Assembly (NCBI GenBank): GCA_009781425.1
Contig: WQYC01000015.1
Span: 1-55,710, forward strand
DNA: 55,710 nucleotides
From: Oscillospiraceae bacterium
GTDB lineage: Bacteria; Bacillota; Clostridia; Oscillospirales; Ruminococcaceae
Direction: 5' to 3'
Shown here: piece by piece, positions 1 through 55,710 of the stretch
Layout of the letters: every line of letters starts with the position of its first letter
Numbering within the stretch: position 1 is the stretch's first letter
Position numbers and translations under genes: made by a program
The notes under the pieces: model-generated
The model's input: only the letters and a program-made list of their open reading frames with translations
Told to the model about the DNA's origin: nothing
The model's database searches: none

Positions 1-711
1 CAGCAGCGCGAGCTTGACTCAATCAGTAACAACGTCATGAACATCAACACCCCCGGCTACCGCAAAGACCGCATAGTCAAGAATACGTTCATGGAAGAGT
101 TAATCTTAGTGCGCGGACGGACAAGACTGAGCGGGACGTTCCATCAGACTTATATTGAAAACAACCGCGTGAACTTAGAGCAGTCGAACTTTGAGTTCAC
201 CGAGAGCAGATTCGATATGGCGATTTGGGGTAATGTTTACTTTAATATTCGTACAACGAACGAAATCCCGAACGTTTATCAAACGCGCAACGGGCAGTTC
301 GAGCTTGACAGTGAGGGCTATTTGGTTCTTGGCAGAGCGGGACGCGTTCAAGGGCAGAACGGCGACATTTATATAGGTCACGACGACTTCGTTGTGCACG
401 ACGACGGGACTATTAGAAACGACGGCGGCGTGATTGACGTGCTTCTGCTGACTTATATTCCGGAAGATGCAGATGTGCGCAAGATTTCCGACACGCTGTT
501 CCGTTATGACGGTGACGCCGAAATGCCCGCAGACGAGGTTTTCGCGGTGATTCAGGGCGGCTTCGAGAAGTCTAACGTTGACGCGAACATGGAAATGGCA
601 CGCGCAATGGAGGTTCAGCGGCTTTATGAAGCTAACAGCCAAATACTTAAATACATAGATACAATGAACTCGCGCTCAACTTCGCTCGCGAAATCGGGAA
701 GCGCAGGGTAA
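1..711 (+). CDS. flagellar basal-body rod protein, FlgF/FlgG family (5' partial)
   Basis: The frame is open from the first base, so the start lies outside the window; about 13 residues are probably missing by comparison with the family's usual beginning. The visible start carries the N-terminal rod signature SISNNVMNINTPGYRKDR (family pattern ISNNxANxNTxGY), used for export and axial packing. The C-terminal part, with MEMARAMEVQRLYEANSQIL, is the second coiled-coil packing segment of flagellar axial proteins. The role is a rod subunit spanning the cell envelope. A second family member follows at 831, as in Bacillus flhO-flhP and clostridial flgF-flgG pairs. I cannot decide between the FlgF and FlgG names. 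The TAA stop abuts an AT-rich palindromic repeat. Confidence 0.85.
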   Translation, partial: QQRELDSISNNVMNINTPGYRKDRIVKNTFMEELILVRGRTRLSGTFHQTYIENNRVNLEQSNFEFTESRFDMAIWGNVYFNIRTTNEIPNVYQTRNGQFELDSEGYLVLGRAGRVQGQNGDIYIGHDDFVVHDDGTIRNDGGVIDVLLLTYIPEDADVRKISDTLFRYDGDAEMPADEVFAVIQGGFEKSNVDANMEMARAMEVQRLYEANSQILKYIDTMNSRSTSLAKSGSAG

Positions 712-816
712 ATGCATAATTCATAATGCATAATGCATAATGAATTGAACTTATTAAAAAGAAAGAAAACTTATAACGCATAATAAATTATGAATTATGA
801 ATTATGCATTATGAAT
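711..816. repeat. AT-rich palindromic repeat between the two rod genes
   Basis: The left end is built of tandem copies of 'cataatg' and the right end of their reverse complement, so the whole block can fold into one long AT-only hairpin. A clearly related block lies at 40511-40600 between purF and purM. It fills the gap between the rod genes. I see no promoter or terminator in it. Confidence 0.7.
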
Positions 817-830
817 TGGAAAGGGAAGAT

Positions 831-1586
831 ATGAACATATCATTCTACACCGGCAGGTCGGGCATGATTGCCCAGCAGGAAGGGCTTAACATCTACTCAA
901 ATAACATAGCCAACATAAACACCGTCGGCTTCAAAGCCATGCGTCCGTCCTTCGCGGAGTGCCTTTATGTGCAATACCGCGGAACCGAGCCGCGCTGGGA
1001 AACAGGGCACGGGCAGTATCTCATGAAAACCGATTTAATGTGGCAGGAGGGGCAGTTCGTCGCGACTGAACAGCCGCTTGATTTCGCGCTCCCGAACGAC
1101 GGCTTCTTCATGGTGATTGACAGAAACGGCGATACATATTTAACTCGCGACGGCGCGTTTTCGATTACGTTTAATGCTGATGCCGAGGTATGGCAGTTAG
1201 TCAGTGCGGCGGGCGAGTACGTTTTGGACTACGACGGGAATCATATCGACATTCCTTTTGAAGTCGTGACTAACGCGGACGGCGAGGACGTAGTCACTAC
1301 AATCGTTGATTATGTCGAGCTTCATGATATGATTGGCGTGTTTACAGTTCCTAATAACTGGGGATTAGACAACATGGATAAAAACAGGTTCGCGGTGACT
1401 CTGCGCTCCGGCGAAGCCGTTCCCGCGCCCGAATACGATAAAGTCCGCATGGCACTCGAAATGTCTACTGTTGACCTTGCGGGCGACATGGTAAGGATTA
1501 TCGAAACTCAGCGCGCGTATCAATTAGCGGCAAAATTAGTGCAAACCTCTGACGAATTTATCAGAATTGCGAATAATTTAAGATAA
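831..1586 (+). CDS. flgG: flagellar basal-body rod / hook-basal body protein (FlgG-like)
   Basis: This 251-residue protein has the N-terminal axial signature (GMIAQQEGLNIYSNNIANIN followed by TVGFKA) and the C-terminal packing helix DLAGDMVRIIETQRAYQLAA, which is typical of FlgG/FlgF. The middle keeps the conserved FFMVIDRNGDTYLTRDGAFS segment of the flagellar hook/basal-body D1 domain. It should form part of the flagellar rod. An upstream in-frame ATG at 804 lies inside the palindromic repeat. I prefer 831 because an AAGGGA-type ribosome binding site at 821-826 is well spaced and the family begins at this point. It follows a paralogue and precedes cheC and cheD, a usual clostridial motility arrangement. 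Confidence 0.9.
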   Translation: MNISFYTGRSGMIAQQEGLNIYSNNIANINTVGFKAMRPSFAECLYVQYRGTEPRWETGHGQYLMKTDLMWQEGQFVATEQPLDFALPNDGFFMVIDRNGDTYLTRDGAFSITFNADAEVWQLVSAAGEYVLDYDGNHIDIPFEVVTNADGEDVVTTIVDYVELHDMIGVFTVPNNWGLDNMDKNRFAVTLRSGEAVPAPEYDKVRMALEMSTVDLAGDMVRIIETQRAYQLAAKLVQTSDEFIRIANNLR

Positions 1587-1588
1587 CC

Positions 1589-1675
1589 GTAGGGAACGGA
1601 TTTATCCGTTCCGACAAAAACCCGAACGGAACTGCATTTCGGCGTTTTCTGCGGAAACCGCCATGCGTTCCCTAC
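1589..1675. repeat. palindromic repeat, GTAGGGAACG family
   Basis: The element begins GTAGGGAACGG and ends CGTTCCCTAC, with internal inverted segments. It lies just after the flgG stop and before the cheC ribosome binding site. Related copies occur at 7838, 20711, 29385, 35907 and 43836. It may act as a hairpin in the flgG-cheC transcript, but lacks a U-run. Confidence 0.8.
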
Positions 1676-1700
1676 AATAACAACGAAAGGATTTAAACCC

Positions 1701-2318
1701 ATGATTCAAAAATTTGAAGACCTGAACGATATGCACTTAGACGTGCTGACGGAAATCGGAAACATTGGCTCAAGCAACGCTTCTACTGCGCTGTCGAGCA
1801 TGATTGGCAGAACAATTAACATTAAGCTGCCGCAGGTAATGACGCTCGATTTTCAAGACGCGATTGAACACTGCGGCGCTCCCGAGGACTTGCGGGCGGC
1901 TGTTTTGATTCGCCTTAAAGACGAGGTTGAAGGCATGATTCTGCTCATGGTCACGAAGGAGCTCGCGGAAATCATTCTCAACATCTTCTTCCAAAAAACA
2001 GACATCGACATATTAAATCTTGACGAGGGCGATATTTCCGCGCTGTCCGAAATCGGAAACATAATGGGCAGCTGTTATATCAACGCAATCAGCGCGCTTG
2101 CGGGACTTAAAATCGGCGTTGAAGCTCCTGTTTTCACGGCGGATATGCTCGGCGCAATCATGAGCGTGCCTGTTATTGAGTTCGGCGAGGTCGGCGACAA
2201 GCTTCTCTGCATAGACAAATCAATTGAAATCGACGGCGTTTGTATTAAATCCAACATGATGCTGATTCCTACTGTTGATTCATTATCCATGTTGTTTTCA
2301 AGGTTAGGTATAGTATGA
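1701..2318 (+). CDS. cheC: CheC, CheY-P phosphatase
   Basis: CheC removes phosphate from CheY-P and partners with CheD in the adaptation system of Gram-positive bacteria. The protein has two copies of the CheC/CheX/FliY active-site pattern (D/S)-x3-E-x2-N-x22-P. The first is D14, E18, N21 and P44. The second lies in SALSEIGN with a proline exactly 22 residues after the asparagine. Both catalytic sites therefore look intact. Its length of 205 residues is usual for CheC and too short for FliY. The ribosome binding site AAAGGA precedes ATG 1701. The stop overlaps the cheD start (ATGA), so the two are translationally coupled. Confidence 0.95.
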   Translation: MIQKFEDLNDMHLDVLTEIGNIGSSNASTALSSMIGRTINIKLPQVMTLDFQDAIEHCGAPEDLRAAVLIRLKDEVEGMILLMVTKELAEIILNIFFQKTDIDILNLDEGDISALSEIGNIMGSCYINAISALAGLKIGVEAPVFTADMLGAIMSVPVIEFGEVGDKLLCIDKSIEIDGVCIKSNMMLIPTVDSLSMLFSRLGIV

Positions 2319-2803
2319 CAAAGCCTTCATTAAACGTCGGAATATCCGACTGGAAAGTAAATAAAGGCGAGGGCTCAATCGTTACCTACGCCCTCGGCTC
2401 CTGCGTGGGAATCTGCCTTTGGGACAAGGCGTCCTTAATCGGCGGATTATCGCATATTATGCTCCCCGACAGTAAGAGCGTTGCACCGGGCGCGGCGATG
2501 AACCGCATGAAGTTCGCGGACACCGCGATTCCCGATATGCTCACGAAAATGCTGACTATGGGTGCTATAAAGTCGCGCGTAACCGCGAAAATCGCAGGCG
2601 GCGCGCAGATGTTCCAAACCTCGAACGAAAAGTTCAACATCGGAGACCGTAACGTTGCGGCGGTTAAAGACGCGCTGAGACTGTTACAAATACCGATTGT
2701 TGCAAGCGACACGGGGCTGAACTTCGGGCGGACGGTTTTCTTTTACACCGAAGACGGCAAAATGGAGGTAAAATCCAGTACAAAAGGAGTGAAGATTTTA
2801 TAA
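2315..2803 (+). CDS. cheD: CheD, chemoreceptor glutamine deamidase
   Basis: CheD deamidates glutamines on chemoreceptors and binds CheC. The catalytic triad of the family is visible as T24, C30 (in YALGSCVGICLWD) and H47 (in GGLSHIMLP), at the same spacing as Thr21/Cys27/His44 of Thermotoga CheD. The 162-residue length is normal. The start ATG overlaps the cheC stop. The last codons overlap the probable start of the next gene, so cheC, cheD and the metallohydrolase form one tight operon. Confidence 0.95.
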   Translation: MTKPSLNVGISDWKVNKGEGSIVTYALGSCVGICLWDKASLIGGLSHIMLPDSKSVAPGAAMNRMKFADTAIPDMLTKMLTMGAIKSRVTAKIAGGAQMFQTSNEKFNIGDRNVAAVKDALRLLQIPIVASDTGLNFGRTVFFYTEDGKMEVKSSTKGVKIL

Positions 2804-3642
2804 AACTCTTAACTCTTATCGAAAACACAGCCGCGAGCGACAAGCTTTTCACCGAGCACGGGCTTTCCTTCTACATAGAACACATGGGGAAGAAGCTTTT
2901 GTTTGACGCAGGCGCGTCGGGGCTTTTCGCGAAAAACGCTTCAAGAATGTTAATAGATTTAAAAAAGCTTGACGCGGCGGTTCTTTCTCATAATCATAAT
3001 GACCATGCGGGTGGCTTAGACACCCTGCTCGGTTATCAGCCGAATATTAAAATTTATGCTAAAAAAGCCGTCTTAGAGGGCTTTTTTAAAAAGACGGGAG
3101 TTTTCCGTATTCCTGTCGGTCTCGGGCGGGACTATTTTGAAAAGCGGGCAGAAAACTTCGTGCTTTTCAATAGCTTCCAGCAGATTACCGACGGGCTTTT
3201 TCTGATGTCTAATGAGGTTTCGGGCGACTGCTTCACGGACAAGACCCTGCTAATGAAAAAAGACGGCAAAGCCGCTCCCGATGATTATTCGCACGAGCTG
3301 TTTATGGTGGTTTTTCCGAGCGGCGAGCCGGAGGACGGCATTGTCGTGATTTCGAGCTGCAGTCACAGCGGCGTTGTAAATATACTCAACACTGTGCGCC
3401 TTACCTGGGAGGGCGCGCCGATTCTCGGTTTTGTCGGCGGGATTCACCTCACGGCGAACGGTGGGAAGAAGCTTCTCGCTTCCTTCGATGAAATTGAAAA
3501 AATCGCCGCCGAAATTAAGGAGATGGATATAGGCACGATTTACGTCTGCCACTGCACAGGGCAAAAGGGCTACGAACGGCTGAAAATCCACTTAGGCGAC
3601 CAGGTGCAGTATCTGAGGGCGGGCGAGGAATTGGAGTTTTAA
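2800..3642 (+). CDS. metallo-beta-lactamase-fold hydrolase, possible ATA start
   Basis: The metal-binding signature HNHNDHAGG (HxHxDH) is near residue 67, with further conserved histidines (SSCSHSGVVNIL, CHCTGQKGY). This places it in the MBL-fold group annotated as dihydropterin ribofuranosyl-aminobenzene phosphate synthase-like; the substrate is unknown. The first ATG in frame (2884) would cut off the family's first beta strand. The frame continues upstream as KLLTLIENTAASDKLFTEHG, the family's usual beginning, preceded by ATA at 2800 and a ribosome binding site AAAGGAG at 2783-2789. ATA overlaps the cheD stop (ATAA). I therefore place the start at this rare codon. A mutated ATG, a sequencing error or a start at 2884 remain possible. 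Confidence 0.75.
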   Translation: MKLLTLIENTAASDKLFTEHGLSFYIEHMGKKLLFDAGASGLFAKNASRMLIDLKKLDAAVLSHNHNDHAGGLDTLLGYQPNIKIYAKKAVLEGFFKKTGVFRIPVGLGRDYFEKRAENFVLFNSFQQITDGLFLMSNEVSGDCFTDKTLLMKKDGKAAPDDYSHELFMVVFPSGEPEDGIVVISSCSHSGVVNILNTVRLTWEGAPILGFVGGIHLTANGGKKLLASFDEIEKIAAEIKEMDIGTIYVCHCTGQKGYERLKIHLGDQVQYLRAGEELEF

Positions 3643-3682
3643 TATAACAACAGCCACAACGTTAATGTTTTCGGAGGTTTTC

Positions 3683-5269
3683 ATGAAAAAGCGGGTTTTA
3701 TCTTTAGTCTTAGCTTTAAGTCTTGTGCTTGCGCTCGTGCCGTTAATGACCTTAACTGCTTCCGCCGGCACCTTCACGCCGGTCACAGGCATGGAAATGA
3801 TGGAGAAGCTCGGGCTCGGCATAAATATCGGCAATACCTTAGAAGCGCGCCCGTGGTCGGGCGGTGCGCCGCTCGCGAACCCTATGGACGCAGAAACCAT
3901 ATGGGGTGCACCGAGAATCGAGAAGTGGCACTTTGAATCAATAGCCATGAAAGGCTTTGATAACGTGCGTATTCCCGTTTCGTGGGAGCCGCACATGGAC
4001 GCAAACGGCAAGGTTTCCGCCGCGTTCATGAACAGGGTTCAGCAGTGCGTTGACTGGGCGTTGGAGGCTGGGCTGATTGTCACGCTTAATACTCACCATG
4101 AGAGCGGCTTCTATGACCTTATGCTCGAGGATTACCCAAAAGCTAAGGACTGGCTCATTAACGTCTGGACGCAGATTGCAGAACGCTTCAAGGACTATCC
4201 CGAAACGCTTATTTTCGAGCCGATGAACGAGCCGCGCCCGGGTGAGGACGGCTGGTACTGGGATTATACACGCTTCGCGGCGGAAATTCCGCTCCTCGCG
4301 GAAACCGCAAATAAGCTTAACCGCGACGCGCTGAATTTAATCCGCAGAAGCGGCGGTAATAACGACAAGCGCGTTGTCGCGCTGACTATAGTTCAGGCTG
4401 ACCCGAATTTGCTCCACCTCTACGAGCACCCCGAAAACGACCCCTACACAATGGTTGGCGTTTTCTTTTATCCCGCGTCTGCCGCGCTTGAAAAAAACGC
4501 GCTTGAGCAAATCAAAGCCGCGCTTGATAAGAACATTCCCGTGGTTATAAAAGAAACCTCGCCGATTGAACGGCAGGGAAGCAATGCTTTAAACTGGAGC
4601 AGGAATGCTCACAAGGAGCTCGCCGCGCTCGGCGTACCGCCGATGTGGTGGAACTGCACGGGCTACAGCGACGAAGAGCTTTTTATTCGTGCGACAGGCG
4701 AGTGGAACGATGCGCTCGTGAATGTTTTCTTCTCGGCTTACGGCAGACGCGCGGGTGCAACCTTTACACCGCCACCGCCGCCGCTTCCTTACGAGCTCGC
4801 GGGCCCTTTCACCGACCTTGATTTTACATTTTGGAACAACATCGACCTCAGAGCACTCGCAAGTGCGGAAAAGATGGTTGTAGAGTATGCAGGAACGATT
4901 AACCACATTTATGCATTTACAAGGTTTTCCTCGCAATGGGTGCAATTTGATAACGGGGACAGCCGCATTACCACAGAGCCGGGGAAAATTATCTTCGATA
5001 TACGCGGATTAGAGGGGACAACGCTTGGGCTCGGTATGTGGAACGCGGGCGACGCCGCGAAGATTACCCGCGCTTATCTTGACACATGGGAGGGTGGCGT
5101 TGTAAGTAATTCTGACTTCTCCACGGCAGACGCGCTTAACATTCTGCGTAGTGTTGCAGGTGTAATCGCATTAACCTCAGAGCAGAAGAGCCGCTACGAC
5201 CTCAACAGCGACGGCGCGATTACCTCGGCAGACGCGCTCTTGGTGCTTAGAAAAGTGGCGGGGGTTTGA
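3683..5269 (+). CDS. secreted GH5 endoglucanase with C-terminal dockerin-like domain
   Basis: A Sec signal peptide covers about residues 1-28 (MKKR, a long Leu/Val/Ala stretch, then TASAG). The catalytic domain (about 35-370) is GH5: GLGINIGNT, VRIPVSW, NTHHE, the acid/base Glu in PMNEP (about 183) and the nucleophile Glu in IPVVIKETSP (about 291). It should hydrolyse beta-1,4-glucans. A Pro-rich linker (PPPPPL) leads to a beta-rich module that may bind carbohydrate. The tail is a type I dockerin-like pair: the second repeat, DLNSDGAITSADALLVLRK, has a full calcium loop, while the first lacks most calcium ligands. ATG 3683 has GGAGG six bases upstream. No cohesin or scaffoldin gene is in the window. 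Confidence 0.9.
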   Translation: MKKRVLSLVLALSLVLALVPLMTLTASAGTFTPVTGMEMMEKLGLGINIGNTLEARPWSGGAPLANPMDAETIWGAPRIEKWHFESIAMKGFDNVRIPVSWEPHMDANGKVSAAFMNRVQQCVDWALEAGLIVTLNTHHESGFYDLMLEDYPKAKDWLINVWTQIAERFKDYPETLIFEPMNEPRPGEDGWYWDYTRFAAEIPLLAETANKLNRDALNLIRRSGGNNDKRVVALTIVQADPNLLHLYEHPENDPYTMVGVFFYPASAALEKNALEQIKAALDKNIPVVIKETSPIERQGSNALNWSRNAHKELAALGVPPMWWNCTGYSDEELFIRATGEWNDALVNVFFSAYGRRAGATFTPPPPPLPYELAGPFTDLDFTFWNNIDLRALASAEKMVVEYAGTINHIYAFTRFSSQWVQFDNGDSRITTEPGKIIFDIRGLEGTTLGLGMWNAGDAAKITRAYLDTWEGGVVSNSDFSTADALNILRSVAGVIALTSEQKSRYDLNSDGAITSADALLVLRKVAGV

Positions 5270-5344
5270 CGTTGCCTGCATTATACATGATGCTTCCTTT
5301 TGTCAACAATTTTCACAAATTTCCATTAAAGTTATTTTTTACAC

Positions 5345-5373
5345 TTGAAAAAAAGAAAGAAATGTAGTATAAT
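5345..5373 (+). promoter_or_regulatory. SigA promoter of glgP
   Basis: TTGAAA at 5345-5350 and TATAAT at 5368-5373 are separated by 17 bp, about 55 bases before the glgP start. It is the only clear promoter in the gap after the cellulase gene. Confidence 0.75.
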
Positions 5374-5429
5374 AATCATAACTACATAAAAGTCAGATAA
5401 AAAATTCTCAAATATGAAAGGACACTAAG

Positions 5430-7829
5430 ATGAAATCACCATTAACAAAGGCGGAGCTGAAAAAACAGCTCTACGGAGTATTAGAGTTTGACTTGCGCAT
5501 TTCTCCAAAAGAAGCGAATATGAACCAGATTTACAAAGCGTTGTCAATCATCATATTCAACTACTTAAAAGGCAAGCGGCATAAGTTCCTCACGGAGCGC
5601 AATTCTGCGGGCGCGAAGCAGGTTTATTACATATCCATGGAATTTTTAATGGGGCGTTCGCTCAAAACGAACCTCTTTAACCTCGGCATGGACGAGGTGG
5701 TCAGCGATGTTCTGAAGGATTCGCTCGGAATCAGCGCGGATAAAATTTTTGAAATGGAGCCCGACGCAGGGCTCGGCAACGGCGGTCTCGGGCGACTCGC
5801 CGCTTGCTACATGGACGCGCTCGCGACCTGCGAATTCCCCGCGACAGGCTATTCCTTGCTGTACGAATACGGCATTTTCAAGCAGAAGCTTGAAGACGGC
5901 TGGCAGGTGGAATATCCCGATGACTGGCTGTCGGGCGGCGATGTTTGGCTGAACTCTATTCCCGACCAGGCGATTGAAGTCCGCTTCGACGGTGAAATCA
6001 AGGAATACTGGGAAGAAGGCTATCACCATGTTGCACACGTTAATTATTCCACGGTTCATGCCGTGCCTTTCGATATGTACGTTTCCGGCTATGACAGCAA
6101 GGGTACGTCTAAGCTTCGCCTTTGGAAAGCGCAGGCGATGTCCTTCAACATGGGCGAATTTAATAAAGGTAACTACGATGTCGCGCTCGGCGCGAATAAT
6201 ATAGCTAACGCAATCACAAAGGTGCTTTATCCGAACGAGAATCACTTAGAGGGTAAGGCTCTGCGTCTGCGTCAGCAGTACTTTATGTGCGCGGCGTCTA
6301 TCGGCGATATAGTCATGCGGCATATGAATATTTACGGCGTGCTTGATAACCTGCATGAAAAAGTAGCGATTCACATTAACGACACCCACCCGACGCTTGC
6401 GATTCCCGAATTAATGAGAATCCTGCTTGACGACTGCGGCTACAGCTGGTCAAAGGCGTGGCATATTATCACCAACACCTTCGCTTACACCAACCACACA
6501 GTTATGGCGGAGGCTCTCGAAACCTGGGATAAGGATTTAGTTCAAAGAATCCTGCCGAGAATTTACTCAATTATCTGCGAGATTAACAGGCGTTACTGCG
6601 AGGGGCTTCTCAACCGACTCGGCGACCAAGGTAAGGTTGACCGCCTTTCGATTATCGGTAAAAATAAAGTTAAGATGGCGAATTTATGCATAGACGGCTC
6701 GCACTCGGTCAACGGCGTGTCGAAGCTTCACTCTGAAATAATTAAAGAATCGGTTTTCAAAGACCAGTACGAGGACAGACCTGTTAAGTTCAAGAACGTC
6801 ACGAACGGTATTGCTTATCGCCGCTGGCTTCTGCAGTCTAACAAAGGGCTCACAAAGCTTCTCACAACCCTCATCGGTGAAGGCTTCAAGAAAAACGGGA
6901 AAGAGCTTCAAAAGCTGCGCGTTTTTGAAAAGGACAATAAGGTACTCGACCAGCTCGCGAAAATCAAGCGCGAGAACAAAGAACTCTTCTCGAATTACGT
7001 CAAAAAACAATACGGCATATCGCTTAACCCCGACAGCATTTTCGATGTACAGGCGAAGCGTCTGCATGAGTATAAGCGTCAGCAGCTCAACGCGCTGAAT
7101 ATCATCGCTGACTACAATATGCTGCTCGAAAACCCCGACATGGACTTCACGCCGAAAACTTATATTTTTGCGGCGAAAGCCGCTCCCGGATATTATTTAG
7201 CAAAGCAAATCATTAAGATGATTTGGTGCCTCGGCGAGGAGCTCAAAAAGCACCCGAAAATCAGCGAGAAATTAGCAGTTGCGTTCCTTGAAGACTACAG
7301 CGTTTCGCTGTCTGAAATCATGATGCCCGCTTCTGAGGTTAGCGAGCAGATTTCACTCGCGGGAACAGAAGCGAGCGGAACAGGCAACATGAAGTTTATG
7401 CTTAATGGCGCGCTGACGCTCGGGACTTACGACGGCGCGAACGTTGAGATTCACGAGTGTGTTGGTGACGATAATATGTTCCAGTTTGGCATGAGCACGC
7501 CCGAAGCGAATATTATGGCGGCGAACGGCTACTCACCCGAGGGCTATTACGAGAATAATCAGATTATAAAAGCCGCAGTCAACCGTATTTACAACGGTAT
7601 TAACGGTGTTAAATTCGATGAAATCGGCGACTCACTCAAGCAAGTTGACCGTTATATGTGCCTTGCGGACTTCGACAGCTACCGCGCGGCGCAGAACAAG
7701 GTCAGTGAAACCTACCGTAACGCGAAGCTGTGGAACAAGATGTCGCTCGTGAATATCGCGGAAGCGGGCTTCTTCTCGGCTGACCGCTCGGTGACGGAGT
7801 ATGCTATGAATATTTGGAATTTGATATAA
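5430..7829 (+). CDS. glgP: glycogen/alpha-glucan phosphorylase
   Basis: This GT35 enzyme releases glucose 1-phosphate from glycogen or maltodextrins using pyridoxal phosphate. Family blocks are intact: GNGGLGRLAACYMDAL near residue 115, HINDTHPTLAIPELMRILLD, the FKNVTNGIAYRRW segment, RLHEYKRQQLNALNI, and the cofactor site EASGTGNMKFMLNGALTLGT with the PLP lysine near 655. The 799-residue length matches bacterial phosphorylases. A strong ribosome binding site (AAAGGAC) precedes ATG 5430. It begins a carbohydrate group continuing with a GH13 enzyme and pyruvate kinase, so glycogen breakdown is linked to glycolysis. Confidence 0.97.
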   Translation: MKSPLTKAELKKQLYGVLEFDLRISPKEANMNQIYKALSIIIFNYLKGKRHKFLTERNSAGAKQVYYISMEFLMGRSLKTNLFNLGMDEVVSDVLKDSLGISADKIFEMEPDAGLGNGGLGRLAACYMDALATCEFPATGYSLLYEYGIFKQKLEDGWQVEYPDDWLSGGDVWLNSIPDQAIEVRFDGEIKEYWEEGYHHVAHVNYSTVHAVPFDMYVSGYDSKGTSKLRLWKAQAMSFNMGEFNKGNYDVALGANNIANAITKVLYPNENHLEGKALRLRQQYFMCAASIGDIVMRHMNIYGVLDNLHEKVAIHINDTHPTLAIPELMRILLDDCGYSWSKAWHIITNTFAYTNHTVMAEALETWDKDLVQRILPRIYSIICEINRRYCEGLLNRLGDQGKVDRLSIIGKNKVKMANLCIDGSHSVNGVSKLHSEIIKESVFKDQYEDRPVKFKNVTNGIAYRRWLLQSNKGLTKLLTTLIGEGFKKNGKELQKLRVFEKDNKVLDQLAKIKRENKELFSNYVKKQYGISLNPDSIFDVQAKRLHEYKRQQLNALNIIADYNMLLENPDMDFTPKTYIFAAKAAPGYYLAKQIIKMIWCLGEELKKHPKISEKLAVAFLEDYSVSLSEIMMPASEVSEQISLAGTEASGTGNMKFMLNGALTLGTYDGANVEIHECVGDDNMFQFGMSTPEANIMAANGYSPEGYYENNQIIKAAVNRIYNGINGVKFDEIGDSLKQVDRYMCLADFDSYRAAQNKVSETYRNAKLWNKMSLVNIAEAGFFSADRSVTEYAMNIWNLI

Positions 7830-7837
7830 TTTAATGG

Positions 7838-7893
7838 GTAGGGAACGGATTTATCCGTTCCGCAGTAGAGGAACGCATAAATGCGTTCCCTAC
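7838..7893. repeat. palindromic repeat, GTAGGGAACG family
   Basis: Two nested palindromic halves: GTAGGGAACGGATTTATCC on the left and GGAACGCATAAATGCGTTCC near the right, closed by CTAC. It fills the gap between glgP and the GH13 gene. No U-run follows, so it is not an obvious terminator. Confidence 0.85.
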
Positions 7894-7930
7894 AATTGCA
7901 CATTAATAACAAGTCAAAGGAGCAATCTTT

Positions 7931-9907
7931 ATGCAAACCAACCCAATCCCTCTCCCCCTCTACGATTCATTCAGAAAAGAATATAAGCAGCCTTTCGGAG
8001 CCGTGAAGCGGCTCCAAAGCTGCGTGTTTACGCTGCGCTTCCCGACCTACATACAGGTCGAGCGGGTTACGCTTGTCATGTCGCGCCCGGGACATAAGGA
8101 AAAACACGCCGCGTTTGAATATCATTCAAACGAAAATGGCGTTTATAACCTTTACACCTGCACCTACACGCCGCAGGACTTAGGTCTGCACCAGTATTAC
8201 TTCATGGTGACCCGCGGCGGCGCGAACAGTATGATTAAGCGTCATGCGCACTCTGCGAGCGAGGGAAAATTCGACGGAACTGAGCTTTTTCATCTCACGG
8301 TTTTCGACGAGAACACCAAGGACATTGACTGGCTCAAGGGCGGGATTATGTATCAGATATTCCCCGACCGCTTCTTTAAATATATTCCTGATGAAGACGA
8401 CGACGCGGAACGCCCGACGCTCCCGATTGGCAGAACCTTGCACAATGACTGGCGGACTCAGCCCGACTGGCGTCCGAATTCCGAAGGTATAGTCACCAAC
8501 AGCGACTACTTCGGCGGGAATCTTCGCGGAATCGAAGAAAAATTAGATTATCTCAGCTCGCTCGGCGTGACCTGCATATATCTGAATCCTATTTTTGAAG
8601 CGCACGAGAATCATCGTTATAATACTGCCAACTACGAAAAGGTAGATATACTGCTCGGGAACGAAGCGGATTTTAAAAGGCTCTGCGAGCGCGCAAAAGC
8701 GCGCGGAATGGGCGTAATTCTTGACGGCGTTTTCAGTCATACGGGCGCGGACAGCATTTATTTTAACAAGTACGGACGCTACGGTAACGACAAGGGTGCG
8801 TATCGCGACGCTGAAAGCCCGTTCAGAAACTGGTATAATTTCACTCATTATCCTAATGTTTACGAGTCGTGGTGGGGCTTCGAGAGCCTGCCGAACGTTA
8901 ACGAAAATGACCCGAACTACACGAATTATATCTGCGGCGATGACGGAATTTTACAAAAATGGCTGAAGCTCGGCGCGTCCGGCTGGCGGCTTGACGTGGT
9001 TGACGAGCTTCCCGATGAATTTATCGACAGCCTCAACAAAGCTGTTAAGGGCGTGGGCGATGATAAAGTTATATATGGCGAGGTTTGGGAGGACGCGACC
9101 ACCAAGGAGGCTTACGGACAGAGGAGACGTTACCTCATCGGCGGACAGCTTGACAGCGTGATGAATTATCCTTTTAAGGAAGCGATTCTTCGTTATATCA
9201 GATACGGCGACTCGCAGATACTGCGCGACGGCGTTATGGGGATTTTGGAACGCTATCCTAAGCCGAGCGCGGATATTTTGATGAACTTCCTGTCCACGCA
9301 CGACATTGAGCGCGCGCTGACGCGTCTTGCGGGCGCGGAAATCGGCGAGAACGACCGCGAATGGCAGGAGCGCAACACGCTTTCGGACGCGGAATATATG
9401 TACGGGATTGCACTGCTCAAATGTGCAATGGTTCTGCAGTTTTTCCTGCCGGGAATCCCCTGCGTTTACTACGGGGACGAAGCAGGCGCAGAGGGCTACA
9501 AGGACCCGTTCAACCGCAAGACCTATCCGTGGGGCAGAGAGAATACAGATTTGCTTGAATTCACGCGGGAGCTGGCGTCAATCAGAAGAGGTTGTCGGGT
9601 GTTTGCGGAGGGTGAGCTTGAATTTGTTGACGTGGGTAAGGACTACTGCGTGTTTATTCGCAAGGATATAAGCCTCATGCAGGGCGCGGTGATTTTCCTT
9701 AATAAATCGAAAAGCCCGCGAAGCTTTAAATTATCCTCTGTAATCGGAACAGGCAGAAAGCCGCATTTCGTGAGGGCTCGCGCGGCGGCAGACGACAACA
9801 GAAATGTTTACGTTTCGCCTTATGACTACGCGGTTGTGAAGTATGAGCTCTGTGAACTCGACAAGGTTGACACTGACATAAGAGAGGAAATTATCATTTA
9901 TGAATAA
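7931..9907 (+). CDS. GH13 alpha-glucan hydrolase (neopullulanase/cyclomaltodextrinase type)
   Basis: A 658-residue intracellular alpha-amylase-family enzyme. An N-terminal immunoglobulin-like domain (about 1-120) is followed by the (beta/alpha)8 barrel beginning GIMYQIFPDRFFKY. Catalytic residues are visible: the nucleophile Asp in GWRLDVVDELP, the acid/base Glu in VIYGEVWEDA and the third carboxylate in FLSTHDIERAL. The domain B segment GVFSHTGADSIYFNKYG is typical of neopullulanase and maltogenic amylase. There is no signal peptide, which suits cytoplasmic maltodextrin or glycogen processing next to glgP. AAAGGAGC precedes ATG 7931. The gene overlaps pyk by eight bases. Confidence 0.92.
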   Translation: MQTNPIPLPLYDSFRKEYKQPFGAVKRLQSCVFTLRFPTYIQVERVTLVMSRPGHKEKHAAFEYHSNENGVYNLYTCTYTPQDLGLHQYYFMVTRGGANSMIKRHAHSASEGKFDGTELFHLTVFDENTKDIDWLKGGIMYQIFPDRFFKYIPDEDDDAERPTLPIGRTLHNDWRTQPDWRPNSEGIVTNSDYFGGNLRGIEEKLDYLSSLGVTCIYLNPIFEAHENHRYNTANYEKVDILLGNEADFKRLCERAKARGMGVILDGVFSHTGADSIYFNKYGRYGNDKGAYRDAESPFRNWYNFTHYPNVYESWWGFESLPNVNENDPNYTNYICGDDGILQKWLKLGASGWRLDVVDELPDEFIDSLNKAVKGVGDDKVIYGEVWEDATTKEAYGQRRRYLIGGQLDSVMNYPFKEAILRYIRYGDSQILRDGVMGILERYPKPSADILMNFLSTHDIERALTRLAGAEIGENDREWQERNTLSDAEYMYGIALLKCAMVLQFFLPGIPCVYYGDEAGAEGYKDPFNRKTYPWGRENTDLLEFTRELASIRRGCRVFAEGELEFVDVGKDYCVFIRKDISLMQGAVIFLNKSKSPRSFKLSSVIGTGRKPHFVRARAAADDNRNVYVSPYDYAVVKYELCELDKVDTDIREEIIIYE

Positions 9908-11657
9908 GACTAAAGTAGTATGTACGTTAGGGCCTGCGACTGCTGAGGACTCGGTTCTTCGGGAGCTGATGAAAAGCGGCATGAACGTGGCGCGGCAAAA
10001 CTTCTCGCACGGCGACCACGACAGCCACCGCAAGACCTTTGAGCAGGTGAAGAGAATCCGCGAGGAGCTGAATCTTCCGATTGCCTCCCTGCTTGATACT
10101 AACGGACCGGAAGTCCGCGTAAAGACCTTCAAAGAGGGTAAAGTAACTTTGGTTGACAAGCAGGTTTTCACGCTTACCTCGGAGGATGTCGAGGGCTCGT
10201 CCGAGGTTGTTTCAATAACCTACAGAGGGCTCGCGAATGATATTGGCGTCGGCGCGCGGATTCTGCTTGATGACGGCATGATAGAGCTGAAGGTTACAGA
10301 TATTGTTCAGCTTGAAAGCGGCGAGGACTGGGACATTGTGACTGTCGTAATTCACGGCGGCGTGCTGTCTAACCGCAAGTCCGCGAATATCCCCGGCGTC
10401 AGCCTTTCACTGCCTTATATTTCAAAGCGGGACAGAGAGGATATAATTTTCGGGGCACAGCTCGGCTTCGATTATATCGCGGCTTCGTTCGTTGAAAACG
10501 ACGGTGATATATTTGAAATCCGCAAGATTTTGGCGGACTGCGGCTGTCCCGATGTGCGTATTATAGCGAAAATCGAGAACCAGGAGGGCGTTGACAATAT
10601 CGACGATATTATCCGCGCTTCCGATGGAATCATGATAGCGCGCGGCGATATGGGGGTTGAAATCGCCTTTGAAGAGCTGCCGCGTATTCAAAAGGAACTG
10701 ATTAAAAAGGCCTACTTCGCAGGGAAGCCTGTTATAACAGCCACGCAGATGCTTGAATCAATGGTTAAGAACCCGCGACCTACCCGCGCCGAAACCACCG
10801 ACGTCGCAAACGCTGTCTACGACGGCACGAGCGCGATTATGCTTTCGGGGGAAACCGCCGCAGGCGCGCACCCTGTCGAAGCACTTAGGACAATGGTAAA
10901 AATAGCTGAAAGAACCGAAAAAAACATAGATTATACCCAGCGTTTCCGCACGTTAGAGTGCGACCTCGGCGTTAATGTCACTAACGCGATTGCTCACGCG
11001 ACAGTAACGACTGCGCTTGACTTAAACGCGGAAGCGATTCTGACGCTGACTCACGGCGGGAACACCGCGCGGCTTCTCTCGAAGTTCCGCCCCTGCCGCC
11101 GCGTGCTCGGCTGTACGCCGAGCGAAAAAACCTGGCGTCAGCTCGGACTAAGCTGGGGTGTCAGCCCTGTTCTGACGGAAGAAAAGCACGGGACTTACGA
11201 CGAGCTTCTGCACCACGCGGTTGACCGCGCGGTTGAAGAAGGCTTCCTTGAAAACGGTGACTTAGTGGTTATTACCGCGGGTGTTCCGCTCGGAGTTTCG
11301 GGAACTACGAACCTCATGAAGGTGCAGACTGTCGGCGATGTTTTAGTTTCGGGAACGGGCGCGACGCAAAAGAGCGTAACTGCACCGCTTTGCGTAGTTA
11401 TGAACGACGACGAAGCGTTCAATCAATTTGAAAAAGGCGATATTTTGGTAATTCCGAAGACTGACAACGCGCTGATGAGGGTTCTGCGCTCGGCGAGCGG
11501 GTTAATAGTTGAAGAAGAGGGCTTGGAAAGTCACGCGGCGATTGTTGGGCTGACGCTTGATATTCCCGTAATCGTAGGCGCGAAGAACGCGACGAAAATA
11601 CTTAAAAGCGGCGTGACGGTGACTATGGACGCGAAGAAGGGCATGGTTTTGAATTAA
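9900..11657 (+). CDS. pyk: pyruvate kinase with extra C-terminal PEP-utilising domain
   Basis: Pyruvate kinase makes ATP and pyruvate from phosphoenolpyruvate. The start, KTKVVCTLGPAT, the segment GMNVARQNFSHG (usually ARLNFSHG or ARMNFSHG, so Gln is unusual here), the active-site region IMIARGDMGVEIAFEELP and TATQMLESM are all present. At 585 residues it is longer than the E. coli enzyme because it has the C-terminal domain found in Bacillus-type kinases (LRSASGLIVEEEGLESHAAI, homologous to the swivelling phosphohistidine domain of PEP-utilising enzymes). Its ATG overlaps the end of the GH13 gene, so the two are coupled. A strong terminator follows. Confidence 0.96.
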   Translation: MNKTKVVCTLGPATAEDSVLRELMKSGMNVARQNFSHGDHDSHRKTFEQVKRIREELNLPIASLLDTNGPEVRVKTFKEGKVTLVDKQVFTLTSEDVEGSSEVVSITYRGLANDIGVGARILLDDGMIELKVTDIVQLESGEDWDIVTVVIHGGVLSNRKSANIPGVSLSLPYISKRDREDIIFGAQLGFDYIAASFVENDGDIFEIRKILADCGCPDVRIIAKIENQEGVDNIDDIIRASDGIMIARGDMGVEIAFEELPRIQKELIKKAYFAGKPVITATQMLESMVKNPRPTRAETTDVANAVYDGTSAIMLSGETAAGAHPVEALRTMVKIAERTEKNIDYTQRFRTLECDLGVNVTNAIAHATVTTALDLNAEAILTLTHGGNTARLLSKFRPCRRVLGCTPSEKTWRQLGLSWGVSPVLTEEKHGTYDELLHHAVDRAVEEGFLENGDLVVITAGVPLGVSGTTNLMKVQTVGDVLVSGTGATQKSVTAPLCVVMNDDEAFNQFEKGDILVIPKTDNALMRVLRSASGLIVEEEGLESHAAIVGLTLDIPVIVGAKNATKILKSGVTVTMDAKKGMVLN

Positions 11658-11671
11658 GTAGCCAAAATTTA

Positions 11672-11703
11672 AAGGCGGGCTTTAAAAGCCCGCCTTGTTT
11701 TTG
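11672..11703 (+). terminator. intrinsic terminator of the carbohydrate operon
   Basis: An 11-bp perfect stem (aaggcgggctt / aagcccgcctt) with a 3-base loop is followed by a T-rich run. It sits just after pyk and before the promoter of type I locus A. Confidence 0.9.
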
Positions 11704-11715
11704 TTTATATGAAGC

Positions 11716-11745
11716 TTGACAACATTTGACAAAATGTGTTATAAT
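11716..11745 (+). promoter_or_regulatory. SigA promoter of type I locus A toxin mRNA
   Basis: TTGACA at 11716-11721 and TATAAT at 11740-11745, spacer 18 bp. It faces the promoter at 12013-12041 on the other strand. Confidence 0.8.
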
Positions 11746-11799
11746 CATCGTGTCGTTGGCTCTTTCCCAATCTTAAACGATAGGGAGGAGGTGAAACAC

Positions 11800-11898
11800 T
11801 TGTCCTACATAATCCAATTCGTTGCGAATGTCATAGCACAGTTTGTTGGCAGCTTACTGTGCAAGTGGCTTGACAGACGCAGGCACAACGACAAATAA
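11800..11898 (+). CDS. Fst-like small hydrophobic peptide, putative type I toxin (locus A)
   Basis: This 32-residue peptide starts SYIIQFVANVIAQFVG and ends with a basic, polar tail (KWLDRRRHNDK), the one-helix membrane peptide plan of Fst/Ldr-type toxins. It closely resembles the 29-residue peptide of locus C at 22490: both share YII, VIA, a central hydrophobic run and K-x-L-x-R-R. I start at TTG 11800 because GGAGGTG at 11786-11792 is spaced seven bases before it; GTG 11791 overlaps that site. Convergent promoters, direct repeats and an antisense RNA support a par-like type I module. Toxicity is inferred, not shown. Confidence 0.7.
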   Translation: MSYIIQFVANVIAQFVGSLLCKWLDRRRHNDK

Positions 11899-11907
11899 GC
11901 ACACCCC

Positions 11908-12006
11908 CGCAAAAAAGAAACGCCGAGAGTTGGCAGCTCCGGCATTTCGCTTCGCGTGAAACACAGTCCTTTTCACGTGAAATTATAATCCAATTCGTTT
12001 GGTTAC
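11908..12006 (-). ncRNA. antisense RNA of type I locus A (putative antitoxin)
   Basis: A minus-strand SigA promoter (TTGACA at 12036-12041, TACAAT at 12013-12018, spacer 17) converges on the toxin gene. The RNA would run from about 12006 to the shared hairpin at 11922-11943, whose minus-strand side is followed by a T-run. Two plus-strand repeats make it complementary to the toxin start region: 'gtgaaacac' at 11791-11799 and 11956-11964, and the 15-base 'ataatccaattcgtt' at 11809-11823 and 11985-11999. This is the geometry of DRa/DRb in the pAD1 par locus. Confidence 0.7.
11922..11943. terminator. central hairpin between convergent transcripts of locus A
   Basis: GCCG(A)GAG pairs with CTCCGGC with one bulged base. 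A T-rich tract follows on the minus-strand side; the plus-strand side is weaker. Confidence 0.55.
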
Positions 12007-12053
12007 TTTATTATTGTATCACATTTCTTCTGCTGTGTCAACCCGTTTTTTAT

Positions 12054-12965
12054 TTACTTCGTCAAATGCTCATTAAGTGCCGCAATCAGCTCACCTATTT
12101 GGCTTCTCGCGAACTGTCCGTCTGCGCCTGCGGAGTCGCCGCGTCCGCGCATATTCTCGTGAATCAGCGACGAGAACATGAAGACGGGAACGTTTTTGAG
12201 CTCCTTGTCTTCTTTAATCAGACGCGTCAGCGTGTGACCGTCCATCTGCGGCATTTCAATATCGCTGATGACAGCGGCAACCTCGTTTTTGAGGTTCGGC
12301 TGACCCTTCTTGGAGCAGATGTAATCCCACGCTTCCAAGCCGTTGTAGAACGCGTGAATATTCTTGAAGCCGACGTTTCTGAGCGCGTCAATCAGAACCT
12401 TGCACAGGAACGGGCTGTCCTCCGCTATAATCAGGTGCTTGCTTAAATCAAGCTCGTCGGGAATATCAATGTTATCAAAGTTATCATTTTCAAAATCGTC
12501 GGTAAGGCTGAGGTCGCAGATGATTTTCTCAAAGTCGAGAATCATGATAATCTTGTCGTCGAGCTTCGCCATACCTGTCGTAATCCCGTCGTCGGAGCTC
12601 TTGCTCACGGACGGCGGTTTCTCAATTGAAGACCATGTCAGCCGCTGTATACCTAAAACGGTTGACACGTGAAAAGCAACGCTGAACTGCTCAAAATCGC
12701 AGACGATGAAGAGTCCGTTGCCGTGCTCCTCCTCGTTTCGCGGGAGACCGAGCACTACATGAAGGTCAATAACCGTGACCAACTTGTCGCGGTGCATGAA
12801 GACGCCTTCGATTGCCTCCGGCGACGACGGAACAGGCGTAAGCTCAGTGAATCTGATGATTTCACTGACCTTCGCGATGTTTATGCCGAAAAATTCTTCC
12901 CCTACTAAAAACTCAAGCAGCTGAAGCTCATTAATTGAAGAATCAAAAATGATTTCATTATCCAT
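12054..12965 (-). CDS. cheV: CheV-type chemotaxis coupling protein (CheW plus receiver)
   Basis: The first 150 residues are a CheW domain (LLEFLVGEEFFGINIAKVSE, VIDLHVVLGLP) that couples receptors to CheA. The last 120 are a receiver domain with the acidic pair in IIAEDSPFLCKVL and the phospho-acceptor Asp in AVISDIEMPQMDG. The usual switch Ser/Thr is present (FMFSSLI), but the invariant Lys near the end of the receiver (normally K-P) is replaced in ADGQFARSQIGEL, so phosphorylation may be altered. The 303-residue length is normal. The gene stands alone on the minus strand. A likely SigA promoter (TTGCTT, 18 bp, TATAAT) lies about 60-90 bases upstream. Confidence 0.9.
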   Translation of the reverse strand: MDNEIIFDSSINELQLLEFLVGEEFFGINIAKVSEIIRFTELTPVPSSPEAIEGVFMHRDKLVTVIDLHVVLGLPRNEEEHGNGLFIVCDFEQFSVAFHVSTVLGIQRLTWSSIEKPPSVSKSSDDGITTGMAKLDDKIIMILDFEKIICDLSLTDDFENDNFDNIDIPDELDLSKHLIIAEDSPFLCKVLIDALRNVGFKNIHAFYNGLEAWDYICSKKGQPNLKNEVAAVISDIEMPQMDGHTLTRLIKEDKELKNVPVFMFSSLIHENMRGRGDSAGADGQFARSQIGELIAALNEHLTK

Positions 12966-13074
12966 AATATGCCTTTTCCTTTCCGTTCGCGATTTTGCCT
13001 GAACAGACTATTCCTCAAATTACATTATAACACAAAACATAAAACAAAAGCAAGGGGTTTGGTAAAAAATTTTA

Positions 13075-13103
13075 TTGCTATTTTATTTTATGTATGTTAT
13101 AAT
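13075..13103 (+). promoter_or_regulatory. SigA promoter of vapBC
   Basis: TTGCTA at 13075-13080 and TATAAT at 13098-13103, spacer 17 bp, about 40 bases before the vapB start. Confidence 0.65.
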
Positions 13104-13144
13104 ATATATGTTATGTAGCGATTATGTGCAAAGGGGTGTGCAAA

Positions 13145-13345
13145 ATGAACACGAATGTTTATATCGACAATGAATTAATCACGCAGGCAATAGATTTATC
13201 CGAGTTCAAAACCAAAAAGGAAATTATAAATCTTGCGCTTAAAGAATACGTTGAGCGGCGAAAGAAAAAAAATCTCGCCGAGCTTAAAGGGAAAATTGAA
13301 TTCGCTGACGGATATGATTATAAGGATTTGAGGTGCGGCGAATGA
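13145..13345 (+). CDS. vapB: VapB-family antitoxin
   Basis: A 66-residue protein (start NTNVYIDNELITQAIDL, then KTKKEIINLALKEYVERRKK) with the ribbon-helix-helix layout of the VapB/DUF2191 antitoxins: a short beta strand followed by two helices, and a charged tail that would wrap the toxin. An upstream in-frame ATG at 13124 exists, but 13145 is preferred because GGGGTG is correctly spaced before it. It overlaps vapC by the ATGA arrangement. The tail ends FADGYDYKDLRCGE. It should neutralise VapC and repress its own promoter. Confidence 0.8.
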   Translation: MNTNVYIDNELITQAIDLSEFKTKKEIINLALKEYVERRKKKNLAELKGKIEFADGYDYKDLRCGE

Positions 13346-13752
13346 TTTTAGTTGAAACCTCGGTTATAATTGATTATCTCAAAGGGAACGAAACCCCGAA
13401 GTCGCTGTTGTTCGATAAAATAATAACTAACGATTTAGATTTTTGCATTTCAGCTTTGACTTACCAAGAAGTTTTACAAGGTGCGAAAAACGAAAAAGAA
13501 TTTGAACAACTCAAAAGCTTCTTCTCCACGCAGATAATTATAAGTCTTCCGGCTGAAAAAAGCTTTTTTGAGCAAGCGGCAGGGATTTATTTCTCACTGC
13601 GCCGAGCAGGAAAAACAGTGCGAAGCACAATAGACGTGATTATCGCCATGCAAGCTATTGACGGCAAGCATATTTTATTGCACGACGATAGAGATTTTGA
13701 TGCGATTGCAGAAATGCTTCCCGATTTGAAGACGCTGAATGAATTACAATAG
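13342..13752 (+). CDS. vapC: VapC-family PIN-domain RNase toxin
   Basis: A 136-residue PIN domain. The acidic metal-site residues are visible in ILVETSVIIDYL (Glu in place of the usual first Asp), YQEVLQGA, RSTIDVIIAMQA and LLHDDRDFDAIA. PIN toxins cut RNA, often initiator tRNA or rRNA; the target here cannot be read from sequence. ATG 13342 overlaps the vapB stop, so the pair is translationally coupled. The conservative Asp-to-Glu change in the first motif may or may not matter. A hairpin terminator follows. Confidence 0.88.
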   Translation: MILVETSVIIDYLKGNETPKSLLFDKIITNDLDFCISALTYQEVLQGAKNEKEFEQLKSFFSTQIIISLPAEKSFFEQAAGIYFSLRRAGKTVRSTIDVIIAMQAIDGKHILLHDDRDFDAIAEMLPDLKTLNELQ

Positions 13753-13758
13753 TAAAAC

Positions 13759-13777
13759 CCCCGCCTTTTCAGCGGGG
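13759..13777. terminator. bidirectional hairpin terminator after vapC
   Basis: A CCCCGC / GCGGGG stem with a 7-base loop, with A/T-rich flanks on both sides. It separates vapC from the convergent gene at 13779. Confidence 0.7.
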
Positions 13778-13778
13778 A

Positions 13779-13997
13779 TTATTTATGCATAAACCTCTGC
13801 ACAATCTGCGCCAGCTCGCCCTTGTCAATCCTCTCGCGGATAAACAAAACCGTCGCCGCGTCTGTTTTATACTCGAACTCTTCAATTTCCTCAACAACCT
13901 GCCGCGCTTCGCTCACGCTGTTAATATTGCAAGCGTTAATCAGCCGCATAATCAAAACGCCGTCCATTCTGTCTTTTTCGGGCTTTATGCTTTTCAT
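13779..13997 (-). CDS. small hypothetical protein, 72 residues
   Basis: I do not recognise this protein. It is short and charged (start MKSIKPEKDRMDGVLIMRL, end IDKGELAQIVQRFMHK) and probably all helical. It is likely a real gene because a perfect SigA promoter precedes it on the minus strand (TTGACA and TATAAT, 17 bp apart) and AAAGGA lies 8-10 bases before its ATG. It converges with vapC on a shared hairpin and lies in a cluster of toxin-antitoxin genes, which hints at an accessory role but does not prove one. Confidence 0.6.
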   Translation of the reverse strand: MKSIKPEKDRMDGVLIMRLINACNINSVSEARQVVEEIEEFEYKTDAATVLFIRERIDKGELAQIVQRFMHK

Positions 13998-14025
13998 TGA
14001 CGCGATTCCTTTCGCTTTTTACTAT

Positions 14026-14054
14026 ATTATACCTTTTTGCACATATATTGTCAA
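14026..14054 (-). promoter_or_regulatory. SigA promoter of the 72-residue gene
   Basis: On the minus strand, TTGACA (14049-14054) and TATAAT (14026-14031) are 17 bp apart. Confidence 0.75.
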
Positions 14055-14108
14055 GTGATTTATACACTTATAAATATATGCGTACAAACACCGTGTTTTC
14101 AATATTCG

Positions 14109-14136
14109 TTTTTACATCTATAATTATATGTAAAAA
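14109..14136. promoter_or_regulatory. operator-like palindrome over the -10 of the RHH-like gene
   Basis: Arms TTTTTACAT (14109-14117) and ATGTAAAAA (14128-14136) are perfect and enclose a TATAAT at 14119-14124. A protein bound here would block the promoter of the downstream small gene, which encodes a predicted DNA-binding fold. Confidence 0.6.
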
Positions 14137-14150
14137 CGGAGATAAAAATT

Positions 14151-14330
14151 ATGTTTGATGTGAGCCGCCCCGAAAAGGTAAACAAAACCTTCAGTATGCC
14201 CCTGTCGTTAGTCAAAAGATTGCAGGAGGTCGCGCAGGCTAAAGATGTTTCATTGAATTATTTGGTTATCCGCTGCTGCGAATACGCTCTGGAGGACTTG
14301 AATAAGGACAGTAAAAATAACAGCGGCTGA
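14151..14330 (+). CDS. 59-residue ribbon-helix-helix-like protein
   Basis: The sequence starts MFDVSRPEKVNKTFSMPLSL and continues VKRLQEVAQAKDVSLNYLV, the strand-helix-helix pattern of Arc/CopG/ParD-like DNA-binding proteins, including the 'xSLNYLV' turn typical of HicB/CopG antitoxins. The ribosome binding site CGGAG precedes ATG 14151. Directly upstream is a 28-bp palindrome over the -10 box, suggesting autorepression. No partner toxin follows in the same direction; the next genes are mazEF on the other strand. It may be an orphan antitoxin or small regulator. The function is inferred from fold only. Confidence 0.6.
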   Translation: MFDVSRPEKVNKTFSMPLSLVKRLQEVAQAKDVSLNYLVIRCCEYALEDLNKDSKNNSG

Positions 14331-14344
14331 GAATTTTCTCAGCC
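14323..14344. terminator. bidirectional hairpin between the RHH-like gene and mazF
   Basis: CGGCTGAGAA and TTCTCAGCCG form a perfect 10-bp stem that includes the stop codon of the RHH-like gene and lies between convergent genes. Confidence 0.65.
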
Positions 14345-14356
14345 GCGTTCCTATTC

Positions 14357-14689
14357 TCACTCCCTCGAAATCTCCGAGCTCACCACCGCTAAAACTCTGT
14401 CCAAAACATCATCGCTCATTCGCTCTATGAACTGCGGCTTCCTCGCGTTTATATCAATTGTCGCCACCTGCTCGCAAATCACGAAGCCTTGTGTTTTCGT
14501 TTTTTCATCAAGCGGAATCCGCGTGGGATAAGGGCGTTTTGAATTTGTTACAGGGCAGACAATAATCAGCTTTGTCCTTTGGTTAAAAACCTCGCGGCTT
14601 ATTACAACCGCGGGGCGATAGCCCGCCTGCTCATGTCCGAGCGCAGGGTCGAAATTAAATTTAACGATGTCGCCTTGCTTGAACGTCAT
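14357..14689 (-). CDS. mazF: MazF/PemK-family endoribonuclease toxin
   Basis: A 110-residue CcdB/MazF-fold protein. Signature parts are QGDIVKFNFDPALGHEQAGY followed by RPAVVIS (G-x-E-Q-x-G-x-RP-V/A-V-V), IIVCPVTN and FVICEQVATID. The catalytic Arg-Thr/Ser pair is represented by RP and the PVTN loop. It should cleave mRNA at short motifs. Its ATG overlaps the mazE stop (ATGA), the usual antitoxin-first order. A shared hairpin separates it from the convergent small gene downstream. Confidence 0.92.
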   Translation of the reverse strand: MTFKQGDIVKFNFDPALGHEQAGYRPAVVISREVFNQRTKLIIVCPVTNSKRPYPTRIPLDEKTKTQGFVICEQVATIDINARKPQFIERMSDDVLDRVLAVVSSEISRE

Positions 14690-14943
14690 AAAATTTCACT
14701 CCCCTGCGGCTTCATATTTAACCATGCTTTGTCCTCGTCGTCTAATTCATATTCGCCGTCGAACCCCTCGAAAAGCTCTTCAAGCGTGATTTTAGACTGA
14801 ACCTTTGCGCGAGTGATGATAATGCGGTCTTCCTCAACGTCTAAATCTAAAATCGTCTTTTCATCTATGCGGAATTTTTCCAGCACGGGATTAGTGAGCC
14901 TGATGCCGAGCGCGGCTCCCCAGCGGTTAGCTTTTGTCGTCAT
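14686..14943 (-). CDS. mazE: MazE-like AbrB-fold antitoxin
   Basis: An 85-residue protein with an N-terminal swapped-hairpin AbrB domain (KANRWGAALGIRLTNPVLEK, then LDLDVEEDRIIITRA) and an acidic C-terminal tail (EGFDGEYELDDEDKAWLN) that would occupy the MazF active site. I start at ATG 14943 with AGGTG nine bases upstream; an in-frame GTG at 14952 has no spaced ribosome binding site. The promoter is followed by a palindrome that can serve as the autoregulatory operator. Confidence 0.88.
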   Translation of the reverse strand: MTTKANRWGAALGIRLTNPVLEKFRIDEKTILDLDVEEDRIIITRAKVQSKITLEELFEGFDGEYELDDEDKAWLNMKPQGSEIL

Positions 14944-14961
14944 AAAAAACACCTGCTTTCC

Positions 14962-15012
14962 GATATTAAAATATCTTAATATCAGTATATCTTATTTTTT
15001 TATTTTTGTCAA
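14962..15012 (-). promoter_or_regulatory. mazEF promoter and operator palindrome
   Basis: On the minus strand, TTGACA (15007-15012) and TATACT (14984-14989) are 17 bp apart. Immediately downstream, 14962-14983 is a palindrome with perfect arms GATATTAA and TTAATATC, a likely MazE site at the transcription start. Confidence 0.75.
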
Positions 15013-15099
15013 TGATTTATTATTCAAAAACCCTTGTATTTTAAACCAATTTATGTTAAACTTATACTATCTATATAGAAATAGCAGGAGAAACAAAAA

Positions 15100-16278
15100 A
15101 TGAACGTCTATTCGGACAGGATAAAAAACCTCAAACCCTCGATAATTCGCGAGATTTTCAAGTTCACGGCTGACCCTACGGTTATACCCTTTGCGGCGGG
15201 GAATCCCGCGCCTGAGGTCTTCCCTGCTGAAAAGCTTGCGGAGCTTGCCGCTGATATATTCCGCGAAGAGCCTGTCACGGCTTTGCAGTACTCGGTTTCC
15301 GAGGGTTACCCTAAGCTTCGCGACTGGGTGAAAGCCGACATGGAGGCGAAAAATGTTTTCCGTCCCGAAGACGACGACTTAATTATAACAGCAGGCGCAC
15401 AGCAGGTCATGGAGCTGACCACCAAAGCAATCTGCAATGAAGGTGAGGTTATTATCTGCGAGAATCCGTCGTTCATAGGCTCGCTGAATACTTTTCGGTC
15501 TTATGCGGCGAAGCTTGTCGGCGTTGACATGGACGATGAGGGAATGATTCCCGACAGGCTCGAAGCCGCGCTGAAAGCCAATCCGCGCACTGCGTTCATT
15601 TATGTAATCCCGAACTTTCATAACCCGACAGGCAAAACTACATCACTACAGCGCAGAAAAGATATTTTGTCGTTAGCTTATAAATACAACGTCCTGGTTC
15701 TTGAGGATAACCCTTACGGCGATTTGCGCTTTACGGGCGTTGATATTCCCTCAATTAAGTCTATGGACAAAAAAGGTCACGTGATTTATGCGGGCTCGTT
15801 CTCGAAGACTCTCGCGCCGGGACTCCGCGTAGGCTTCATGTGTGCGCCTGCTAATATAGTGCAGAAGTGTGTCGCCGCGCTCCAGTGCAGTACCGTGCAT
15901 ACGAATATTTTGGCGCAGATGTTGGCTTATCGCTTTGTGACAGGCGTTAATTTTGAGGAATATCTCCACGGACTTCGGCAGGTTTACAAGCGCAAGCGCG
16001 ACTTAATGCTCGGTACGCTCAACTTCGCCTTCCCCTCGCAGGTGAAGTTCACCGAGCCCGAGGGCGGGCTGTTCATCTGGGGGACTCTGCCCTTCGGCGA
16101 CGCTGTTGAGTTTTCGCGCAAGGCAGTGAAAAACAAGGTCGCGATTGTCCCCGGAAATGCTTTCTGCATTGACGAAAACGAGAAAAGCGTCTGCTTCCGC
16201 ATGACCTACGCAACGCCTACGGACGAGCAAATTGAAAAAGGCGTAGAATTATTAAAAGAATGTTATTATAAAATATAG
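15100..16278 (+). CDS. PLP-dependent aminotransferase, fold type I (2-aminoadipate/aromatic type)
   Basis: A 392-residue class I/II aminotransferase. FAAGNPAPEVFP, LQYSVSEGYPKLRDW, FIYVIPNFHNPTGKTT and the PLP-lysine motif YAGSFSKTLAPGLRVGF are typical of the group related to LysN, aromatic aminotransferases and the aminotransferase half of MocR regulators. There is no GntR-type DNA-binding domain, so it is an enzyme rather than a MocR regulator. The amino-acid substrate cannot be fixed from sequence. AGGAG precedes ATG 15100. The response regulator follows after 11 bases, so they are probably co-transcribed. Confidence 0.9.
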   Translation: MNVYSDRIKNLKPSIIREIFKFTADPTVIPFAAGNPAPEVFPAEKLAELAADIFREEPVTALQYSVSEGYPKLRDWVKADMEAKNVFRPEDDDLIITAGAQQVMELTTKAICNEGEVIICENPSFIGSLNTFRSYAAKLVGVDMDDEGMIPDRLEAALKANPRTAFIYVIPNFHNPTGKTTSLQRRKDILSLAYKYNVLVLEDNPYGDLRFTGVDIPSIKSMDKKGHVIYAGSFSKTLAPGLRVGFMCAPANIVQKCVAALQCSTVHTNILAQMLAYRFVTGVNFEEYLHGLRQVYKRKRDLMLGTLNFAFPSQVKFTEPEGGLFIWGTLPFGDAVEFSRKAVKNKVAIVPGNAFCIDENEKSVCFRMTYATPTDEQIEKGVELLKECYYKI

Positions 16279-16289
16279 GGGGAAATTCC

Positions 16290-16985
16290 ATGAAAACTTT
16301 TGCGGTACAAATTGAGGAAATAAGAGAGTCGATTAACATTCGCCTTGAAAACTACAAGGAGGCTGTCGAGAAATACCACGCGGAGCGCGCCCGCCTGCGT
16401 GAGAAGTATTTCAGCGAGGGCTTCCGTGAGGACATTGCTGAGCAGAAAGCAGAAGAAGAAACACAGAAAATTAAGCATAAAGTCGAAGCGATTGATAAAG
16501 AGCTCGACAAGATGGTTGTGGTTCTGCGTAATATCGACCCCGATAAAATTAAGGAAGAGCAGAACGCAATTGCAAGAAAGTACCGCGCGCGCGAAAGCAC
16601 CGTTGCGGCAGGCGACCGCAAGAAGGGCGTGCTCATTGTTGAGGACGCAAAGTTCATGCGGGAGCTGCTCCGTAATACCCTCTCTGCCGCGAAAATCAAT
16701 ATCGTTGACGAAGCCGAGAATGGCAAGATTGCCGTTGAAAAATACAAAGACCTTCTCCCCGAGCTGGTAATCATGGACATCGCCATGCCCGAAATGGACG
16801 GACTTGAAGCGTTAAAAGCCATAAGGGAATTTGACCCCGACGCAAAAATCATCATGTGCTCGCAGGTCAGCAAGCAGGCGACAGTAGACGAAGCGATTAA
16901 GCTCGGCGCGATGAACTTCATAGCAAAGCCGTTTAAGCCCGACAGGCTTTTAGTCATCGTGAAGTCACTTTTGGGGGCGAAGTAA
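16290..16985 (+). CDS. response regulator with N-terminal coiled coil and C-terminal CheY-like receiver
   Basis: Residues 1-110 are a highly charged helical region with heptad-like spacing (VEKYHAERARLREKYF, EQKAEEETQKIKHKVEAI) and no known output domain. Residues about 112-231 are a CheY-like receiver: VLIVEDAKFMRELL, phospho-acceptor Asp in LVIMDIAMPEMDG, switch Ser in IIMCSQVS and the invariant Lys in NFIAKPFKP. Nothing follows the receiver. A receiver placed after a long coiled coil is uncommon; it might act like CheY with an added oligomerisation or partner-binding arm. The gene sits between an aminotransferase and trpS with very short gaps, so no sensor kinase is indicated. Confidence 0.88.
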   Translation: MKTFAVQIEEIRESINIRLENYKEAVEKYHAERARLREKYFSEGFREDIAEQKAEEETQKIKHKVEAIDKELDKMVVVLRNIDPDKIKEEQNAIARKYRARESTVAAGDRKKGVLIVEDAKFMRELLRNTLSAAKINIVDEAENGKIAVEKYKDLLPELVIMDIAMPEMDGLEALKAIREFDPDAKIIMCSQVSKQATVDEAIKLGAMNFIAKPFKPDRLLVIVKSLLGAK

Positions 16986-16987
16986 TA

Positions 16988-17998
16988 ATGGCGAAAAAAA
17001 CCTTTCTAAGCGGCATACAGCCGACGAATATCCCGCACATCGGAAACTATTTCGGTGCGGTTAAAAACTGGGTAGAATCGCAGAACACAGGCGAAATGGA
17101 ATCGTTTTACTTCCTTGCGGATTTGCACGCGATTACAGTTCGGCAAGACCCTAAGCTGTTCAAACAGCAGACCTTGGACTGTTTTGCATTATTTTTAGCA
17201 ATGGGCTTAGACCCCGAAAAATCCGCGCTGTTCGTGCAGAGCCACGTTCCGGAGCACTCGGAGCTTGCGTGGATTCTCGGCTGCTACGCGCAGTTCGGCG
17301 AGCTTAGCCGCATGACGCAGTTCAAGGAAAAAGGCGAGAAGCAAAAAGAAGGCGAAGTGAATGTCGGCTTGTTCAGCTATCCCGTGCTTCAGGCGGCGGA
17401 TATACTGATTTACAACGCGGACTTCGTGCCTGTCGGCAAAGACCAAAAACAGCACCTTGAATTAGCGCGCAATATTGCGCAAAGATTTAACTCCGCGCAC
17501 GGCGAGACGTTTAAGCTCCCCGCGCCCGATATAAGAAAAAGCACAGGGAAAATCATGTCGCTCTCCGAGCCCGCGAAGAAAATGTCGAAGTCGGACTCTA
17601 ACGCAAACGCTACGGTTTTTGTTTTGGACAGCCGCGATACTATTATAAAGAAGTTCAAGCGCGCCGTTACAGACAGCGAGGCTTTAGTTGAATACCGTGA
17701 GGACGACGAAGCAAAGGCGGGAATCAACAGCCTTATGTCGATTTACTCGGCAGTAACAGGCAAAGGCTTCGACGAGATTAAAAGCGAATTTGCCGGCAAG
17801 GGCTACGGCGATTTCAAAACAGCAGTCGGCGAAAGCGTCGCGGATATTTTAGCGCCGATACAGGAAAAATACACAGCGATTAGAAATGACAATCATTTTC
17901 TCGAAGCCTGCATGAAGCAAGGTGCAGAGCGCGCAAGCGCGAAAGCAAGACCGCTTCTGCATGAGGTTAGAGAGAAAATAGGCTTTTTGCAACTTTAA
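16988..17998 (+). CDS. trpS: tryptophanyl-tRNA synthetase
   Basis: This class I synthetase charges tRNA-Trp. The HIGH-type motif appears as IPHIGNYFG near residue 20 and the KMSKS loop as KKMSKSDSN near 200. GIQPTNIPHIGNY and PVLQAADILIYNADFVPVG are characteristic of TrpRS rather than TyrRS. The 336-residue length is usual. Only two bases separate it from the response regulator stop, and the ribosome binding site GGGGG lies within that upstream gene. A GC-rich palindromic element follows. Confidence 0.97.
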   Translation: MAKKTFLSGIQPTNIPHIGNYFGAVKNWVESQNTGEMESFYFLADLHAITVRQDPKLFKQQTLDCFALFLAMGLDPEKSALFVQSHVPEHSELAWILGCYAQFGELSRMTQFKEKGEKQKEGEVNVGLFSYPVLQAADILIYNADFVPVGKDQKQHLELARNIAQRFNSAHGETFKLPAPDIRKSTGKIMSLSEPAKKMSKSDSNANATVFVLDSRDTIIKKFKRAVTDSEALVEYREDDEAKAGINSLMSIYSAVTGKGFDEIKSEFAGKGYGDFKTAVGESVADILAPIQEKYTAIRNDNHFLEACMKQGAERASAKARPLLHEVREKIGFLQL

Positions 17999-18106
17999 AC
18001 CACCCCGCCCCTACGGGGCACCCCTCCACAGAGGGGAATTGCCGCTCCTTTTATAGGTTTCTTATTCCCCTCCGTGGAGGGGTGGCGGCGAAGCCGACGG
18101 GGTGGT
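17999..18106. repeat. GC-rich palindromic element, ACCACCCCG family
   Basis: Outer arms ACCACCCCG and CGGGGTGGT, with an inner pair CCCCTCCACAGAGGGG-like / CCCCTCCGTGGAGGGG, surround a central AT-rich segment. A shorter copy of the left part lies inside the AICAR transformylase gene at 44014. It fills the gap between trpS and the nucleotidyltransferase gene. Confidence 0.8.
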
Positions 18107-18128
18107 TAAATAAACAGGAGGAACGACT

Positions 18129-18896
18129 ATGGACGACCGTCAGCGTATTATTAATGTACTTAAAGAGGGCTTGCAGGACGACGAAAACGTATACGCGCTT
18201 TGGCTTGAAGGCGCGGACGGCTTGGGGCGCACCGACAGCTTTTCAGACTTGGACTTCTGGCTTGACGTTGAGGACGGCAGAGAAGAGCAGGTTTTGGATA
18301 AGTGTCAGCAGCTTTTGTCGAGCCTCGGAAACTTAGATTTCATCGAGACAATTGAGCACCCGCACCGTCAGTTTTATCAGCGGAACCTGCACGTTGAGGG
18401 TATGTCCGAGTATCTCATTGCAGACATTTGCGTACAGACTCACAGCAGAGGAAGCACCTGGAGCACCTTCTATACTGACGATATTGCCGAGTTCCCGCTT
18501 GTGCTGTTTGACAAAGCAGGAGTCGTTATTATCTTGCCGCCCGAGAAGATGTCTGTCGAGACCCTGAAGCCTATTTTTGAGCAGTGCGTTTCAAGATTCA
18601 ATCAGCGTCCGAGACTCACGAAGTACATTAAACGTGAGCGGTTCTTGGAGGCTAACAGATACTTTGAGAACTATGTGCGGCGTCCGATTATAGATATGCT
18701 TCGGCTGATTTATACGCCGCGGCACTATGAATACGGGTATTCGCACCTTTCAAGACACCTGCCGAAAAAGGTTGTAAAGGAGCTTGAAGAGCTTTATGTA
18801 ATCACCTGTGTAGAGGATATTGAGGCACTTCTCGAAAAAGCTGACGAAATCTATTATGACGCATATAACACGCTAAAGGATATGTTGTCTGAATAG
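18129..18896 (+). CDS. nucleotidyltransferase-fold protein (aminoglycoside nucleotidyltransferase-like)
   Basis: A 255-residue protein whose N-terminal region shows a pol-beta-type nucleotidyltransferase motif: ALWLEGADGLGRTDSFSDLD (G-x-G-R-x-D-x-x-S-D-x-D), with the third acidic position probably in EYLIADICV. The C-terminal half is helical, as in kanamycin- or lincosamide-type nucleotidyltransferases and related uncharacterised proteins. It may transfer a nucleotide to a small molecule or protein; the substrate is unknown. AGGAGG precedes ATG 18129. It stands alone after a repeat element and before the chemoreceptor promoter. Confidence 0.75.
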   Translation: MDDRQRIINVLKEGLQDDENVYALWLEGADGLGRTDSFSDLDFWLDVEDGREEQVLDKCQQLLSSLGNLDFIETIEHPHRQFYQRNLHVEGMSEYLIADICVQTHSRGSTWSTFYTDDIAEFPLVLFDKAGVVIILPPEKMSVETLKPIFEQCVSRFNQRPRLTKYIKRERFLEANRYFENYVRRPIIDMLRLIYTPRHYEYGYSHLSRHLPKKVVKELEELYVITCVEDIEALLEKADEIYYDAYNTLKDMLSE

Positions 18897-18927
18897 GGCG
18901 GAATAAAAAGAAAAACATGGAAACAGC

Positions 18928-18956
18928 TTGACATTTTAAACATTTTGTACTATAAT
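18928..18956 (+). promoter_or_regulatory. SigA promoter of the chemoreceptor gene
   Basis: TTGACA (18928-18933) and TATAAT (18951-18956) are 17 bp apart. No SigD-type box is visible here. Confidence 0.85.
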
Positions 18957-19005
18957 TCAATTATATGCTAAAAAGCAACACTCAACATTAGGGGGAAGTA
19001 AAAAA

Positions 19006-20700
19006 ATGAAAAACCGTAAAGTTTCAGAAAAGCTTATTCTAAGCTTTTTAATCGTAATTGTATTGTCTGTAATTGTCGGCGTCGCGGGGGTAGTCGCTAT
19101 TCTCATTAACAGAGACTCGCTCTACGATATGTACAACGACCAGCTCCTGCCGCTCGAAGAGCTTGCAGAGGTAAAGGAAACTTTAGTAAGTATGCGTATG
19201 TATGTGCGCGAAATGATTATCGCTTCCGGTGACGGCGACCAAAACGGAGTTGAAACGTCCTTTGCGCGGATTGCAGCTTACATACCGGAAATGGAACACG
19301 CTATGAACCTTTATGAAGCGTCGCTTTATAAAGGCTCGGACGCCGAGAAGCTTTTCTTAGAGGCGCGCCGCCTTTATGAAAACGATTTAACTCCTGTTGT
19401 TCTCTCGATTTACGCGGCGGCACAGACAGAAGACGCGGCACGGCTTCAATCCCTGCTTGTTGACTGTAAGCGGATTAGCGCGGTAATTACGTCTAACTTA
19501 GACGAGTGTATGGCTATAAAAATAGAAAGCGCAGAGGAATCAAAGCTTCAAGCGATTAACCTTTCGATGGTTCTTCTCTGGGTAATCGTCGGCGTGTTAA
19601 TAGTAGTAATTGCGGTTTCTATGTTCCTCGCCTTCTATATTTCGGGGCTCATCGCAAGACCGCTTAAGGTCTTAACCGCATTCATGAAAAAAGCAGGAAC
19701 TACAGGCGATATTACAATCACTCCCGAGGACGCTCAAATCATCGGTGAATACGCGCAGATTAAAGACGAAATCGGGCAGACTATCTCGGGCGCGTCGGCG
19801 TTTGTACATCATGTTACTAACGTAGCGAACGACCTTGAGGTTATTGCAAGCGGCGACCTTACTGTTGAGGTTGAGCAGCTGTCCGCTTCGGACACTATGG
19901 CGATTTCAATGGTTAAAATGGTTAAGAGCCTTAACGAAATGTTCGGCGAGATTAACTCTTCTACCTCGCAGGTTTCCTCCGGCTCGAAGCAAATCGCAGA
20001 CAGCGCGCAGGCACTTGCAAGCGGCTCGACACAGCAAGCGGCAAGCGTTGAAGAGCTTTCCGCGTCGATTGCAGACATTGCCGACAAAACCAAGCTCAAC
20101 GCCGACATGGCAGACAAAGCGGCGAACCTCGCAAACGCGATTAAAGACAAAGCCGAAACAGGCAGCCGTCAGATGGACGACATGGTAAGCGCGGTTAACG
20201 AAATCAACCAAGCAAGCCAGAGTATCGGCAAGGTTATAAAGGTTATTGACGACATTGCGTTCCAAACGAATATCTTAGCGCTCAACGCAGCAGTTGAAGC
20301 GGCGCGCGCAGGTCAGCACGGTAAGGGCTTCGCGGTTGTAGCGGAGGAAGTGCGTAACTTAGCGGCGAAATCCGCAGAAGCGGCGAAGGACACAGGCGGA
20401 CTGATTGCAAACTCAATTGAAAAAGCAGAGCTCGGCGCGAGAATAGCGCAGGACACTGCATCGAGTCTCGCGGAAATCGTAACAGGCATAAACGAAAGCT
20501 CGCAAATCGTAGCCGAAATCGCAAGCTCGTCCGAGGAGCAGTCGTCAGCAGTTGAGCAGATTAACATCGGGCTCAATCAGGTTTCGACAGTTATTCAGCA
20601 GAACAGCGCGACAGCAGAGGAAAGCGCGGCGGCGAGCGAGGAAATGAGCGGTCAGTCGAATATGCTTGAAGACTTGGTAGCGCAGTTTAAGTTAAAATAA
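19006..20700 (+). CDS. methyl-accepting chemotaxis protein
   Basis: A 564-residue transmembrane receptor. TM1 lies at about residues 9-32 ([19 protein letters not shown]) and TM2 at about 186-212 ([19 protein letters not shown]), enclosing a roughly 150-residue helical four-helix-bundle-type sensor. A HAMP region follows, then the long cytoplasmic coiled coil with the signalling tip [20 protein letters not shown], which binds CheA and CheW. Glu/Gln-rich pairs flank the tip as probable methylation and deamidation sites, the substrates of CheD encoded at 2315. The ligand is unknown. A perfect SigA promoter and a GGGGGAAG ribosome binding site precede it. Confidence 0.96.
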
Positions 20701-20710
20701 TATAATAAAT

Positions 20711-20738
20711 GTAGGGAACGCATTAATGCGTTCCCTAC
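20711..20738. repeat. minimal palindromic repeat, GTAGGGAACG family
   Basis: A perfect 28-bp palindrome, GTAGGGAACGCATT and its complement, and the shortest copy of the family. It lies between the chemoreceptor gene and metK, just before the metK ribosome binding site. Confidence 0.85.
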
Positions 20739-20763
20739 TGAAAACAAAGGAGAACATCGAAAA

Positions 20764-21936
20764 ATGGCGAAACATTTATTTACATCAGAGAGCGTGACCG
20801 AGGGGCATCCCGACAAAATATGCGACCAGATTTCCGACGCGGTGCTTGACGCGCTGTTAGAAAAAGACCCCATGTCCCGTGTGGCTTGCGAAACCTGCAC
20901 AACTACAGGCATGGTGCTTGTTATGGGCGAAATTACAACTAAGGCTTACGCCGATATTCCAAAGTTAGTGCGCGGTGTAGTTAATGATATAGGCTACAAT
21001 AATGCCGCCTTCGGCTTTGACTGCAACACCTGCGCGGTACTTACTACGATTGACGAGCAGTCGGGCGATATAGCTATGGGCGTTAATGATTCTTATGAAA
21101 CAAAAAATGCAACCGAAAACGACACGGGAGCGGGCGACCAAGGTATGATGTTCGGCTTTGCCTGTGATGAAACTCCCGAGCTTATGCCGCTTCCGATTGC
21201 GCTTGCGCACAAGCTTGCATTGAAATTAACAGCAGTCCGCAAAAGCGGCGAGCTTGATTATCTTCTGCCCGACGGAAAGTCGCAGGTAACTGTCGAATAT
21301 ATCAACGGTAAACCTGCAAGAGTTGACGCTGTTGTAATTTCCTCACAGCATAAGGACAGCGTGACCTTAGAGCAAATCCGTGCAGACGTGGAAGCGAAAA
21401 TCATCAGAACTACAGTCCCTGCGAATCTGCTTGACGCGGATACGAAGTTCTATGTAAACCCGACAGGACGCTTCGTTATCGGCGGTCCGCAAGGCGACTC
21501 GGGACTCACAGGCAGAAAAATCATCGTTGATACTTACGGCGGATATTCCCGTCACGGCGGCGGCGCGTTCTCGGGCAAAGACCCGACCAAGGTTGACCGC
21601 AGTGCCGCTTATATGGCGCGCTACGCCGCGAAAAACGTTGTAGCCGCAGGGCTCGCCGCAAAGTGCGAGGTGCAGCTTGCGTATGCTATCGGCGTTGCGA
21701 AGCCTGTTTCCGTGCTTGTTGACACCTTCGGCACAGGCAAGGTCAGCGACGATAAAATCGCAGACGCGCTGAACCAAGTTTTCGACTTCAGACCCGCCGC
21801 GATTATAGAAACGCTGGAGCTTCGCAAGCCGCAATACCGCGCGCTTGCCGCTTATGGGCATATGGGGCGCGAGGATTTGGCTGTAAAGTGGGAGAAGACG
21901 GATAAGGTTGAGCTACTCAAAAAGGCTATAGGTTAA
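20764..21936 (+). CDS. metK: S-adenosylmethionine synthetase
   Basis: MetK makes S-adenosylmethionine from methionine and ATP. Signature blocks are present: [20 protein letters not shown] near the start, the P-loop-like [12 protein letters not shown] and the [19 protein letters not shown] segment. At 390 residues it is full length. It supplies the methyl donor for receptor methylation and RlmH. AAAGGAG precedes ATG 20764. I looked for an S-box riboswitch in the short leader and saw none; the gap holds only a 28-bp palindrome. A GC-rich hairpin follows. Confidence 0.97.
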
Positions 21937-21947
21937 TAAAATTAAGT

Positions 21948-21999
21948 CCCCCCGCTTCAAGCGGGGGGTTCCTGCGCTCACGCGCAAAATTTGACAAAA
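21948..21999 (+). repeat. metK terminator and 51-base direct repeat, copy 1
   Basis: CCCCCCGC / GCGGGGGG hairpin, then a small GCGC-type hairpin and the TTGACA of locus B. The same order of bases recurs almost exactly at 22378-22429 before locus C, so the block including the -35 box has been duplicated. The first hairpin with TT can terminate metK. Confidence 0.85.
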
Positions 22000-22019
22000 T
22001 TGAACATTTGTGTTAAAAT
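21991..22019 (+). promoter_or_regulatory. SigA promoter of type I locus B toxin mRNA
   Basis: TTGACA (21991-21996) and TAAAAT (22014-22019), spacer 17 bp. The leader is about 120 bases long. Confidence 0.75.
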
Positions 22020-22146
22020 AAACCTGTGGCGTGGAAACGCCCACTAAGGCAGACCAATAACTACGGTTATAAAACAGCGGGCAGCCAAAACCCCAATCAA
22101 CGGCAAAATCCTCGCCTCTAAAGGGGCTGAAAGGGGGGCTGTGTAT

Positions 22147-22251
22147 ATGATTATGCTCTGGAGCGACTTTTGGCAAATGCTGACAGCGGTGGGAACACTT
22201 TTGTTGGCTTACCTAACATATAAGTTACTCCGCAAAAAAAGCAAAAAGTAA
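22147..22251 (+). CDS. small hydrophobic peptide, putative type I toxin (locus B)
   Basis: A 34-residue peptide beginning MIMLWSDFWQMLTAVG, continuing with TLLLAYLTYKLL and ending RKKSKK. It is one membrane-spanning helix with a basic tail, typical of type I toxins, but different in sequence from the peptides of loci A and C. A strong ribosome binding site (AAGGGGGG) precedes ATG 22147; ATG 22153 is a possible alternative. The stop codon lies inside the left arm of the bidirectional terminator. Convergent promoters flank it. Toxicity is inferred. Confidence 0.65.
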   Translation: MIMLWSDFWQMLTAVGTLLLAYLTYKLLRKKSKK

Positions 22252-22278
22252 CCGCTGGCTTAAAGACGGTTACTTTTT
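22243..22278. terminator. bidirectional terminator of locus B
   Basis: Arms AAAAAGTAACCG (22243-22254) and CGGTTACTTTTT (22267-22278) are perfect. A- and T-runs on both sides allow termination of both convergent RNAs. Confidence 0.85.
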
Positions 22279-22321
22279 AGTTTCCAATTCTTAGGCTGAC
22301 CGCTGTGGTCTGCCTTTCTTA
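22243..22321 (-). ncRNA. antisense RNA of type I locus B (putative antitoxin)
   Basis: A minus-strand promoter (TTGACA at 22351-22356, TATAAT at 22328-22333, spacer 17) drives a roughly 80-base RNA towards the toxin gene, ending at the shared terminator. Both RNAs begin with the same box, AAGGCAGACCA, so the cassette ends are inverted repeats. A further stretch near 22290-22305 is imperfectly complementary to the toxin coding region near 22170-22185. Confidence 0.6.
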
Positions 22322-22377
22322 TTCATTATTATACCACAAGCTTAACCCTTTGTCAAGAACAAAAACAAACCTCCGAA

Positions 22378-22429
22378 CCCCCGCTTCAAGCGGGGGGTTC
22401 CTGCGCTCACGCGCAAAATTTGACAAAAA
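22378..22429 (+). repeat. 51-base direct repeat, copy 2, before locus C
   Basis: Near-identical to 21948-21999: CCCCCGC/GCGGGGGG hairpin, GCGC hairpin and the TTGACA box of the locus C promoter. Confidence 0.85.
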
Positions 22430-22448
22430 CTTGCAAAAATGCTACAAT
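22420..22448 (+). promoter_or_regulatory. SigA promoter of type I locus C toxin mRNA
   Basis: TTGACA (22420-22425) and TACAAT (22443-22448), spacer 17 bp. Confidence 0.8.
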
Positions 22449-22489
22449 TACAACATCACCGGTGTCTCCGACGGAGGGGAGGTGAATTT

Positions 22490-22579
22490 GTGGGGTACAT
22501 AATTTCTCTTTTAACATCTGTAATTGCAAACTTAGTCAGCGACTTTGTGAGCAAGCGGTTGGGCAGACGCAACAAATAG
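22490..22579 (+). CDS. Fst-like small hydrophobic peptide, putative type I toxin (locus C)
   Basis: A 29-residue peptide starting at GTG 22490 after GGGGAGGTG. It begins GYIISLLTSVIANLVSDF and ends SKRLGRRNK. It aligns over its full length with the locus A peptide (YII, VIA, K-x-L-x-R-R). It would form a single membrane helix. The antisense RNA is complementary to its ribosome binding site and start codon. By analogy with Fst it would damage the membrane if unpaired; this is inference. Confidence 0.72.
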   Translation: MGYIISLLTSVIANLVSDFVSKRLGRRNK

Positions 22580-22585
22580 CCCGGT

Positions 22586-22671
22586 GACCAACCAAAAAGA
22601 ATCTCCCGAGAAGGCAAACTCTCGGGAGATTCGATTTTTGGTGAACTTGTGAACACAAATCCTCTTTTAAC
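22586..22671 (-). ncRNA. antisense RNA of type I locus C (putative antitoxin)
   Basis: Minus-strand promoter TTGACA (22701-22706) and TATAAT (22678-22683), spacer 17. The RNA of about 85 bases ends at the shared hairpin. Direct repeats give complementarity to the toxin mRNA: GGTGAATTTGTG at 22481-22492 matches 22640-22651 with one change (ribosome binding site and start), and CTCTTTTAACA at 22506-22516 matches 22662-22672 exactly. Pairing would block translation as in the pAD1 par system. Confidence 0.72.
22591..22642. terminator. bidirectional terminator of locus C
   Basis: Perfect 12-bp arms AATCTCCCGAGA (22600-22611) and TCTCGGGAGATT (22620-22631), extended by ACCAAAAA and TTTTTGGT, giving A/U tails in both directions. 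Confidence 0.9.
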
Positions 22672-22716
22672 AATTTCATTATATCACATACATTCCAATT
22701 TGTCAAGCAAAAAAAG

Positions 22717-22737
22717 AAACCCCCGAAAGGGGATTTC
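22717..22737 (-). terminator. terminator of pilin gene A
   Basis: On the minus strand, a CCCC-TTTC-GGGG stem is followed by TTTCTTTTTTT, just beyond the pilin stop. Confidence 0.8.
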
Positions 22738-22760
22738 TTTAAACTGCTTTTGCAGAGATA

Positions 22761-23354
22761 TTATGTGGTTGATTTCGGAGCTGTACCAACGATTTCACGA
22801 GTTGCCGGTACTCTACCGTTAACGATTCCTGTAACGCCGTCTTGGTCAACAACAGGAACTGCCAGAGCAGCACCGCCGCCGCCGGTAGTGTCAGATACAT
22901 AAGCAACGGAGTTAGCACTGTTGCGGGAAATCCAAATTCTGTAGCCTGCATCGGGGAGTGTGTCGGGCATAGTATCATCTAAGTAAATTCTTAAATGGTC
23001 TGCCGCGTCAGTTGCACCTGATGCTGTCAGCAATGCTGTAGGAACAGTTGCGGGGTTGGTAGCTACAACGTGTACGCCTCTTGCAGTACCGCCGCCGCCG
23101 TCAACAGTGATTTCTAATCCTGCGGGGTCATCATATCCGCCGTTGTTCTGAGCGAGTTCGGACAGATAGTATGTGATTTGGTTTCTCATGCTGGACGCCG
23201 CGCTGTCTGCGCTGGAGATACGAGCGTTGCCGAGGAAGTTCGCCATCAGCGGAATAAGTATAGCCGCGAGAACGCCGATAATAGCGATAACGACCATGAG
23301 TTCAACGAGGGTAAAGCCTTTTTTTGCTTTTAAAGCTTGAAGTTTACGAATCAT
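22761..23354 (-). CDS. type IV pilin-like protein A (promoter-linked copy of an inverted pair)
   Basis: A 197-residue prepilin. Residues 1-13 form a short basic leader ending at the prepilin peptidase site KKG/FTLVELMVVIAIIGVLAA, with Glu5 of the mature protein present. The N-terminal helix continues to about residue 55; the rest is a Gly/Ala/Thr-rich globular domain with no visible cysteines. Pilin B at 24341 has an almost identical first 50 residues and a different globular domain. The gene has AAGGAGG before ATG 23354, a leader hairpin, and the only strong promoter of the pair. No assembly genes lie nearby, so the pilus ATPase and peptidase must be encoded elsewhere. Confidence 0.92.
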   Translation of the reverse strand: MIRKLQALKAKKGFTLVELMVVIAIIGVLAAILIPLMANFLGNARISSADSAASSMRNQITYYLSELAQNNGGYDDPAGLEITVDGGGGTARGVHVVATNPATVPTALLTASGATDAADHLRIYLDDTMPDTLPDAGYRIWISRNSANSVAYVSDTTGGGGAALAVPVVDQDGVTGIVNGRVPATREIVGTAPKSTT

Positions 23355-23376
23355 AATAGGGTAATCCTCCTTAAAA

Positions 23377-23399
23377 ATATGTCGGTTTTCAGCCGGATT
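23377..23399 (-). promoter_or_regulatory. leader hairpin of pilin gene A
   Basis: GCCGGATT and AATCCGGC form an 8-bp stem with a 5-base loop, followed by TGAAAACCGACAT and then the ribosome binding site. The pilin B leader has the same hairpin with compensating base changes and the same flank, so the structure, not only the sequence, seems conserved. Confidence 0.6.
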
Positions 23400-23420
23400 C
23401 TTTTAATCCGGCGTCTTACA

Positions 23421-23438
23421 CGAGCTTGCAAATACTAT
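23421..23438 (-). repeat. 18-bp inverted repeat, left copy (candidate crossover site)
   Basis: Reads ATAGTATTTGCAAGCTCG on the minus strand and is identical to 24259-24276 on the plus strand. Its first two bases are the end of the TATAAT of the pilin A promoter, so the promoter lies immediately inside the segment bounded by the two copies. Confidence 0.7.
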
Positions 23439-23465
23439 TATATATGAAAGCTATCACAAAGTCAA
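23437..23465 (-). promoter_or_regulatory. SigA promoter driving pilin A
   Basis: On the minus strand, TTGACT (23460-23465) and TATAAT (23437-23442) are 17 bp apart. The corresponding position upstream of pilin B lacks the -10 and -35 boxes although the sequence from ATAGT onwards is the same. Confidence 0.8.
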
Positions 23466-23585
23466 TACTTTTTTCATAAAACTTTCACATAAGCTGACAA
23501 TTCGTTACTAACTTACTAATATATGGTATTTGTTTTGTGCAAATTGGCTATATTGCCGTGCCGTTTGTGACGGTTGGGTGAAGAG

Positions 23586-23626
23586 TTGGAGATGAGACCT
23601 ATCTTGATTTATAATTAAAAATCAAG
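23586..23626 (+). promoter_or_regulatory. weak promoter and hairpin before the recombinase gene
   Basis: TTGGAG (23586-23591) and TATAAT (23610-23615) are 18 bp apart. CTTGATTT (23603-23610) and AAATCAAG (23619-23626) form a hairpin just before the AGGAGG ribosome binding site, which may restrain recombinase translation. Confidence 0.45.
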
Positions 23627-23639
23627 GAGGATTTTTTAA

Positions 23640-24242
23640 ATGGATTATTTTTACATGCGTGTGTCGAAGCGTGAGCAATGTGAGGACAGACAGCTGCTGG
23701 AAGCGCGGAAGCTGCAAATCCCGCCGGAGCAGATTTACACCGACAAAAAATCAGGCAAAAATTTTGAGCGCGACGGATATGAGTCGCTTTTGCGTGTTCT
23801 GCGGAAAAACGATGTGATTTATATTAAAAGCATAGACAGGCTCGGGCGCAATTACTTAGAAATTCAAAATCAATGGCGGATATTAACCAAGGAAATGGGG
23901 GTAGATATAGCTGTCATTGATATGCCGTTGTTAGACACGCGCCTGAACAAAGACCTTATGGGGACATTTATCGCCGATTTGGTGTTGCAAATCCTTTCGT
24001 TTGTCAGCCAAAGCGAACGCGATATGCTCCGTTCGCGAGTCATTGACGGCTTGACCGCCGCGCGCGAGCGGGGCGTTCGCTTCGGGCGTCCTGTTATCGC
24101 CGCGCCCGCCAACTTCGGACGCTTAGTTCATAAATGGGAAAACGGAAGCCTGCACTTTAATGATGCATTAGCCAAAAGCGGACTGACAAAAGCTACGTTT
24201 TATCGACGTTTACGAGAATATCGCGAAGCGCAGAAGCAGTGA
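23640..24242 (+). CDS. small serine recombinase (invertase/resolvase type)
   Basis: A 200-residue serine recombinase. The catalytic Ser lies in YMRVSKREQ (residue 9), with the Arg-containing active-site motif KSIDRLGRNYLEI and the helix-E region FIADLVLQILSFVSQSERDML. The C-terminal 50 residues include GRPVIAAP and a helix-turn-helix (NDALAKSGLTKATFYRRL) that would read the crossover sites. The size matches Hin/Gin invertases and Tn3-type resolvases, not large serine integrases. It lies between two inverted pilin genes and inside an 18-bp inverted repeat pair; its stop is 16 bases from the right copy. The most likely job is to invert this segment. Reading into pilin B from this gene is possible, since no terminator separates them. 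Confidence 0.88.
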   Translation: MDYFYMRVSKREQCEDRQLLEARKLQIPPEQIYTDKKSGKNFERDGYESLLRVLRKNDVIYIKSIDRLGRNYLEIQNQWRILTKEMGVDIAVIDMPLLDTRLNKDLMGTFIADLVLQILSFVSQSERDMLRSRVIDGLTAARERGVRFGRPVIAAPANFGRLVHKWENGSLHFNDALAKSGLTKATFYRRLREYREAQKQ

Positions 24243-24258
24243 GTTACTATCAAAAAGC

Positions 24259-24276
24259 ATAGTATTTGCAAGCTCG
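24259..24276 (+). repeat. 18-bp inverted repeat, right copy (candidate crossover site)
   Basis: Identical, in inverted orientation, to 23421-23438. The two bound an 856-bp segment containing the pilin A promoter and the recombinase gene. Confidence 0.7.
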
Positions 24277-24282
24277 GGAAAG

Positions 24283-24317
24283 ATGTCGGGTTAGAGTATC
24301 CGACTGAAAACCGACAT
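24283..24317 (+). promoter_or_regulatory. leader hairpin of pilin gene B
   Basis: GTCGGGT pairs with ATCCGAC, the counterpart of the pilin A hairpin. An alternative stem is possible between ATGTCGG (24283-24289) and CCGACAT (24311-24317), which would compete with it. Confidence 0.5.
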
Positions 24318-24340
24318 AATTTTAAGGAGGAAACCCTATT

Positions 24341-24940
24341 ATGATTCGTAAACTTCAAGCTTTAAAAGCAAAAAAAGGCTTTACCCTTGTTGAGCTTATG
24401 GTCGTTATCGCGATTATCGGCGTATTAGCAGCCATACTTATTCCGCTGATGGCGAACTTCCTCGGCAACGCTCGTATCTCCAGCGCAAACAGCGCAGCGG
24501 CAAGCATGAGAAATCAAGTTACCTATTGGCTCTCTGAGCTTTCGCAAATGAACACCGGTTATGAAGGTGCTCCCTCAGAGATTCTAATTGAAGCATCCAC
24601 CGGAAGAGGTAGACATGATGTTTCCAACTTACCGACAATAGCTCCACCTCCGAGTGGCTGGCAGAACGTAGACACTGACGGAACAACAGCAGCAACCACC
24701 GAACAAGAAGACTTGGAATATTTCTTAAATGAATCCATGCCCGATACAGTTCAAGGTTCAGGTTATAAAGTCGTTATCGCTCGCGGCAGTGCTACTCTTA
24801 CTATTTACTGCCCTGTCGGTGACTTTGACGGCGTAGACTTCGATGGAAACCTTCTTTCGATTGATTCCGGTACTTTAACCGCTCGCGGCAGAGGTGCAAA
24901 CCGTAACATCATAGGCACATCACCGGAAGCTTTGCCGTAA
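24341..24940 (+). CDS. type IV pilin-like protein B (apparently promoterless copy)
   Basis: A 199-residue prepilin with the same leader and N-terminal helix as pilin A (KKG/FTLVELMVVIAIIG) and a different C-terminal domain (RGRHDVSNLPTIAPPPSGW onwards). The first 55 bases around the start and a later 51-base block are identical at DNA level to pilin A; the stretch between carries only synonymous changes. The 18-bp repeat lies upstream but no TATAAT/TTGACA pair, so it should be silent or weakly read through from the recombinase gene in this orientation. A good terminator follows. Confidence 0.92.
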   Translation: MIRKLQALKAKKGFTLVELMVVIAIIGVLAAILIPLMANFLGNARISSANSAAASMRNQVTYWLSELSQMNTGYEGAPSEILIEASTGRGRHDVSNLPTIAPPPSGWQNVDTDGTTAATTEQEDLEYFLNESMPDTVQGSGYKVVIARGSATLTIYCPVGDFDGVDFDGNLLSIDSGTLTARGRGANRNIIGTSPEALP

Positions 24941-24966
24941 ACCAATATTTAAGAAAAGATTTAAAG

Positions 24967-24990
24967 ACCCCCCGAAGGGGGGTTCTTTTT
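24967..24990 (+). terminator. terminator of pilin gene B
   Basis: ACCCCCC-GAA-GGGGGGT hairpin followed by TCTTTTT. Confidence 0.88.
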
Positions 24991-25055
24991 GTATAGTCAG
25001 AAGTCCGTATAATGTAAATCACATTGTATCACAAATTAAAATGTCAGACAAAACC

Positions 25056-25292
25056 CTACTCAAAAGAATCCTCTTCGTCTCTTTCGTTAAACAGCTTCAC
25101 TAAGGCTTCCATTTCCTCCTCGTTCAGCGTTATGCCTTTGCCCATGCGTTCGCGGTCAGGCGACCAGTTGCGAATGTCGTATTTCGGCGGGTTGTCGTTC
25201 CAGCTGACCATGTTCAGCTCGATTTTCCAGCCCTTTGCGTTCTCGGACATAACGCCGAGCTCCTTTGTGATTTCATACTTAATTTCTGCCAT
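25056..25292 (-). CDS. YdbC/PC4-like single-stranded DNA-binding protein
   Basis: A 78-residue protein with the YdbC pattern: KYEITKELGVMSENAKGWKI, ELNMVSWND, KYDIRNWSPDRERMGKGITL and a C-terminal helix of Glu/Leu repeats. This family shares the fold of eukaryotic PC4 and binds single-stranded DNA; its cellular role in bacteria is unclear. The closing helix is acidic (NEEEMEALVKLFNERDEE). It starts 23 bases after the phosphoesterase stop on the same strand, with AAAGGAG before ATG 25292, so the two are probably co-transcribed. Confidence 0.8.
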   Translation of the reverse strand: MAEIKYEITKELGVMSENAKGWKIELNMVSWNDNPPKYDIRNWSPDRERMGKGITLNEEEMEALVKLFNERDEEDSFE

Positions 25293-25315
25293 GATGTTTT
25301 CTCCTTTTTTTATAT

Positions 25316-26032
25316 TTAATTAAATTTTATGACCTCATCTGCTCTCATAACCCTGTCGAACAGCGCGTAATACTTGCTCGGAATCAGCTTGTTTATATGA
25401 TGCTGTCCGAAGAACCACCGCTCGAAGGTGCAGCTGTCGCCGAGTATGTCAAGGTAGGCGTTCGGGCGACTCTTGTCGGAATTCGGCAGCTCCAAAAGCT
25501 CTGCGATTTTGCTTGGTGCTCCGTGGCTGACGATGTAATCAACCCTGCCGCCGTGCTTTGCGAGCGCACGTAAGCCGTTGCGGTATTCCGCGTCTGTCGG
25601 GATTTCGGGGTGCTCGGAAGCTATATCGGGAACATCGCCGCTTTGTGCGCTGTCCGCTTCGCTTGCGTCAAGCTGACCGCCGCCGCCGAAAGCGAGCAGG
25701 GTCTTCCTGCCAAGCGTGAAAACCTCGCCGCGCATGAGATAGCGCAGGTTTCCGCTGATGTGCCGCGTGTTGCCGCCGTTCCACTCCTGCTCGGGATAGC
25801 TGTTCAGCTCTGCGAAGTTCTCATGAATACCGTCAACAAAAAGAAGGTGATACTTTCGCTTGCCGAGCCGTTTCAAGAGGGCTTTTTCTTTTTTGCAACC
25901 GTTCCAGATAAAACCGAAGTCGCCGCAGATAATGAGAAAATCGCCTTTTTTCAGCAGCTTGCACTTTTTGAAGCGCGCCAAATCGCCGTGAGTATCGCCG
26001 GTTATATAAATTGTGGGTTCGTGTTTTTTCAT
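25316..26032 (-). CDS. calcineurin-like metallophosphoesterase
   Basis: A 238-residue phosphoesterase. The metal-ligand motifs are in order: IYITGDTHGD (D-x-H), LIICGDFGFIW (GD), FVDGIHENF (GNHE-like, with Ile for Asn), IVSHGAPS and a final FFGQHH. Replacement of Asn in the third motif removes a usual metal ligand and may alter activity. Possible substrates are phosphoproteins or nucleotides; the sequence does not decide. AAAGGT precedes ATG 26032. A GC-rich palindromic repeat separates it from metY. Confidence 0.85.
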   Translation of the reverse strand: MKKHEPTIYITGDTHGDLARFKKCKLLKKGDFLIICGDFGFIWNGCKKEKALLKRLGKRKYHLLFVDGIHENFAELNSYPEQEWNGGNTRHISGNLRYLMRGEVFTLGRKTLLAFGGGGQLDASEADSAQSGDVPDIASEHPEIPTDAEYRNGLRALAKHGGRVDYIVSHGAPSKIAELLELPNSDKSRPNAYLDILGDSCTFERWFFGQHHINKLIPSKYYALFDRVMRADEVIKFN

Positions 26033-26053
26033 TTTTTACCTTTGTTTGTTTTT

Positions 26054-26112
26054 GTAGGGGCGACCCTGCGTGGTCGCCCGTTAATCGGGACGCCACATAG
26101 GGCGTCCCCTAC
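26054..26112. repeat. GC-rich palindromic repeat, GTAGGGGCG family
   Basis: Ends GTAGGGGCGACC and GGGCGTCCCCTAC, with inner inverted segments (GCGACC/GGTCGC). A half copy lies at 39043 before purF. It sits between metY and the phosphoesterase gene. Confidence 0.8.
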
Positions 26113-26116
26113 AGAA

Positions 26117-27391
26117 TTATTTCGATAACGCCTGTTCCAAATCGCCGATTATATCCGTAATCGTTTCGAGCCCTACGGAAATCCGCACCGTGCCTTCTCT
26201 TACGCCTGCCGCTTCGAGCGCGTCCTTGGAAAGCTGGCTGTGCGTGGTGGTTGCAGGGTGAACTACCTGCGTGCGTATATCGCCGAGGTTCGCGACGTTT
26301 TGAATTAAAGTCAGCGCATCCATGAACTTAGCGGCGCGCGCGCGGTCGCCTTTTATGTTGAACGTGAAGACGTTCGCTGTGCCCTTCGGGAGGTATTTTT
26401 TGTGAAGCTCGTAGTATTTATTGCTTTCGAGCGCAGGATAATTTACGTTTTCGATTTCGGGGTGCGCTTCAAGGAATATTGCGACTGCAAGCGCGTTTTC
26501 CGAGGCGCGTTCAACGCGCAGTGAAAGCGTTTCCACGCCGAGCAACACCATCCACGCGTTAAAAGGTGCAAGGCAAGAGCCATAGTCGCGCATAATCAGT
26601 GCGCGTAATCGCAGTATAAACGCCATCTTGCCGAGGTCAGCGAAGACTACGCCGTGATAAGAAACATCCGGCTCATTGAACAGCGGGAAGCGCGGGTTAT
26701 TTTTATAATCGAAGCCGCCGCAGACGACGATTCCCGCCATGACGTGACCGTGACCGGAAAGCATTTTTGTCGCGCTGTGCACGACTATATCTGCGCCGTG
26801 CTTCAGCGGCTGACAGAGGTAGGGCGTGTTGAATGTCCCGTCAACCATGAAAGGAATCCCGTGCTTGTGCGCGATTTCCGCGATTTTTTCAATGTCGCTG
26901 ATGTTAGCGTTTGGGTTGCCGATGAGTTCAGTGAAAAACAATCTTGTTTTGTCGGTGACTGCGTTTTCCCAAGCTGTCAGGTCGTCGGGATTGACAAACT
27001 TTACGTTGATTCCGAGACGGCGGAGACTCACGTCCATCATGTTTATTGCGCCGCCGTAAATGTCGGAAGACGAAACGATTTCGTCACCCGCTTGACAAAG
27101 ATTAACAAACACGTTGAACATCGCCGCGTGTCCCGACGAGAACGCTAATGCGCCTACGCCGCCTTCAAGGGCAGTAATCCTCTCTTCTAAGAAGCCTGTG
27201 GTCGGGTTCATGAGGCGCGTGTAAATATTACCCGCCTGCGAAAGCTCAAAAAGGCTTTTTGCGTGGTCAACGCTGTCGAAATAATAAGCGTTAGTCTGAT
27301 AAAGCGGCGGTGCGACTGCGTGCGTGGCATCGTCACCATGATAGCCCGCATGAATCATATTAGTTTCAAATCCGTAGTTTTTATTTTCCAT
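26117..27391 (-). CDS. metY: O-acetylhomoserine sulfhydrylase (PLP enzyme)
   Basis: A 424-residue Cys/Met-metabolism PLP enzyme that makes homocysteine from O-acetylhomoserine and sulfide. Motifs: IYTRLMNPTTGFLEERI, ALAFSSGHAAMF, PFMVDGTFNTPYLCQPLKHG, the cofactor lysine in DIVVHSATKMLSGHGHVMAG, and QVVHPATTTHSQLSK. The length and the GHG-type motif fit MetY rather than MetB or MetC. Together with MetK it links sulfur assimilation to S-adenosylmethionine. AAAGGAAC lies before ATG 27391. No SAM or T-box leader is visible. Confidence 0.95.
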   Translation of the reverse strand: MENKNYGFETNMIHAGYHGDDATHAVAPPLYQTNAYYFDSVDHAKSLFELSQAGNIYTRLMNPTTGFLEERITALEGGVGALAFSSGHAAMFNVFVNLCQAGDEIVSSSDIYGGAINMMDVSLRRLGINVKFVNPDDLTAWENAVTDKTRLFFTELIGNPNANISDIEKIAEIAHKHGIPFMVDGTFNTPYLCQPLKHGADIVVHSATKMLSGHGHVMAGIVVCGGFDYKNNPRFPLFNEPDVSYHGVVFADLGKMAFILRLRALIMRDYGSCLAPFNAWMVLLGVETLSLRVERASENALAVAIFLEAHPEIENVNYPALESNKYYELHKKYLPKGTANVFTFNIKGDRARAAKFMDALTLIQNVANLGDIRTQVVHPATTTHSQLSKDALEAAGVREGTVRISVGLETITDIIGDLEQALSK

Positions 27392-27535
27392 ATTGTAATG
27401 TTATTGTTCCTTTCGTGAAATTTTAGTTATATTTTTATAAAAAGACTTTTTTTTTAAGTTAATTTATGGTAGAATAGAAATAGAGGACAAGCAGTATTTT
27501 TCTATTATACAATACAACAGGGGGTTTTGTCAAAT

Positions 27536-28945
27536 ATGCGGAACGTAAAAAAAGCGGTTTTTTCTTTGGTTATTATTTTAACAATCGCTCTGAACATAGA
27601 TACAGCCGCGGTTTTAAAGGCTTCGGCTTTTGACGCGGGGATTGAGGAAATTTATTCCGACGGCGTTTTTATGGTGCATTTGGAAACAGAAATTCCTGTT
27701 TTCCGCCGAAATGAATTCGAGCGGATTGTCCCTGCTTCCACTGCGAAAATCATGACCGCGCTGCTTGTTCTCGATAATGTTGAGAATCTTAACAGCTTTG
27801 TAACCGTGACCGACGAGATGAACAGCCGCTTTCAGTCGAACCCGAACTTTGACGGCGCGCAGGCGGGCGATATTCAAATAGGGCAGACGAATTTGACCTA
27901 CATGGACTGCCTTTACGCGCTGATGCTTTGGTCAGCCTGCGATGCGGCGAACGTTTTGGCGTACAGCGTGGGCGGAACGATTGACAACTTTGTTGTCATG
28001 ATGAACCAAAAAGCAAAGGAAATCGGCGCGGTGAACACGAACTTCACGAATCCGCACGGGCTTCACGAAAAAAACAACTACACCAGTGCCTATGATATGT
28101 ATAAAATCACGCAGTATGTTTATGACAACCACCCTATTTTCATGGAAATCGTGAGCAAGCGCGACCACCGTATGCCTGCGAACAGCAGAAACTCCGCGGG
28201 TGAAATCCTCCCGAATACCAACAGAATGTTACACAGGGACAGCAGTTATTATTACGAGCCTGTCATCGGCGTGAAAACAGGAAGCTTGGACGAGCTTTAT
28301 GACGTGGACACAGGCGAGCGCACACCGGGGCTGTTCAATCTCGTTTCGATTGCAACCCGCGACGGGCACACCTATATGATTGTTACGCTCGGCGCGCCTT
28401 ATCACACCGAGCCCGGCAACAGAGGCTATTTTACCTATACTGACCATTTGGCGTTATACGACTGGGCGTTCAGCTCGCTTGAATATAAGTTAGTACTGCC
28501 CGAGAATGATATTGTCGCGCAGGGAGGGGTTCAGGGCGGCTTGGAAGACCGCGTACAGTTGCGTCCGGCAGGGGATTTCAGCTATCTGCTTCCTACGAAC
28601 CTTGACAGAAACGCCGTTCGCCGCGAAATAACGATTAACTGGCATGACCCTGAGGAGCAGGTGTTCCACGCGCCGATTGAGCGCGGCGAAATCCTCGGCT
28701 ATGTCGAGCTTATGCTCGCGGGAGAAGTGCTGACGAGAATAGATTTAATCGCCGTGAGTGAAATTCAGCCGTCGCTTGAATCGCGGCTTCTCGGCAATAT
28801 AACAGGGATTTTCAACGAGTGGTGGTTTCAGACGGGGGTCGCGCTTGTCGCCGCGCTGACGATATTTATAATTATTCTGCGGTTGATTAATAATCAGCGC
28901 GAGAAAAACCGCAGAATGGCTAACCGCAGAAGACCGCGCCCGTAA
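27536..28945 (+). CDS. D-alanyl-D-alanine carboxypeptidase (DacF/PBP5 type)
   Basis: A secreted or membrane-anchored peptidase S11 that trims peptidoglycan stem peptides. Residues 1-31 are a signal peptide. Active-site motifs: SxxK in PASTAKIMTALLVL, SxN as SACDAAN and KTG in VIGVKTGSLDE. A C-terminal transmembrane segment (TGVALVAALTIFIIILRL) and a basic tail anchor it. I prefer ATG 27536 over TTG 27527 because CAGGGGG at 27518-27524 is too close to the TTG. The next gene, rlmH, starts six bases later. Confidence 0.93.
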   Translation: MRNVKKAVFSLVIILTIALNIDTAAVLKASAFDAGIEEIYSDGVFMVHLETEIPVFRRNEFERIVPASTAKIMTALLVLDNVENLNSFVTVTDEMNSRFQSNPNFDGAQAGDIQIGQTNLTYMDCLYALMLWSACDAANVLAYSVGGTIDNFVVMMNQKAKEIGAVNTNFTNPHGLHEKNNYTSAYDMYKITQYVYDNHPIFMEIVSKRDHRMPANSRNSAGEILPNTNRMLHRDSSYYYEPVIGVKTGSLDELYDVDTGERTPGLFNLVSIATRDGHTYMIVTLGAPYHTEPGNRGYFTYTDHLALYDWAFSSLEYKLVLPENDIVAQGGVQGGLEDRVQLRPAGDFSYLLPTNLDRNAVRREITINWHDPEEQVFHAPIERGEILGYVELMLAGEVLTRIDLIAVSEIQPSLESRLLGNITGIFNEWWFQTGVALVAALTIFIIILRLINNQREKNRRMANRRRPRP

Positions 28946-28950
28946 CGCCC

Positions 28951-29385
28951 ATGAACGTAAATATAATCACGCTCGGCAAGCTGAAGGAAGAGCATTATAA
29001 AAAAGCAAGCGCGGAATATGAAAAGCGGCTTTTTGCATACTGCAAGCTGAGAATAATCGAGCTTGAGCCCGATAAGCGCGGCTCGCTTGAAGCGGAAGCC
29101 CTGCAAATAAGTGCAAAGACGCCGAAGTCGTTCAGAATCGCGCTTTGCGCGGAGGGCGAAAAGCTCACGAGCGAGCGGTTCGCGCAGAAGCTGCTCGAAG
29201 CCCAGAGCGATTTAAGCTTTATTATCGGCAGCTCGACAGGAATGGCGGAAAGCGTGAAAAACAGTGCAGACTTGAAGCTGTCGCTGTCGGACATGACGTT
29301 TCCGTATCAGCTTGCGAGGATTATGCTGTTGGAGCAGGTTTATCGGGCGTTTTCGATTAATAATAACGGGAAGTATCATAAGTAG
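28951..29385 (+). CDS. rlmH: 23S rRNA (pseudouridine1915-N3)-methyltransferase RlmH
   Basis: A 144-residue SPOUT methyltransferase that methylates pseudouridine 1915 in helix 69 of 23S rRNA. The family core is clear: NIITLGKLKEEHYKKA at the start, FIIGSSTGMAE (usually IGGxxG), LSLSDMTFPYQLARIMLLEQ and the end NNGKYHK. SSTG in place of GGxxG and PYQ in place of PHQ are mild changes. The TAG stop is formed by the first bases of the palindromic repeat that begins at 29385. Confidence 0.95.
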   Translation: MNVNIITLGKLKEEHYKKASAEYEKRLFAYCKLRIIELEPDKRGSLEAEALQISAKTPKSFRIALCAEGEKLTSERFAQKLLEAQSDLSFIIGSSTGMAESVKNSADLKLSLSDMTFPYQLARIMLLEQVYRAFSINNNGKYHK

Positions 29386-29477
29386 TAGGGAACGCATTTA
29401 TGCGTTCCGATATTAGCCAACGTTGACATAATTACACACGTTGATATAAACAAGGAACGCATAAATGCGTTCCCTAC
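29385..29477. repeat. 93-bp palindromic repeat, GTAGGGAACG family
   Basis: Each end is itself a palindrome (GTAGGGAACGCATTTATGCG and GCATAAATGCGTTCCCTAC) around a centre holding two ACGTTGA motifs. The copy at 43836-43929 has nearly the same sequence and length. Its first base is the last base of the rlmH stop codon. Confidence 0.9.
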
Positions 29478-29498
29478 AAGCGAAAGGACATATATTTT

Positions 29499-30713
29499 AT
29501 GGCACGTGAAATCACTGCGCGTGAAAGATATGAGGGCGCGCTGCTCGGCTTTGTAATCGGCGACGCCTTCGGGCATCCCATCAGAACTATGGAGTTCAGC
29601 GAGATTTGCGAACGCTTCGAGAAGCACGGCTGTCTTGAGCTTGCTGTCAGCAAGCAGACGGAAACTGCGCTGTTCACCGACGCTACGCAGATGGCGCTGT
29701 TCACTGCTGACGGGATTATCTGGGCGGACAGAGAAGCTAAGGGCGGCGAGATTAATTATACAACGTATGTGTTTTATGCGTATCAGTACTGGCTTTTCAC
29801 GCAGACGAATACGATTGCAGGCAAGGAATACGCCTGGCTTTTCGACACGGAAACAAAACGTCGTCCCTGCCGCCTGCTGAAAGCCAAGGGGCTTTACAAG
29901 AACCGCTACTTAGACCGCGTGAGCATAGAAGCCCTGCTTCGGGCGCGGGATAATCAGTACGGCAGACTGATTAACCGTGTGAATAATAACAGCGATAACG
30001 GCGGCTTGAAGCGAGTGCTTCCTGCGGGGCTGTACTTTAATTATGACTCGGAAACTGCGTTCCGTGCGGGCGCGGACTTCGCGGCAATCACGCATACCTC
30101 GCCCGGCGGCTATCTTTCGGCGGGCTGTTACTGCGCAGTAATCGCGGAGCTCATGAACGGCGAAAGCTTAGAAAACGCGATTAATATTTCTATGCGGATT
30201 CTCAAAGAATACGAGGGGCATGAAAATGTTTCGCTCGCGCTTGACGAAATGTTAGAGCTTTTAACCGACGAAACAGTAACGCCGCGCGTTGCGGTGAGCA
30301 GGCTCGGCGACGGCAAAAACGCGGAGTCCGCGCTGGCGATTGCGCTGTTTTGCGTGTCCTTGCACAATGAGGACTTCGTGAATGCAATGCGGTTAGCCGC
30401 TAATCACGACGGCGAAAGCGATGTCTGCGCCGCGCTTTGCGGAGGGCTTTTCGGGGCGTACAGAGGCGTTGCTTCTGTTCCGAAGCGGTGGATTAAAAAA
30501 ATGCAGTATTATAATTTAATTATGGATATGGGTGAGGAGCTTTTCGGCGTGACGGTTTTCAGAGAGCCGAAGGAGGAATCGGGCTATTCGGAAAGTCAAG
30601 AGGAAGCGGCGATTCCGCAAATGCCCGAAAAACCAAAAGTTAAAACGAAGGAGGAGCTGCGGGAGGAAGACGAGGGCTTCTTGGGGGACGATGAGGAGTT
30701 TAGGTTTGAGTAG
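29499..30713 (+). CDS. ADP-ribosylglycohydrolase-family protein (DraG-like)
   Basis: A 404-residue protein. The N-terminal domain carries the ADP-ribosylglycohydrolase pattern: ERYEGALLGFVIGDAFG, then TDATQMALFTADGIIWAD (the TDDT-type metal motif, with Ala for the second Asp), and HTSPGGYLSAGCYCA. It would remove ADP-ribose from a target or have a related role; the altered metal motif leaves activity uncertain. The last 50 residues are acidic and probably disordered (EEAAIPQMPEKPKVKTKEEL). AAAGGAC precedes ATG 29499. No ADP-ribosyltransferase is nearby. Confidence 0.82.
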   Translation: MAREITARERYEGALLGFVIGDAFGHPIRTMEFSEICERFEKHGCLELAVSKQTETALFTDATQMALFTADGIIWADREAKGGEINYTTYVFYAYQYWLFTQTNTIAGKEYAWLFDTETKRRPCRLLKAKGLYKNRYLDRVSIEALLRARDNQYGRLINRVNNNSDNGGLKRVLPAGLYFNYDSETAFRAGADFAAITHTSPGGYLSAGCYCAVIAELMNGESLENAINISMRILKEYEGHENVSLALDEMLELLTDETVTPRVAVSRLGDGKNAESALAIALFCVSLHNEDFVNAMRLAANHDGESDVCAALCGGLFGAYRGVASVPKRWIKKMQYYNLIMDMGEELFGVTVFREPKEESGYSESQEEAAIPQMPEKPKVKTKEELREEDEGFLGDDEEFRFE

Positions 30714-30720
30714 AAAAGAC

Positions 30721-30848
30721 TTGACAAAATGGTTATAATATGTTAAAATAAAAGCAGACAAGGGCGAACCTACTCAGACGGTTAGCTTTTATGTATAGTT
30801 ATTGAAAAATAACCGCACACTTTAGCAGGAGGGCGGTTATTTTTTCAT
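30721..30848 (+). ncRNA. antisense RNA and promoter of type I locus D (putative antitoxin)
   Basis: A plus-strand promoter, TTGACA (30721-30726) and TAAAAT (30744-30749), spacer 17, would start an RNA near 30756 that ends at the shared terminator. Its leader has GACAAGGG and GGTTAGCT boxes that also occur in the toxin leader on the other strand. Confidence 0.6.
30805..30844. terminator. bidirectional terminator of locus D
   Basis: Perfect arms AAAAATAACCGC (30805-30816) and GCGGTTATTTTT (30833-30844). The toxin stop codon lies in the right arm. Confidence 0.85.
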
Positions 30849-30905
30849 TTTGTCGATTATTAAAGCTACTGCGCACAGTATCAGAAATACAAATATCAAC
30901 TCCAT
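30837..30905 (-). CDS. small hydrophobic peptide, putative type I toxin (locus D)
   Basis: A 22-residue peptide: MELIFVFLILCAVALIID and then KMKK. It is a bare membrane helix with a basic end, paralogous to the locus E peptide at 35326 (identical first 12 residues). A very strong ribosome binding site (AAAGGAGGTGACG) precedes ATG 30905. The promoter on the minus strand is at 30996-31024. The toxin role is inferred from the convergent-promoter layout. Confidence 0.68.
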   Translation of the reverse strand: MELIFVFLILCAVALIIDKMKK

Positions 30906-30995
30906 GGCGTCACCTCCTTTCGGAGATTCAGCTAACCACCGCACGGTCATTTCTGACCGTGTTTGTCTTTTTGGTTTTTACCCTTGTCTTTATTC

Positions 30996-31024
30996 ATTTT
31001 ATCATATTTGTAAATTTTTGTCAA
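30996..31024 (-). promoter_or_regulatory. SigA promoter of type I locus D toxin mRNA
   Basis: On the minus strand, TTGACA (31019-31024) and TAAAAT (30996-31001), spacer 17 bp. A hairpin (CACGGTCA/TGACCGTG) lies in the leader. Confidence 0.75.
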
Positions 31025-31052
31025 ATTAGAAAAAATATTTTTCAAAAACCTA

Positions 31053-31083
31053 TTGACATTGACATAGTGTCATAGTTTATAAT
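31053..31083 (+). promoter_or_regulatory. MerR-type promoter with 19-bp spacer and dyad
   Basis: TTGACA (31053-31058) and TATAAT (31078-31083) are 19 bp apart. The dyad TGACA-TAG-TGTCA (31060-31072) lies between them. An overlong spacer with a central dyad is the hallmark of MerR-controlled promoters, and the gene that follows encodes a MerR protein. Confidence 0.85.
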
Positions 31084-31105
31084 GGTGTTATTGGAGAGTG
31101 AAGGT

Positions 31106-31864
31106 ATGGAATACACAATTAATAATCTATCGAAAATGTCGGGAGTAAGCACCCGAATGTTGCGGCATTACGACAAAATTAATCTGTTGAAGCCGTCAAG
31201 AGTCGCCGAGTCAAGGTATCGCTTTTACGGACAGGAGCAAGTTGATATTTTGCAACAAATCTTGTTTTACAGAGAGCTTGATTTTTCTTTGGAGGAGATA
31301 AAGGCTCTGCTGTCGGCTTCCGATTTTGACAGGGGAAACGCTTTTATTTCACATCTTTTTATGCTTCAAAATAAACGAGAGCGGTTGGACACGCTGATTT
31401 TAAACGTCACGAAGTCTATAACCGCCATGAAAGGAGAAATTTCAATGTCAAATCAGGAGAAATTCGAGGGCTTCAAGCAGTCGCTTATTGACGAGAACGA
31501 ACAACAGTACGGCGAAGAAATCCGCGCGAAGTACGGCGATACTGCGATTGATGAGTCTAACGCAAACCTGAAGGGATTAACGCAGGAGCAGTACGACGAG
31601 AGCGAACGACTGCGCACCTTGTTCGAGCAAGCTATTATCGCCGCACTCGAAATAGGCGACCCTGCGGGTGAATTAGCGCAAAACGCCTGCGACCTGCACA
31701 GGCGATGGCTCATGGTGTTTTATCCCGCTTACAGCAAGGAATATCATATGGGGTTAGCTGAAATGTACATCGCTGATGAGCGGTTCAAGGCGCACTACGA
31801 AAAGCTCGCTGTTGGCTGTACGGAGTTTTTACACAAGGCGATAAGCGTCTATTGCAAAAACTAA
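31106..31864 (+). CDS. MerR-family regulator with TipAS-like effector domain
   Basis: A 252-residue activator. Residues 1-70 are the winged helix-turn-helix (YTINNLSKMSGVSTRMLRHY, then YGQEQVDILQQILFYRELDF), followed by a coiled-coil dimerisation helix. Residues about 115-252 match the TipAS antibiotic-binding domain (KYGDTAIDESNANLKG, ALEIGDPAGELAQNACDLHR, RWLMVFYPAYSKEYHMGLAE). TipAS domains bind thiopeptides or other drugs and switch on transcription. I start at ATG 31106, where the family begins; an in-frame GTG at 31082 overlaps the -10 box. The dyad promoter suggests autoregulation. No efflux gene follows. Confidence 0.92.
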   Translation: MEYTINNLSKMSGVSTRMLRHYDKINLLKPSRVAESRYRFYGQEQVDILQQILFYRELDFSLEEIKALLSASDFDRGNAFISHLFMLQNKRERLDTLILNVTKSITAMKGEISMSNQEKFEGFKQSLIDENEQQYGEEIRAKYGDTAIDESNANLKGLTQEQYDESERLRTLFEQAIIAALEIGDPAGELAQNACDLHRRWLMVFYPAYSKEYHMGLAEMYIADERFKAHYEKLAVGCTEFLHKAISVYCKN

Positions 31865-31866
31865 AC

Positions 31867-31902
31867 AAAAACGCACGCTGTTCATTTCAGCGTGCGTTTT
31901 TT
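31867..31902. terminator. bidirectional terminator after the MerR gene
   Basis: Stem AAACGCACGCTG / CAGCGTGCGTTT with T-runs, between the MerR gene and the convergent gene at 31910. Confidence 0.9.
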
Positions 31903-31909
31903 ATTTTAT

Positions 31910-32611
31910 TTATACTTTAAAATCAACGTCCTTGACGTCTTCGCCCTCTACCTTTTCAGCTTCCTTGGCTTCTGCGAGCTGCTTTCGGATTTTTTCGAGC
32001 TCTTCTAAAAGCCCCTCTTTTGTACCGGAGAGAATGTTTTTGCTCTTGGAATCAGAATTATTGCCGATTTTATCCCAAATGCTGTCCTTAAGAATCGCCG
32101 AGAAGCTCCATGTTCCGTCTTCGTTAAGCTTAATTCCGTAGTTCGCGACTAAGTGACCCATGCCTTTTGCTTCAACCTGCGCTTTTAAGTCGTCAACCTG
32201 CACGACTGCGTCTTTAATTACGCCCTCGTACTTTGCGGCAGTTTCTTCGCAGTTTGCCATTTGTTCAAGCAAATCAGCGTCGATAAAGCAGTTGTAGCTC
32301 TTGCTCGGGCAGGTTGCACCGTTTTGCTTTTCGCCGCGCGTGACGACGAAGTTCATGTCGGTGAACTTTTCCTTCAGCGTTTCTAAGTAAGCAAGTGCGC
32401 GCTCGCTGAGCCCCTGCGTGTTTGCGTTTGCATTGCTTTGCACGCTCGGAAGCCTGTCGGTGTTCGGCTTTTTCGCGGCTTGTGATTCGGGCTTTTTGTC
32501 TGCTTGCTTTGCCTTGTCTGCTTTGTTCTTGTCGGACTTAATTCCGTTTATTAGCGTGTTGTTCTTCAACTGGGTTTTCGTGAAACCTTTGATAATCGGA
32601 TTAACAGCCAT
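31910..32611 (-). CDS. SigD-controlled hypothetical protein (DUF6033-like)
   Basis: A 233-residue soluble protein without signal peptide or membrane helix. A polar, low-complexity N-terminal region (KQADKKPESQAAKKPN) precedes a core beginning LSERALAYLETLKEKFTDMN and FVVTRGEKQNG, then a Lys/Glu-rich helix at the end. It resembles the DUF6033 family as I remember it, but this needs a profile search. A near-perfect SigD promoter lies upstream, so it belongs to the flagellar regulon. It may be a secreted flagellar or chemotaxis accessory protein. AAAGGAGG precedes ATG 32611. Confidence 0.7.
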   Translation of the reverse strand: MAVNPIIKGFTKTQLKNNTLINGIKSDKNKADKAKQADKKPESQAAKKPNTDRLPSVQSNANANTQGLSERALAYLETLKEKFTDMNFVVTRGEKQNGATCPSKSYNCFIDADLLEQMANCEETAAKYEGVIKDAVVQVDDLKAQVEAKGMGHLVANYGIKLNEDGTWSFSAILKDSIWDKIGNNSDSKSKNILSGTKEGLLEELEKIRKQLAEAKEAEKVEGEDVKDVDFKV

Positions 32612-32650
32612 TGTGAACCTCCTTTAAAGTGAAAAAATACTTCATATATT

Positions 32651-32677
32651 ATATCGGCAGAAAAGCGCGAAAGTTTA
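32651..32677 (-). promoter_or_regulatory. SigD (sigma-28) promoter of the DUF6033-like gene
   Basis: On the minus strand, TAAACTTT (32670-32677) and GCCGATAT (32651-32658) are 11 bp apart, matching the Gram-positive flagellar sigma pattern and the flagellin promoter at 35112. Confidence 0.85.
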
Positions 32678-32686
32678 GCAGAAATA

Positions 32687-32715
32687 TTGACAAATCAATA
32701 TTTTTATATTATAAT
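32687..32715 (+). promoter_or_regulatory. SigA promoter of the three-gene small-protein operon
   Basis: TTGACA (32687-32692) and TATAAT (32710-32715), spacer 17 bp. It is divergent from the SigD promoter only about 10 bp away. Confidence 0.82.
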
Positions 32716-32739
32716 TAAGGTAACAGGGAGGTGACGGGA

Positions 32740-32928
32740 ATGGCAAGTAATGTTGAAATCAGAGTTATCCAAAAAACAGAGCTTTATGACTTACTGGCTT
32801 TGAAAAAACAGAACGACAAGAACGGAATCAAGGTTGGCGGGTTAAATGAACTTATTAACAAAAAGAAAGCCACTATGGAAGCCGAGGACGTGGCTTATGT
32901 TGAGAAAATGATAGCAGAGCTTGATTAA
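32740..32928 (+). CDS. small protein, 62 residues, first of three in an operon
   Basis: I do not recognise a family. The protein is charged and probably helical (ASNVEIRVIQKTELYDLLAL; end ATMEAEDVAYVEKMIAELD). Its second half resembles the third protein of the operon (K-A-x-M-E-x-E-D-V), so they are probably paralogues. A strong ribosome binding site, AGGGAGGTGACGGG, precedes ATG 32740; an in-frame GTG at 32731 overlaps it. The operon lies beside SigD-controlled genes, but its own promoter is SigA-type. Confidence 0.7.
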   Translation: MASNVEIRVIQKTELYDLLALKKQNDKNGIKVGGLNELINKKKATMEAEDVAYVEKMIAELD

Positions 32929-32943
32929 CAGGAGGTGACAATC

Positions 32944-33102
32944 ATGGGAATGACCGACAGACAGTTTGTTTCATACCGCAAGGAGCAGTTGGAAGACTAT
33001 GAGGATATGCTTGAGCTTGCGAAAAAAACAAACGCAGATAAAGAATTAATTATTAAGCTTGAAAAGAATGTAACAAAAGCTAAAACGGATATTGAGGCAT
33101 AG
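32944..33102 (+). CDS. small protein, 52 residues, second of three
   Basis: A short, highly charged, helical protein (MGMTDRQFVSYRKEQLEDYE, later KKTNADKELIIKLEKN). The family is not recognised. AGGAGGTGAC precedes ATG 32944, and the same ribosome binding site sequence precedes all three genes. Because of its spacing and ribosome binding site I regard it as real despite its size. Short acidic/basic helical proteins like this are often adaptor or anti-factor proteins, but there is no direct evidence for this here. Confidence 0.65.
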   Translation: MGMTDRQFVSYRKEQLEDYEDMLELAKKTNADKELIIKLEKNVTKAKTDIEA

Positions 33103-33114
33103 GAGGTGACAATT

Positions 33115-33297
33115 ATGAGTCAGCACGATACACGCAGAAACGATAAAAGCGTACTTTTCCAGGCATTGAAGGCACAGTACAACGCTCAAACAAAAAAAGA
33201 TTTTAACGAATTCATATCTTGGACTAAAGCAAAAATGGAGCCCGAAGACGTAAAGTTAGTTTTGCAGGAGTTTGAGGAATGGAAGAAGGATAATTAA
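33115..33297 (+). CDS. small protein, 60 residues, third of three
   Basis: A charged helical protein, paralogous in its second half to the first gene (ISWTKAKMEPEDVKLVLQEF here, KKKATMEAEDVAYVEKMIAE there). The start is ATG 33115 with AGGAGGTGAC upstream; GTG 33106 overlaps that site. The N-terminal part (SQHDTRRNDKSVLFQALKAQ) differs. The function is unknown. A shared bidirectional terminator separates it from the convergent flagellin gene. Confidence 0.68.
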   Translation: MSQHDTRRNDKSVLFQALKAQYNAQTKKDFNEFISWTKAKMEPEDVKLVLQEFEEWKKDN

Positions 33298-33307
33298 TAA
33301 TAACCTT

Positions 33308-33343
33308 AATAAAAAAACGCCCCCGAAAGGGGGCGTTTTTCTT
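33308..33343. terminator. bidirectional terminator between the small operon and flagellin
   Basis: AAAAACGCCCCC-GAAA-GGGGGCGTTTTTC, a perfect GC stem with A and T runs on both sides. Confidence 0.93.
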
Positions 33344-33371
33344 TTGCGCCTTGGCGCAAATATTGGAAATA

Positions 33372-35003
33372 TTAACCGAGTAACTGGAGAATAGCCTGAG
33401 GAGCCTGGTTAGCTTGAGCGAGCATCGCCTGTGCAGCCTGCTGAAGAATGCTGAACTTCGTGTACTCAATCATTTCTTTAGCCATGTCGGTGTCGCGAAT
33501 CTGAGATTCAGCTGCAGTTAAGTTTTCTTGAGTTACTGTTAAGTTGTTAACTGTAGACTCGAGACGGTTCTGCAGTGCACCGAGAGCAGCTCTCTGGAAG
33601 GAAACTGTGCTAACTGCTTTGTCGATTGTTTCAATCGCGAGGTTAGCCATATCCTGTGTGGAAACGTCAGCACTTGCAACGCCGAGAGCAGCCGCGCTCA
33701 TGTTTTGAACAGAAAGAGAAACTCTCTGGTCAGCAACGCCGTTTGCGCCGATTTGGAATGTTAAGCCTCTGCCGCTGCCGAGATTAGCATCAGCACCTAC
33801 GCCTGCACCTGCACGGCCTGCGCCCATAGTAGCTGTTAAAGCAGTTGCTAATGAGCGAGAAAGATAAAGTGTTTCGCTTCCTCTTTCCTGTTCCCAACCG
33901 TTAGCTGTACCGTAGTGAACGGTGTAATCAAGACCGCCTCTGCGGAGGATGGACTCGATATCAGACTCGGAGTAGGTTCTGTTAGTAGCTAAATGGAGTG
34001 TGAAAACGCCGTCTTTAGAGTTTGCTGCGTCTCTTGTGTTGGTTTCAACCCATTCAGAGCCGGGGGAAACAGTTGCGTTAACTTTGATTGTACGAGTGTC
34101 AAGACCGAAGTTATTAGCCTGGAACTGGATTTGGCTAACTGAGCCGAGAGTTGTGCCTGCTGTGACGTCGGTCAGCATAGTTTTTAAATCCACTGCTCCG
34201 GACATTGCTCTGATACCTGCTGTAGTAGCGGCGATGTTTGCTGTCTGACCGCCAACTATTGTGCCTGTGCCGAGAGTAATGGTGATTTCAGCGGGAGCAG
34301 CTGTCTGAGTCGCGTCTGCCTGAGTTGCTCTTGCAATCAAGTCATTGATTTGAGACTGGTTGTAAGCTTCGCCTGCTGCAAGGTGGATAGTAAGAGTTCT
34401 GCCTGTGAGGTCCCAGGTTGCTGTTTCGCCGCCAACGTCAGATGCAACGTTGTCAGTAAAGTTAACAGCTACGCCTGTTACGTTAGAGGTGAGAACTGTT
34501 CCTGCCATTGTGCCGGTGGTTACGAGAGTACCAAAGTTAGGACCGAAGTTGGAAGCGCCTGTGCCGCCGCCGCCGAGAGAACCGTCGAGTAACTTAATTT
34601 TGTTGTACTCTGTGGAGCTTGCGATTCTGTCGATTTCGCTCTTGAGAGCGTCAACTTCGAGCTGGATAGCTTCTCTGTCTAAGTCGTCATGGTATGTTCC
34701 GTTTGCCGACTGAACAGCGAGTTCTCTCATTCTCTGAAGAATCGCGTGAGTTTCGTTCAAACCGCCTTCTGCAGTTTGGATAAGGCTGATAGCGTCGTTA
34801 GCGTTTCTAATCGCTTGACCTAAGCCTCTGATTTGGCTTCTCATTTTTTCAGAGATTGCCAGTCCTGCCGCGTTGTCGCCGGCTCTGTTAATGGAAAGAC
34901 CCGAAGATAATTTTTCGGTAGCTTTCTTAACGCCGAGGACGTTTGTGCTAAGCTTGTTGTTAGCATTAATCGCGTTTAGGTTGTGTTGTACTACTAATGC
35001 CAT
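33372..35003 (-). CDS. fliC: flagellin
   Basis: A 543-residue flagellar filament protein. The N-terminal D0/D1 domain is highly conserved ([77 protein letters not shown]), as is the C-terminal domain ([40 protein letters not shown]). The central 250 residues (about 145-440) are a variable Thr/Ala-rich surface domain, larger than in Bacillus Hag. The Arg in the N-terminal segment [15 protein letters not shown] region and the usual TLR5-type helix are present. AAGGAGG precedes ATG 35003 and a consensus SigD promoter lies about 110 bases upstream. Confidence 0.97.
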
Positions 35004-35111
35004 AGTGATTTCCTCCTTGAAATCTTCTCACGAAGTCCTTTTCGTGAGTGTTTTTTTACTCGGGAAGTATTTCCCTGTTTTTGCACGCCGTTTCCGACGC
35101 TTGCAGATATA

Positions 35112-35138
35112 ATATCGGCTTCTTTTCGGGAAACTTTA
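35112..35138 (-). promoter_or_regulatory. SigD (sigma-28) promoter of flagellin
   Basis: On the minus strand, TAAAGTTT (35131-35138) and GCCGATAT (35112-35119) are separated by 11 bp, the consensus for SigD/FliA. The leader before flagellin is about 100 bases long. Confidence 0.93.
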
Positions 35139-35211
35139 GGGGGTAGATGAAAAATTATTGACGAAAAAAAGAGAGGAATTTGTGCAGGGTGCACAAAAAG
35201 CGCGGGTTCTA

Positions 35212-35336
35212 TTGACATTTGGCAGAAAAAGCTTTATAATAAAAGCAGACAAAGGCAACACCTACACAGACGGTTAGCTTTTTATGTTTGGTTAAAAATA
35301 ACCGCGCACTTTGCTATGAGGGCGGTTATTTTTTCG
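35212..35336 (+). ncRNA. antisense RNA and promoter of type I locus E (putative antitoxin)
   Basis: TTGACA (35212-35217) and TATAAT (35235-35240), spacer 17, drive an RNA from about 35247 to the shared terminator. The leader boxes AGACAAAGG and GGTTAGCT match those of locus D and the opposite-strand toxin leader. Confidence 0.62.
35294..35333. terminator. bidirectional terminator of locus E
   Basis: Perfect arms AAAAATAACCGC (35294-35305) and GCGGTTATTTTT (35322-35333), the same stem as in locus D. Confidence 0.85.
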
Positions 35337-35403
35337 TTTTGTTGAGCCTATCTATTATAGCGATAATCGCGCATAATATAAGGAATACAAATATCAACTC
35401 CAC
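35326..35403 (-). CDS. small hydrophobic peptide, putative type I toxin (locus E)
   Basis: A 25-residue peptide starting at GTG 35403: MELIFVFLILCAIIAIID, then RLNKTKK. The first 12 residues equal those of the locus D peptide. GGGGGTGACGC precedes the start. It is one membrane helix with a basic tail. The minus-strand promoter is at 35473-35501. The change of start codon to GTG and weaker ribosome binding site relative to locus D may lower expression. Confidence 0.66.
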   Translation of the reverse strand: MELIFVFLILCAIIAIIDRLNKTKK

Positions 35404-35472
35404 AGCGTCACCCCCTTTCGGAAGTTCAGCTAACCGCCTATGTCTTTTCAGTTGTCACCCTTGTCTGTTATA

Positions 35473-35501
35473 ATTGTAGCATAGATGTAGAATTTTGTCA
35501 A
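35473..35501 (-). promoter_or_regulatory. SigA promoter of type I locus E toxin mRNA
   Basis: On the minus strand, TTGACA (35496-35501) and TACAAT (35473-35478), spacer 17 bp. Confidence 0.75.
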
Positions 35502-35505
35502 TAAA

Positions 35506-35535
35506 AAAAGCAGGGTTTAACCCTGCTTTTCTGTT
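35506..35535 (-). terminator. terminator of the DUF368 operon
   Basis: Stem AAAAGCAGGG-TTTAA-CCCTGCTTTT with T-rich flanks, just beyond the DUF368 stop. Confidence 0.85.
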
Positions 35536-36398
35536 TTTTTAGTCCGCCCTGCCAAGAGCGTAACCCCCGCGCCGAGCGCGAACGCGCAGATTCCTGCGAC
35601 GAGTGTTGCGTTAAATTGCACTCCTTCGGGGAAAATCACGAACACCGAGCCGAGCACGAGCCCTGTGATTACGCTGTAGGTAGCAGTGTAGAAGCGGGCG
35701 AGCAGAAGCTTTATTCCCCGCGCGCCGAGCACGACGCCTGCGGCGATTCCGAGACAGGCGGGGAGGATGACGCTGAGGTTCAACTCCTTGAGCGCATTAG
35801 TAATAGTATAGTAAGTCCCGAAGAGCAGAAGCATGAACGCGCCGGAAATGCCGGGGATAATCATGGCGGCGGCAGCGGCAAAGCTGCTGAGGATAATTAA
35901 AATAGTGTAGGGAACGCCACCGCTTGCGATAGCAAGCGGATGCCCTCCGGCGTTCCGTTCTTCTGCGATTTGCGGAGTGCCGGGGGCGTCACTCCCTACA
36001 AAGCCGAGCGCGACTACAAGCGCGAGCGCGGCTATAATTAAAACGACGTGAAGAGCTTTAGGCTTGCTTTTAAGTTGTAAGTTTTTAAATATAAGCGGCA
36101 GGCTTCCTGCAATCAGCCCGATGAAGAAGAGGAAAGTAGGAATCGGGTGGTTTTTTAAGAGAAACGCCGCCGCAAAAACAGCCCCGCCTAATCCCGCTAC
36201 CGCGCCGATTCCGAACGGGAGCAGGAAGAAGAAGTGCTTTTTTATATGCTTGAAGTCGAGCGCAAGCGCGCCGCAGATGATGTCGTAGCAACCGAAGACG
36301 ACCATCATCGTGCCTGTTGAAACGCCGGGGATTACGTTTACCGCGCCGAAAACCGCGCCGCTTAAAAAAGGAGTAAAAAGCTTCAATAGTTTTTTCAT
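35517..36398 (-). CDS. DUF368 polytopic membrane protein (PopT-like, polyprenyl-phosphate transporter family)
   Basis: A 293-residue protein with about eight membrane segments. The family's two related halves are visible: FGAVNVIPGVSTGTMMVVFG near residue 20 and AAMIIPGISGAFMLLLFG near 190. DUF368 proteins have been linked to recycling of undecaprenyl phosphate across the membrane. Between the halves, the loop GFVGSDAPGTPQIAEERNAG and following residues is encoded by a 93-bp palindromic repeat inserted in frame (35907-35999). ATG 36398 overlaps the stop of the upstream P-type ATPase-like gene (ATGA), so the two are translationally coupled. Confidence 0.9.
   Translation of the reverse strand: MKKLLKLFTPFLSGAVFGAVNVIPGVSTGTMMVVFGCYDIICGALALDFKHIKKHFFFLLPFGIGAVAGLGGAVFAAAFLLKNHPIPTFLFFIGLIAGSLPLIFKNLQLKSKPKALHVVLIIAALALVVALGFVGSDAPGTPQIAEERNAGGHPLAIASGGVPYTILIILSSFAAAAAMIIPGISGAFMLLLFGTYYTITNALKELNLSVILPACLGIAAGVVLGARGIKLLLARFYTATYSVITGLVLGSVFVIFPEGVQFNATLVAGICAFALGAGVTLLAGRTKKTEKQG
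35907..35999. repeat. 93-bp palindromic repeat inserted in frame within the DUF368 gene
   Basis: Ends GTAGGGA and TCCCTAC, with an internal CCGCTTGC/GCAAGCGG stem. It belongs to the GTAGGGAACG family. Its 93 bases equal 31 codons, so the reading frame continues; it encodes a polar loop between two membrane halves. Confidence 0.82.
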
Positions 36399-38878
36399 TT
36401 ATAATCCCTTATTTTCGGTATTTCAACCCAGCCCTGGCTTATGAGTCCGAGCAGGAATGCCGTTATAAAGCGAAGCGGATTGATTGCGGTCAGCCCGAAG
36501 GCAGTGTTCACGGCGGGCAGGTAAATAAGCAGAATAACAAGCAGAAAAACTGCGCTTACTATCACAAGCGCGTTAATACGCTTCATGGAAATAAGCTTAT
36601 AAATAGGTATAGTGGCGGAGAGGTTCACGAGAGTCGCGCCGATTAAGCCGCCTGTAATCGCGGCTAAGAAGAGCGCGTTCAGCACTTCGGAAGCTTCGCC
36701 TATGTAGTTGAGACGGAAAATCAAAATTGCAAACGAAACGCAGAAGCCCTGCGTAAGCGCGCGGAGCAGAAACCGCAGGTCAAGCTTACCGCGCCCGACG
36801 AAGCCCGAGGCAGACATTACGCTTTTTATATCCGCTCTGTTGCCGAAGAAGCAGAGCGACAGCAGAGGAAGAAGCACAACCGCCGAAAGCGAAACCGTAG
36901 CGGGAGAAAGCGAAGCTCCTGTGCTTGAGAATAAGCAGAACAGTGCAAACATTACCATTGCGGTAATCGCGGTCATAATCATTCCGATTGTCTGTTTTAT
37001 GTTAAAGTGAATCTGCCGCGTTTCTTTTAATGCGTCTACCACGGAGTTGAAGTCGTCATCGGCAAGGACAAGCCCGCAGACTTCTTTCGCCGCACCGGAA
37101 GTCTCCTGCGGCAGTGCCACGCCTACGTCGGAGCGTTTAAGTGCGTCTACGTCTGCCGCGCCTATGCCTGTAGCGGCGACGAACTCGCCCTCGTTCTGCA
37201 GTAATTCTATTATATAAGGCTTTTGGTCGGGGGTGACGCGGGCGAAGATGTTCACGCCTTTTATGTCGGGCTTTATGCCCTCAAGCTGACACTCGCGCAG
37301 CTCATCGCCTGTGATTGCCTTGGGGTCGTTGAGTCCGATTTTTCTGCCGATTGCAACGGCGGCGTCTGCGCTGTCGCCTGTTGTCATTATGACCTTTACG
37401 CCTGCTTTATAACAGCTTCTGACGGCGGCGGGCGCGCTGTCGCGGGTTTCATTGGCGAAGGCGCAAAGCCCTACAAACGTATAGTCTAAGTCGTGAGCGA
37501 ATTCCGGCAGGTTATTCTCGTCGGCGATACGGGCGTAAGCCACGGCGACGACTCTGTGCCCCAGCTCTGCATACTTTTGCTGTTTCTGCTGAACTGAAAA
37601 GAGATTATCGGGAACGAGGTCGCACTTGGTCAGTATAGTTTCGGGCGAGCCTTTCACGCAGAGGAGAAGCGCGCCGTTGATGTTCCAAAGGTTTCCGCCG
37701 AGCTTAGTCTCTTCTGTGAAGGGATAGCGGCAGACGAGTTTATTTTCCTGCAGTGCCTTTACGTCCACGCTCTTGAACGCCGCGCCGAGAATAATCGCAC
37801 GGTCAAGCGCAGAGGAATCGGCAGGGTCACAGGAAAGCACGGAAATTCTCGCAAGAGTTTCGGGGTCAGCGGAATATTCGTCTATTAAAGAGGTGTGATT
37901 CTTGGTGATTATGCCTGTTTTGTCAACGCAGACAGCAGTAATCGCTGAAAGGCTTTCCATAGCCGCGAGGTCTTTAACCACGCAGTTTCTTTTAAGCAGG
38001 GAATACGCGCCGAAAAGATAATGCGCGCGGACAAGGCGGGGGGCTTCCGCCGGCATAAGGCAGAGCGCGAACGCGAAAGCGGGAAGCACCGCAATGTGCG
38101 GGAACGCTTCAAGGGTCAAGTCGCTCCCTGTTAAAATCGTGATTACAAAGTAGAGCAGTAAAAACACAGCCGACAAAGCCCAGAAGAAAGGCGTAGCCTT
38201 GCTTGCGGCGTTTTCGATTTCGGTCATGTAGGTTGCGGAGGGTTCGGCTTCACCGAACTCGCGGCATTTCTTCGTATCTATGCCTGTCGCTGAGACGCGG
38301 GCGATTGCGTTGCCTGCGAGCAGTCTCGTACCTTTATATATACAGGTTTGTTTAATCTCGTTTTTAGAGTCCGCGCCTGTCCGCTTCATGACGGGCGTAT
38401 TATCGTTTGTGAAAAGGCTCTCGTCCACCATAAGTCCCACCGCTTCAAGCAGGTGCGCGTCAGCGGGGACGCTTTCACCCTCCTGCAGTATTATTATATC
38501 GTCGGGGACGATGTATTCACGGCGCAGAAGCGCGATTTCGCTGTTGCGCAGTACGCGGAAGCGCATACTTGACATACGGCGAAGCTCCTTAAAGGAATCG
38601 CGGCACTTGTAGCCCTTGAAGATTTCAACCGCTGAGTAAACAAAGGCGAGCAGAAGCATGACGAAGCCTTCGCCGATTCTCCCGCAAATCATTACAGCCG
38701 CCGCCGCTAAAATCATTATAAGGAATCTGTACGAAAAAAGAATCCGCGCGGGCTTGAAGTCGCCTGCGGTGTCGAGCTTGCGCGACTCGCCGTTGTAGCC
38801 GTACATGGAAATCCTTTCGGCAACCTCGTCTGAGGTCAAGCCGCGGTAGTTATCTATTCTTTCTGCAAATTTATCCAT
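36395..38878 (-). CDS. degenerate P-type ATPase (probable pseudo-pump)
   Basis: An 827-residue protein with the full P-type ATPase plan: N-terminal cation-ATPase domain (NYRGLTSDEVAERISMYGYN), A, P and N domains and about ten membrane helices. The phosphorylation site is kept (AVCVDKTGIITKN), as is CVKGSPETIL of the N domain. Other catalytic parts are lost. The A-domain TGES is TNDN (VDESLFTNDNTPVMK). GDGVND is GIGAAD (AATGIGAADVDALKRSD). The M4 PEGLP is PAEAP (LMPAEAPRL), and the M6 ion ligands are absent (LSAVVLLPLLSLCFF). It is probably not an active ion pump, yet the frame is intact over 2.4 kb. ATG 38878 follows GGGGG; it overlaps the DUF368 gene. Confidence 0.85.
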   Translation of the reverse strand: MDKFAERIDNYRGLTSDEVAERISMYGYNGESRKLDTAGDFKPARILFSYRFLIMILAAAAVMICGRIGEGFVMLLLAFVYSAVEIFKGYKCRDSFKELRRMSSMRFRVLRNSEIALLRREYIVPDDIIILQEGESVPADAHLLEAVGLMVDESLFTNDNTPVMKRTGADSKNEIKQTCIYKGTRLLAGNAIARVSATGIDTKKCREFGEAEPSATYMTEIENAASKATPFFWALSAVFLLLYFVITILTGSDLTLEAFPHIAVLPAFAFALCLMPAEAPRLVRAHYLFGAYSLLKRNCVVKDLAAMESLSAITAVCVDKTGIITKNHTSLIDEYSADPETLARISVLSCDPADSSALDRAIILGAAFKSVDVKALQENKLVCRYPFTEETKLGGNLWNINGALLLCVKGSPETILTKCDLVPDNLFSVQQKQQKYAELGHRVVAVAYARIADENNLPEFAHDLDYTFVGLCAFANETRDSAPAAVRSCYKAGVKVIMTTGDSADAAVAIGRKIGLNDPKAITGDELRECQLEGIKPDIKGVNIFARVTPDQKPYIIELLQNEGEFVAATGIGAADVDALKRSDVGVALPQETSGAAKEVCGLVLADDDFNSVVDALKETRQIHFNIKQTIGMIMTAITAMVMFALFCLFSSTGASLSPATVSLSAVVLLPLLSLCFFGNRADIKSVMSASGFVGRGKLDLRFLLRALTQGFCVSFAILIFRLNYIGEASEVLNALFLAAITGGLIGATLVNLSATIPIYKLISMKRINALVIVSAVFLLVILLIYLPAVNTAFGLTAINPLRFITAFLLGLISQGWVEIPKIRDYK

Positions 38879-39006
38879 AATTATCCCCAATATTATTATA
38901 ATTTACCACTATATATCGTACCATAAACAGGTGAGCTTGTCAATACGCTGTACATTCTATTGTCATTTCCTACAAAATAAGGGCGATAAAACATCTTCTT
39001 TTTTAC

Positions 39007-39035
39007 TTGATAAATTTGCCGAAATAAGGTAGAAT
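39007..39035 (+). promoter_or_regulatory. SigA promoter of the purine operon
   Basis: TTGATA (39007-39012) and TAGAAT (39030-39035), spacer 17 bp. The leader before purF is about 50 bases and holds a half palindromic repeat (39043-39070). No purine riboswitch is visible. Confidence 0.72.
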
Positions 39036-39042
39036 TAATATT

Positions 39043-39070
39043 GTAGGGGCGGACGAGCCTGTCCGCCCGC
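39043..39070. repeat. half copy of the GTAGGGGCG palindromic repeat
   Basis: GTAGGGGCGGAC-GAGCCT-GTCCGCCC forms a hairpin in the purF leader; it corresponds to one half of the repeat at 26054. Confidence 0.65.
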
Positions 39071-39094
39071 TCGGAAAGGCTCGGTGATTTTTAA

Positions 39095-40519
39095 ATGCTT
39101 GATAAAATACGCGAGGAATGCGGCGTTTTCGGAATCTACACTAAAACAAACACAAATGTCTCGATGTCTGCCTATGCCGCGCTTTATGCGCTCCAGCACA
39201 GAGGGCAGGAAAGCTGCGGCATAGCCGTAAACAACAGCGGGATAATAAACTACAAGCGCGGCATGGGATTAGTCAACGAGGTTTTTAAAAAGGAGCACCT
39301 TGAACAGCTTAACGGAGGGAAAATAGCTATAGGGCACGTGCGGTATTCCGCTTCGGGAACAGCGCACCACCATAATACCCTGCCTTTAGTTGTGAAGCAC
39401 GTGAAGGGACCTATGGCGCTTTCTTACAACGGCAATTTAATTAATGCGCCCGAGCTTCGCGAGGATTACGAGAACAAAGGCGCGATTTTCCACACTATGA
39501 GCGGCGCGGAGGTTTTGGCTTACGCCGTGACTGAGCAGCGGCTTGTCTGCAATTCGATAGAAGAATCGCTTGAAAAAGCGATGTATAAGATAAAAGGCGC
39601 GTATTCTCTCGCAATTATGTCGCCTAAGAAGCTAATCGCCGCCCGCGACCCTAACGGAATCCGTCCGCTTTGTCTCGGCGAGCTGCCGGACGGTGCAGGC
39701 TATGTCGTTGCGAGCGAGAGCTGCGCACTTAATGCAGTCGGCGCAAGCTTCACGCGGGACATTTTGCCGGGCGAAATCGTTGTTATTTCTGACGAGGGGA
39801 TTAACAGCATTACAACCCACTGCGGAAACAAATCCGCGCTCTGCGTCTTTGAATATATTTACTTTGCCCGCCCCGACAGTATTATTGAGGGCGTTTCAGT
39901 GCATGAAGCGCGAATCCGCGCAGGCGAGTTCTTAGCGGACGAGCACCCTGTTGACGCTGATGTAGTCATCGGCGTGCCCGAAAGCGGGCTTGACGCGGCT
40001 TTGGGCTATGCGCAGAGGTCGGGGATTCCTTACGGAATAGGCTTAATCAAAAACCGCTATGTCGGGCGGACTTTTATCCAGCTGTCGCAGGAAACGCGGG
40101 AATCAAGCGTCAAAATAAAGCTTTCCGCGATGAAGTCGGTAATAAGCGGCAAGCGGGTGGTAGTCATTGACGACAGCATAGTCCGCGGGACAACCATGAG
40201 GTTAATTATAAAAATCCTGCGCGAAGCGGGCGCGAAGGAAATACATATTCGGCTTTCCTCGCCGCCGTTTAAAAACACCTGCTTCTTCGGCGCGGACATA
40301 AACAGCAAAGGCGCGTTAATCGCCAATCAAAAAACGCACGAGGAAATAAGACAGGAAATCGGCGCGGACACGCTCGGCTATTTAAGCATAGAAAGCGTTG
40401 GAAAAATCGCGCGAAGCGCAAACTGCGAGTTCTGCACGGGCTGCTTCTCGGGGAAATATCCGATTGAAGTACCGGACGAGCTCCCGCAGGATAAGTTTGA
40501 TTTGAAATTAAATTCATAA
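39095..40519 (+). CDS. purF: amidophosphoribosyltransferase
   Basis: The first step of purine synthesis: phosphoribosylamine from PRPP and glutamine. A short propeptide (MLDKIREE) precedes the catalytic Cys9 in CGVFGIY, as in Bacillus PurF. The glutaminase domain shows ALQHRGQESCGIAV and SYNGNLINAPELR; the PRPP loop is VVVIDDSIVRGTTMRLI; the 4Fe-4S cysteines include CEFCTGCFSG near the end. The 474-residue length is normal. The TAA stop lies at the start of an AT-rich palindromic repeat. The next gene is purM. Confidence 0.97.
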   Translation: MLDKIREECGVFGIYTKTNTNVSMSAYAALYALQHRGQESCGIAVNNSGIINYKRGMGLVNEVFKKEHLEQLNGGKIAIGHVRYSASGTAHHHNTLPLVVKHVKGPMALSYNGNLINAPELREDYENKGAIFHTMSGAEVLAYAVTEQRLVCNSIEESLEKAMYKIKGAYSLAIMSPKKLIAARDPNGIRPLCLGELPDGAGYVVASESCALNAVGASFTRDILPGEIVVISDEGINSITTHCGNKSALCVFEYIYFARPDSIIEGVSVHEARIRAGEFLADEHPVDADVVIGVPESGLDAALGYAQRSGIPYGIGLIKNRYVGRTFIQLSQETRESSVKIKLSAMKSVISGKRVVVIDDSIVRGTTMRLIIKILREAGAKEIHIRLSSPPFKNTCFFGADINSKGALIANQKTHEEIRQEIGADTLGYLSIESVGKIARSANCEFCTGCFSGKYPIEVPDELPQDKFDLKLNS

Positions 40520-40600
40520 TTCATAATGCATAATGCATAATTATTTTGAAGCTTTTTAAGTTATCTTTAATTATGAATTATGAATTATGCATTATGCATT
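40511..40600. repeat. AT-rich palindromic repeat between purF and purM
   Basis: Left arm of 'cataatg' repeats, right arm of their complement, as at 711-816. The purF stop codon lies in its left end. It may fold in the mRNA and alter the purF/purM ratio. Confidence 0.75.
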
Positions 40601-40616
40601 AAAAACCGGAGGTTTT

Positions 40617-41660
40617 ATGAAAAACAGTCATTCGGAAAGTTATAAATCAGCAGGCGTTGACGTTGTCGCGGGCTATGAGAGCGTAGAGCTTATGAAGGGC
40701 GCTGTCAAAAGAACTTACAACAAGGGCGTTCTCGGCGAGTTCGGCGGCTTCGGCGGTATGTTTCAGCCGGATTTGACGGGAATCAGCGAGCCTGTTTTCG
40801 TTTCGGGCACTGACGGCGTCGGCACGAAAATTAAGCTCGCAATGCTTCTTGACAAGCATGACACTATCGGTATTGACGCGGTTGCGATGTGCGCGAATGA
40901 TATTATCTGCTCGGGCGCAAAGCCGTTGTATTTCCTTGACTATATCGCTTGCGGCAAGAATATTCCCGAGCGAATCGCTTCGATAGTAAGCGGCGTTGCA
41001 GAGGGCTGCATTAGAGCGGGCTGTGCGCTGATTGGCGGCGAAACCGCCGAGCACCCGGGGCTGATGGGAGAAGACGAGTATGACATTGCAGGGTTTTGCA
41101 CGGGCGTAGTTGACAAGAGCAAAATTATCGACCGAAAGAAAGTCAAAAGCGGCGACGTTATAATCGGATTAGCTTCGAGCGGCGTACATTCAAATGGCTT
41201 TTCGCTGATTCGCAAGGTTTTCGGAATCGTTGAAAGAAAGCCGCTCGAGGAGTTTATTCCCTCGCTCGGCAAGACGCTCGGCGAAGAGCTTCTCACGCCG
41301 ACCGAAATCTACGTAAAGCCTTTGCTCACGCTGATTTCCGAGGTTGAAGTAAAAGGAATCGCGAATATATCGGGCGGCGGATTTTACGAAAATATTCCGC
41401 GCTGTCTGCCTGACGGAACCTGCGCTAAAATTAATAAAAGCTCTTTTGAGATTCCGCCGATTTTCAAGCATATTCAGGAAAAAGGCAATATCCCCGAGCG
41501 CGATATGTTCAATACTTTTAATATGGGAATCGGCATGGTTTGCGTGGTGAGCGCGAAGGACGCGGATTCGGCTGTCGCAGTGCTTGAAAAGGCGGGTGTG
41601 AAGGCGTTTTGTATCGGGACGGTTGAAGAGGGGGAAGAGGCAGGCGTGGTGCTTATATGA
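40617..41660 (+). CDS. purM: phosphoribosylformylglycinamidine cyclo-ligase
   Basis: A 347-residue AIR synthetase that closes the imidazole ring using ATP. Family motifs: KSAGVDVVAGYESVELMKG, FVSGTDGVGTKIKLAMLL, IGIDAVAMCANDIICSGAKP, LIGGETAEHPGLM, GLASSGVHSNGFSLIRK. I start at ATG 40617 with GGAGG six bases upstream; an earlier in-frame ATG at 40587 lies within the palindromic repeat. It overlaps purN by four bases. Confidence 0.97.
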   Translation: MKNSHSESYKSAGVDVVAGYESVELMKGAVKRTYNKGVLGEFGGFGGMFQPDLTGISEPVFVSGTDGVGTKIKLAMLLDKHDTIGIDAVAMCANDIICSGAKPLYFLDYIACGKNIPERIASIVSGVAEGCIRAGCALIGGETAEHPGLMGEDEYDIAGFCTGVVDKSKIIDRKKVKSGDVIIGLASSGVHSNGFSLIRKVFGIVERKPLEEFIPSLGKTLGEELLTPTEIYVKPLLTLISEVEVKGIANISGGGFYENIPRCLPDGTCAKINKSSFEIPPIFKHIQEKGNIPERDMFNTFNMGIGMVCVVSAKDADSAVAVLEKAGVKAFCIGTVEEGEEAGVVLI

Positions 41661-42220
41661 AAAAAGTAGCAGTCTTAGTCTCCGGCGGCGGCACGAATTT
41701 GCAAGCGTTAATCGACACGGGAATCGACATTAAACTCGTGATTTCCTCGAACCCGAACGCGTATGCTTTGACCCGCGCCGAGAATAATAATATCAAAACC
41801 GAAATTGTTCCGTGGGCTGATTTTAAGCCGGATAGAAAAGCGTTCAGCGCGGAAATTCTGCGGCTTTTGCGGGAGAACAGCATTGACCTTGTAGTCTACG
41901 CGGGGTTCATGATTATTCTTGATGAGTGCGTTGTTGAGGCTTTTCCCGACAAGATGATTAACGTCCACCCGTCGTTGATTCCCGCGTTTAGCGGCGAGGG
42001 GTTTTATGGCTTAAAAGTGCATGAAGCCGCGCTTGCAAGAGGTGTGAAGCTGACGGGCGCGACGGTGCATTTCGTGAATGAAATCTGCGACGGCGGGAAG
42101 ATAATCATGCAGAAGGCTGTCGAGGTTAATGACGGCGATACCCCTGAAAGCTTGCAAAAACGCGTAATGGAAGCCGAGCGGGAAATATTGCCGCAGGCGG
42201 TGAAAATGTTGATGATGTAG
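41657..42220 (+). CDS. purN: phosphoribosylglycinamide formyltransferase
   Basis: A 187-residue folate-dependent GAR transformylase. The N-terminal KKVAVLVSGGGTNLQALID, the catalytic region with Asn-His-Asp elements in NVHPSLIPAFSGEGFYGLKV (His-Pro-Ser-Leu-Ile), and GATVHFVNEICDGGKIIMQK, with the catalytic Asp, are intact. Its ATG overlaps the purM stop. Two inserted genes and a split purH follow, all on the same strand. Confidence 0.96.
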   Translation: MKKVAVLVSGGGTNLQALIDTGIDIKLVISSNPNAYALTRAENNNIKTEIVPWADFKPDRKAFSAEILRLLRENSIDLVVYAGFMIILDECVVEAFPDKMINVHPSLIPAFSGEGFYGLKVHEAALARGVKLTGATVHFVNEICDGGKIIMQKAVEVNDGDTPESLQKRVMEAEREILPQAVKMLMM

Positions 42221-42229
42221 GGTGGTTAT

Positions 42230-42610
42230 ATGGTTAAAGACAATTTGGACGATTTAATTGAAAAATATAAAGTTCAGCCTATAGGTCATGGATACATAGA
42301 CTGCATTATTTCCTTAGACAATGTTTTCAATTTTATCAATGATTTATCAAAAATGAAATTCAACGTCTACGGACTTACATGGTGGTGTCATTGTAAGGAT
42401 GAAAATTCAGATTGTCCTCATGGCATGGGTGGTTCAAAGAGTAAATTTTATCAAGGTTGGTTTAGTGAAATGCAACTTCCATTGATTAAATTTGAAGATA
42501 ATGAACAAGTAAAAACATATATTAAAACTCCAAATGATGATAGAATATTAAAATGTTTTGTGCCAGCTTTATGGATTGATGTTCCTGACTATTGGCGAAA
42601 CAATTTGTAA
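42230..42610 (+). CDS. hypothetical protein in the purine operon, 126 residues
   Basis: I do not recognise a family. It contains several Trp, Cys and His residues (GLTWWCHCKDENSDCPHGMG), which could bind metal, and ends LWIDVPDYWRNN. It has no signal or membrane segment. It is AT-rich compared with purN and the following gene (for example AAATTTTATCAAGG-type stretches), suggesting recent arrival. It starts ten bases after purN, with a GGGTGG ribosome binding site, so it would be co-transcribed with purine genes. Confidence 0.65.
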   Translation: MVKDNLDDLIEKYKVQPIGHGYIDCIISLDNVFNFINDLSKMKFNVYGLTWWCHCKDENSDCPHGMGGSKSKFYQGWFSEMQLPLIKFEDNEQVKTYIKTPNDDRILKCFVPALWIDVPDYWRNNL

Positions 42611-42653
42611 CAACCATTATAAACATTACACGAAATTAAAAAGGAGCAAAGCT

Positions 42654-43367
42654 ATGCAAAAAACGCAGAATTTAAACGAGCTTTTAAAGTCTAACCCCTA
42701 CCCCGGGCGCGGGATTATTATCGGCAAAAGTGCAGATAGCAACAGCGCAGTCGCGGCGTATTTTATTATGGGCAGAAGCGAGAATTCACGCAATCGAATT
42801 TTCACTGAAAACGATTTCGGCGGGATTAAAACTAAGGCTTTCGATGAAGCAAAAATGACCGACCCGAGCCTTGTAATTTACAACGCTGTGAGGGTTATGG
42901 GCAGTAAGCTGATTGTTACGAACGGCGACCAAACCGACACGATTTGCGAGCTCATGGACAGACAGCAGACGTTTGAGCAGTCGCTTCGCACGCGCGAATA
43001 TGAGCCTGACGCGCCGAATTTCACGCCGCGAATTTCGGGGATTCTTCATTTCGGCGATGATAATTTCAATTACGCAATGTCGATTTTGAAAAAAGATGGC
43101 GATTCCTGCCTGCGTTATAATTTTGCTTATAACAATCCAACTGCGGGCGCAGGGCGGTTTCTGCACACTTATCAAGCTGACGGCGAACCGCTTCCAAGCT
43201 TTGAGGGTGAGCCTGTTAAGGTTGAAATCGCGGGTGGCATTGACGAGTTCACGAGCGCGCTGTGGAGCGCGCTGAACGACGAAAATAAAGTTTCGCTTTG
43301 GACAAGGTTTATAGACTTAAAAACATTAAAAACAGAAAGTAGAATTGTGAATAAAAATGGCAATTAG
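42654..43367 (+). CDS. IMP cyclohydrolase, PurO-like stand-alone type
   Basis: A 237-residue protein like the IMP cyclohydrolase family first described in archaea (PurO), which closes the purine ring of FAICAR to give IMP. Recognisable parts are LLKSNPYPGRGIIIGKSADS, AAYFIMGRSENSRNR, VIYNAVRVMGSKLIVTNGDQ and FTPRISGILHFGDDNF. It replaces the N-terminal IMPCH domain of bifunctional PurH, whose transformylase half is encoded separately at 43948. ATG 42654 has AAGGAG upstream. Its end overlaps the next gene by 11 bases. Confidence 0.88.
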   Translation: MQKTQNLNELLKSNPYPGRGIIIGKSADSNSAVAAYFIMGRSENSRNRIFTENDFGGIKTKAFDEAKMTDPSLVIYNAVRVMGSKLIVTNGDQTDTICELMDRQQTFEQSLRTREYEPDAPNFTPRISGILHFGDDNFNYAMSILKKDGDSCLRYNFAYNNPTAGAGRFLHTYQADGEPLPSFEGEPVKVEIAGGIDEFTSALWSALNDENKVSLWTRFIDLKTLKTESRIVNKNGN

Positions 43368-43839
43368 ATATTTTAAAGCAGTTATGGGCGATATTCCCGA
43401 ATTAGTGCGGCTACGCTTAGAGTTTTCGGAAATATCGAGCAGATATTTCAAGCGGGAATTTTCTGACGAAACGCGGGAGATTCTGCGGGTGACGAACACT
43501 GATTATTTCACTGCGGGGTTGCTTGACGGCTCGCTTGTTGTGTTTTTAGCAGAAGATTCCGAGTCGGGAAAAATCGTGGGTACGAGCGGAATTATGTTCT
43601 GGCGGCACTTGCCGTCACCTGTGTCATTAGACGGCAGAAAAGCCGTAATCGCTAATATGTACACGCTCCCCGAATACCGAAAAAGAGGCATTGCGACTGA
43701 ATTAATGAAGCTTCAAATTGAAGAAGCCAAGATGCGCGGTGTGAAGGTAATTAATTTATCGGCGACCGATATGGGGCGGGCGGTGTATGAAAAATTAGGC
43801 TTTAAAGCCGATGAAAATGAGATGGTAATAAGGCTGTAG
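43357..43839 (+). CDS. GNAT-family N-acetyltransferase
   Basis: A 160-residue acetyltransferase. The acetyl-CoA site is VIANMYTLPEYRKRGIATEL (R/Q-x-x-G-x-G/A pattern) and the C-terminal motif is INLSATDMGRAVYEKLGF. The substrate is unknown. The ATG overlaps the end of the IMP cyclohydrolase gene. The TAG stop is supplied by the palindromic repeat that begins at 43836. It separates the two halves of split PurH, perhaps a late insertion in the operon. Confidence 0.9.
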   Translation: MAIRYFKAVMGDIPELVRLRLEFSEISSRYFKREFSDETREILRVTNTDYFTAGLLDGSLVVFLAEDSESGKIVGTSGIMFWRHLPSPVSLDGRKAVIANMYTLPEYRKRGIATELMKLQIEEAKMRGVKVINLSATDMGRAVYEKLGFKADENEMVIRL

Positions 43840-43929
43840 GGAACGCATTTATGCGTTCCGATATTTGCCAACGTTGATAAAGCTTATTCACGTTGATATA
43901 AACACGGAACGCATAAATGCGTTCCCTAC
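43836..43929. repeat. 94-bp palindromic repeat, GTAGGGAACG family
   Basis: Near-identical to 29385-29477, with palindromic ends and a centre containing two ACGTTGA motifs. Its first bases provide the GNAT gene's TAG stop. Confidence 0.9.
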
Positions 43930-43947
43930 GAAATAAAAGGAGAAAAC

Positions 43948-45102
43948 ATGACAGAATTAGAACTCAAATACGGCTGTAACCCGAATCAGAAGCCGTCGCG
44001 GATATTTATGGACACCACCCCGCCCTTCGGGCACCCCTCCACGGAGGGGAATCTCGATTTGCCCATTGAAATACTCGGCGGCAAGCCGGGGTATATTAAT
44101 TTCATGGACGCGCTGAACGGCTGGCAGCTTGTAAAGGAATTAAAACAAGCGACAGGTCAGCCTGCGGCGGCAAGCTTCAAGCACGTTTCACCCGCAGGTG
44201 CGGCAATCGGCGCAACGCTTCTCGAAGCCTATCAAAAGGCACGCAACTCCGACCCTGTGTCGAGCTACGGCGACTTCATCGCGCTGTCCGATAAGTGCGA
44301 CGCCGAAACCGCGAATTTCATCAAGCCGTATGTTTCAGACGGCGTGATTGCGCCTGATTTTGAATCCGAAGCATTGGAAATTCTGAAAGCAAAGCGAAAC
44401 GGCAGTTATAACGTGATTAAAATAGCTTCAGATTATATCCCGAAGCCTATAGAAAGGCGCGACATTTACGGCATTACGTTTGAGCAGGGACGCAATGAGC
44501 TTCTTATAAACGACACACTTTTGCAGAATGTCGTTACTGCGAATAAGGACATACCCGACAGTGCGAAAGCTGATTTATTAATCGCGCTGATTACGCTGAA
44601 ATACACGCAGAGCAACTCGGTTGCGTATGCTTTCGGCGGGCAGGCGATTGGCATAGGCGCGGGTCAGCAGTCGCGGATTCACTGCACTCGACTTGCAGGG
44701 CAGAAAGCGGACAACTGGTACTTACGTCAGCACGAGAAGGTGCTTGGCTTGCCGTTTGCCGCGGGCTTGAAGCCTGCGGATAAGGACAATGCGATTGACA
44801 TTTATATCAGCGACGACTACGAGGATATACTCGATGACGGCGCGTGGCAGAGGGTGTTTACGCGCAAGCCCGACGCGTTCATGCGGGAGGAGAAGCGGGC
44901 GTGGCTGGGTACTATGAGCGGGATTGCGCTCGGTTCTGACGCGTTTTTCCCGTTCGGGGATAATATCGAGCGGGCGAGCAAGAGCGGCGTGAAGTATATT
45001 GCACAGCCCGGCGGGTCTGTGAGGGACGATAATGTAATTGAGGTGTGCAATAAATACGGCATGGCGATGGCGTTTACAGGGATTCGACTGTTTCATCATT
45101 AA
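43948..45102 (+). CDS. AICAR transformylase, stand-alone (PurH C-terminal domain only)
   Basis: A 384-residue protein matching the formyltransferase half of PurH: LELKYGCNPNQKPSRIF, AAASFKHVSPAGAAIG with the catalytic Lys-His, YTQSNSVAYAFGGQAIGIGA, QQSRIHCTRLAGQKADNW and SDAFFPFGDNIERASKSGV. It adds the final formyl group to AICAR; ring closure would be done by the PurO-like protein at 42654. Residues about 23-35 (TTPPFGHPSTEGN) are encoded by a 39-bp piece of a palindromic repeat inserted in frame. AAAGGAG precedes ATG 43948. Confidence 0.93.
   Translation: MTELELKYGCNPNQKPSRIFMDTTPPFGHPSTEGNLDLPIEILGGKPGYINFMDALNGWQLVKELKQATGQPAAASFKHVSPAGAAIGATLLEAYQKARNSDPVSSYGDFIALSDKCDAETANFIKPYVSDGVIAPDFESEALEILKAKRNGSYNVIKIASDYIPKPIERRDIYGITFEQGRNELLINDTLLQNVVTANKDIPDSAKADLLIALITLKYTQSNSVAYAFGGQAIGIGAGQQSRIHCTRLAGQKADNWYLRQHEKVLGLPFAAGLKPADKDNAIDIYISDDYEDILDDGAWQRVFTRKPDAFMREEKRAWLGTMSGIALGSDAFFPFGDNIERASKSGVKYIAQPGGSVRDDNVIEVCNKYGMAMAFTGIRLFHH
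44014..44052. repeat. 39-bp palindromic repeat fragment in frame within AICAR transformylase
   Basis: Matches the left part of 17999-18047 (ACCACCCCGCCC..., CCCCTCCACGGAGGGG) with few differences. Its length is 13 codons. Confidence 0.8.
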
Positions 45103-45118
45103 AAAGGAGGCAATAATT

Positions 45119-45385
45119 ATGCCCTTTATTTCATCATTTTACGGTGTAATTATCAGAATGTATTTCAATGATGACGAGCGGCATCACACACCGCATTTTC
45201 ATGCGGTTTACGGTGAATACAAAGCATCGTTTGATTTTGAAGGAAACATTATAGCAGGCAAGTTTCCGCCAAAGCAAACAAAATATATTGTTGCATGGGC
45301 TGACATTCATAAAGATGAATTAGTCGCATTATGGAGTATTATGCAGACAGACGGCGAATATTTTAAAATAAAGGGGTTGGAATAA
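45119..45385 (+). CDS. DUF4160 protein
   Basis: An 88-residue protein starting PFISSFYGVIIRMYFNDDER and containing HHTPHFHAVYGEYKASFDFE, the typical His-rich DUF4160 core. The function of the family is unknown; it is commonly paired with DUF2442, as here, and the pair is often suspected of being a toxin-antitoxin-like module. AAGGAGG precedes ATG 45119, and the DUF2442 gene begins immediately after its stop. The pair is more AT-rich than the flanking purine genes. Confidence 0.88.
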   Translation: MPFISSFYGVIIRMYFNDDERHHTPHFHAVYGEYKASFDFEGNIIAGKFPPKQTKYIVAWADIHKDELVALWSIMQTDGEYFKIKGLE

Positions 45386-45634
45386 ATGAAGATATATCCG
45401 CTATTAACAGAAGTAGAACCGCTCCATGATTACAAGCTTGTGTTAACATTTGGCGAAAACGAAAAACGTATTTATGATTTTGCACCAAACTTAAATCACA
45501 AGTTTTATAACCCTCTGACAGATACAAAAATTTTTAAAAATGTTTCTGTAATTGACGGGCAAATAGAATGGGTAACGGGGCAGGATTTTTGCCCGCATAC
45601 ACTTTATGATAAGAGCGTTCCGCTTATAAATTAA
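45386..45634 (+). CDS. DUF2442 protein
   Basis: An 82-residue protein. The pattern LTEVEPLHDYKLVLTFGENE, KRIYDFAPNL, DGQIEWVTGQDFCPHTLYDK matches DUF2442. Its start abuts the stop of the DUF4160 gene, so translation is probably coupled. The biochemical role is unknown. Members often occur alone or in toxin-antitoxin-like pairs. Confidence 0.88.
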   Translation: MKIYPLLTEVEPLHDYKLVLTFGENEKRIYDFAPNLNHKFYNPLTDTKIFKNVSVIDGQIEWVTGQDFCPHTLYDKSVPLIN

Positions 45635-45655
45635 AACCAAAAGGAGAAAAACAAA

Positions 45656-46555
45656 ATGACAACAACAAAAAAACTATTAACCGCGCTGATTATTCTAACT
45701 TTGAGCTTGGCGCTCTTTGCGGGCTGTGCCGATAAAAACGGCAATAACGGCGATAACGAAATCGAAAAACCCGGCGCGCCGTCGAATCCGGCGAACACAG
45801 AAATTCCCGAGAGCGACCCGGGCGAGGCGAATTACGCAATTATAAGCGTGCGCGGCTTCGGCGAAATTACGATTCGTCTGCACCCCGAATACGCGCCGAA
45901 TACAGTTCCGCGCTTTGTTGAAAACGTCCGCACGGGCTTTTATAACGGCAGGAATTTTCATCGCGTGGTTACGAACTTTATGATTCAGGGCGGCTCTTTT
46001 GACGGGCAGGGCGGCGGCGACCCTACGGTTGAGGGAATATTCACCGAAGTACACCCCGACGCGCGACATTATTACGGTGCGATTTGCCTTTCGTCTAATT
46101 CAATGGGCTACGGAAGTGACTCTTTCTATATTGTTAACAACAAGGACACGCAGGCTTTTGAAGCGCATATAGATAATATTCATGCGGCGATTGATTATTA
46201 CCAAACGGGCTTCGATGATATAAGCATGAATGCGCAGGAATATGTAATTGAATACGGTCAGGAAGCGGTTGATGAAACACTGTGGGAATTAGAGCAAATG
46301 ATTATCGAGCTGAATGAAATGCTGGGCGATGTTCCGAGCGAGGTAAGAGCGCGGTATGCGGAGGTCGGCGGTGCGCCGCAGTTAGACGACAATTATACGG
46401 TTTTCGGATATACTATCGACGGCTTTGACGTTATTGACGCTATTTCTGCTGTTGAAAGGGTTTTCCCGCTGAATGGCGGCATTGACAGGGAACCCAGCCA
46501 GCCCGTAGAAGAAATCATAATCGAGTGGATTATCGTAAAAACAACTTTAGATTAA
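45656..46555 (+). CDS. cyclophilin-type peptidyl-prolyl isomerase lipoprotein
   Basis: A 299-residue exported foldase. Residues 1-24 are a lipoprotein signal with lipobox LFAGC, followed by a Gly/Asn/Pro-rich linker. The cyclophilin domain starts near residue 60: GEITIRLHPEYAPNTVPRFV, FYNGRNFHRVVTNFMIQGGS with the catalytic Arg, and YTVFGYTIDGFDVIDAI near the end. A helical insertion of about 60 residues (about 155-220) lies between the core strands, a feature of some Firmicute cyclophilins. AAAGGAG precedes ATG 45656. It should help fold proteins on the outer face of the membrane. Confidence 0.92.
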   Translation: MTTTKKLLTALIILTLSLALFAGCADKNGNNGDNEIEKPGAPSNPANTEIPESDPGEANYAIISVRGFGEITIRLHPEYAPNTVPRFVENVRTGFYNGRNFHRVVTNFMIQGGSFDGQGGGDPTVEGIFTEVHPDARHYYGAICLSSNSMGYGSDSFYIVNNKDTQAFEAHIDNIHAAIDYYQTGFDDISMNAQEYVIEYGQEAVDETLWELEQMIIELNEMLGDVPSEVRARYAEVGGAPQLDDNYTVFGYTIDGFDVIDAISAVERVFPLNGGIDREPSQPVEEIIIEWIIVKTTLD

Positions 46556-46570
46556 CAGGGGGACATAACA

Positions 46571-48487
46571 GTGGCAAAAAAACAGTTTAAGGCAGAATCA
46601 AAGCGGCTTTTGGAGCTGATGATTAACTCTATTTACACGCACAAGGAAATATTTCTGCGCGAGCTTATTTCCAACGCGAGCGACGCGATGGACAAGCTGT
46701 ATTTTAAATCTATGACCGAGAATATCGGACTTTCGCGCGGGGATTTTGAAATCTTCATTGAAGCTGACGGCGAAAGTCGGACGCTGACGATTACCGACAA
46801 CGGAATCGGCATGACCAAGGACGAGCTTGAAGCGAACCTCGGCGTAATCGCGAAGTCGGGGACTAATGAATTTAGGAAACAAGTAGGGGACGGCGTCCCC
46901 GACGTCCCGTCAGAAGAAGATGAAATGAGCGTAATAGGGCAGTTCGGTGTTGGGTTTTATTCGGCGTTTATGGTTGCGAACAAGGTCGAAGTGCGCTCGA
47001 AATTCTACGGCTCTGATGAAGCGTTCCTGTGGACTTCCTCCGGCGCGGACGGCTACACGATTGAAGCGTGTGAAAAAGAAAACCACGGCTCGGAAATCAA
47101 GCTTTATATCAAGGAAAATCCCGCTTCCGATGACGAAAATCATGAGGACTACGAAGAGTTTCTGCTTGAATATAAAGTCCGCAGTATCGTGAAAAAATAC
47201 TCGGATTATATCCGCTATCCGATTAAAATGGAAAGCTTACAGCGCAAGAAAAAAGAGGACTCGGAAGAGTTTGAAGAAGTCAAGGAAATTCAAACACTGA
47301 ACAGCATGGTGCCGATATGGAAGAAGAATAAAAGCGAGCTGAAGGACGAGAATTACAACGAGTTATATAAGAGCAAGTTTCATGATTTTGTCGACCCGAT
47401 TGCACATATTCATTCCAAAACAGAGGGGACTGCGACTTACAACGCGCTGATTTTCATACCGAAAAAGCCGCCCTATGACTTCTATACAAAAGAGTACGAA
47501 AAAGGGCTCCAGCTCTATACAAACGGCGTCATGATTATGGAAAAATGCGGCGATTTACTGCCGGATTATTTCAGCTTCGCGCGCGGACTCGTGGACAGCG
47601 AAGACCTGTCGCTGAATATTTCACGCGAGATGCTGCAGCATGACAGGCAGCTTAAAATCATCGCGAAAAGTATCGAGCGCAGCATTAAAAACGAGCTGAA
47701 AAAAATGCTCAGCAACGAGCGCGAAAAGTACGAGGAATTCTGGAAGGAATTCGGCGCGCAGATTAAGTTCGGGATTTATAATACCTACGGGCAGGCGAAG
47801 GACGGCTTGCAGGATTTGCTGATGTTTTATTCATCGAGCGAGGAAAAAAACACGACGCTTGAAGAGTATGTCGTCAGAATGAAGGAAGACCAAAAGAGCA
47901 TTTATTTTGCTTCGGGCGAGAGCATTACGCGCATAAATGCACTGCCGCAGGTTGAGGCGGTGAAGGACAAGGGCTTCGAGATTTTATACTTGACAGACAA
48001 CGTGGACGAGTTCTGTTTGCAAATGCTCGTTGAGTATAACGAGAAGAATTTCATGTCGGTGCAGAGCGCGGATTTAGACCTTGAAACCGAGGACGAAAAA
48101 GCAGAAATTAAGCAGAAAAACACCGACAACAAACAGCTTTTCGAGCTTATGAGGGAAGCACTCGCGGACAAGGTTCAGGACGTGCGCTTCTCGCAGAAGC
48201 TGAAAACCCTGCCCGTCTGCGTTTCGGGCGCGGGCGCGCTGTCGGTTGAAATGGAGAAAATACTTTCGCAAATGCCCGGAGACAAGAAAGCAAAGGCGGA
48301 TAAAATTCTCGAGATTAACGCCAATCACGCGATTTGCGACAAGTTGCAATTCTTATATGATAACGATAAGGAAATGCTGAAGACTTACGCGGAAATTCTG
48401 TACAGCCAGGCGATGCTGATTGAAGGAATCAACCTTGAAAATCCGGCGGAGTTTGTCGGGCAGATTGCGGAGTTGATGACGAGGTAA
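46571..48487 (+). CDS. htpG: HtpG, Hsp90-family chaperone
   Basis: A 638-residue Hsp90. The N-terminal ATPase domain shows LLELMINSIYTHKEIFLREL, ISNASDAMDKL (catalytic Glu region), LTITDNGIGMTKDEL and IGQFGVGFYSAFMVA. The middle domain has the catalytic-loop region GLVDSEDLSLNISREMLQHD. The C-terminal dimerisation domain is present. The start codon is GTG 46571 after GGGGGAC. In the ATP-lid region, residues about 104-116 (KQVGDGVPDVPSEEDEM) are encoded partly by a short palindrome (GGGGACGGCGTCCCC) that looks like a repeat fragment; other HtpG proteins vary here. Confidence 0.96.
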   Translation: MAKKQFKAESKRLLELMINSIYTHKEIFLRELISNASDAMDKLYFKSMTENIGLSRGDFEIFIEADGESRTLTITDNGIGMTKDELEANLGVIAKSGTNEFRKQVGDGVPDVPSEEDEMSVIGQFGVGFYSAFMVANKVEVRSKFYGSDEAFLWTSSGADGYTIEACEKENHGSEIKLYIKENPASDDENHEDYEEFLLEYKVRSIVKKYSDYIRYPIKMESLQRKKKEDSEEFEEVKEIQTLNSMVPIWKKNKSELKDENYNELYKSKFHDFVDPIAHIHSKTEGTATYNALIFIPKKPPYDFYTKEYEKGLQLYTNGVMIMEKCGDLLPDYFSFARGLVDSEDLSLNISREMLQHDRQLKIIAKSIERSIKNELKKMLSNEREKYEEFWKEFGAQIKFGIYNTYGQAKDGLQDLLMFYSSSEEKNTTLEEYVVRMKEDQKSIYFASGESITRINALPQVEAVKDKGFEILYLTDNVDEFCLQMLVEYNEKNFMSVQSADLDLETEDEKAEIKQKNTDNKQLFELMREALADKVQDVRFSQKLKTLPVCVSGAGALSVEMEKILSQMPGDKKAKADKILEINANHAICDKLQFLYDNDKEMLKTYAEILYSQAMLIEGINLENPAEFVGQIAELMTR

Positions 48488-48497
48488 AATTTACGTA

Positions 48498-48524
48498 GCG
48501 GGAAAGCGCACTGCGCTTTCCCGC
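48498..48524 (+). terminator. hairpin after htpG
   Basis: GCGGGAAAGCGCA-CT-GCGCTTTCCCGC, a long GC stem followed by TCTTG; the U-run is weak. Confidence 0.6.
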
Positions 48525-48526
48525 TC

Positions 48527-48556
48527 TTGACAAAATATTACAGGATATGTTATAAT
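48527..48556 (+). promoter_or_regulatory. SigA promoter of type I locus F toxin mRNA
   Basis: TTGACA (48527-48532) and TATAAT (48551-48556), spacer 18 bp. Confidence 0.8.
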
Positions 48557-48645
48557 AAATATGCATAAAGGTTGTGCCACGCAACAAATTGCGGAAAATA
48601 GGCGACTTAGCTGAACCCCATCTTAACAGAAAGGGGGGATGCACT

Positions 48646-48729
48646 ATGGAAATGGTTTTGACGTTACTTGCATTATACTTAATGTTTCGGATAATCCAAG
48701 ATATAGAAAAAAGACCGCCTACCAGCTAA
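48646..48729 (+). CDS. small hydrophobic peptide, putative type I toxin (locus F)
   Basis: A 27-residue peptide (MEMVLTLLALYLMFRIIQDI followed by EKRPPTS) with one membrane helix and a charged tail. A strong AAAGGGGGG ribosome binding site precedes ATG 48646. The first half of the bidirectional terminator overlaps the C-terminal codons. The peptide differs from those at loci A-E but the cassette design is the same. The toxin function is inferred. Confidence 0.65.
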   Translation: MEMVLTLLALYLMFRIIQDIEKRPPTS

Positions 48730-48790
48730 AGTATCGGTCTTTTGACTTTACGCTCAGCTAACCGCTTATCTTCACGGTACAGCCTTTATC
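48706..48790 (-). ncRNA. antisense RNA of type I locus F (putative antitoxin)
   Basis: Minus-strand promoter TTGACA (48820-48825) and TATAAT (48797-48802), spacer 17 bp. The RNA of about 85 bases ends at the shared terminator. Its leader shares an ATAAAGG-TGT-CC box and TTAGCTGA with the toxin mRNA leader, so the two RNAs start alike; AGCT is self-complementary and could seed loop-loop pairing. Confidence 0.65.
48709..48743. terminator. bidirectional terminator of locus F
   Basis: AAAAGACCG (48709-48717) and CGGTCTTTT (48735-48743) form the shared stem, with A and T tails. Confidence 0.8.
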
Positions 48791-48852
48791 ACTTGTATTA
48801 TAACATGAAAATTTATATATGTCAAGCATCTATTTAATATAGGGGTAATATT

Positions 48853-49260
48853 ATGAAAAAAATTATATCAAACAAGGTATTTTTATATTTCATTCCTCCT
48901 GTCTTTTGCCTGTTGACTATCATTTTTTGGGTTTTAGAAAACAAATATGACGACATTGACTTTATTTCAATATTCAGTATTATATACGTTACTTTTCTTG
49001 TTCCTGTATATTTGATTGTGTTAAATATACGCATAAAAGATATGAAGATAATCTTAAAAATTATTTTTAGTTTCACGTTAAGCATTTTAAGCACAGTGAT
49101 TAGTTATTTCAATTATGGCATAACAACAAGCACACTTTTCACGCCAGACCTTGGAACAAGAGGCATTGTCTTTTATGAATTTATTATTTCTTGCGGAATA
49201 TTAGCAATATTTTTCGTTTTTTACTTTATATCTAAACTAATGAATTACGAAAAGCAATAA
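48853..49260 (+). CDS. small integral membrane protein, 135 residues
   Basis: The family is not recognised. Four hydrophobic helices are visible: about 9-27 (FLYFIPPVFCLLTIIFWVL), 36-58 (DFISIFSIIYVTFLVPVYLI), 66-88 (MKIILKIIFSFTLSILSTVI) and 108-130 (IVFYEFIISCGILAIFFVFY). It is much more AT-rich than htpG and the following genes, which suggests lateral transfer. A weak ribosome binding site (AGGGG) lies before ATG 48853. It follows the locus F cassette; immunity or transport roles are only guesses. Confidence 0.65.
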   Translation: MKKIISNKVFLYFIPPVFCLLTIIFWVLENKYDDIDFISIFSIIYVTFLVPVYLIVLNIRIKDMKIILKIIFSFTLSILSTVISYFNYGITTSTLFTPDLGTRGIVFYEFIISCGILAIFFVFYFISKLMNYEKQ

Positions 49261-49279
49261 AAATAAGGAAGTATAAAAC

Positions 49280-49714
49280 ATGAAAGCTTTTTCAAACGGC
49301 ACATTCGGGAAAGTCCATGTCCTTCGGCTTGACAGCGGCGATTTTCTTCTTGAAAGTATTGAAGAATTCGTGAAAACGCAGGGGATTAAAAACGCTGTGG
49401 TTCTTTCGGGAATCGGCACGCTTGATTATTGCACGATTTACATGGTTTTAACGACAGATTTTCCGGTTGAGAAGCACTTTGCGAAATGGGAAAACAAGCC
49501 TTTAGAATTAGTGTCCGTTGACGGCGTAATCGCTGATGGTCACATACATTTGCACGCGGTCGTTTCTGATTGCAAGGGCGCGTATGCGGGGCATTTGGAG
49601 CAGGGGTGCAGGATTTCTTATTTGGGCGAGATTGTTATTGCGGAAATGGACGGATTCAATTTTGAACGCAGATTAAACGAACAGGGAACTAATTTATTGG
49701 AGGATAAATCATGA
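49280..49714 (+). CDS. PPC/DUF296-domain protein
   Basis: A 144-residue protein with the 'plants and prokaryotes conserved' (DUF296) domain: VLRLDSGDFLLESIEEFVKT, NAVVLSGIGTLDYCTIYMVL and DGHIHLHAVVSDCKGAYAGH, where the histidines are the conserved metal-binding set. In plants such domains accompany AT-hook DNA-binding proteins; bacterial stand-alone forms have no settled function. The gene overlaps the next (RraA-like) by four bases, so they are translationally coupled and may act in one pathway. Confidence 0.88.
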   Translation: MKAFSNGTFGKVHVLRLDSGDFLLESIEEFVKTQGIKNAVVLSGIGTLDYCTIYMVLTTDFPVEKHFAKWENKPLELVSVDGVIADGHIHLHAVVSDCKGAYAGHLEQGCRISYLGEIVIAEMDGFNFERRLNEQGTNLLEDKS

Positions 49715-50424
49715 GCGGTTTAAACAGAGCAGAAATTCTCGAAATGTACAAGGACTTCCGCGTGACCGACGTGCGCGACGGCATGGACTGGTGCGGTTAT
49801 CACCATTACGGCTCAATGCACCACAGCATAAAACCGCTTTGGAGAAGCCTCAAGACTTACGCAGGCTTTGCGCGGACTGCGCGTTATCTGCCTTTTGAAG
49901 GTCCGCTTCCGAAGGTTACGGGCGACGAATACACCGAGTGGTCAAACTGGTACTACGGCAACGTTTGCACCGATAAGTGGACTGACGATATTATCCCCGG
50001 CGATTTCATCGCGCTTGATGTTTGCGGGATTGACGTTGGGCTCCTCGGCTCGAATAACACGCTCAACTGCGTGAATAAAGGCGCGGTCGGCTTCGTGCTT
50101 AACGGCGGCGGGGTGCGTGATACAGACGAGGTGATTTTGCAAAAGATTCCTGTGTTCACCGGTCATGTTTCGCAGGGTATGGACCAGGCGCGGATTCGGT
50201 ACTTAGAAAAAGATATTCCTGTTGCTATCGGCGGGGTTGCGGTTTATCCCGAGGACTTGATTGTCGCGGACGGCGACGGGGTAATCGTAGTGCCGCAGAA
50301 GCTGATTTATGACGTGTATAAGTACGCTTACAAGGAGCTCAAAAACGACAGAGTCGCGCGCCGCGCGCTGTATGAAGCGGGTGGGCGTGAGCTTGATGAA
50401 ACTGTGGAGATATTAGAGAAGTAG
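49711..50424 (+). CDS. RraA / HMG-aldolase-like protein
   Basis: A 237-residue protein of the RraA family, which includes 4-hydroxy-4-methyl-2-oxoglutarate aldolases and the RNase E inhibitor RraA. Characteristic parts are VTDVRDGMDWCGY near the start, LGSNNTLNCVNKGAVGFVLN followed by GGGVRD (metal/substrate loop, G-x-RD), VAIGGVAVYPEDLIVADGDG and VIVVPQKL. RNase E regulation is unlikely in a Clostridium-like cell, so an aldolase or decarboxylase role is more probable. ATG 49711 overlaps the PPC gene. Confidence 0.88.
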   Translation: MSGLNRAEILEMYKDFRVTDVRDGMDWCGYHHYGSMHHSIKPLWRSLKTYAGFARTARYLPFEGPLPKVTGDEYTEWSNWYYGNVCTDKWTDDIIPGDFIALDVCGIDVGLLGSNNTLNCVNKGAVGFVLNGGGVRDTDEVILQKIPVFTGHVSQGMDQARIRYLEKDIPVAIGGVAVYPEDLIVADGDGVIVVPQKLIYDVYKYAYKELKNDRVARRALYEAGGRELDETVEILEK

Positions 50425-50434
50425 CGGGTGAAAA

Positions 50435-51085
50435 ATGAAAATAGTTATAATAAATGCAAGTCCGCGCAAGGCAGGCGCAACCGCGAAAATACTTAATGAG
50501 TTCGCAGAAAATCTGTCTGCGAAAAGCGGCGTTGAAATCCAAAATATAAATCTTTCGGATTATAAGCTTGAATTTTGCGCGGGCTGTTGTAACTGTTACA
50601 AAACAGGAGTCTGCCACATAGACGACGATGCAGAGTTGATTTCCGCGTTTATAGACAAAGCGGACGGCGTAATAATCGGAACGCCGAATTACGTCAGCAA
50701 TGTTTCGGGGCAATTGAAAACACTGATTGACCGCGGACATTTTGTGATTGAGCAGCTTCTGAAAAACAAGCGTGCAATCGGCGTTGTAACTTACGAAAAC
50801 GCTGAGGGAAACGCCGCATTAAAAGTATTGAAAAAGCTCTGCGTTTTTTCGGGCGCGAGGACGTTTGCAGGGCTTGTTGTTAAACTGCCGTTTGGTGCAA
50901 AGCCGCTGGTAAGCGGGAAAATCAGGCGCATGAGCAATCGTTTCTATAAAAATAAATCTGCAAGCTTTATAAATTCTGTAGTGCATTTCTTTGTTTTTAA
51001 CTTCGGAATCAAGCCCTTTGTTTTGCGGAAAGGCGAGCAGTACAGCGGCGTAAAAGAGCATTGGCAGAGGAGAAATATATGCTAA
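50435..51085 (+). CDS. flavodoxin-fold NAD(P)H-dependent FMN reductase
   Basis: A 216-residue flavoprotein. The FMN phosphate loop is IINASPRKAGATAKIL; FCAGCCNCYKTGVCHIDDDA is the cysteine-rich segment found in iron-sulfur flavoprotein-like reductases; IIGTPNYVSNVSGQLKTLID binds the flavin ring. The C-terminal 50 residues are basic. It precedes an EFR1 flavodoxin/ferredoxin that starts within its last codons, suggesting a shared electron-transfer role in an anaerobe. The ribosome binding site is a weak GGGTG. Confidence 0.88.
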   Translation: MKIVIINASPRKAGATAKILNEFAENLSAKSGVEIQNINLSDYKLEFCAGCCNCYKTGVCHIDDDAELISAFIDKADGVIIGTPNYVSNVSGQLKTLIDRGHFVIEQLLKNKRAIGVVTYENAEGNAALKVLKKLCVFSGARTFAGLVVKLPFGAKPLVSGKIRRMSNRFYKNKSASFINSVVHFFVFNFGIKPFVLRKGEQYSGVKEHWQRRNIC

Positions 51086-51825
51086 TCTTTTACTTCTCAG
51101 GCACGGGAAATTCAAAATACATAGCGCAATTATTCGCGCAGAATATGAACTGCGCGTGTTGCTCAATTGAACAGCACGCGCAGTTTGATATGCTGATAAA
51201 ATCTGCGGAAACGATTGCGTTTTGCTACCCTGTTTATTTCTCGCGAGTGCCGCGTATTATGCGCGAGTTTGTGCAAAAATATATGAGCTCATTTGAAAAT
51301 AAAAAGCTGATTATTTTCTGCACACAGCATATGTTTTCGGGGGACGGTGCGCGGGCGTTTTACGCGCTGTTTCCGAAGAATTATCTGCGTGTTATTTACG
51401 CCGAGCATTTTTTCATGCCGAGCAATGTTACGCCTGTCACAACTGACGACAAAAAAATCAAGAGCTACATAAAAAAAGCCGCGCCGAAAATGCAAAAAGT
51501 ATGCGACAATATCAAAAGCGGAAGAAGCTACAAACGCGGATTTAATATAGCTTCGCGTGCGCTCGGTTTAATTCAGGCACCGCTCCTTGCGCCTGCCGAA
51601 AGGAAAGCGTGCAGAGACATAAAAATTACACACGACTGCACACTTTGCGGAATTTGCGTTTCTTCATGTCCTATGCAGAACTTGAAAATCGAGAGCGGTG
51701 CAGTTGCTCATAAAAACAACTGCACGGTTTGCTACCGCTGTATCAATAAATGCCCGCAGAAAGCAATTAATTTTTTCAGTGCAAGAATAAAAAAGCAGTA
51801 TTATTTCAAGGAGGAATTGAAGTGA
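51079..51825 (+). CDS. EFR1-type flavodoxin-ferredoxin fusion
   Basis: A 248-residue protein. Residues 1-150 form a flavodoxin-like domain (FYFSGTGNSKYIAQLF, FCYPVYFSRVPRIMREF). The C-terminal 60 residues carry two 4Fe-4S clusters, CTLCGICVSSCP and CTVCYRCINKCP. EFR1 family proteins are expected to move electrons between flavins and iron-sulfur centres. ATG 51079 has AGGAG upstream; a TTG at 51061 is a weaker alternative. It overlaps the upstream reductase gene and the downstream GH2 gene (GTGA). Confidence 0.92.
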   Translation: MLIFYFSGTGNSKYIAQLFAQNMNCACCSIEQHAQFDMLIKSAETIAFCYPVYFSRVPRIMREFVQKYMSSFENKKLIIFCTQHMFSGDGARAFYALFPKNYLRVIYAEHFFMPSNVTPVTTDDKKIKSYIKKAAPKMQKVCDNIKSGRSYKRGFNIASRALGLIQAPLLAPAERKACRDIKITHDCTLCGICVSSCPMQNLKIESGAVAHKNNCTVCYRCINKCPQKAINFFSARIKKQYYFKEELK

Positions 51826-53609
51826 AAAAGCCGAAGAACTTTCAAGAGGGGATTCATACTGCGGACTTCTGGGATTTTTATAAAGAAAAGCTGATACAGG
51901 ATTCGGTCATCGCCGACTTTTCTCGTGAGAAAATAAGCCTTAACGGCGACTGGAAATACGGGATTGACCAGTACGACACCTGCCTGCGGAATCGTTGGTG
52001 GAGCGAGCACGAGTATGACGGCGGCGGGCGCGCGCTTCCGCTTGACTACAGCTTTGACGAGTGGGAAAGCGTTGAAATCCCCTGCTGCTGGAACTTGCAA
52101 AGTGAGAAGCTGTTTTTGTACGAGGGCGGCATGGTTTATACGCGGAAATTCACTACTCCCCCCATATCCCCCCTCGAAGAGGGGGGCGTAAATGAGCGCG
52201 TGTTTATAAAATTCGGCGGAGTCAGCGGGCGCGCCGCGGTGTTTGTGAACAAAGCCTTCATGGGGCTTCATGAGGGTAGCAGTACGCCGTTTTGCGTTGA
52301 GGTCACCGATGTTTTGCAACCCGAAAACCGTATTCTTGTCGCGGTGAACAACACTCGCCGCGCGGACGGCGTTCCTATGGACAACACCGACTGGTTCAAC
52401 TACGGCGGGATTTACCGCGATGTAGAGCTGATTCGCCTGCCTGAGGTTTTTATAAAAGCTTTTCATGCCGGCTTTAAGGCGGGGAATATTTTCGCGAGAG
52501 TTTCAGTTGACGGAGCAGAATCGGGAACAGCAGTTCTGCGAATCCGCGAGCTTGGGATTGAAGCAGAATTTGATATTAAAAACGGCGTTTCTGTTCCTGC
52601 AAGTCCCGAGCTTTGGGACGTTGATAATCCTAAGCTTTACGATGTCGAAATTGAATTCGGCGGCGATAAAATTTCCGATAAAATAGGCTTCCGCGAGATT
52701 AGTGTGCAGGGGCGTGAGATTCTTTTAAACGGCAGAAGTATCTTTCTTAGAGGTATCAGCGCGCACGAGGAAAGCGTGAAAAACGGCAAGGCTGTGACCG
52801 AGGAAGAAATCCGCGAGAACTACGCTTTAGCCAAGGAAATGAACTGCAATTTCATGCGGCTTGCGCATTATCCGCACTCAGAAGCCGCCGCGAGAATCGC
52901 CGATGAAGTCGGGATTTTGCTGTGGGAGGAGATTCCTGTTTACTGGGCGATTGAGTTTCACAATCCCGAAACGTATGATAACGCAGAAAATCAGCTGACA
53001 GAGCTGATTACGCGGGATATAAACCGTGCGAGCGTAGTCGTTTGGTCGGTCGGAAACGAGAACCCCGATACCGATTCGCGCTTTGAATTTATGGGCAGGC
53101 TCGCGGACAAGGCGCGGGAAATCGACGGTACGCGCCCGATAACTGCGGCTTGCCTTGTTGACCACGGCACGCTGAGGATTGCGGACAGACTGATTGAAAA
53201 GCTTGATATAATCGGCATTAACGAGTATTACGGCTGGTATGACCCCGATTTCTCGAAGCCGCCGAAGGTCTTTGAAAACAGCAGTCCGGAAAAACCTGTT
53301 ATAATCAGCGAATTCGGCGCGGACTGCAAGGCGGGTTTCACACAAAAGCGCGGCACACGCGATGATATGTTCAGCGAGGAATTTCAGCTTGATGTCTACA
53401 AAAAGCAAATCGAAACGCTGTCCGCAATTGAGTATATAAAAGGCATCAGCCCGTGGATTTTTTACGACTTCCGATGCCCGCGCAGACTGCATTATATGCA
53501 GGATTATTACAACATTAAAGGCTTGCTGTCGGCGGATAAGAAATATAAAAAGAAGGCTTTTTATGCCATGCAGAAATTTTATGAGAAGAAAGAAAAAGAC
53601 GCTCTGTGA
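51822..53609 (+). CDS. GH2 glycosidase (beta-glucuronidase/beta-galactosidase type)
   Basis: A 595-residue cytoplasmic GH2 enzyme. The sugar-binding jelly-roll domain (about 30-180) and immunoglobulin-like domain lead to a barrel with MRLAHYPHSEAAARIADEVG, the acid/base Glu in VVVWSVGNENP (about 413) and the nucleophile in PVIISEFGAD (about 497). The length and these motifs resemble beta-glucuronidase. The start is GTG 51822, overlapping the EFR1 stop. Residues about 110-123 (TTPPISPLEEGGVN) come from a palindromic repeat fragment inserted in frame in a surface loop. A terminator follows. Confidence 0.9.
   Translation: MKKPKNFQEGIHTADFWDFYKEKLIQDSVIADFSREKISLNGDWKYGIDQYDTCLRNRWWSEHEYDGGGRALPLDYSFDEWESVEIPCCWNLQSEKLFLYEGGMVYTRKFTTPPISPLEEGGVNERVFIKFGGVSGRAAVFVNKAFMGLHEGSSTPFCVEVTDVLQPENRILVAVNNTRRADGVPMDNTDWFNYGGIYRDVELIRLPEVFIKAFHAGFKAGNIFARVSVDGAESGTAVLRIRELGIEAEFDIKNGVSVPASPELWDVDNPKLYDVEIEFGGDKISDKIGFREISVQGREILLNGRSIFLRGISAHEESVKNGKAVTEEEIRENYALAKEMNCNFMRLAHYPHSEAAARIADEVGILLWEEIPVYWAIEFHNPETYDNAENQLTELITRDINRASVVVWSVGNENPDTDSRFEFMGRLADKAREIDGTRPITAACLVDHGTLRIADRLIEKLDIIGINEYYGWYDPDFSKPPKVFENSSPEKPVIISEFGADCKAGFTQKRGTRDDMFSEEFQLDVYKKQIETLSAIEYIKGISPWIFYDFRCPRRLHYMQDYYNIKGLLSADKKYKKKAFYAMQKFYEKKEKDAL
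52153..52192. repeat. palindromic repeat fragment in frame within the GH2 gene
   Basis: Contains CCCCCCTC-GAA-GAGGGGGG flanked by a CT-rich left end. It encodes the loop TTPPISPLEEGGVN. It is a third in-gene palindrome beside those in DUF368 and AICAR transformylase. Confidence 0.65.
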
Positions 53610-53623
53610 GCGTCTTTTTCTGT
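53593..53623 (+). terminator. terminator after the GH2 gene
   Basis: AAAAAGACGCTC-TGT-GAGCGTCTTTTT, a perfect 12-bp stem followed by CTGTTT. Confidence 0.92.
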
Positions 53624-53624
53624 T

Positions 53625-53650
53625 TGCGGATAACAGGACTTGAACCTGCA
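53625..53650 (-). tRNA. 3' remnant of a tRNA gene (T arm and acceptor end)
   Basis: On the minus strand, GCAGG-TTCAAGT-CCTGT forms a proper T arm, followed by the seven acceptor bases TATCCGC and discriminator A. A matching 5' half beginning GCGGATA is absent upstream, so this is only the 3' end. Such duplicated tRNA 3' ends mark integration sites. The sequence to the right is AT-rich accessory DNA. Confidence 0.55.
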
Positions 53651-54070
53651 AGTCATTACTGACATACGGACCTGAAACTCACAGCTCAAAATTACCGTAG
53701 AAAACTTTGAAGTCTTTAAGGTGATTTTAGAGACCGGCAAATTCAGTGTGCAAAAGGTTTTAAGTCTATTTTCCGCTTAATTCCGCCACTTATCGTATAT
53801 GGTGATTTTCGGGTCTGCCAAAACATTTTGGCAGACATTCGGCAGACAGGGGGCTATTTTTAATAATTTTAGAATGCGACTGTTTAAGCAGTCGTGATTC
53901 TTATTTATAATTAATCATGAACCCTCAGTCATGTTGAATTCATTCTGGGTGTCCACCCAAATAAAAATATTGTTTATTTACATCTAAGGTCCAATCTTTA
54001 AGTGAGGAAAGCCTATTAAAGATAACAATTCCTCGCCCGTGCCCCCCAAAGATGTATCTATTATAATTCT
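53651..54070. other. gene-free accessory DNA, 420 bases
   Basis: No convincing gene is visible on either strand. It holds a hairpin (CTGCCAAAA/TTTTGGCAG at about 53816-53835) followed by a second GGCAGAC and a T-rich run, and scattered short frames that look like remnants. The base composition is more AT-rich than the GH2 gene to the left. Confidence 0.6.
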
Positions 54071-54580
54071 CTATTGGATATTGAATCCCATAGCTACCCT
54101 CGGGTCTTTATTAGGCTCTGTTGTATGAATTTCAGCTTCTATTTCTATTCGATGCTCTTTCTGAGTGGCGAGCAATCGCTCATAGTAAAAGGAGTTCACC
54201 TGCCGCTCAAGCTGTCTAATCGTCCAACTCTCATCCGCACATTCTTTCAAATAGAACTCGCGATGCTGTGGTTCTTCCACCCGCATAAGAATACGATAAT
54301 GTGACCAACTCAATTCGGTACGCAGTGTGGACCGAATTGGAAACGCTTGATAAAATTGTCGCATATTCCTTAAACTACGCACCGCAAATCCTTTTCCAAA
54401 CTCGGCTGTCAGCCGTTCGGATAGATATTGCAAGAGGTTCTTGCCGTATTCGGCACGCTCGCCAATTGCTTCGGCGATTTGCTGACCAATTTCCCAATAA
54501 GCCACGACCATTGTAGAATTAATGGCTTTTACTACGCTTGTCCGCGCCAACTCAAGGGTATTTCTTATATCTTCATACAC
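54071..54580 (-). pseudogene. truncated DUF1016 / YhcG-like nuclease, N-terminal part only
   Basis: A 169-residue frame matches the N-terminal domain of DUF1016 proteins: VVKAINSTMVVAYWEIGQQI, EYGKNLLQYLSERLTAEFGK, SLRNMRQFYQAFP and LSWSHYRILMRVE. Full-length members are about 330-380 residues, with a C-terminal PDDEXK nuclease domain. Here the frame ends shortly after the central helix (HTTEPNKDPRVAMGFNIQ) and no nuclease motif follows. It is probably a decayed remnant, though stand-alone N-terminal domains exist. No clear ribosome binding site precedes it. Confidence 0.7.
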
Positions 54581-54707
54581 TTTTGAATTAGATTGTCAAG
54601 GGGTTTTGAGAGATTTTTAAAAAAATTGCCGTACTATTTAGAGTACAGCAAATTATATGAGTCAAAACTATGATAATAGAAAAGCAATCACGAATTGTTA
54701 AAATCTA

Positions 54708-55636
54708 TTACCTTATTATATCTCCCATCATTTCACCAGTAATATGAATTTCACCATATACACTTCCGTTAATAATAACATCGCCCATCATCACGCCAAT
54801 AATACGAATTTCACCATGAATAATTTTATTAATAATAATGTCGCCCATAACAGTTCCTCTCACTATAATATCTCCTTCAACATTACTTTTAATAAATATA
54901 TCGCCCATAACAACGCCATCTATTACTATTTCTGAAACATCATTTGAAATCGTTACGTCTCCCATTACGACACTTGCGATTCTGTGCGTAGACAGCACTT
55001 GAGGAGATGTCGTTTGAGTTGTCGTTGTTGGTCGAGGTGTTGTGGTTGTAGTGGGTGTTGTCGGTAAGGTTACGATACGCTCACTCCATCTTGCCGTTAA
55101 GGTTTGTGTGCCATTGGAAGCAGTTGAGACTATTGTAGCAGATATAACTTTTTCTCCTCGCTCATTATACCATCCATCAAAATAATATCCTTTTCTGATA
55201 TATAACTGGAAAAAACATTTTTAACAATTTGATTTAAATAGGGACGAATCAACTCTACGATGTCTGAAATTTTTACGTTATCACCAATACCTGCTGTTTT
55301 TTCTAAAAGCACCTTTGAGTTTCGCACACTAAAACCCCAGTCTCCATGTACGCCAAAATTTAATTTCTTATTGCTTTCATTGGGTTGAAGTGGAATCGCA
55401 CCAACTCCCCAAGTGTCTATATTTTTTATCTGCATTCTTGCATAACGCACATCAACGAGTTTCTTTGATATTTTTTCTGAATCTTCAAAAATTGTTTCAA
55501 TATCACCATAACTGTTTTTTGTAATCGCTTCAAAACCAAGAGGTACAATGATTTTGCATATATTTTTGACTGTGGTATCCGAGTATTTCCATAAAATTAT
55601 ATCTTCATCAATATTCCCAAGTGAGATTATCTGCAT
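54708..55636 (-). pseudogene. frameshifted SPFH-like / InlB-repeat / beta-solenoid protein
   Basis: Two overlapping minus-strand frames join into one protein of about 309 residues if one A is restored in the A4 run at 55191-55194. The first frame (from ATG 55636) resembles the YdjI-like SPFH domain (MQIISLGNIDEDIILWKYSD, LNFGVHGDWGFSVRNS). The second continues as KGYYFDGWYNERGEKV and TLTARWS, an InlB-type B repeat, then a Thr/Pro linker, then a solenoid of VMGDI/V units with alternating hydrophobic residues. AAAGGGAT precedes ATG 55636. Either the gene is broken, it uses slippage, or the base is a sequencing error. Confidence 0.6.
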
Positions 55637-55710
55637 ATAATATTTATCCCTTTCAAAATTGATTTAATTTTATTTGGAAATATTCCTATCACACTTTATA
55701 AAAAGGTAAG

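Follow-up and report, generated by a model that had tools for sequence, protein, structure and literature searches.

The invertible segment of the Hin system carries a promoter as well, and its 26-bp hix sites have a 2-bp core. In Moraxella, the pilin sequence itself is inverted by Piv, and at the sapA locus of Campylobacter fetus one promoter lies between divergent surface-protein genes with common 5′ ends, the inverting segment being larger, its inversion largely RecA-dependent and the proteins concerned those of the S-layer. Hin, of the flagellar switch of Salmonella, is described as a small serine recombinase encoded within the short segment that inverts (PMC11868660, PMC5903667). In Lactobacillus acidophilus, inversion is described as exchanging two S-layer genes, slpA and slpB, of which one is silent and promoterless (Boot et al. 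1996, as related in PMC6015585). The inversion by Moraxella Piv, which belongs to the Piv/MooV family, is described as selecting between two type IV pilins (PMC11868660, PMC11208160), and the invertible segments of Bacteroides Mpi, a serine enzyme, and of C. difficile RecV, a tyrosine enzyme, are said to adjoin surface genes (PMC5903667).

Here we analyse a stretch of 55,710 nucleotides from an Oscillospiraceae bacterium (contig WQYC01000015.1), called the window below, in which a small recombinase gene lies between two pilin genes (Table 1). An earlier note, made from the sequence alone, had proposed that inversion of the intervening segment chooses between the two pilins, and its description of the parts proved accurate. 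Indeed, the two divergent pilins have a near-common N-terminus (residues 1-49 are identical and the sequences diverge beyond), with the N-methylation motif in both; the small serine recombinase between them is intact and matches PF00239; and the single strong promoter faces pilin A. No promoter was listed by the consensus scan at the corresponding position 5′ of pilin B in the present orientation. The list of terminator-like hairpins has none in the stretch from the recombinase to pilin B either, so that pilin B may be transcribed by read-through, which counts against the switch. The same genome carries type IV pilus machinery on one contig (C41), with T2SSF, PilM and two T2SSE ATPases; with their N-terminal methylation motif and this assembly machinery in the genome, both pilins are type IV pilins.

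Table 1. Features of the pilin locus, with positions counted from the first nucleotide of the window.
Feature	Position	Strand	Basis or remark
Terminator-like hairpin 3′ of pilin A	22713-22740	-	listed hairpin
Pilin A, type IV prepilin, 197 aa	22761-23354	-	intact ORF; PF07963 N_methyl, E=3.5e-09; served by the promoter in the sequenced orientation
308-bp inverted duplication, left arm (start of pilin A with its 5′UTR)	23131-23438		85.7% identity to the right arm
5′UTR of pilin A, predicted 8-bp hairpin	23355-23430	-	folding against shuffles
A-side crossover site (proposed), with AT core at 23437-23438	23425-23450		placed from the end of A/B identity
Promoter TTGACT-17-TATAAT, toward pilin A	23437-23465	-	11/12 consensus bases; final two bases are the proposed core
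Promoter-like TGGAGA-17-TATAAT upstream of the recombinase	23587-23615	+	10/12, consensus match only
Serine recombinase, 200 aa, catalytic domain and C-terminal helices	23640-24242	+	intact ORF; Pfam Resolvase PF00239
B-side crossover site ctatcaaaaagc-AT-agtatttgcaag, core at 24259-24260	24247-24272	+	matrix from the relatives' sites
Right arm of the inverted duplication (5′UTR and 5′ part of pilin B)	24259-24564		alignment to the left arm
Pilin B, type IV prepilin, 199 aa	24341-24940	+	intact ORF; PF07963, E=3.6e-09
Terminator-like hairpin 3′ of pilin B	24966-24984	+	listed hairpin

The recombinase is a small serine recombinase of the resolvase/invertase type. Resolvase (PF00239, 1.6e-22) is its sole Pfam match, and in a 20-sequence alignment R7, D66, R67 and R70 are invariant and S9 is nearly so. 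The profile search suggested by the earlier note led to this Pfam family. When the sequence is compared with solved structures, the resolvases Sin (86 bits) and gamma-delta (60) come closest, and Gin follows at 42-43. Similarly, in a fold search with the predicted model (mean pLDDT 79.6, pTM 0.53, residues 108-123 mostly below 50), a gamma-delta/Hin chimaera, gamma-delta and Sin all rank above Gin. Proteins of about 47% identity are common on plasmids, where they are annotated merely as "recombinase family protein", and the source genome has seven further matches at E <= 1.2e-14, some of which adjoin mobility-like genes, as read from the open reading frames. The nearness to resolvases and the plasmid-borne proteins count against a switch. 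As the sequence of the recombinase, taken alone, would suit either a resolvase or an invertase, the surroundings of its relatives were examined.

Loci of relatives were drawn from genome contigs (49 loci) and from the genomes of the genus (71 genomes, 13 with a recombinase match at 1e-30) and of the bacterial family (396 genomes, 79 with a match at 1e-55), giving 156 distinct loci, window included. Many of them have a 26-bp dyad, made of two 12-bp halves and a 2-bp core (for example ctatcaaaaagt-GT-actttttgatag), just 3′ of the recombinase stop, and a second 26-bp site further downstream, 103-276 bp beyond the first. Among 69 non-duplicate loci (75 minus the window and minus five duplicates with identical recombinase DNA), the first site was present in 43 and the second too in 31. 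Two loci were too short downstream and the remainder fell below a threshold; the 12 further loci with a first site and no passing second one count against a switch. For a serine recombinase, sites in inverted orientation require cores that are reverse complements of each other. This is what we found in 31/31 passing pairs, which had been picked with a core-blind matrix (chance 1/16 for each pair, the loci being related and not all independent).

When pairs were sought without a matrix, the cores then contributing to the score, 55 of 137 loci outscored the best of 137 shuffles, whereas no upstream control stretch out of 129 did so; the window is one of the 82 misses; the loci left out of the 156 had less than 45% identity or fewer than 250 searchable bases. 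The recombinase family is one with inverted crossover-site pairs. Between the paired sites, a promoter match of at least 10/12 was seen in 20 of the 31 segments, against 9% of shuffles, and one of at least 11/12 in 9 of them, against 1%. Beyond the second site, an ORF of 90 codons or more follows in 47 of the 55 loci, and in 33 of these 47 a hydrophobic stretch near the N-terminus was detected by a crude test, run without a background. As a side observation, some of the ORFs beyond the second site resemble CsrA or a flagellar hook protein, as read from the sequence.

Do these segments turn round? In two relatives, L081 and L088, there is good evidence that they stand in opposite orientations: with the sites removed, the segments score 39 in opposite orientation and 9 in the same one, the best of 2000 shuffles reaching 22. 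The evidence is marginal for L003, from the source genome, and L138, from the same genus (score 25 against 24 for the best shuffle; by another scoring 33 against 34, P 0.001). The segments of L086 and L088 have one common orientation, and L081 against L086 gave P values of 0.04 and 0.12 for opposite orientation. Both flipped pairs were chosen post hoc, being tested singly after a first look had shown them. An all-against-all blast of 56 site-less segments returned 13 same-orientation pairs and one short opposite match, and missed both flipped pairs. The comparison with related genomes suggested by the earlier note thus gave two pairs with oppositely oriented segments, one clear and the other marginal, but the flipped pilin locus itself was not found among the relatives searched. 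Moreover, no pilin motif occurs in the fetched flanks (1.5-5 kb or less) of the 155 other loci of the family. In viral contigs, the 18-mer of the repeat discussed below had one match, with no pilin ORF nearby, and neither a perfect consensus site nor the recombinase had any. The untranslated region of pilin B, searched in the 71 genomes of the genus, gave the two copies of the window and short matches only.

One other locus resembles the window in its layout, L083 (WRLW01000005.1, titled as an Oscillospiraceae MAG contig), with another surface protein in place of the pilins. There, an exact inverted repeat of 103 bp encloses a recombinase of the family. The repeat carries, innermost, a 26-bp site that is nearly perfect, and on both sides it leads into the beginning of a signal-peptide-like protein, the left copy being truncated by the contig end. 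By eye, a promoter-like sequence facing left lies just inside the left site. L083 differs from the window in that its downstream site is within the recombinase reading frame, a point that counts against the switch. Among the 156 loci, inverted repeats of such kind around the recombinase were seen in the window and L083 alone; L107, L179, L214 and L219 show weaker repeats, and a long one in L169 was dropped, being repeated non-coding DNA by eye. On account of the relatives' sites, their inverted pairing, the segment orientations and L083, we conclude that the recombinase is probably an invertase and that the locus is probably a promoter switch. The enzyme would work like the Hin/Gin-type invertases, although we do not assign it to the Hin/Gin clade, the solved structures closest to it in sequence being resolvases.

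The second issue is where the crossover would take place in the window itself. With a matrix made from 26 sites of relatives, window excluded (one of the training sites, L093, looks spurious with a score of -13, and was kept), the B-side site obtains the top score of all positions in the 55.7-kb window. It begins 4 nt past the recombinase stop, the usual place in relatives (within ~10 nt). Its inner half is canonical, with a score reached by 5 in 100,000 12-mers, and its outer half is degenerate, with a score reached by 1.2% of 12-mers. By these features, it appears to be a 26-bp dyad of the Hin/Gin type, with a 2-bp core, adjoining the gene and having a degenerate outer half. The exact identity between the A and B sides ends at this core, and its A-side counterpart makes up the final two bases of the pilin A -10 box. 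Since the core position was derived from the relatives' sites, it is independent of the repeat.

The A-side site is much less convincing. It has a matrix score of -6.6 (rank 343 in the window), and its poor inner half, equalled or beaten by 9.4% of the window's 12-mers, counts against the switch. The A- and B-side sites have in common the core and the degenerate outer half, on the A side the one nearest pilin A, and their inner halves agree at 7/12 bases (P ~0.02 by composition). Unlike the 31 relatives, the window has no second inverted site of at least 9 bits 103-276 bp downstream; the proposed partner lies upstream of the recombinase, as in L083. Finally, the AT core is its own reverse complement and does not force inversion over deletion, so that deletion could take place just as well; AT cores do occur in other site pairs of the family.

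The earlier note had taken its main support from an 18-bp inverted repeat (23421-23438 / 24259-24276). The repeat is exact as claimed, but it is part of the 308-bp inverted duplication, whose similarity spans from within the pilin genes up to the -10 box of pilin A. In simulations with 86% identity over 82 positions, an exact run of at least 18 bases arose in 55% of cases. Since homology of this degree should yield a run of that length in roughly one case out of two, its exactness tells nothing of a recombination site, and we dropped it as evidence, not being significant alone. Longer exact runs, of 55 and 54 bp, are present within the arms. As for the segment, one holding the promoter and the recombinase gene is plausible, with a size of 820 bp between the cores and not 856 bp as first proposed.

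Taken together, we rather favor the reading of this locus as an invertible promoter switch that chooses pilin A or pilin B. The recombinase would cut at the two cores, and the 820-bp segment would turn round, carrying with it the recombinase gene and the one strong promoter. In the sequenced orientation, this promoter would drive pilin A. Once inverted, the segment would bring that promoter before pilin B, the -10 box straddling the core with its last two bases available on both sides, and pilin A would be left without a promoter. The cell would thus make one of two pili, with a common N-terminus and a different remainder. A promoter placed within the segment and oriented to one flanking gene, as identified by consensus match, fits such a switch. 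The on/off choice put forward in the earlier note is accordingly upheld in part: the site pairs of the family, the place of the site and the promoter at the core speak for it, while the weak A-side site and the missing flipped pilin locus do not. The intact state of pilin B, the likeness of A and B at synonymous sites of their 5′ ends, the similar promoters before pilins in the genus and the pilus machinery of the genome also speak for a switch. Given the weak A-side site and the missing flipped locus, the use of that site, continued inversion and the resulting change of pilin are, for the window itself, inferred.

The poor A-side site and the missing flipped locus are also what a relic would leave. 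In such a scenario, which we consider unlikely, the recombinase would once have linked the site beside its gene with a pseudo-site lying within the promoter of a duplicated pilin, after which switching ended; the join would have cut pilin B from its promoter, leaving it silent or weakly read from the promoter of the recombinase. The B-side site indeed looks hybrid, with a canonical inner half and a pilin-derived outer half, next to a poor A-side site; the second site at the usual distance is absent, and the 155 other loci have no pilin in their flanks. However, pilin B is intact and its 5′ part stayed similar to that of pilin A, and the recombinase kept its catalytic residues. Pilin B has also retained its ribosome site and, by prediction, a 7-bp hairpin in the UTR, partly unlike in sequence the 8-bp hairpin of A. 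The hairpin z values are -1.58 for A (11/200 shuffles as good) and -2.34 for B (5/200), so that the prediction is modestly significant in B, less in A, and not in the relative L033.

How did the two pilins come to resemble each other at their 5′ ends? The A side looks ancestral, since three relatives of the genus (G053, G056 and G045, loci L033, L034 and L035) carry a pilin preceded by a promoter similar to that of pilin A. Over codons 1-60, the synonymous divergence between A and B is low (dS 0.36) compared with that to G026, G012 or G053 (0.68-1.06), whereas past these codons A and B diverge as between species. This pattern would fit an exchange of 5′ ends, via the recombinase or via homologous recombination. 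The pilins of G026 and G012 are likewise close at codons 1-60 (dS 0.47), which counts against the switch. In G012 and G026, contigs break off at the start codon of a pilin, and in G021, a genome with no recombinase match at 1e-30, two contigs end within two pilins that have 123 identical bases in common. These contig ends suggest duplicated pilin 5′ ends in the genus rather than inversion; those of G012 and G026 had seemed suggestive as a sign of inversion and were set aside, as a collapsed second pilin copy explains them equally. In G012, the right-hand genes of the window are present, with the pilin at the opposite end of the block. The position of metK in relatives was of no help for synteny.

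It could be argued from these data that the promoter moves from A to B by RecA-type homologous recombination between the 308-bp arms, the recombinase being a bystander. The arms, with their similar 5′ ends and long exact runs, offer a substrate for it, and the pilins of G021 indicate that such pairs exist without the recombinase. We nevertheless find this quite improbable, as it leaves unexplained both the end of exact identity right at a core whose site was predicted with the help of other loci and the presence of the recombinase's own site at +4. Lastly, a mobile gene of the resolvase type that landed by chance in an inverted duplication of the pilin, with no regulation by inversion, would agree with the seven further matches of the source genome, the plasmid-borne relatives and the proximity to Sin, but we regard it as highly improbable, since the paired inverted sites of its relatives, the opposite orientations and the L083 parallel indicate an invertase family.

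Beyond the pilin switch that we prefer for the window, we lean, though only slightly, towards a wider interpretation in which the recombinases belong to a large family of self-contained flip modules, present in the bacterial family, in other Clostridia and in archaeal-titled contigs. In each module, a recombinase gene would be followed by a dedicated pair of inverted 26-bp sites, mostly toggling the promoter of a surface or motility gene, and the window would be a module rebuilt for the choice between two type IV pilins. If true, this would be a serine-recombinase switch for type IV pili. Furthermore, as the crossover sites of the family can be read beside many recombinase genes, phase-variable surface, motility and pilus genes would become predictable from assemblies, and the predictions could be checked in the existing reads of genomes known only as assemblies.

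Compared with the described systems, the locus would be like Hin in having the recombinase gene and a promoter inside a short segment and a 26-bp site with a 2-bp core, and unlike it in that the promoter would serve either of two flanking pilins and that the recombinase is nearer to Sin and gamma-delta than to Gin. With slpA/slpB it shares two surface-protein genes, one of them without a promoter; there, however, the segment is described as one of 6 kb that carries structural S-layer genes, whereas here the promoter would move and the pilin genes stay. The single promoter between divergent genes sharing their 5′ ends recalls Campylobacter fetus sapA, which differs by its larger segment, its largely RecA-dependent inversion and its S-layer proteins rather than pilins. 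The choice between two type IV pilins is that of Moraxella, and the earlier note was right that Piv differs in both recombinase type and layout: the Piv/MooV enzyme inverts pilin sequence, while the window has a serine recombinase, matched by PF00239 alone and not of the Piv family, and a promoter segment. Mpi, as described, is one master enzyme for many scattered sites, whereas in the window's family the sites adjoin each recombinase; RecV is described as a tyrosine enzyme, unlike the serine recombinase here. In the openly licensed literature (including PMC11892184 and PMC6176008), outside which most subscription papers fall, we found neither a serine-recombinase pilin switch nor a description of such a 26-bp site family. 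The proposed mechanism is close to Hin and slp inversion and the pilin choice close to that of Moraxella Piv, and their combination seems new.

A further recombinase of the same family was found in the window's own genome, at locus L023, together with an inverted pair of crossover sites that have AG/CT cores and lie 127 bp apart. Directly after this site pair comes a protein of 1852 aa with MACPF and Ig-like domains, and L023 probably represents the genome's second invertible promoter.

We also noticed that in several loci (L080, L161, L163, L180 and L202) the module formed by the recombinase and its inverted sites precedes CsrA-like proteins and, in one locus (L077), a flagellar hook-like protein, all of them named from sequence only. 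With the module placed ahead of such proteins, motility may be switched too.

Positions of the features considered here
Feature	Sequence	Coordinates	Context
Family recombinase, inverted site pair and 1852-aa protein, L023	G000:C51	96-6492	Same genome as window
Exact 51-bp direct repeat, first copy	window	21949-21999	Between metK and pilin A
Exact 51-bp direct repeat, second copy	window	22378-22428	Between metK and pilin A

On the pilin A side, a terminator-like palindrome accompanies the direct repeat. The gene block to the right of pilin B (phosphoesterase, cystathionine gamma-synthase, DacA and RlmH, names again taken from sequence) is conserved in L124, a stretch of the genus relative G012, where the pilin lies at the opposite end of the block compared to the window and the contig (C97) terminates at the pilin start codon. 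In G021, another genus relative, contigs C13 (start of L131) and C5 (end of L132) terminate within two pilins that have 123 identical bases in common; the window recombinase had no match in this genome at 1e-30.

Sequence ends less than 200 bp from the recombinase were observed in 10 of the 69 non-duplicate loci (L002, L004, L005, L062, L079, L081, L090, L098, L100 and L139), as a raw count. Such ends would be expected if the recombinase's sites break assembly.

The window-type recombinase is also present on four contigs (L081, L086, L088 and L090) titled Candidatus Bathycorpusculum (archaea), the assignment of these contigs being by title only. Inverted site pairs were found in three of these four loci.
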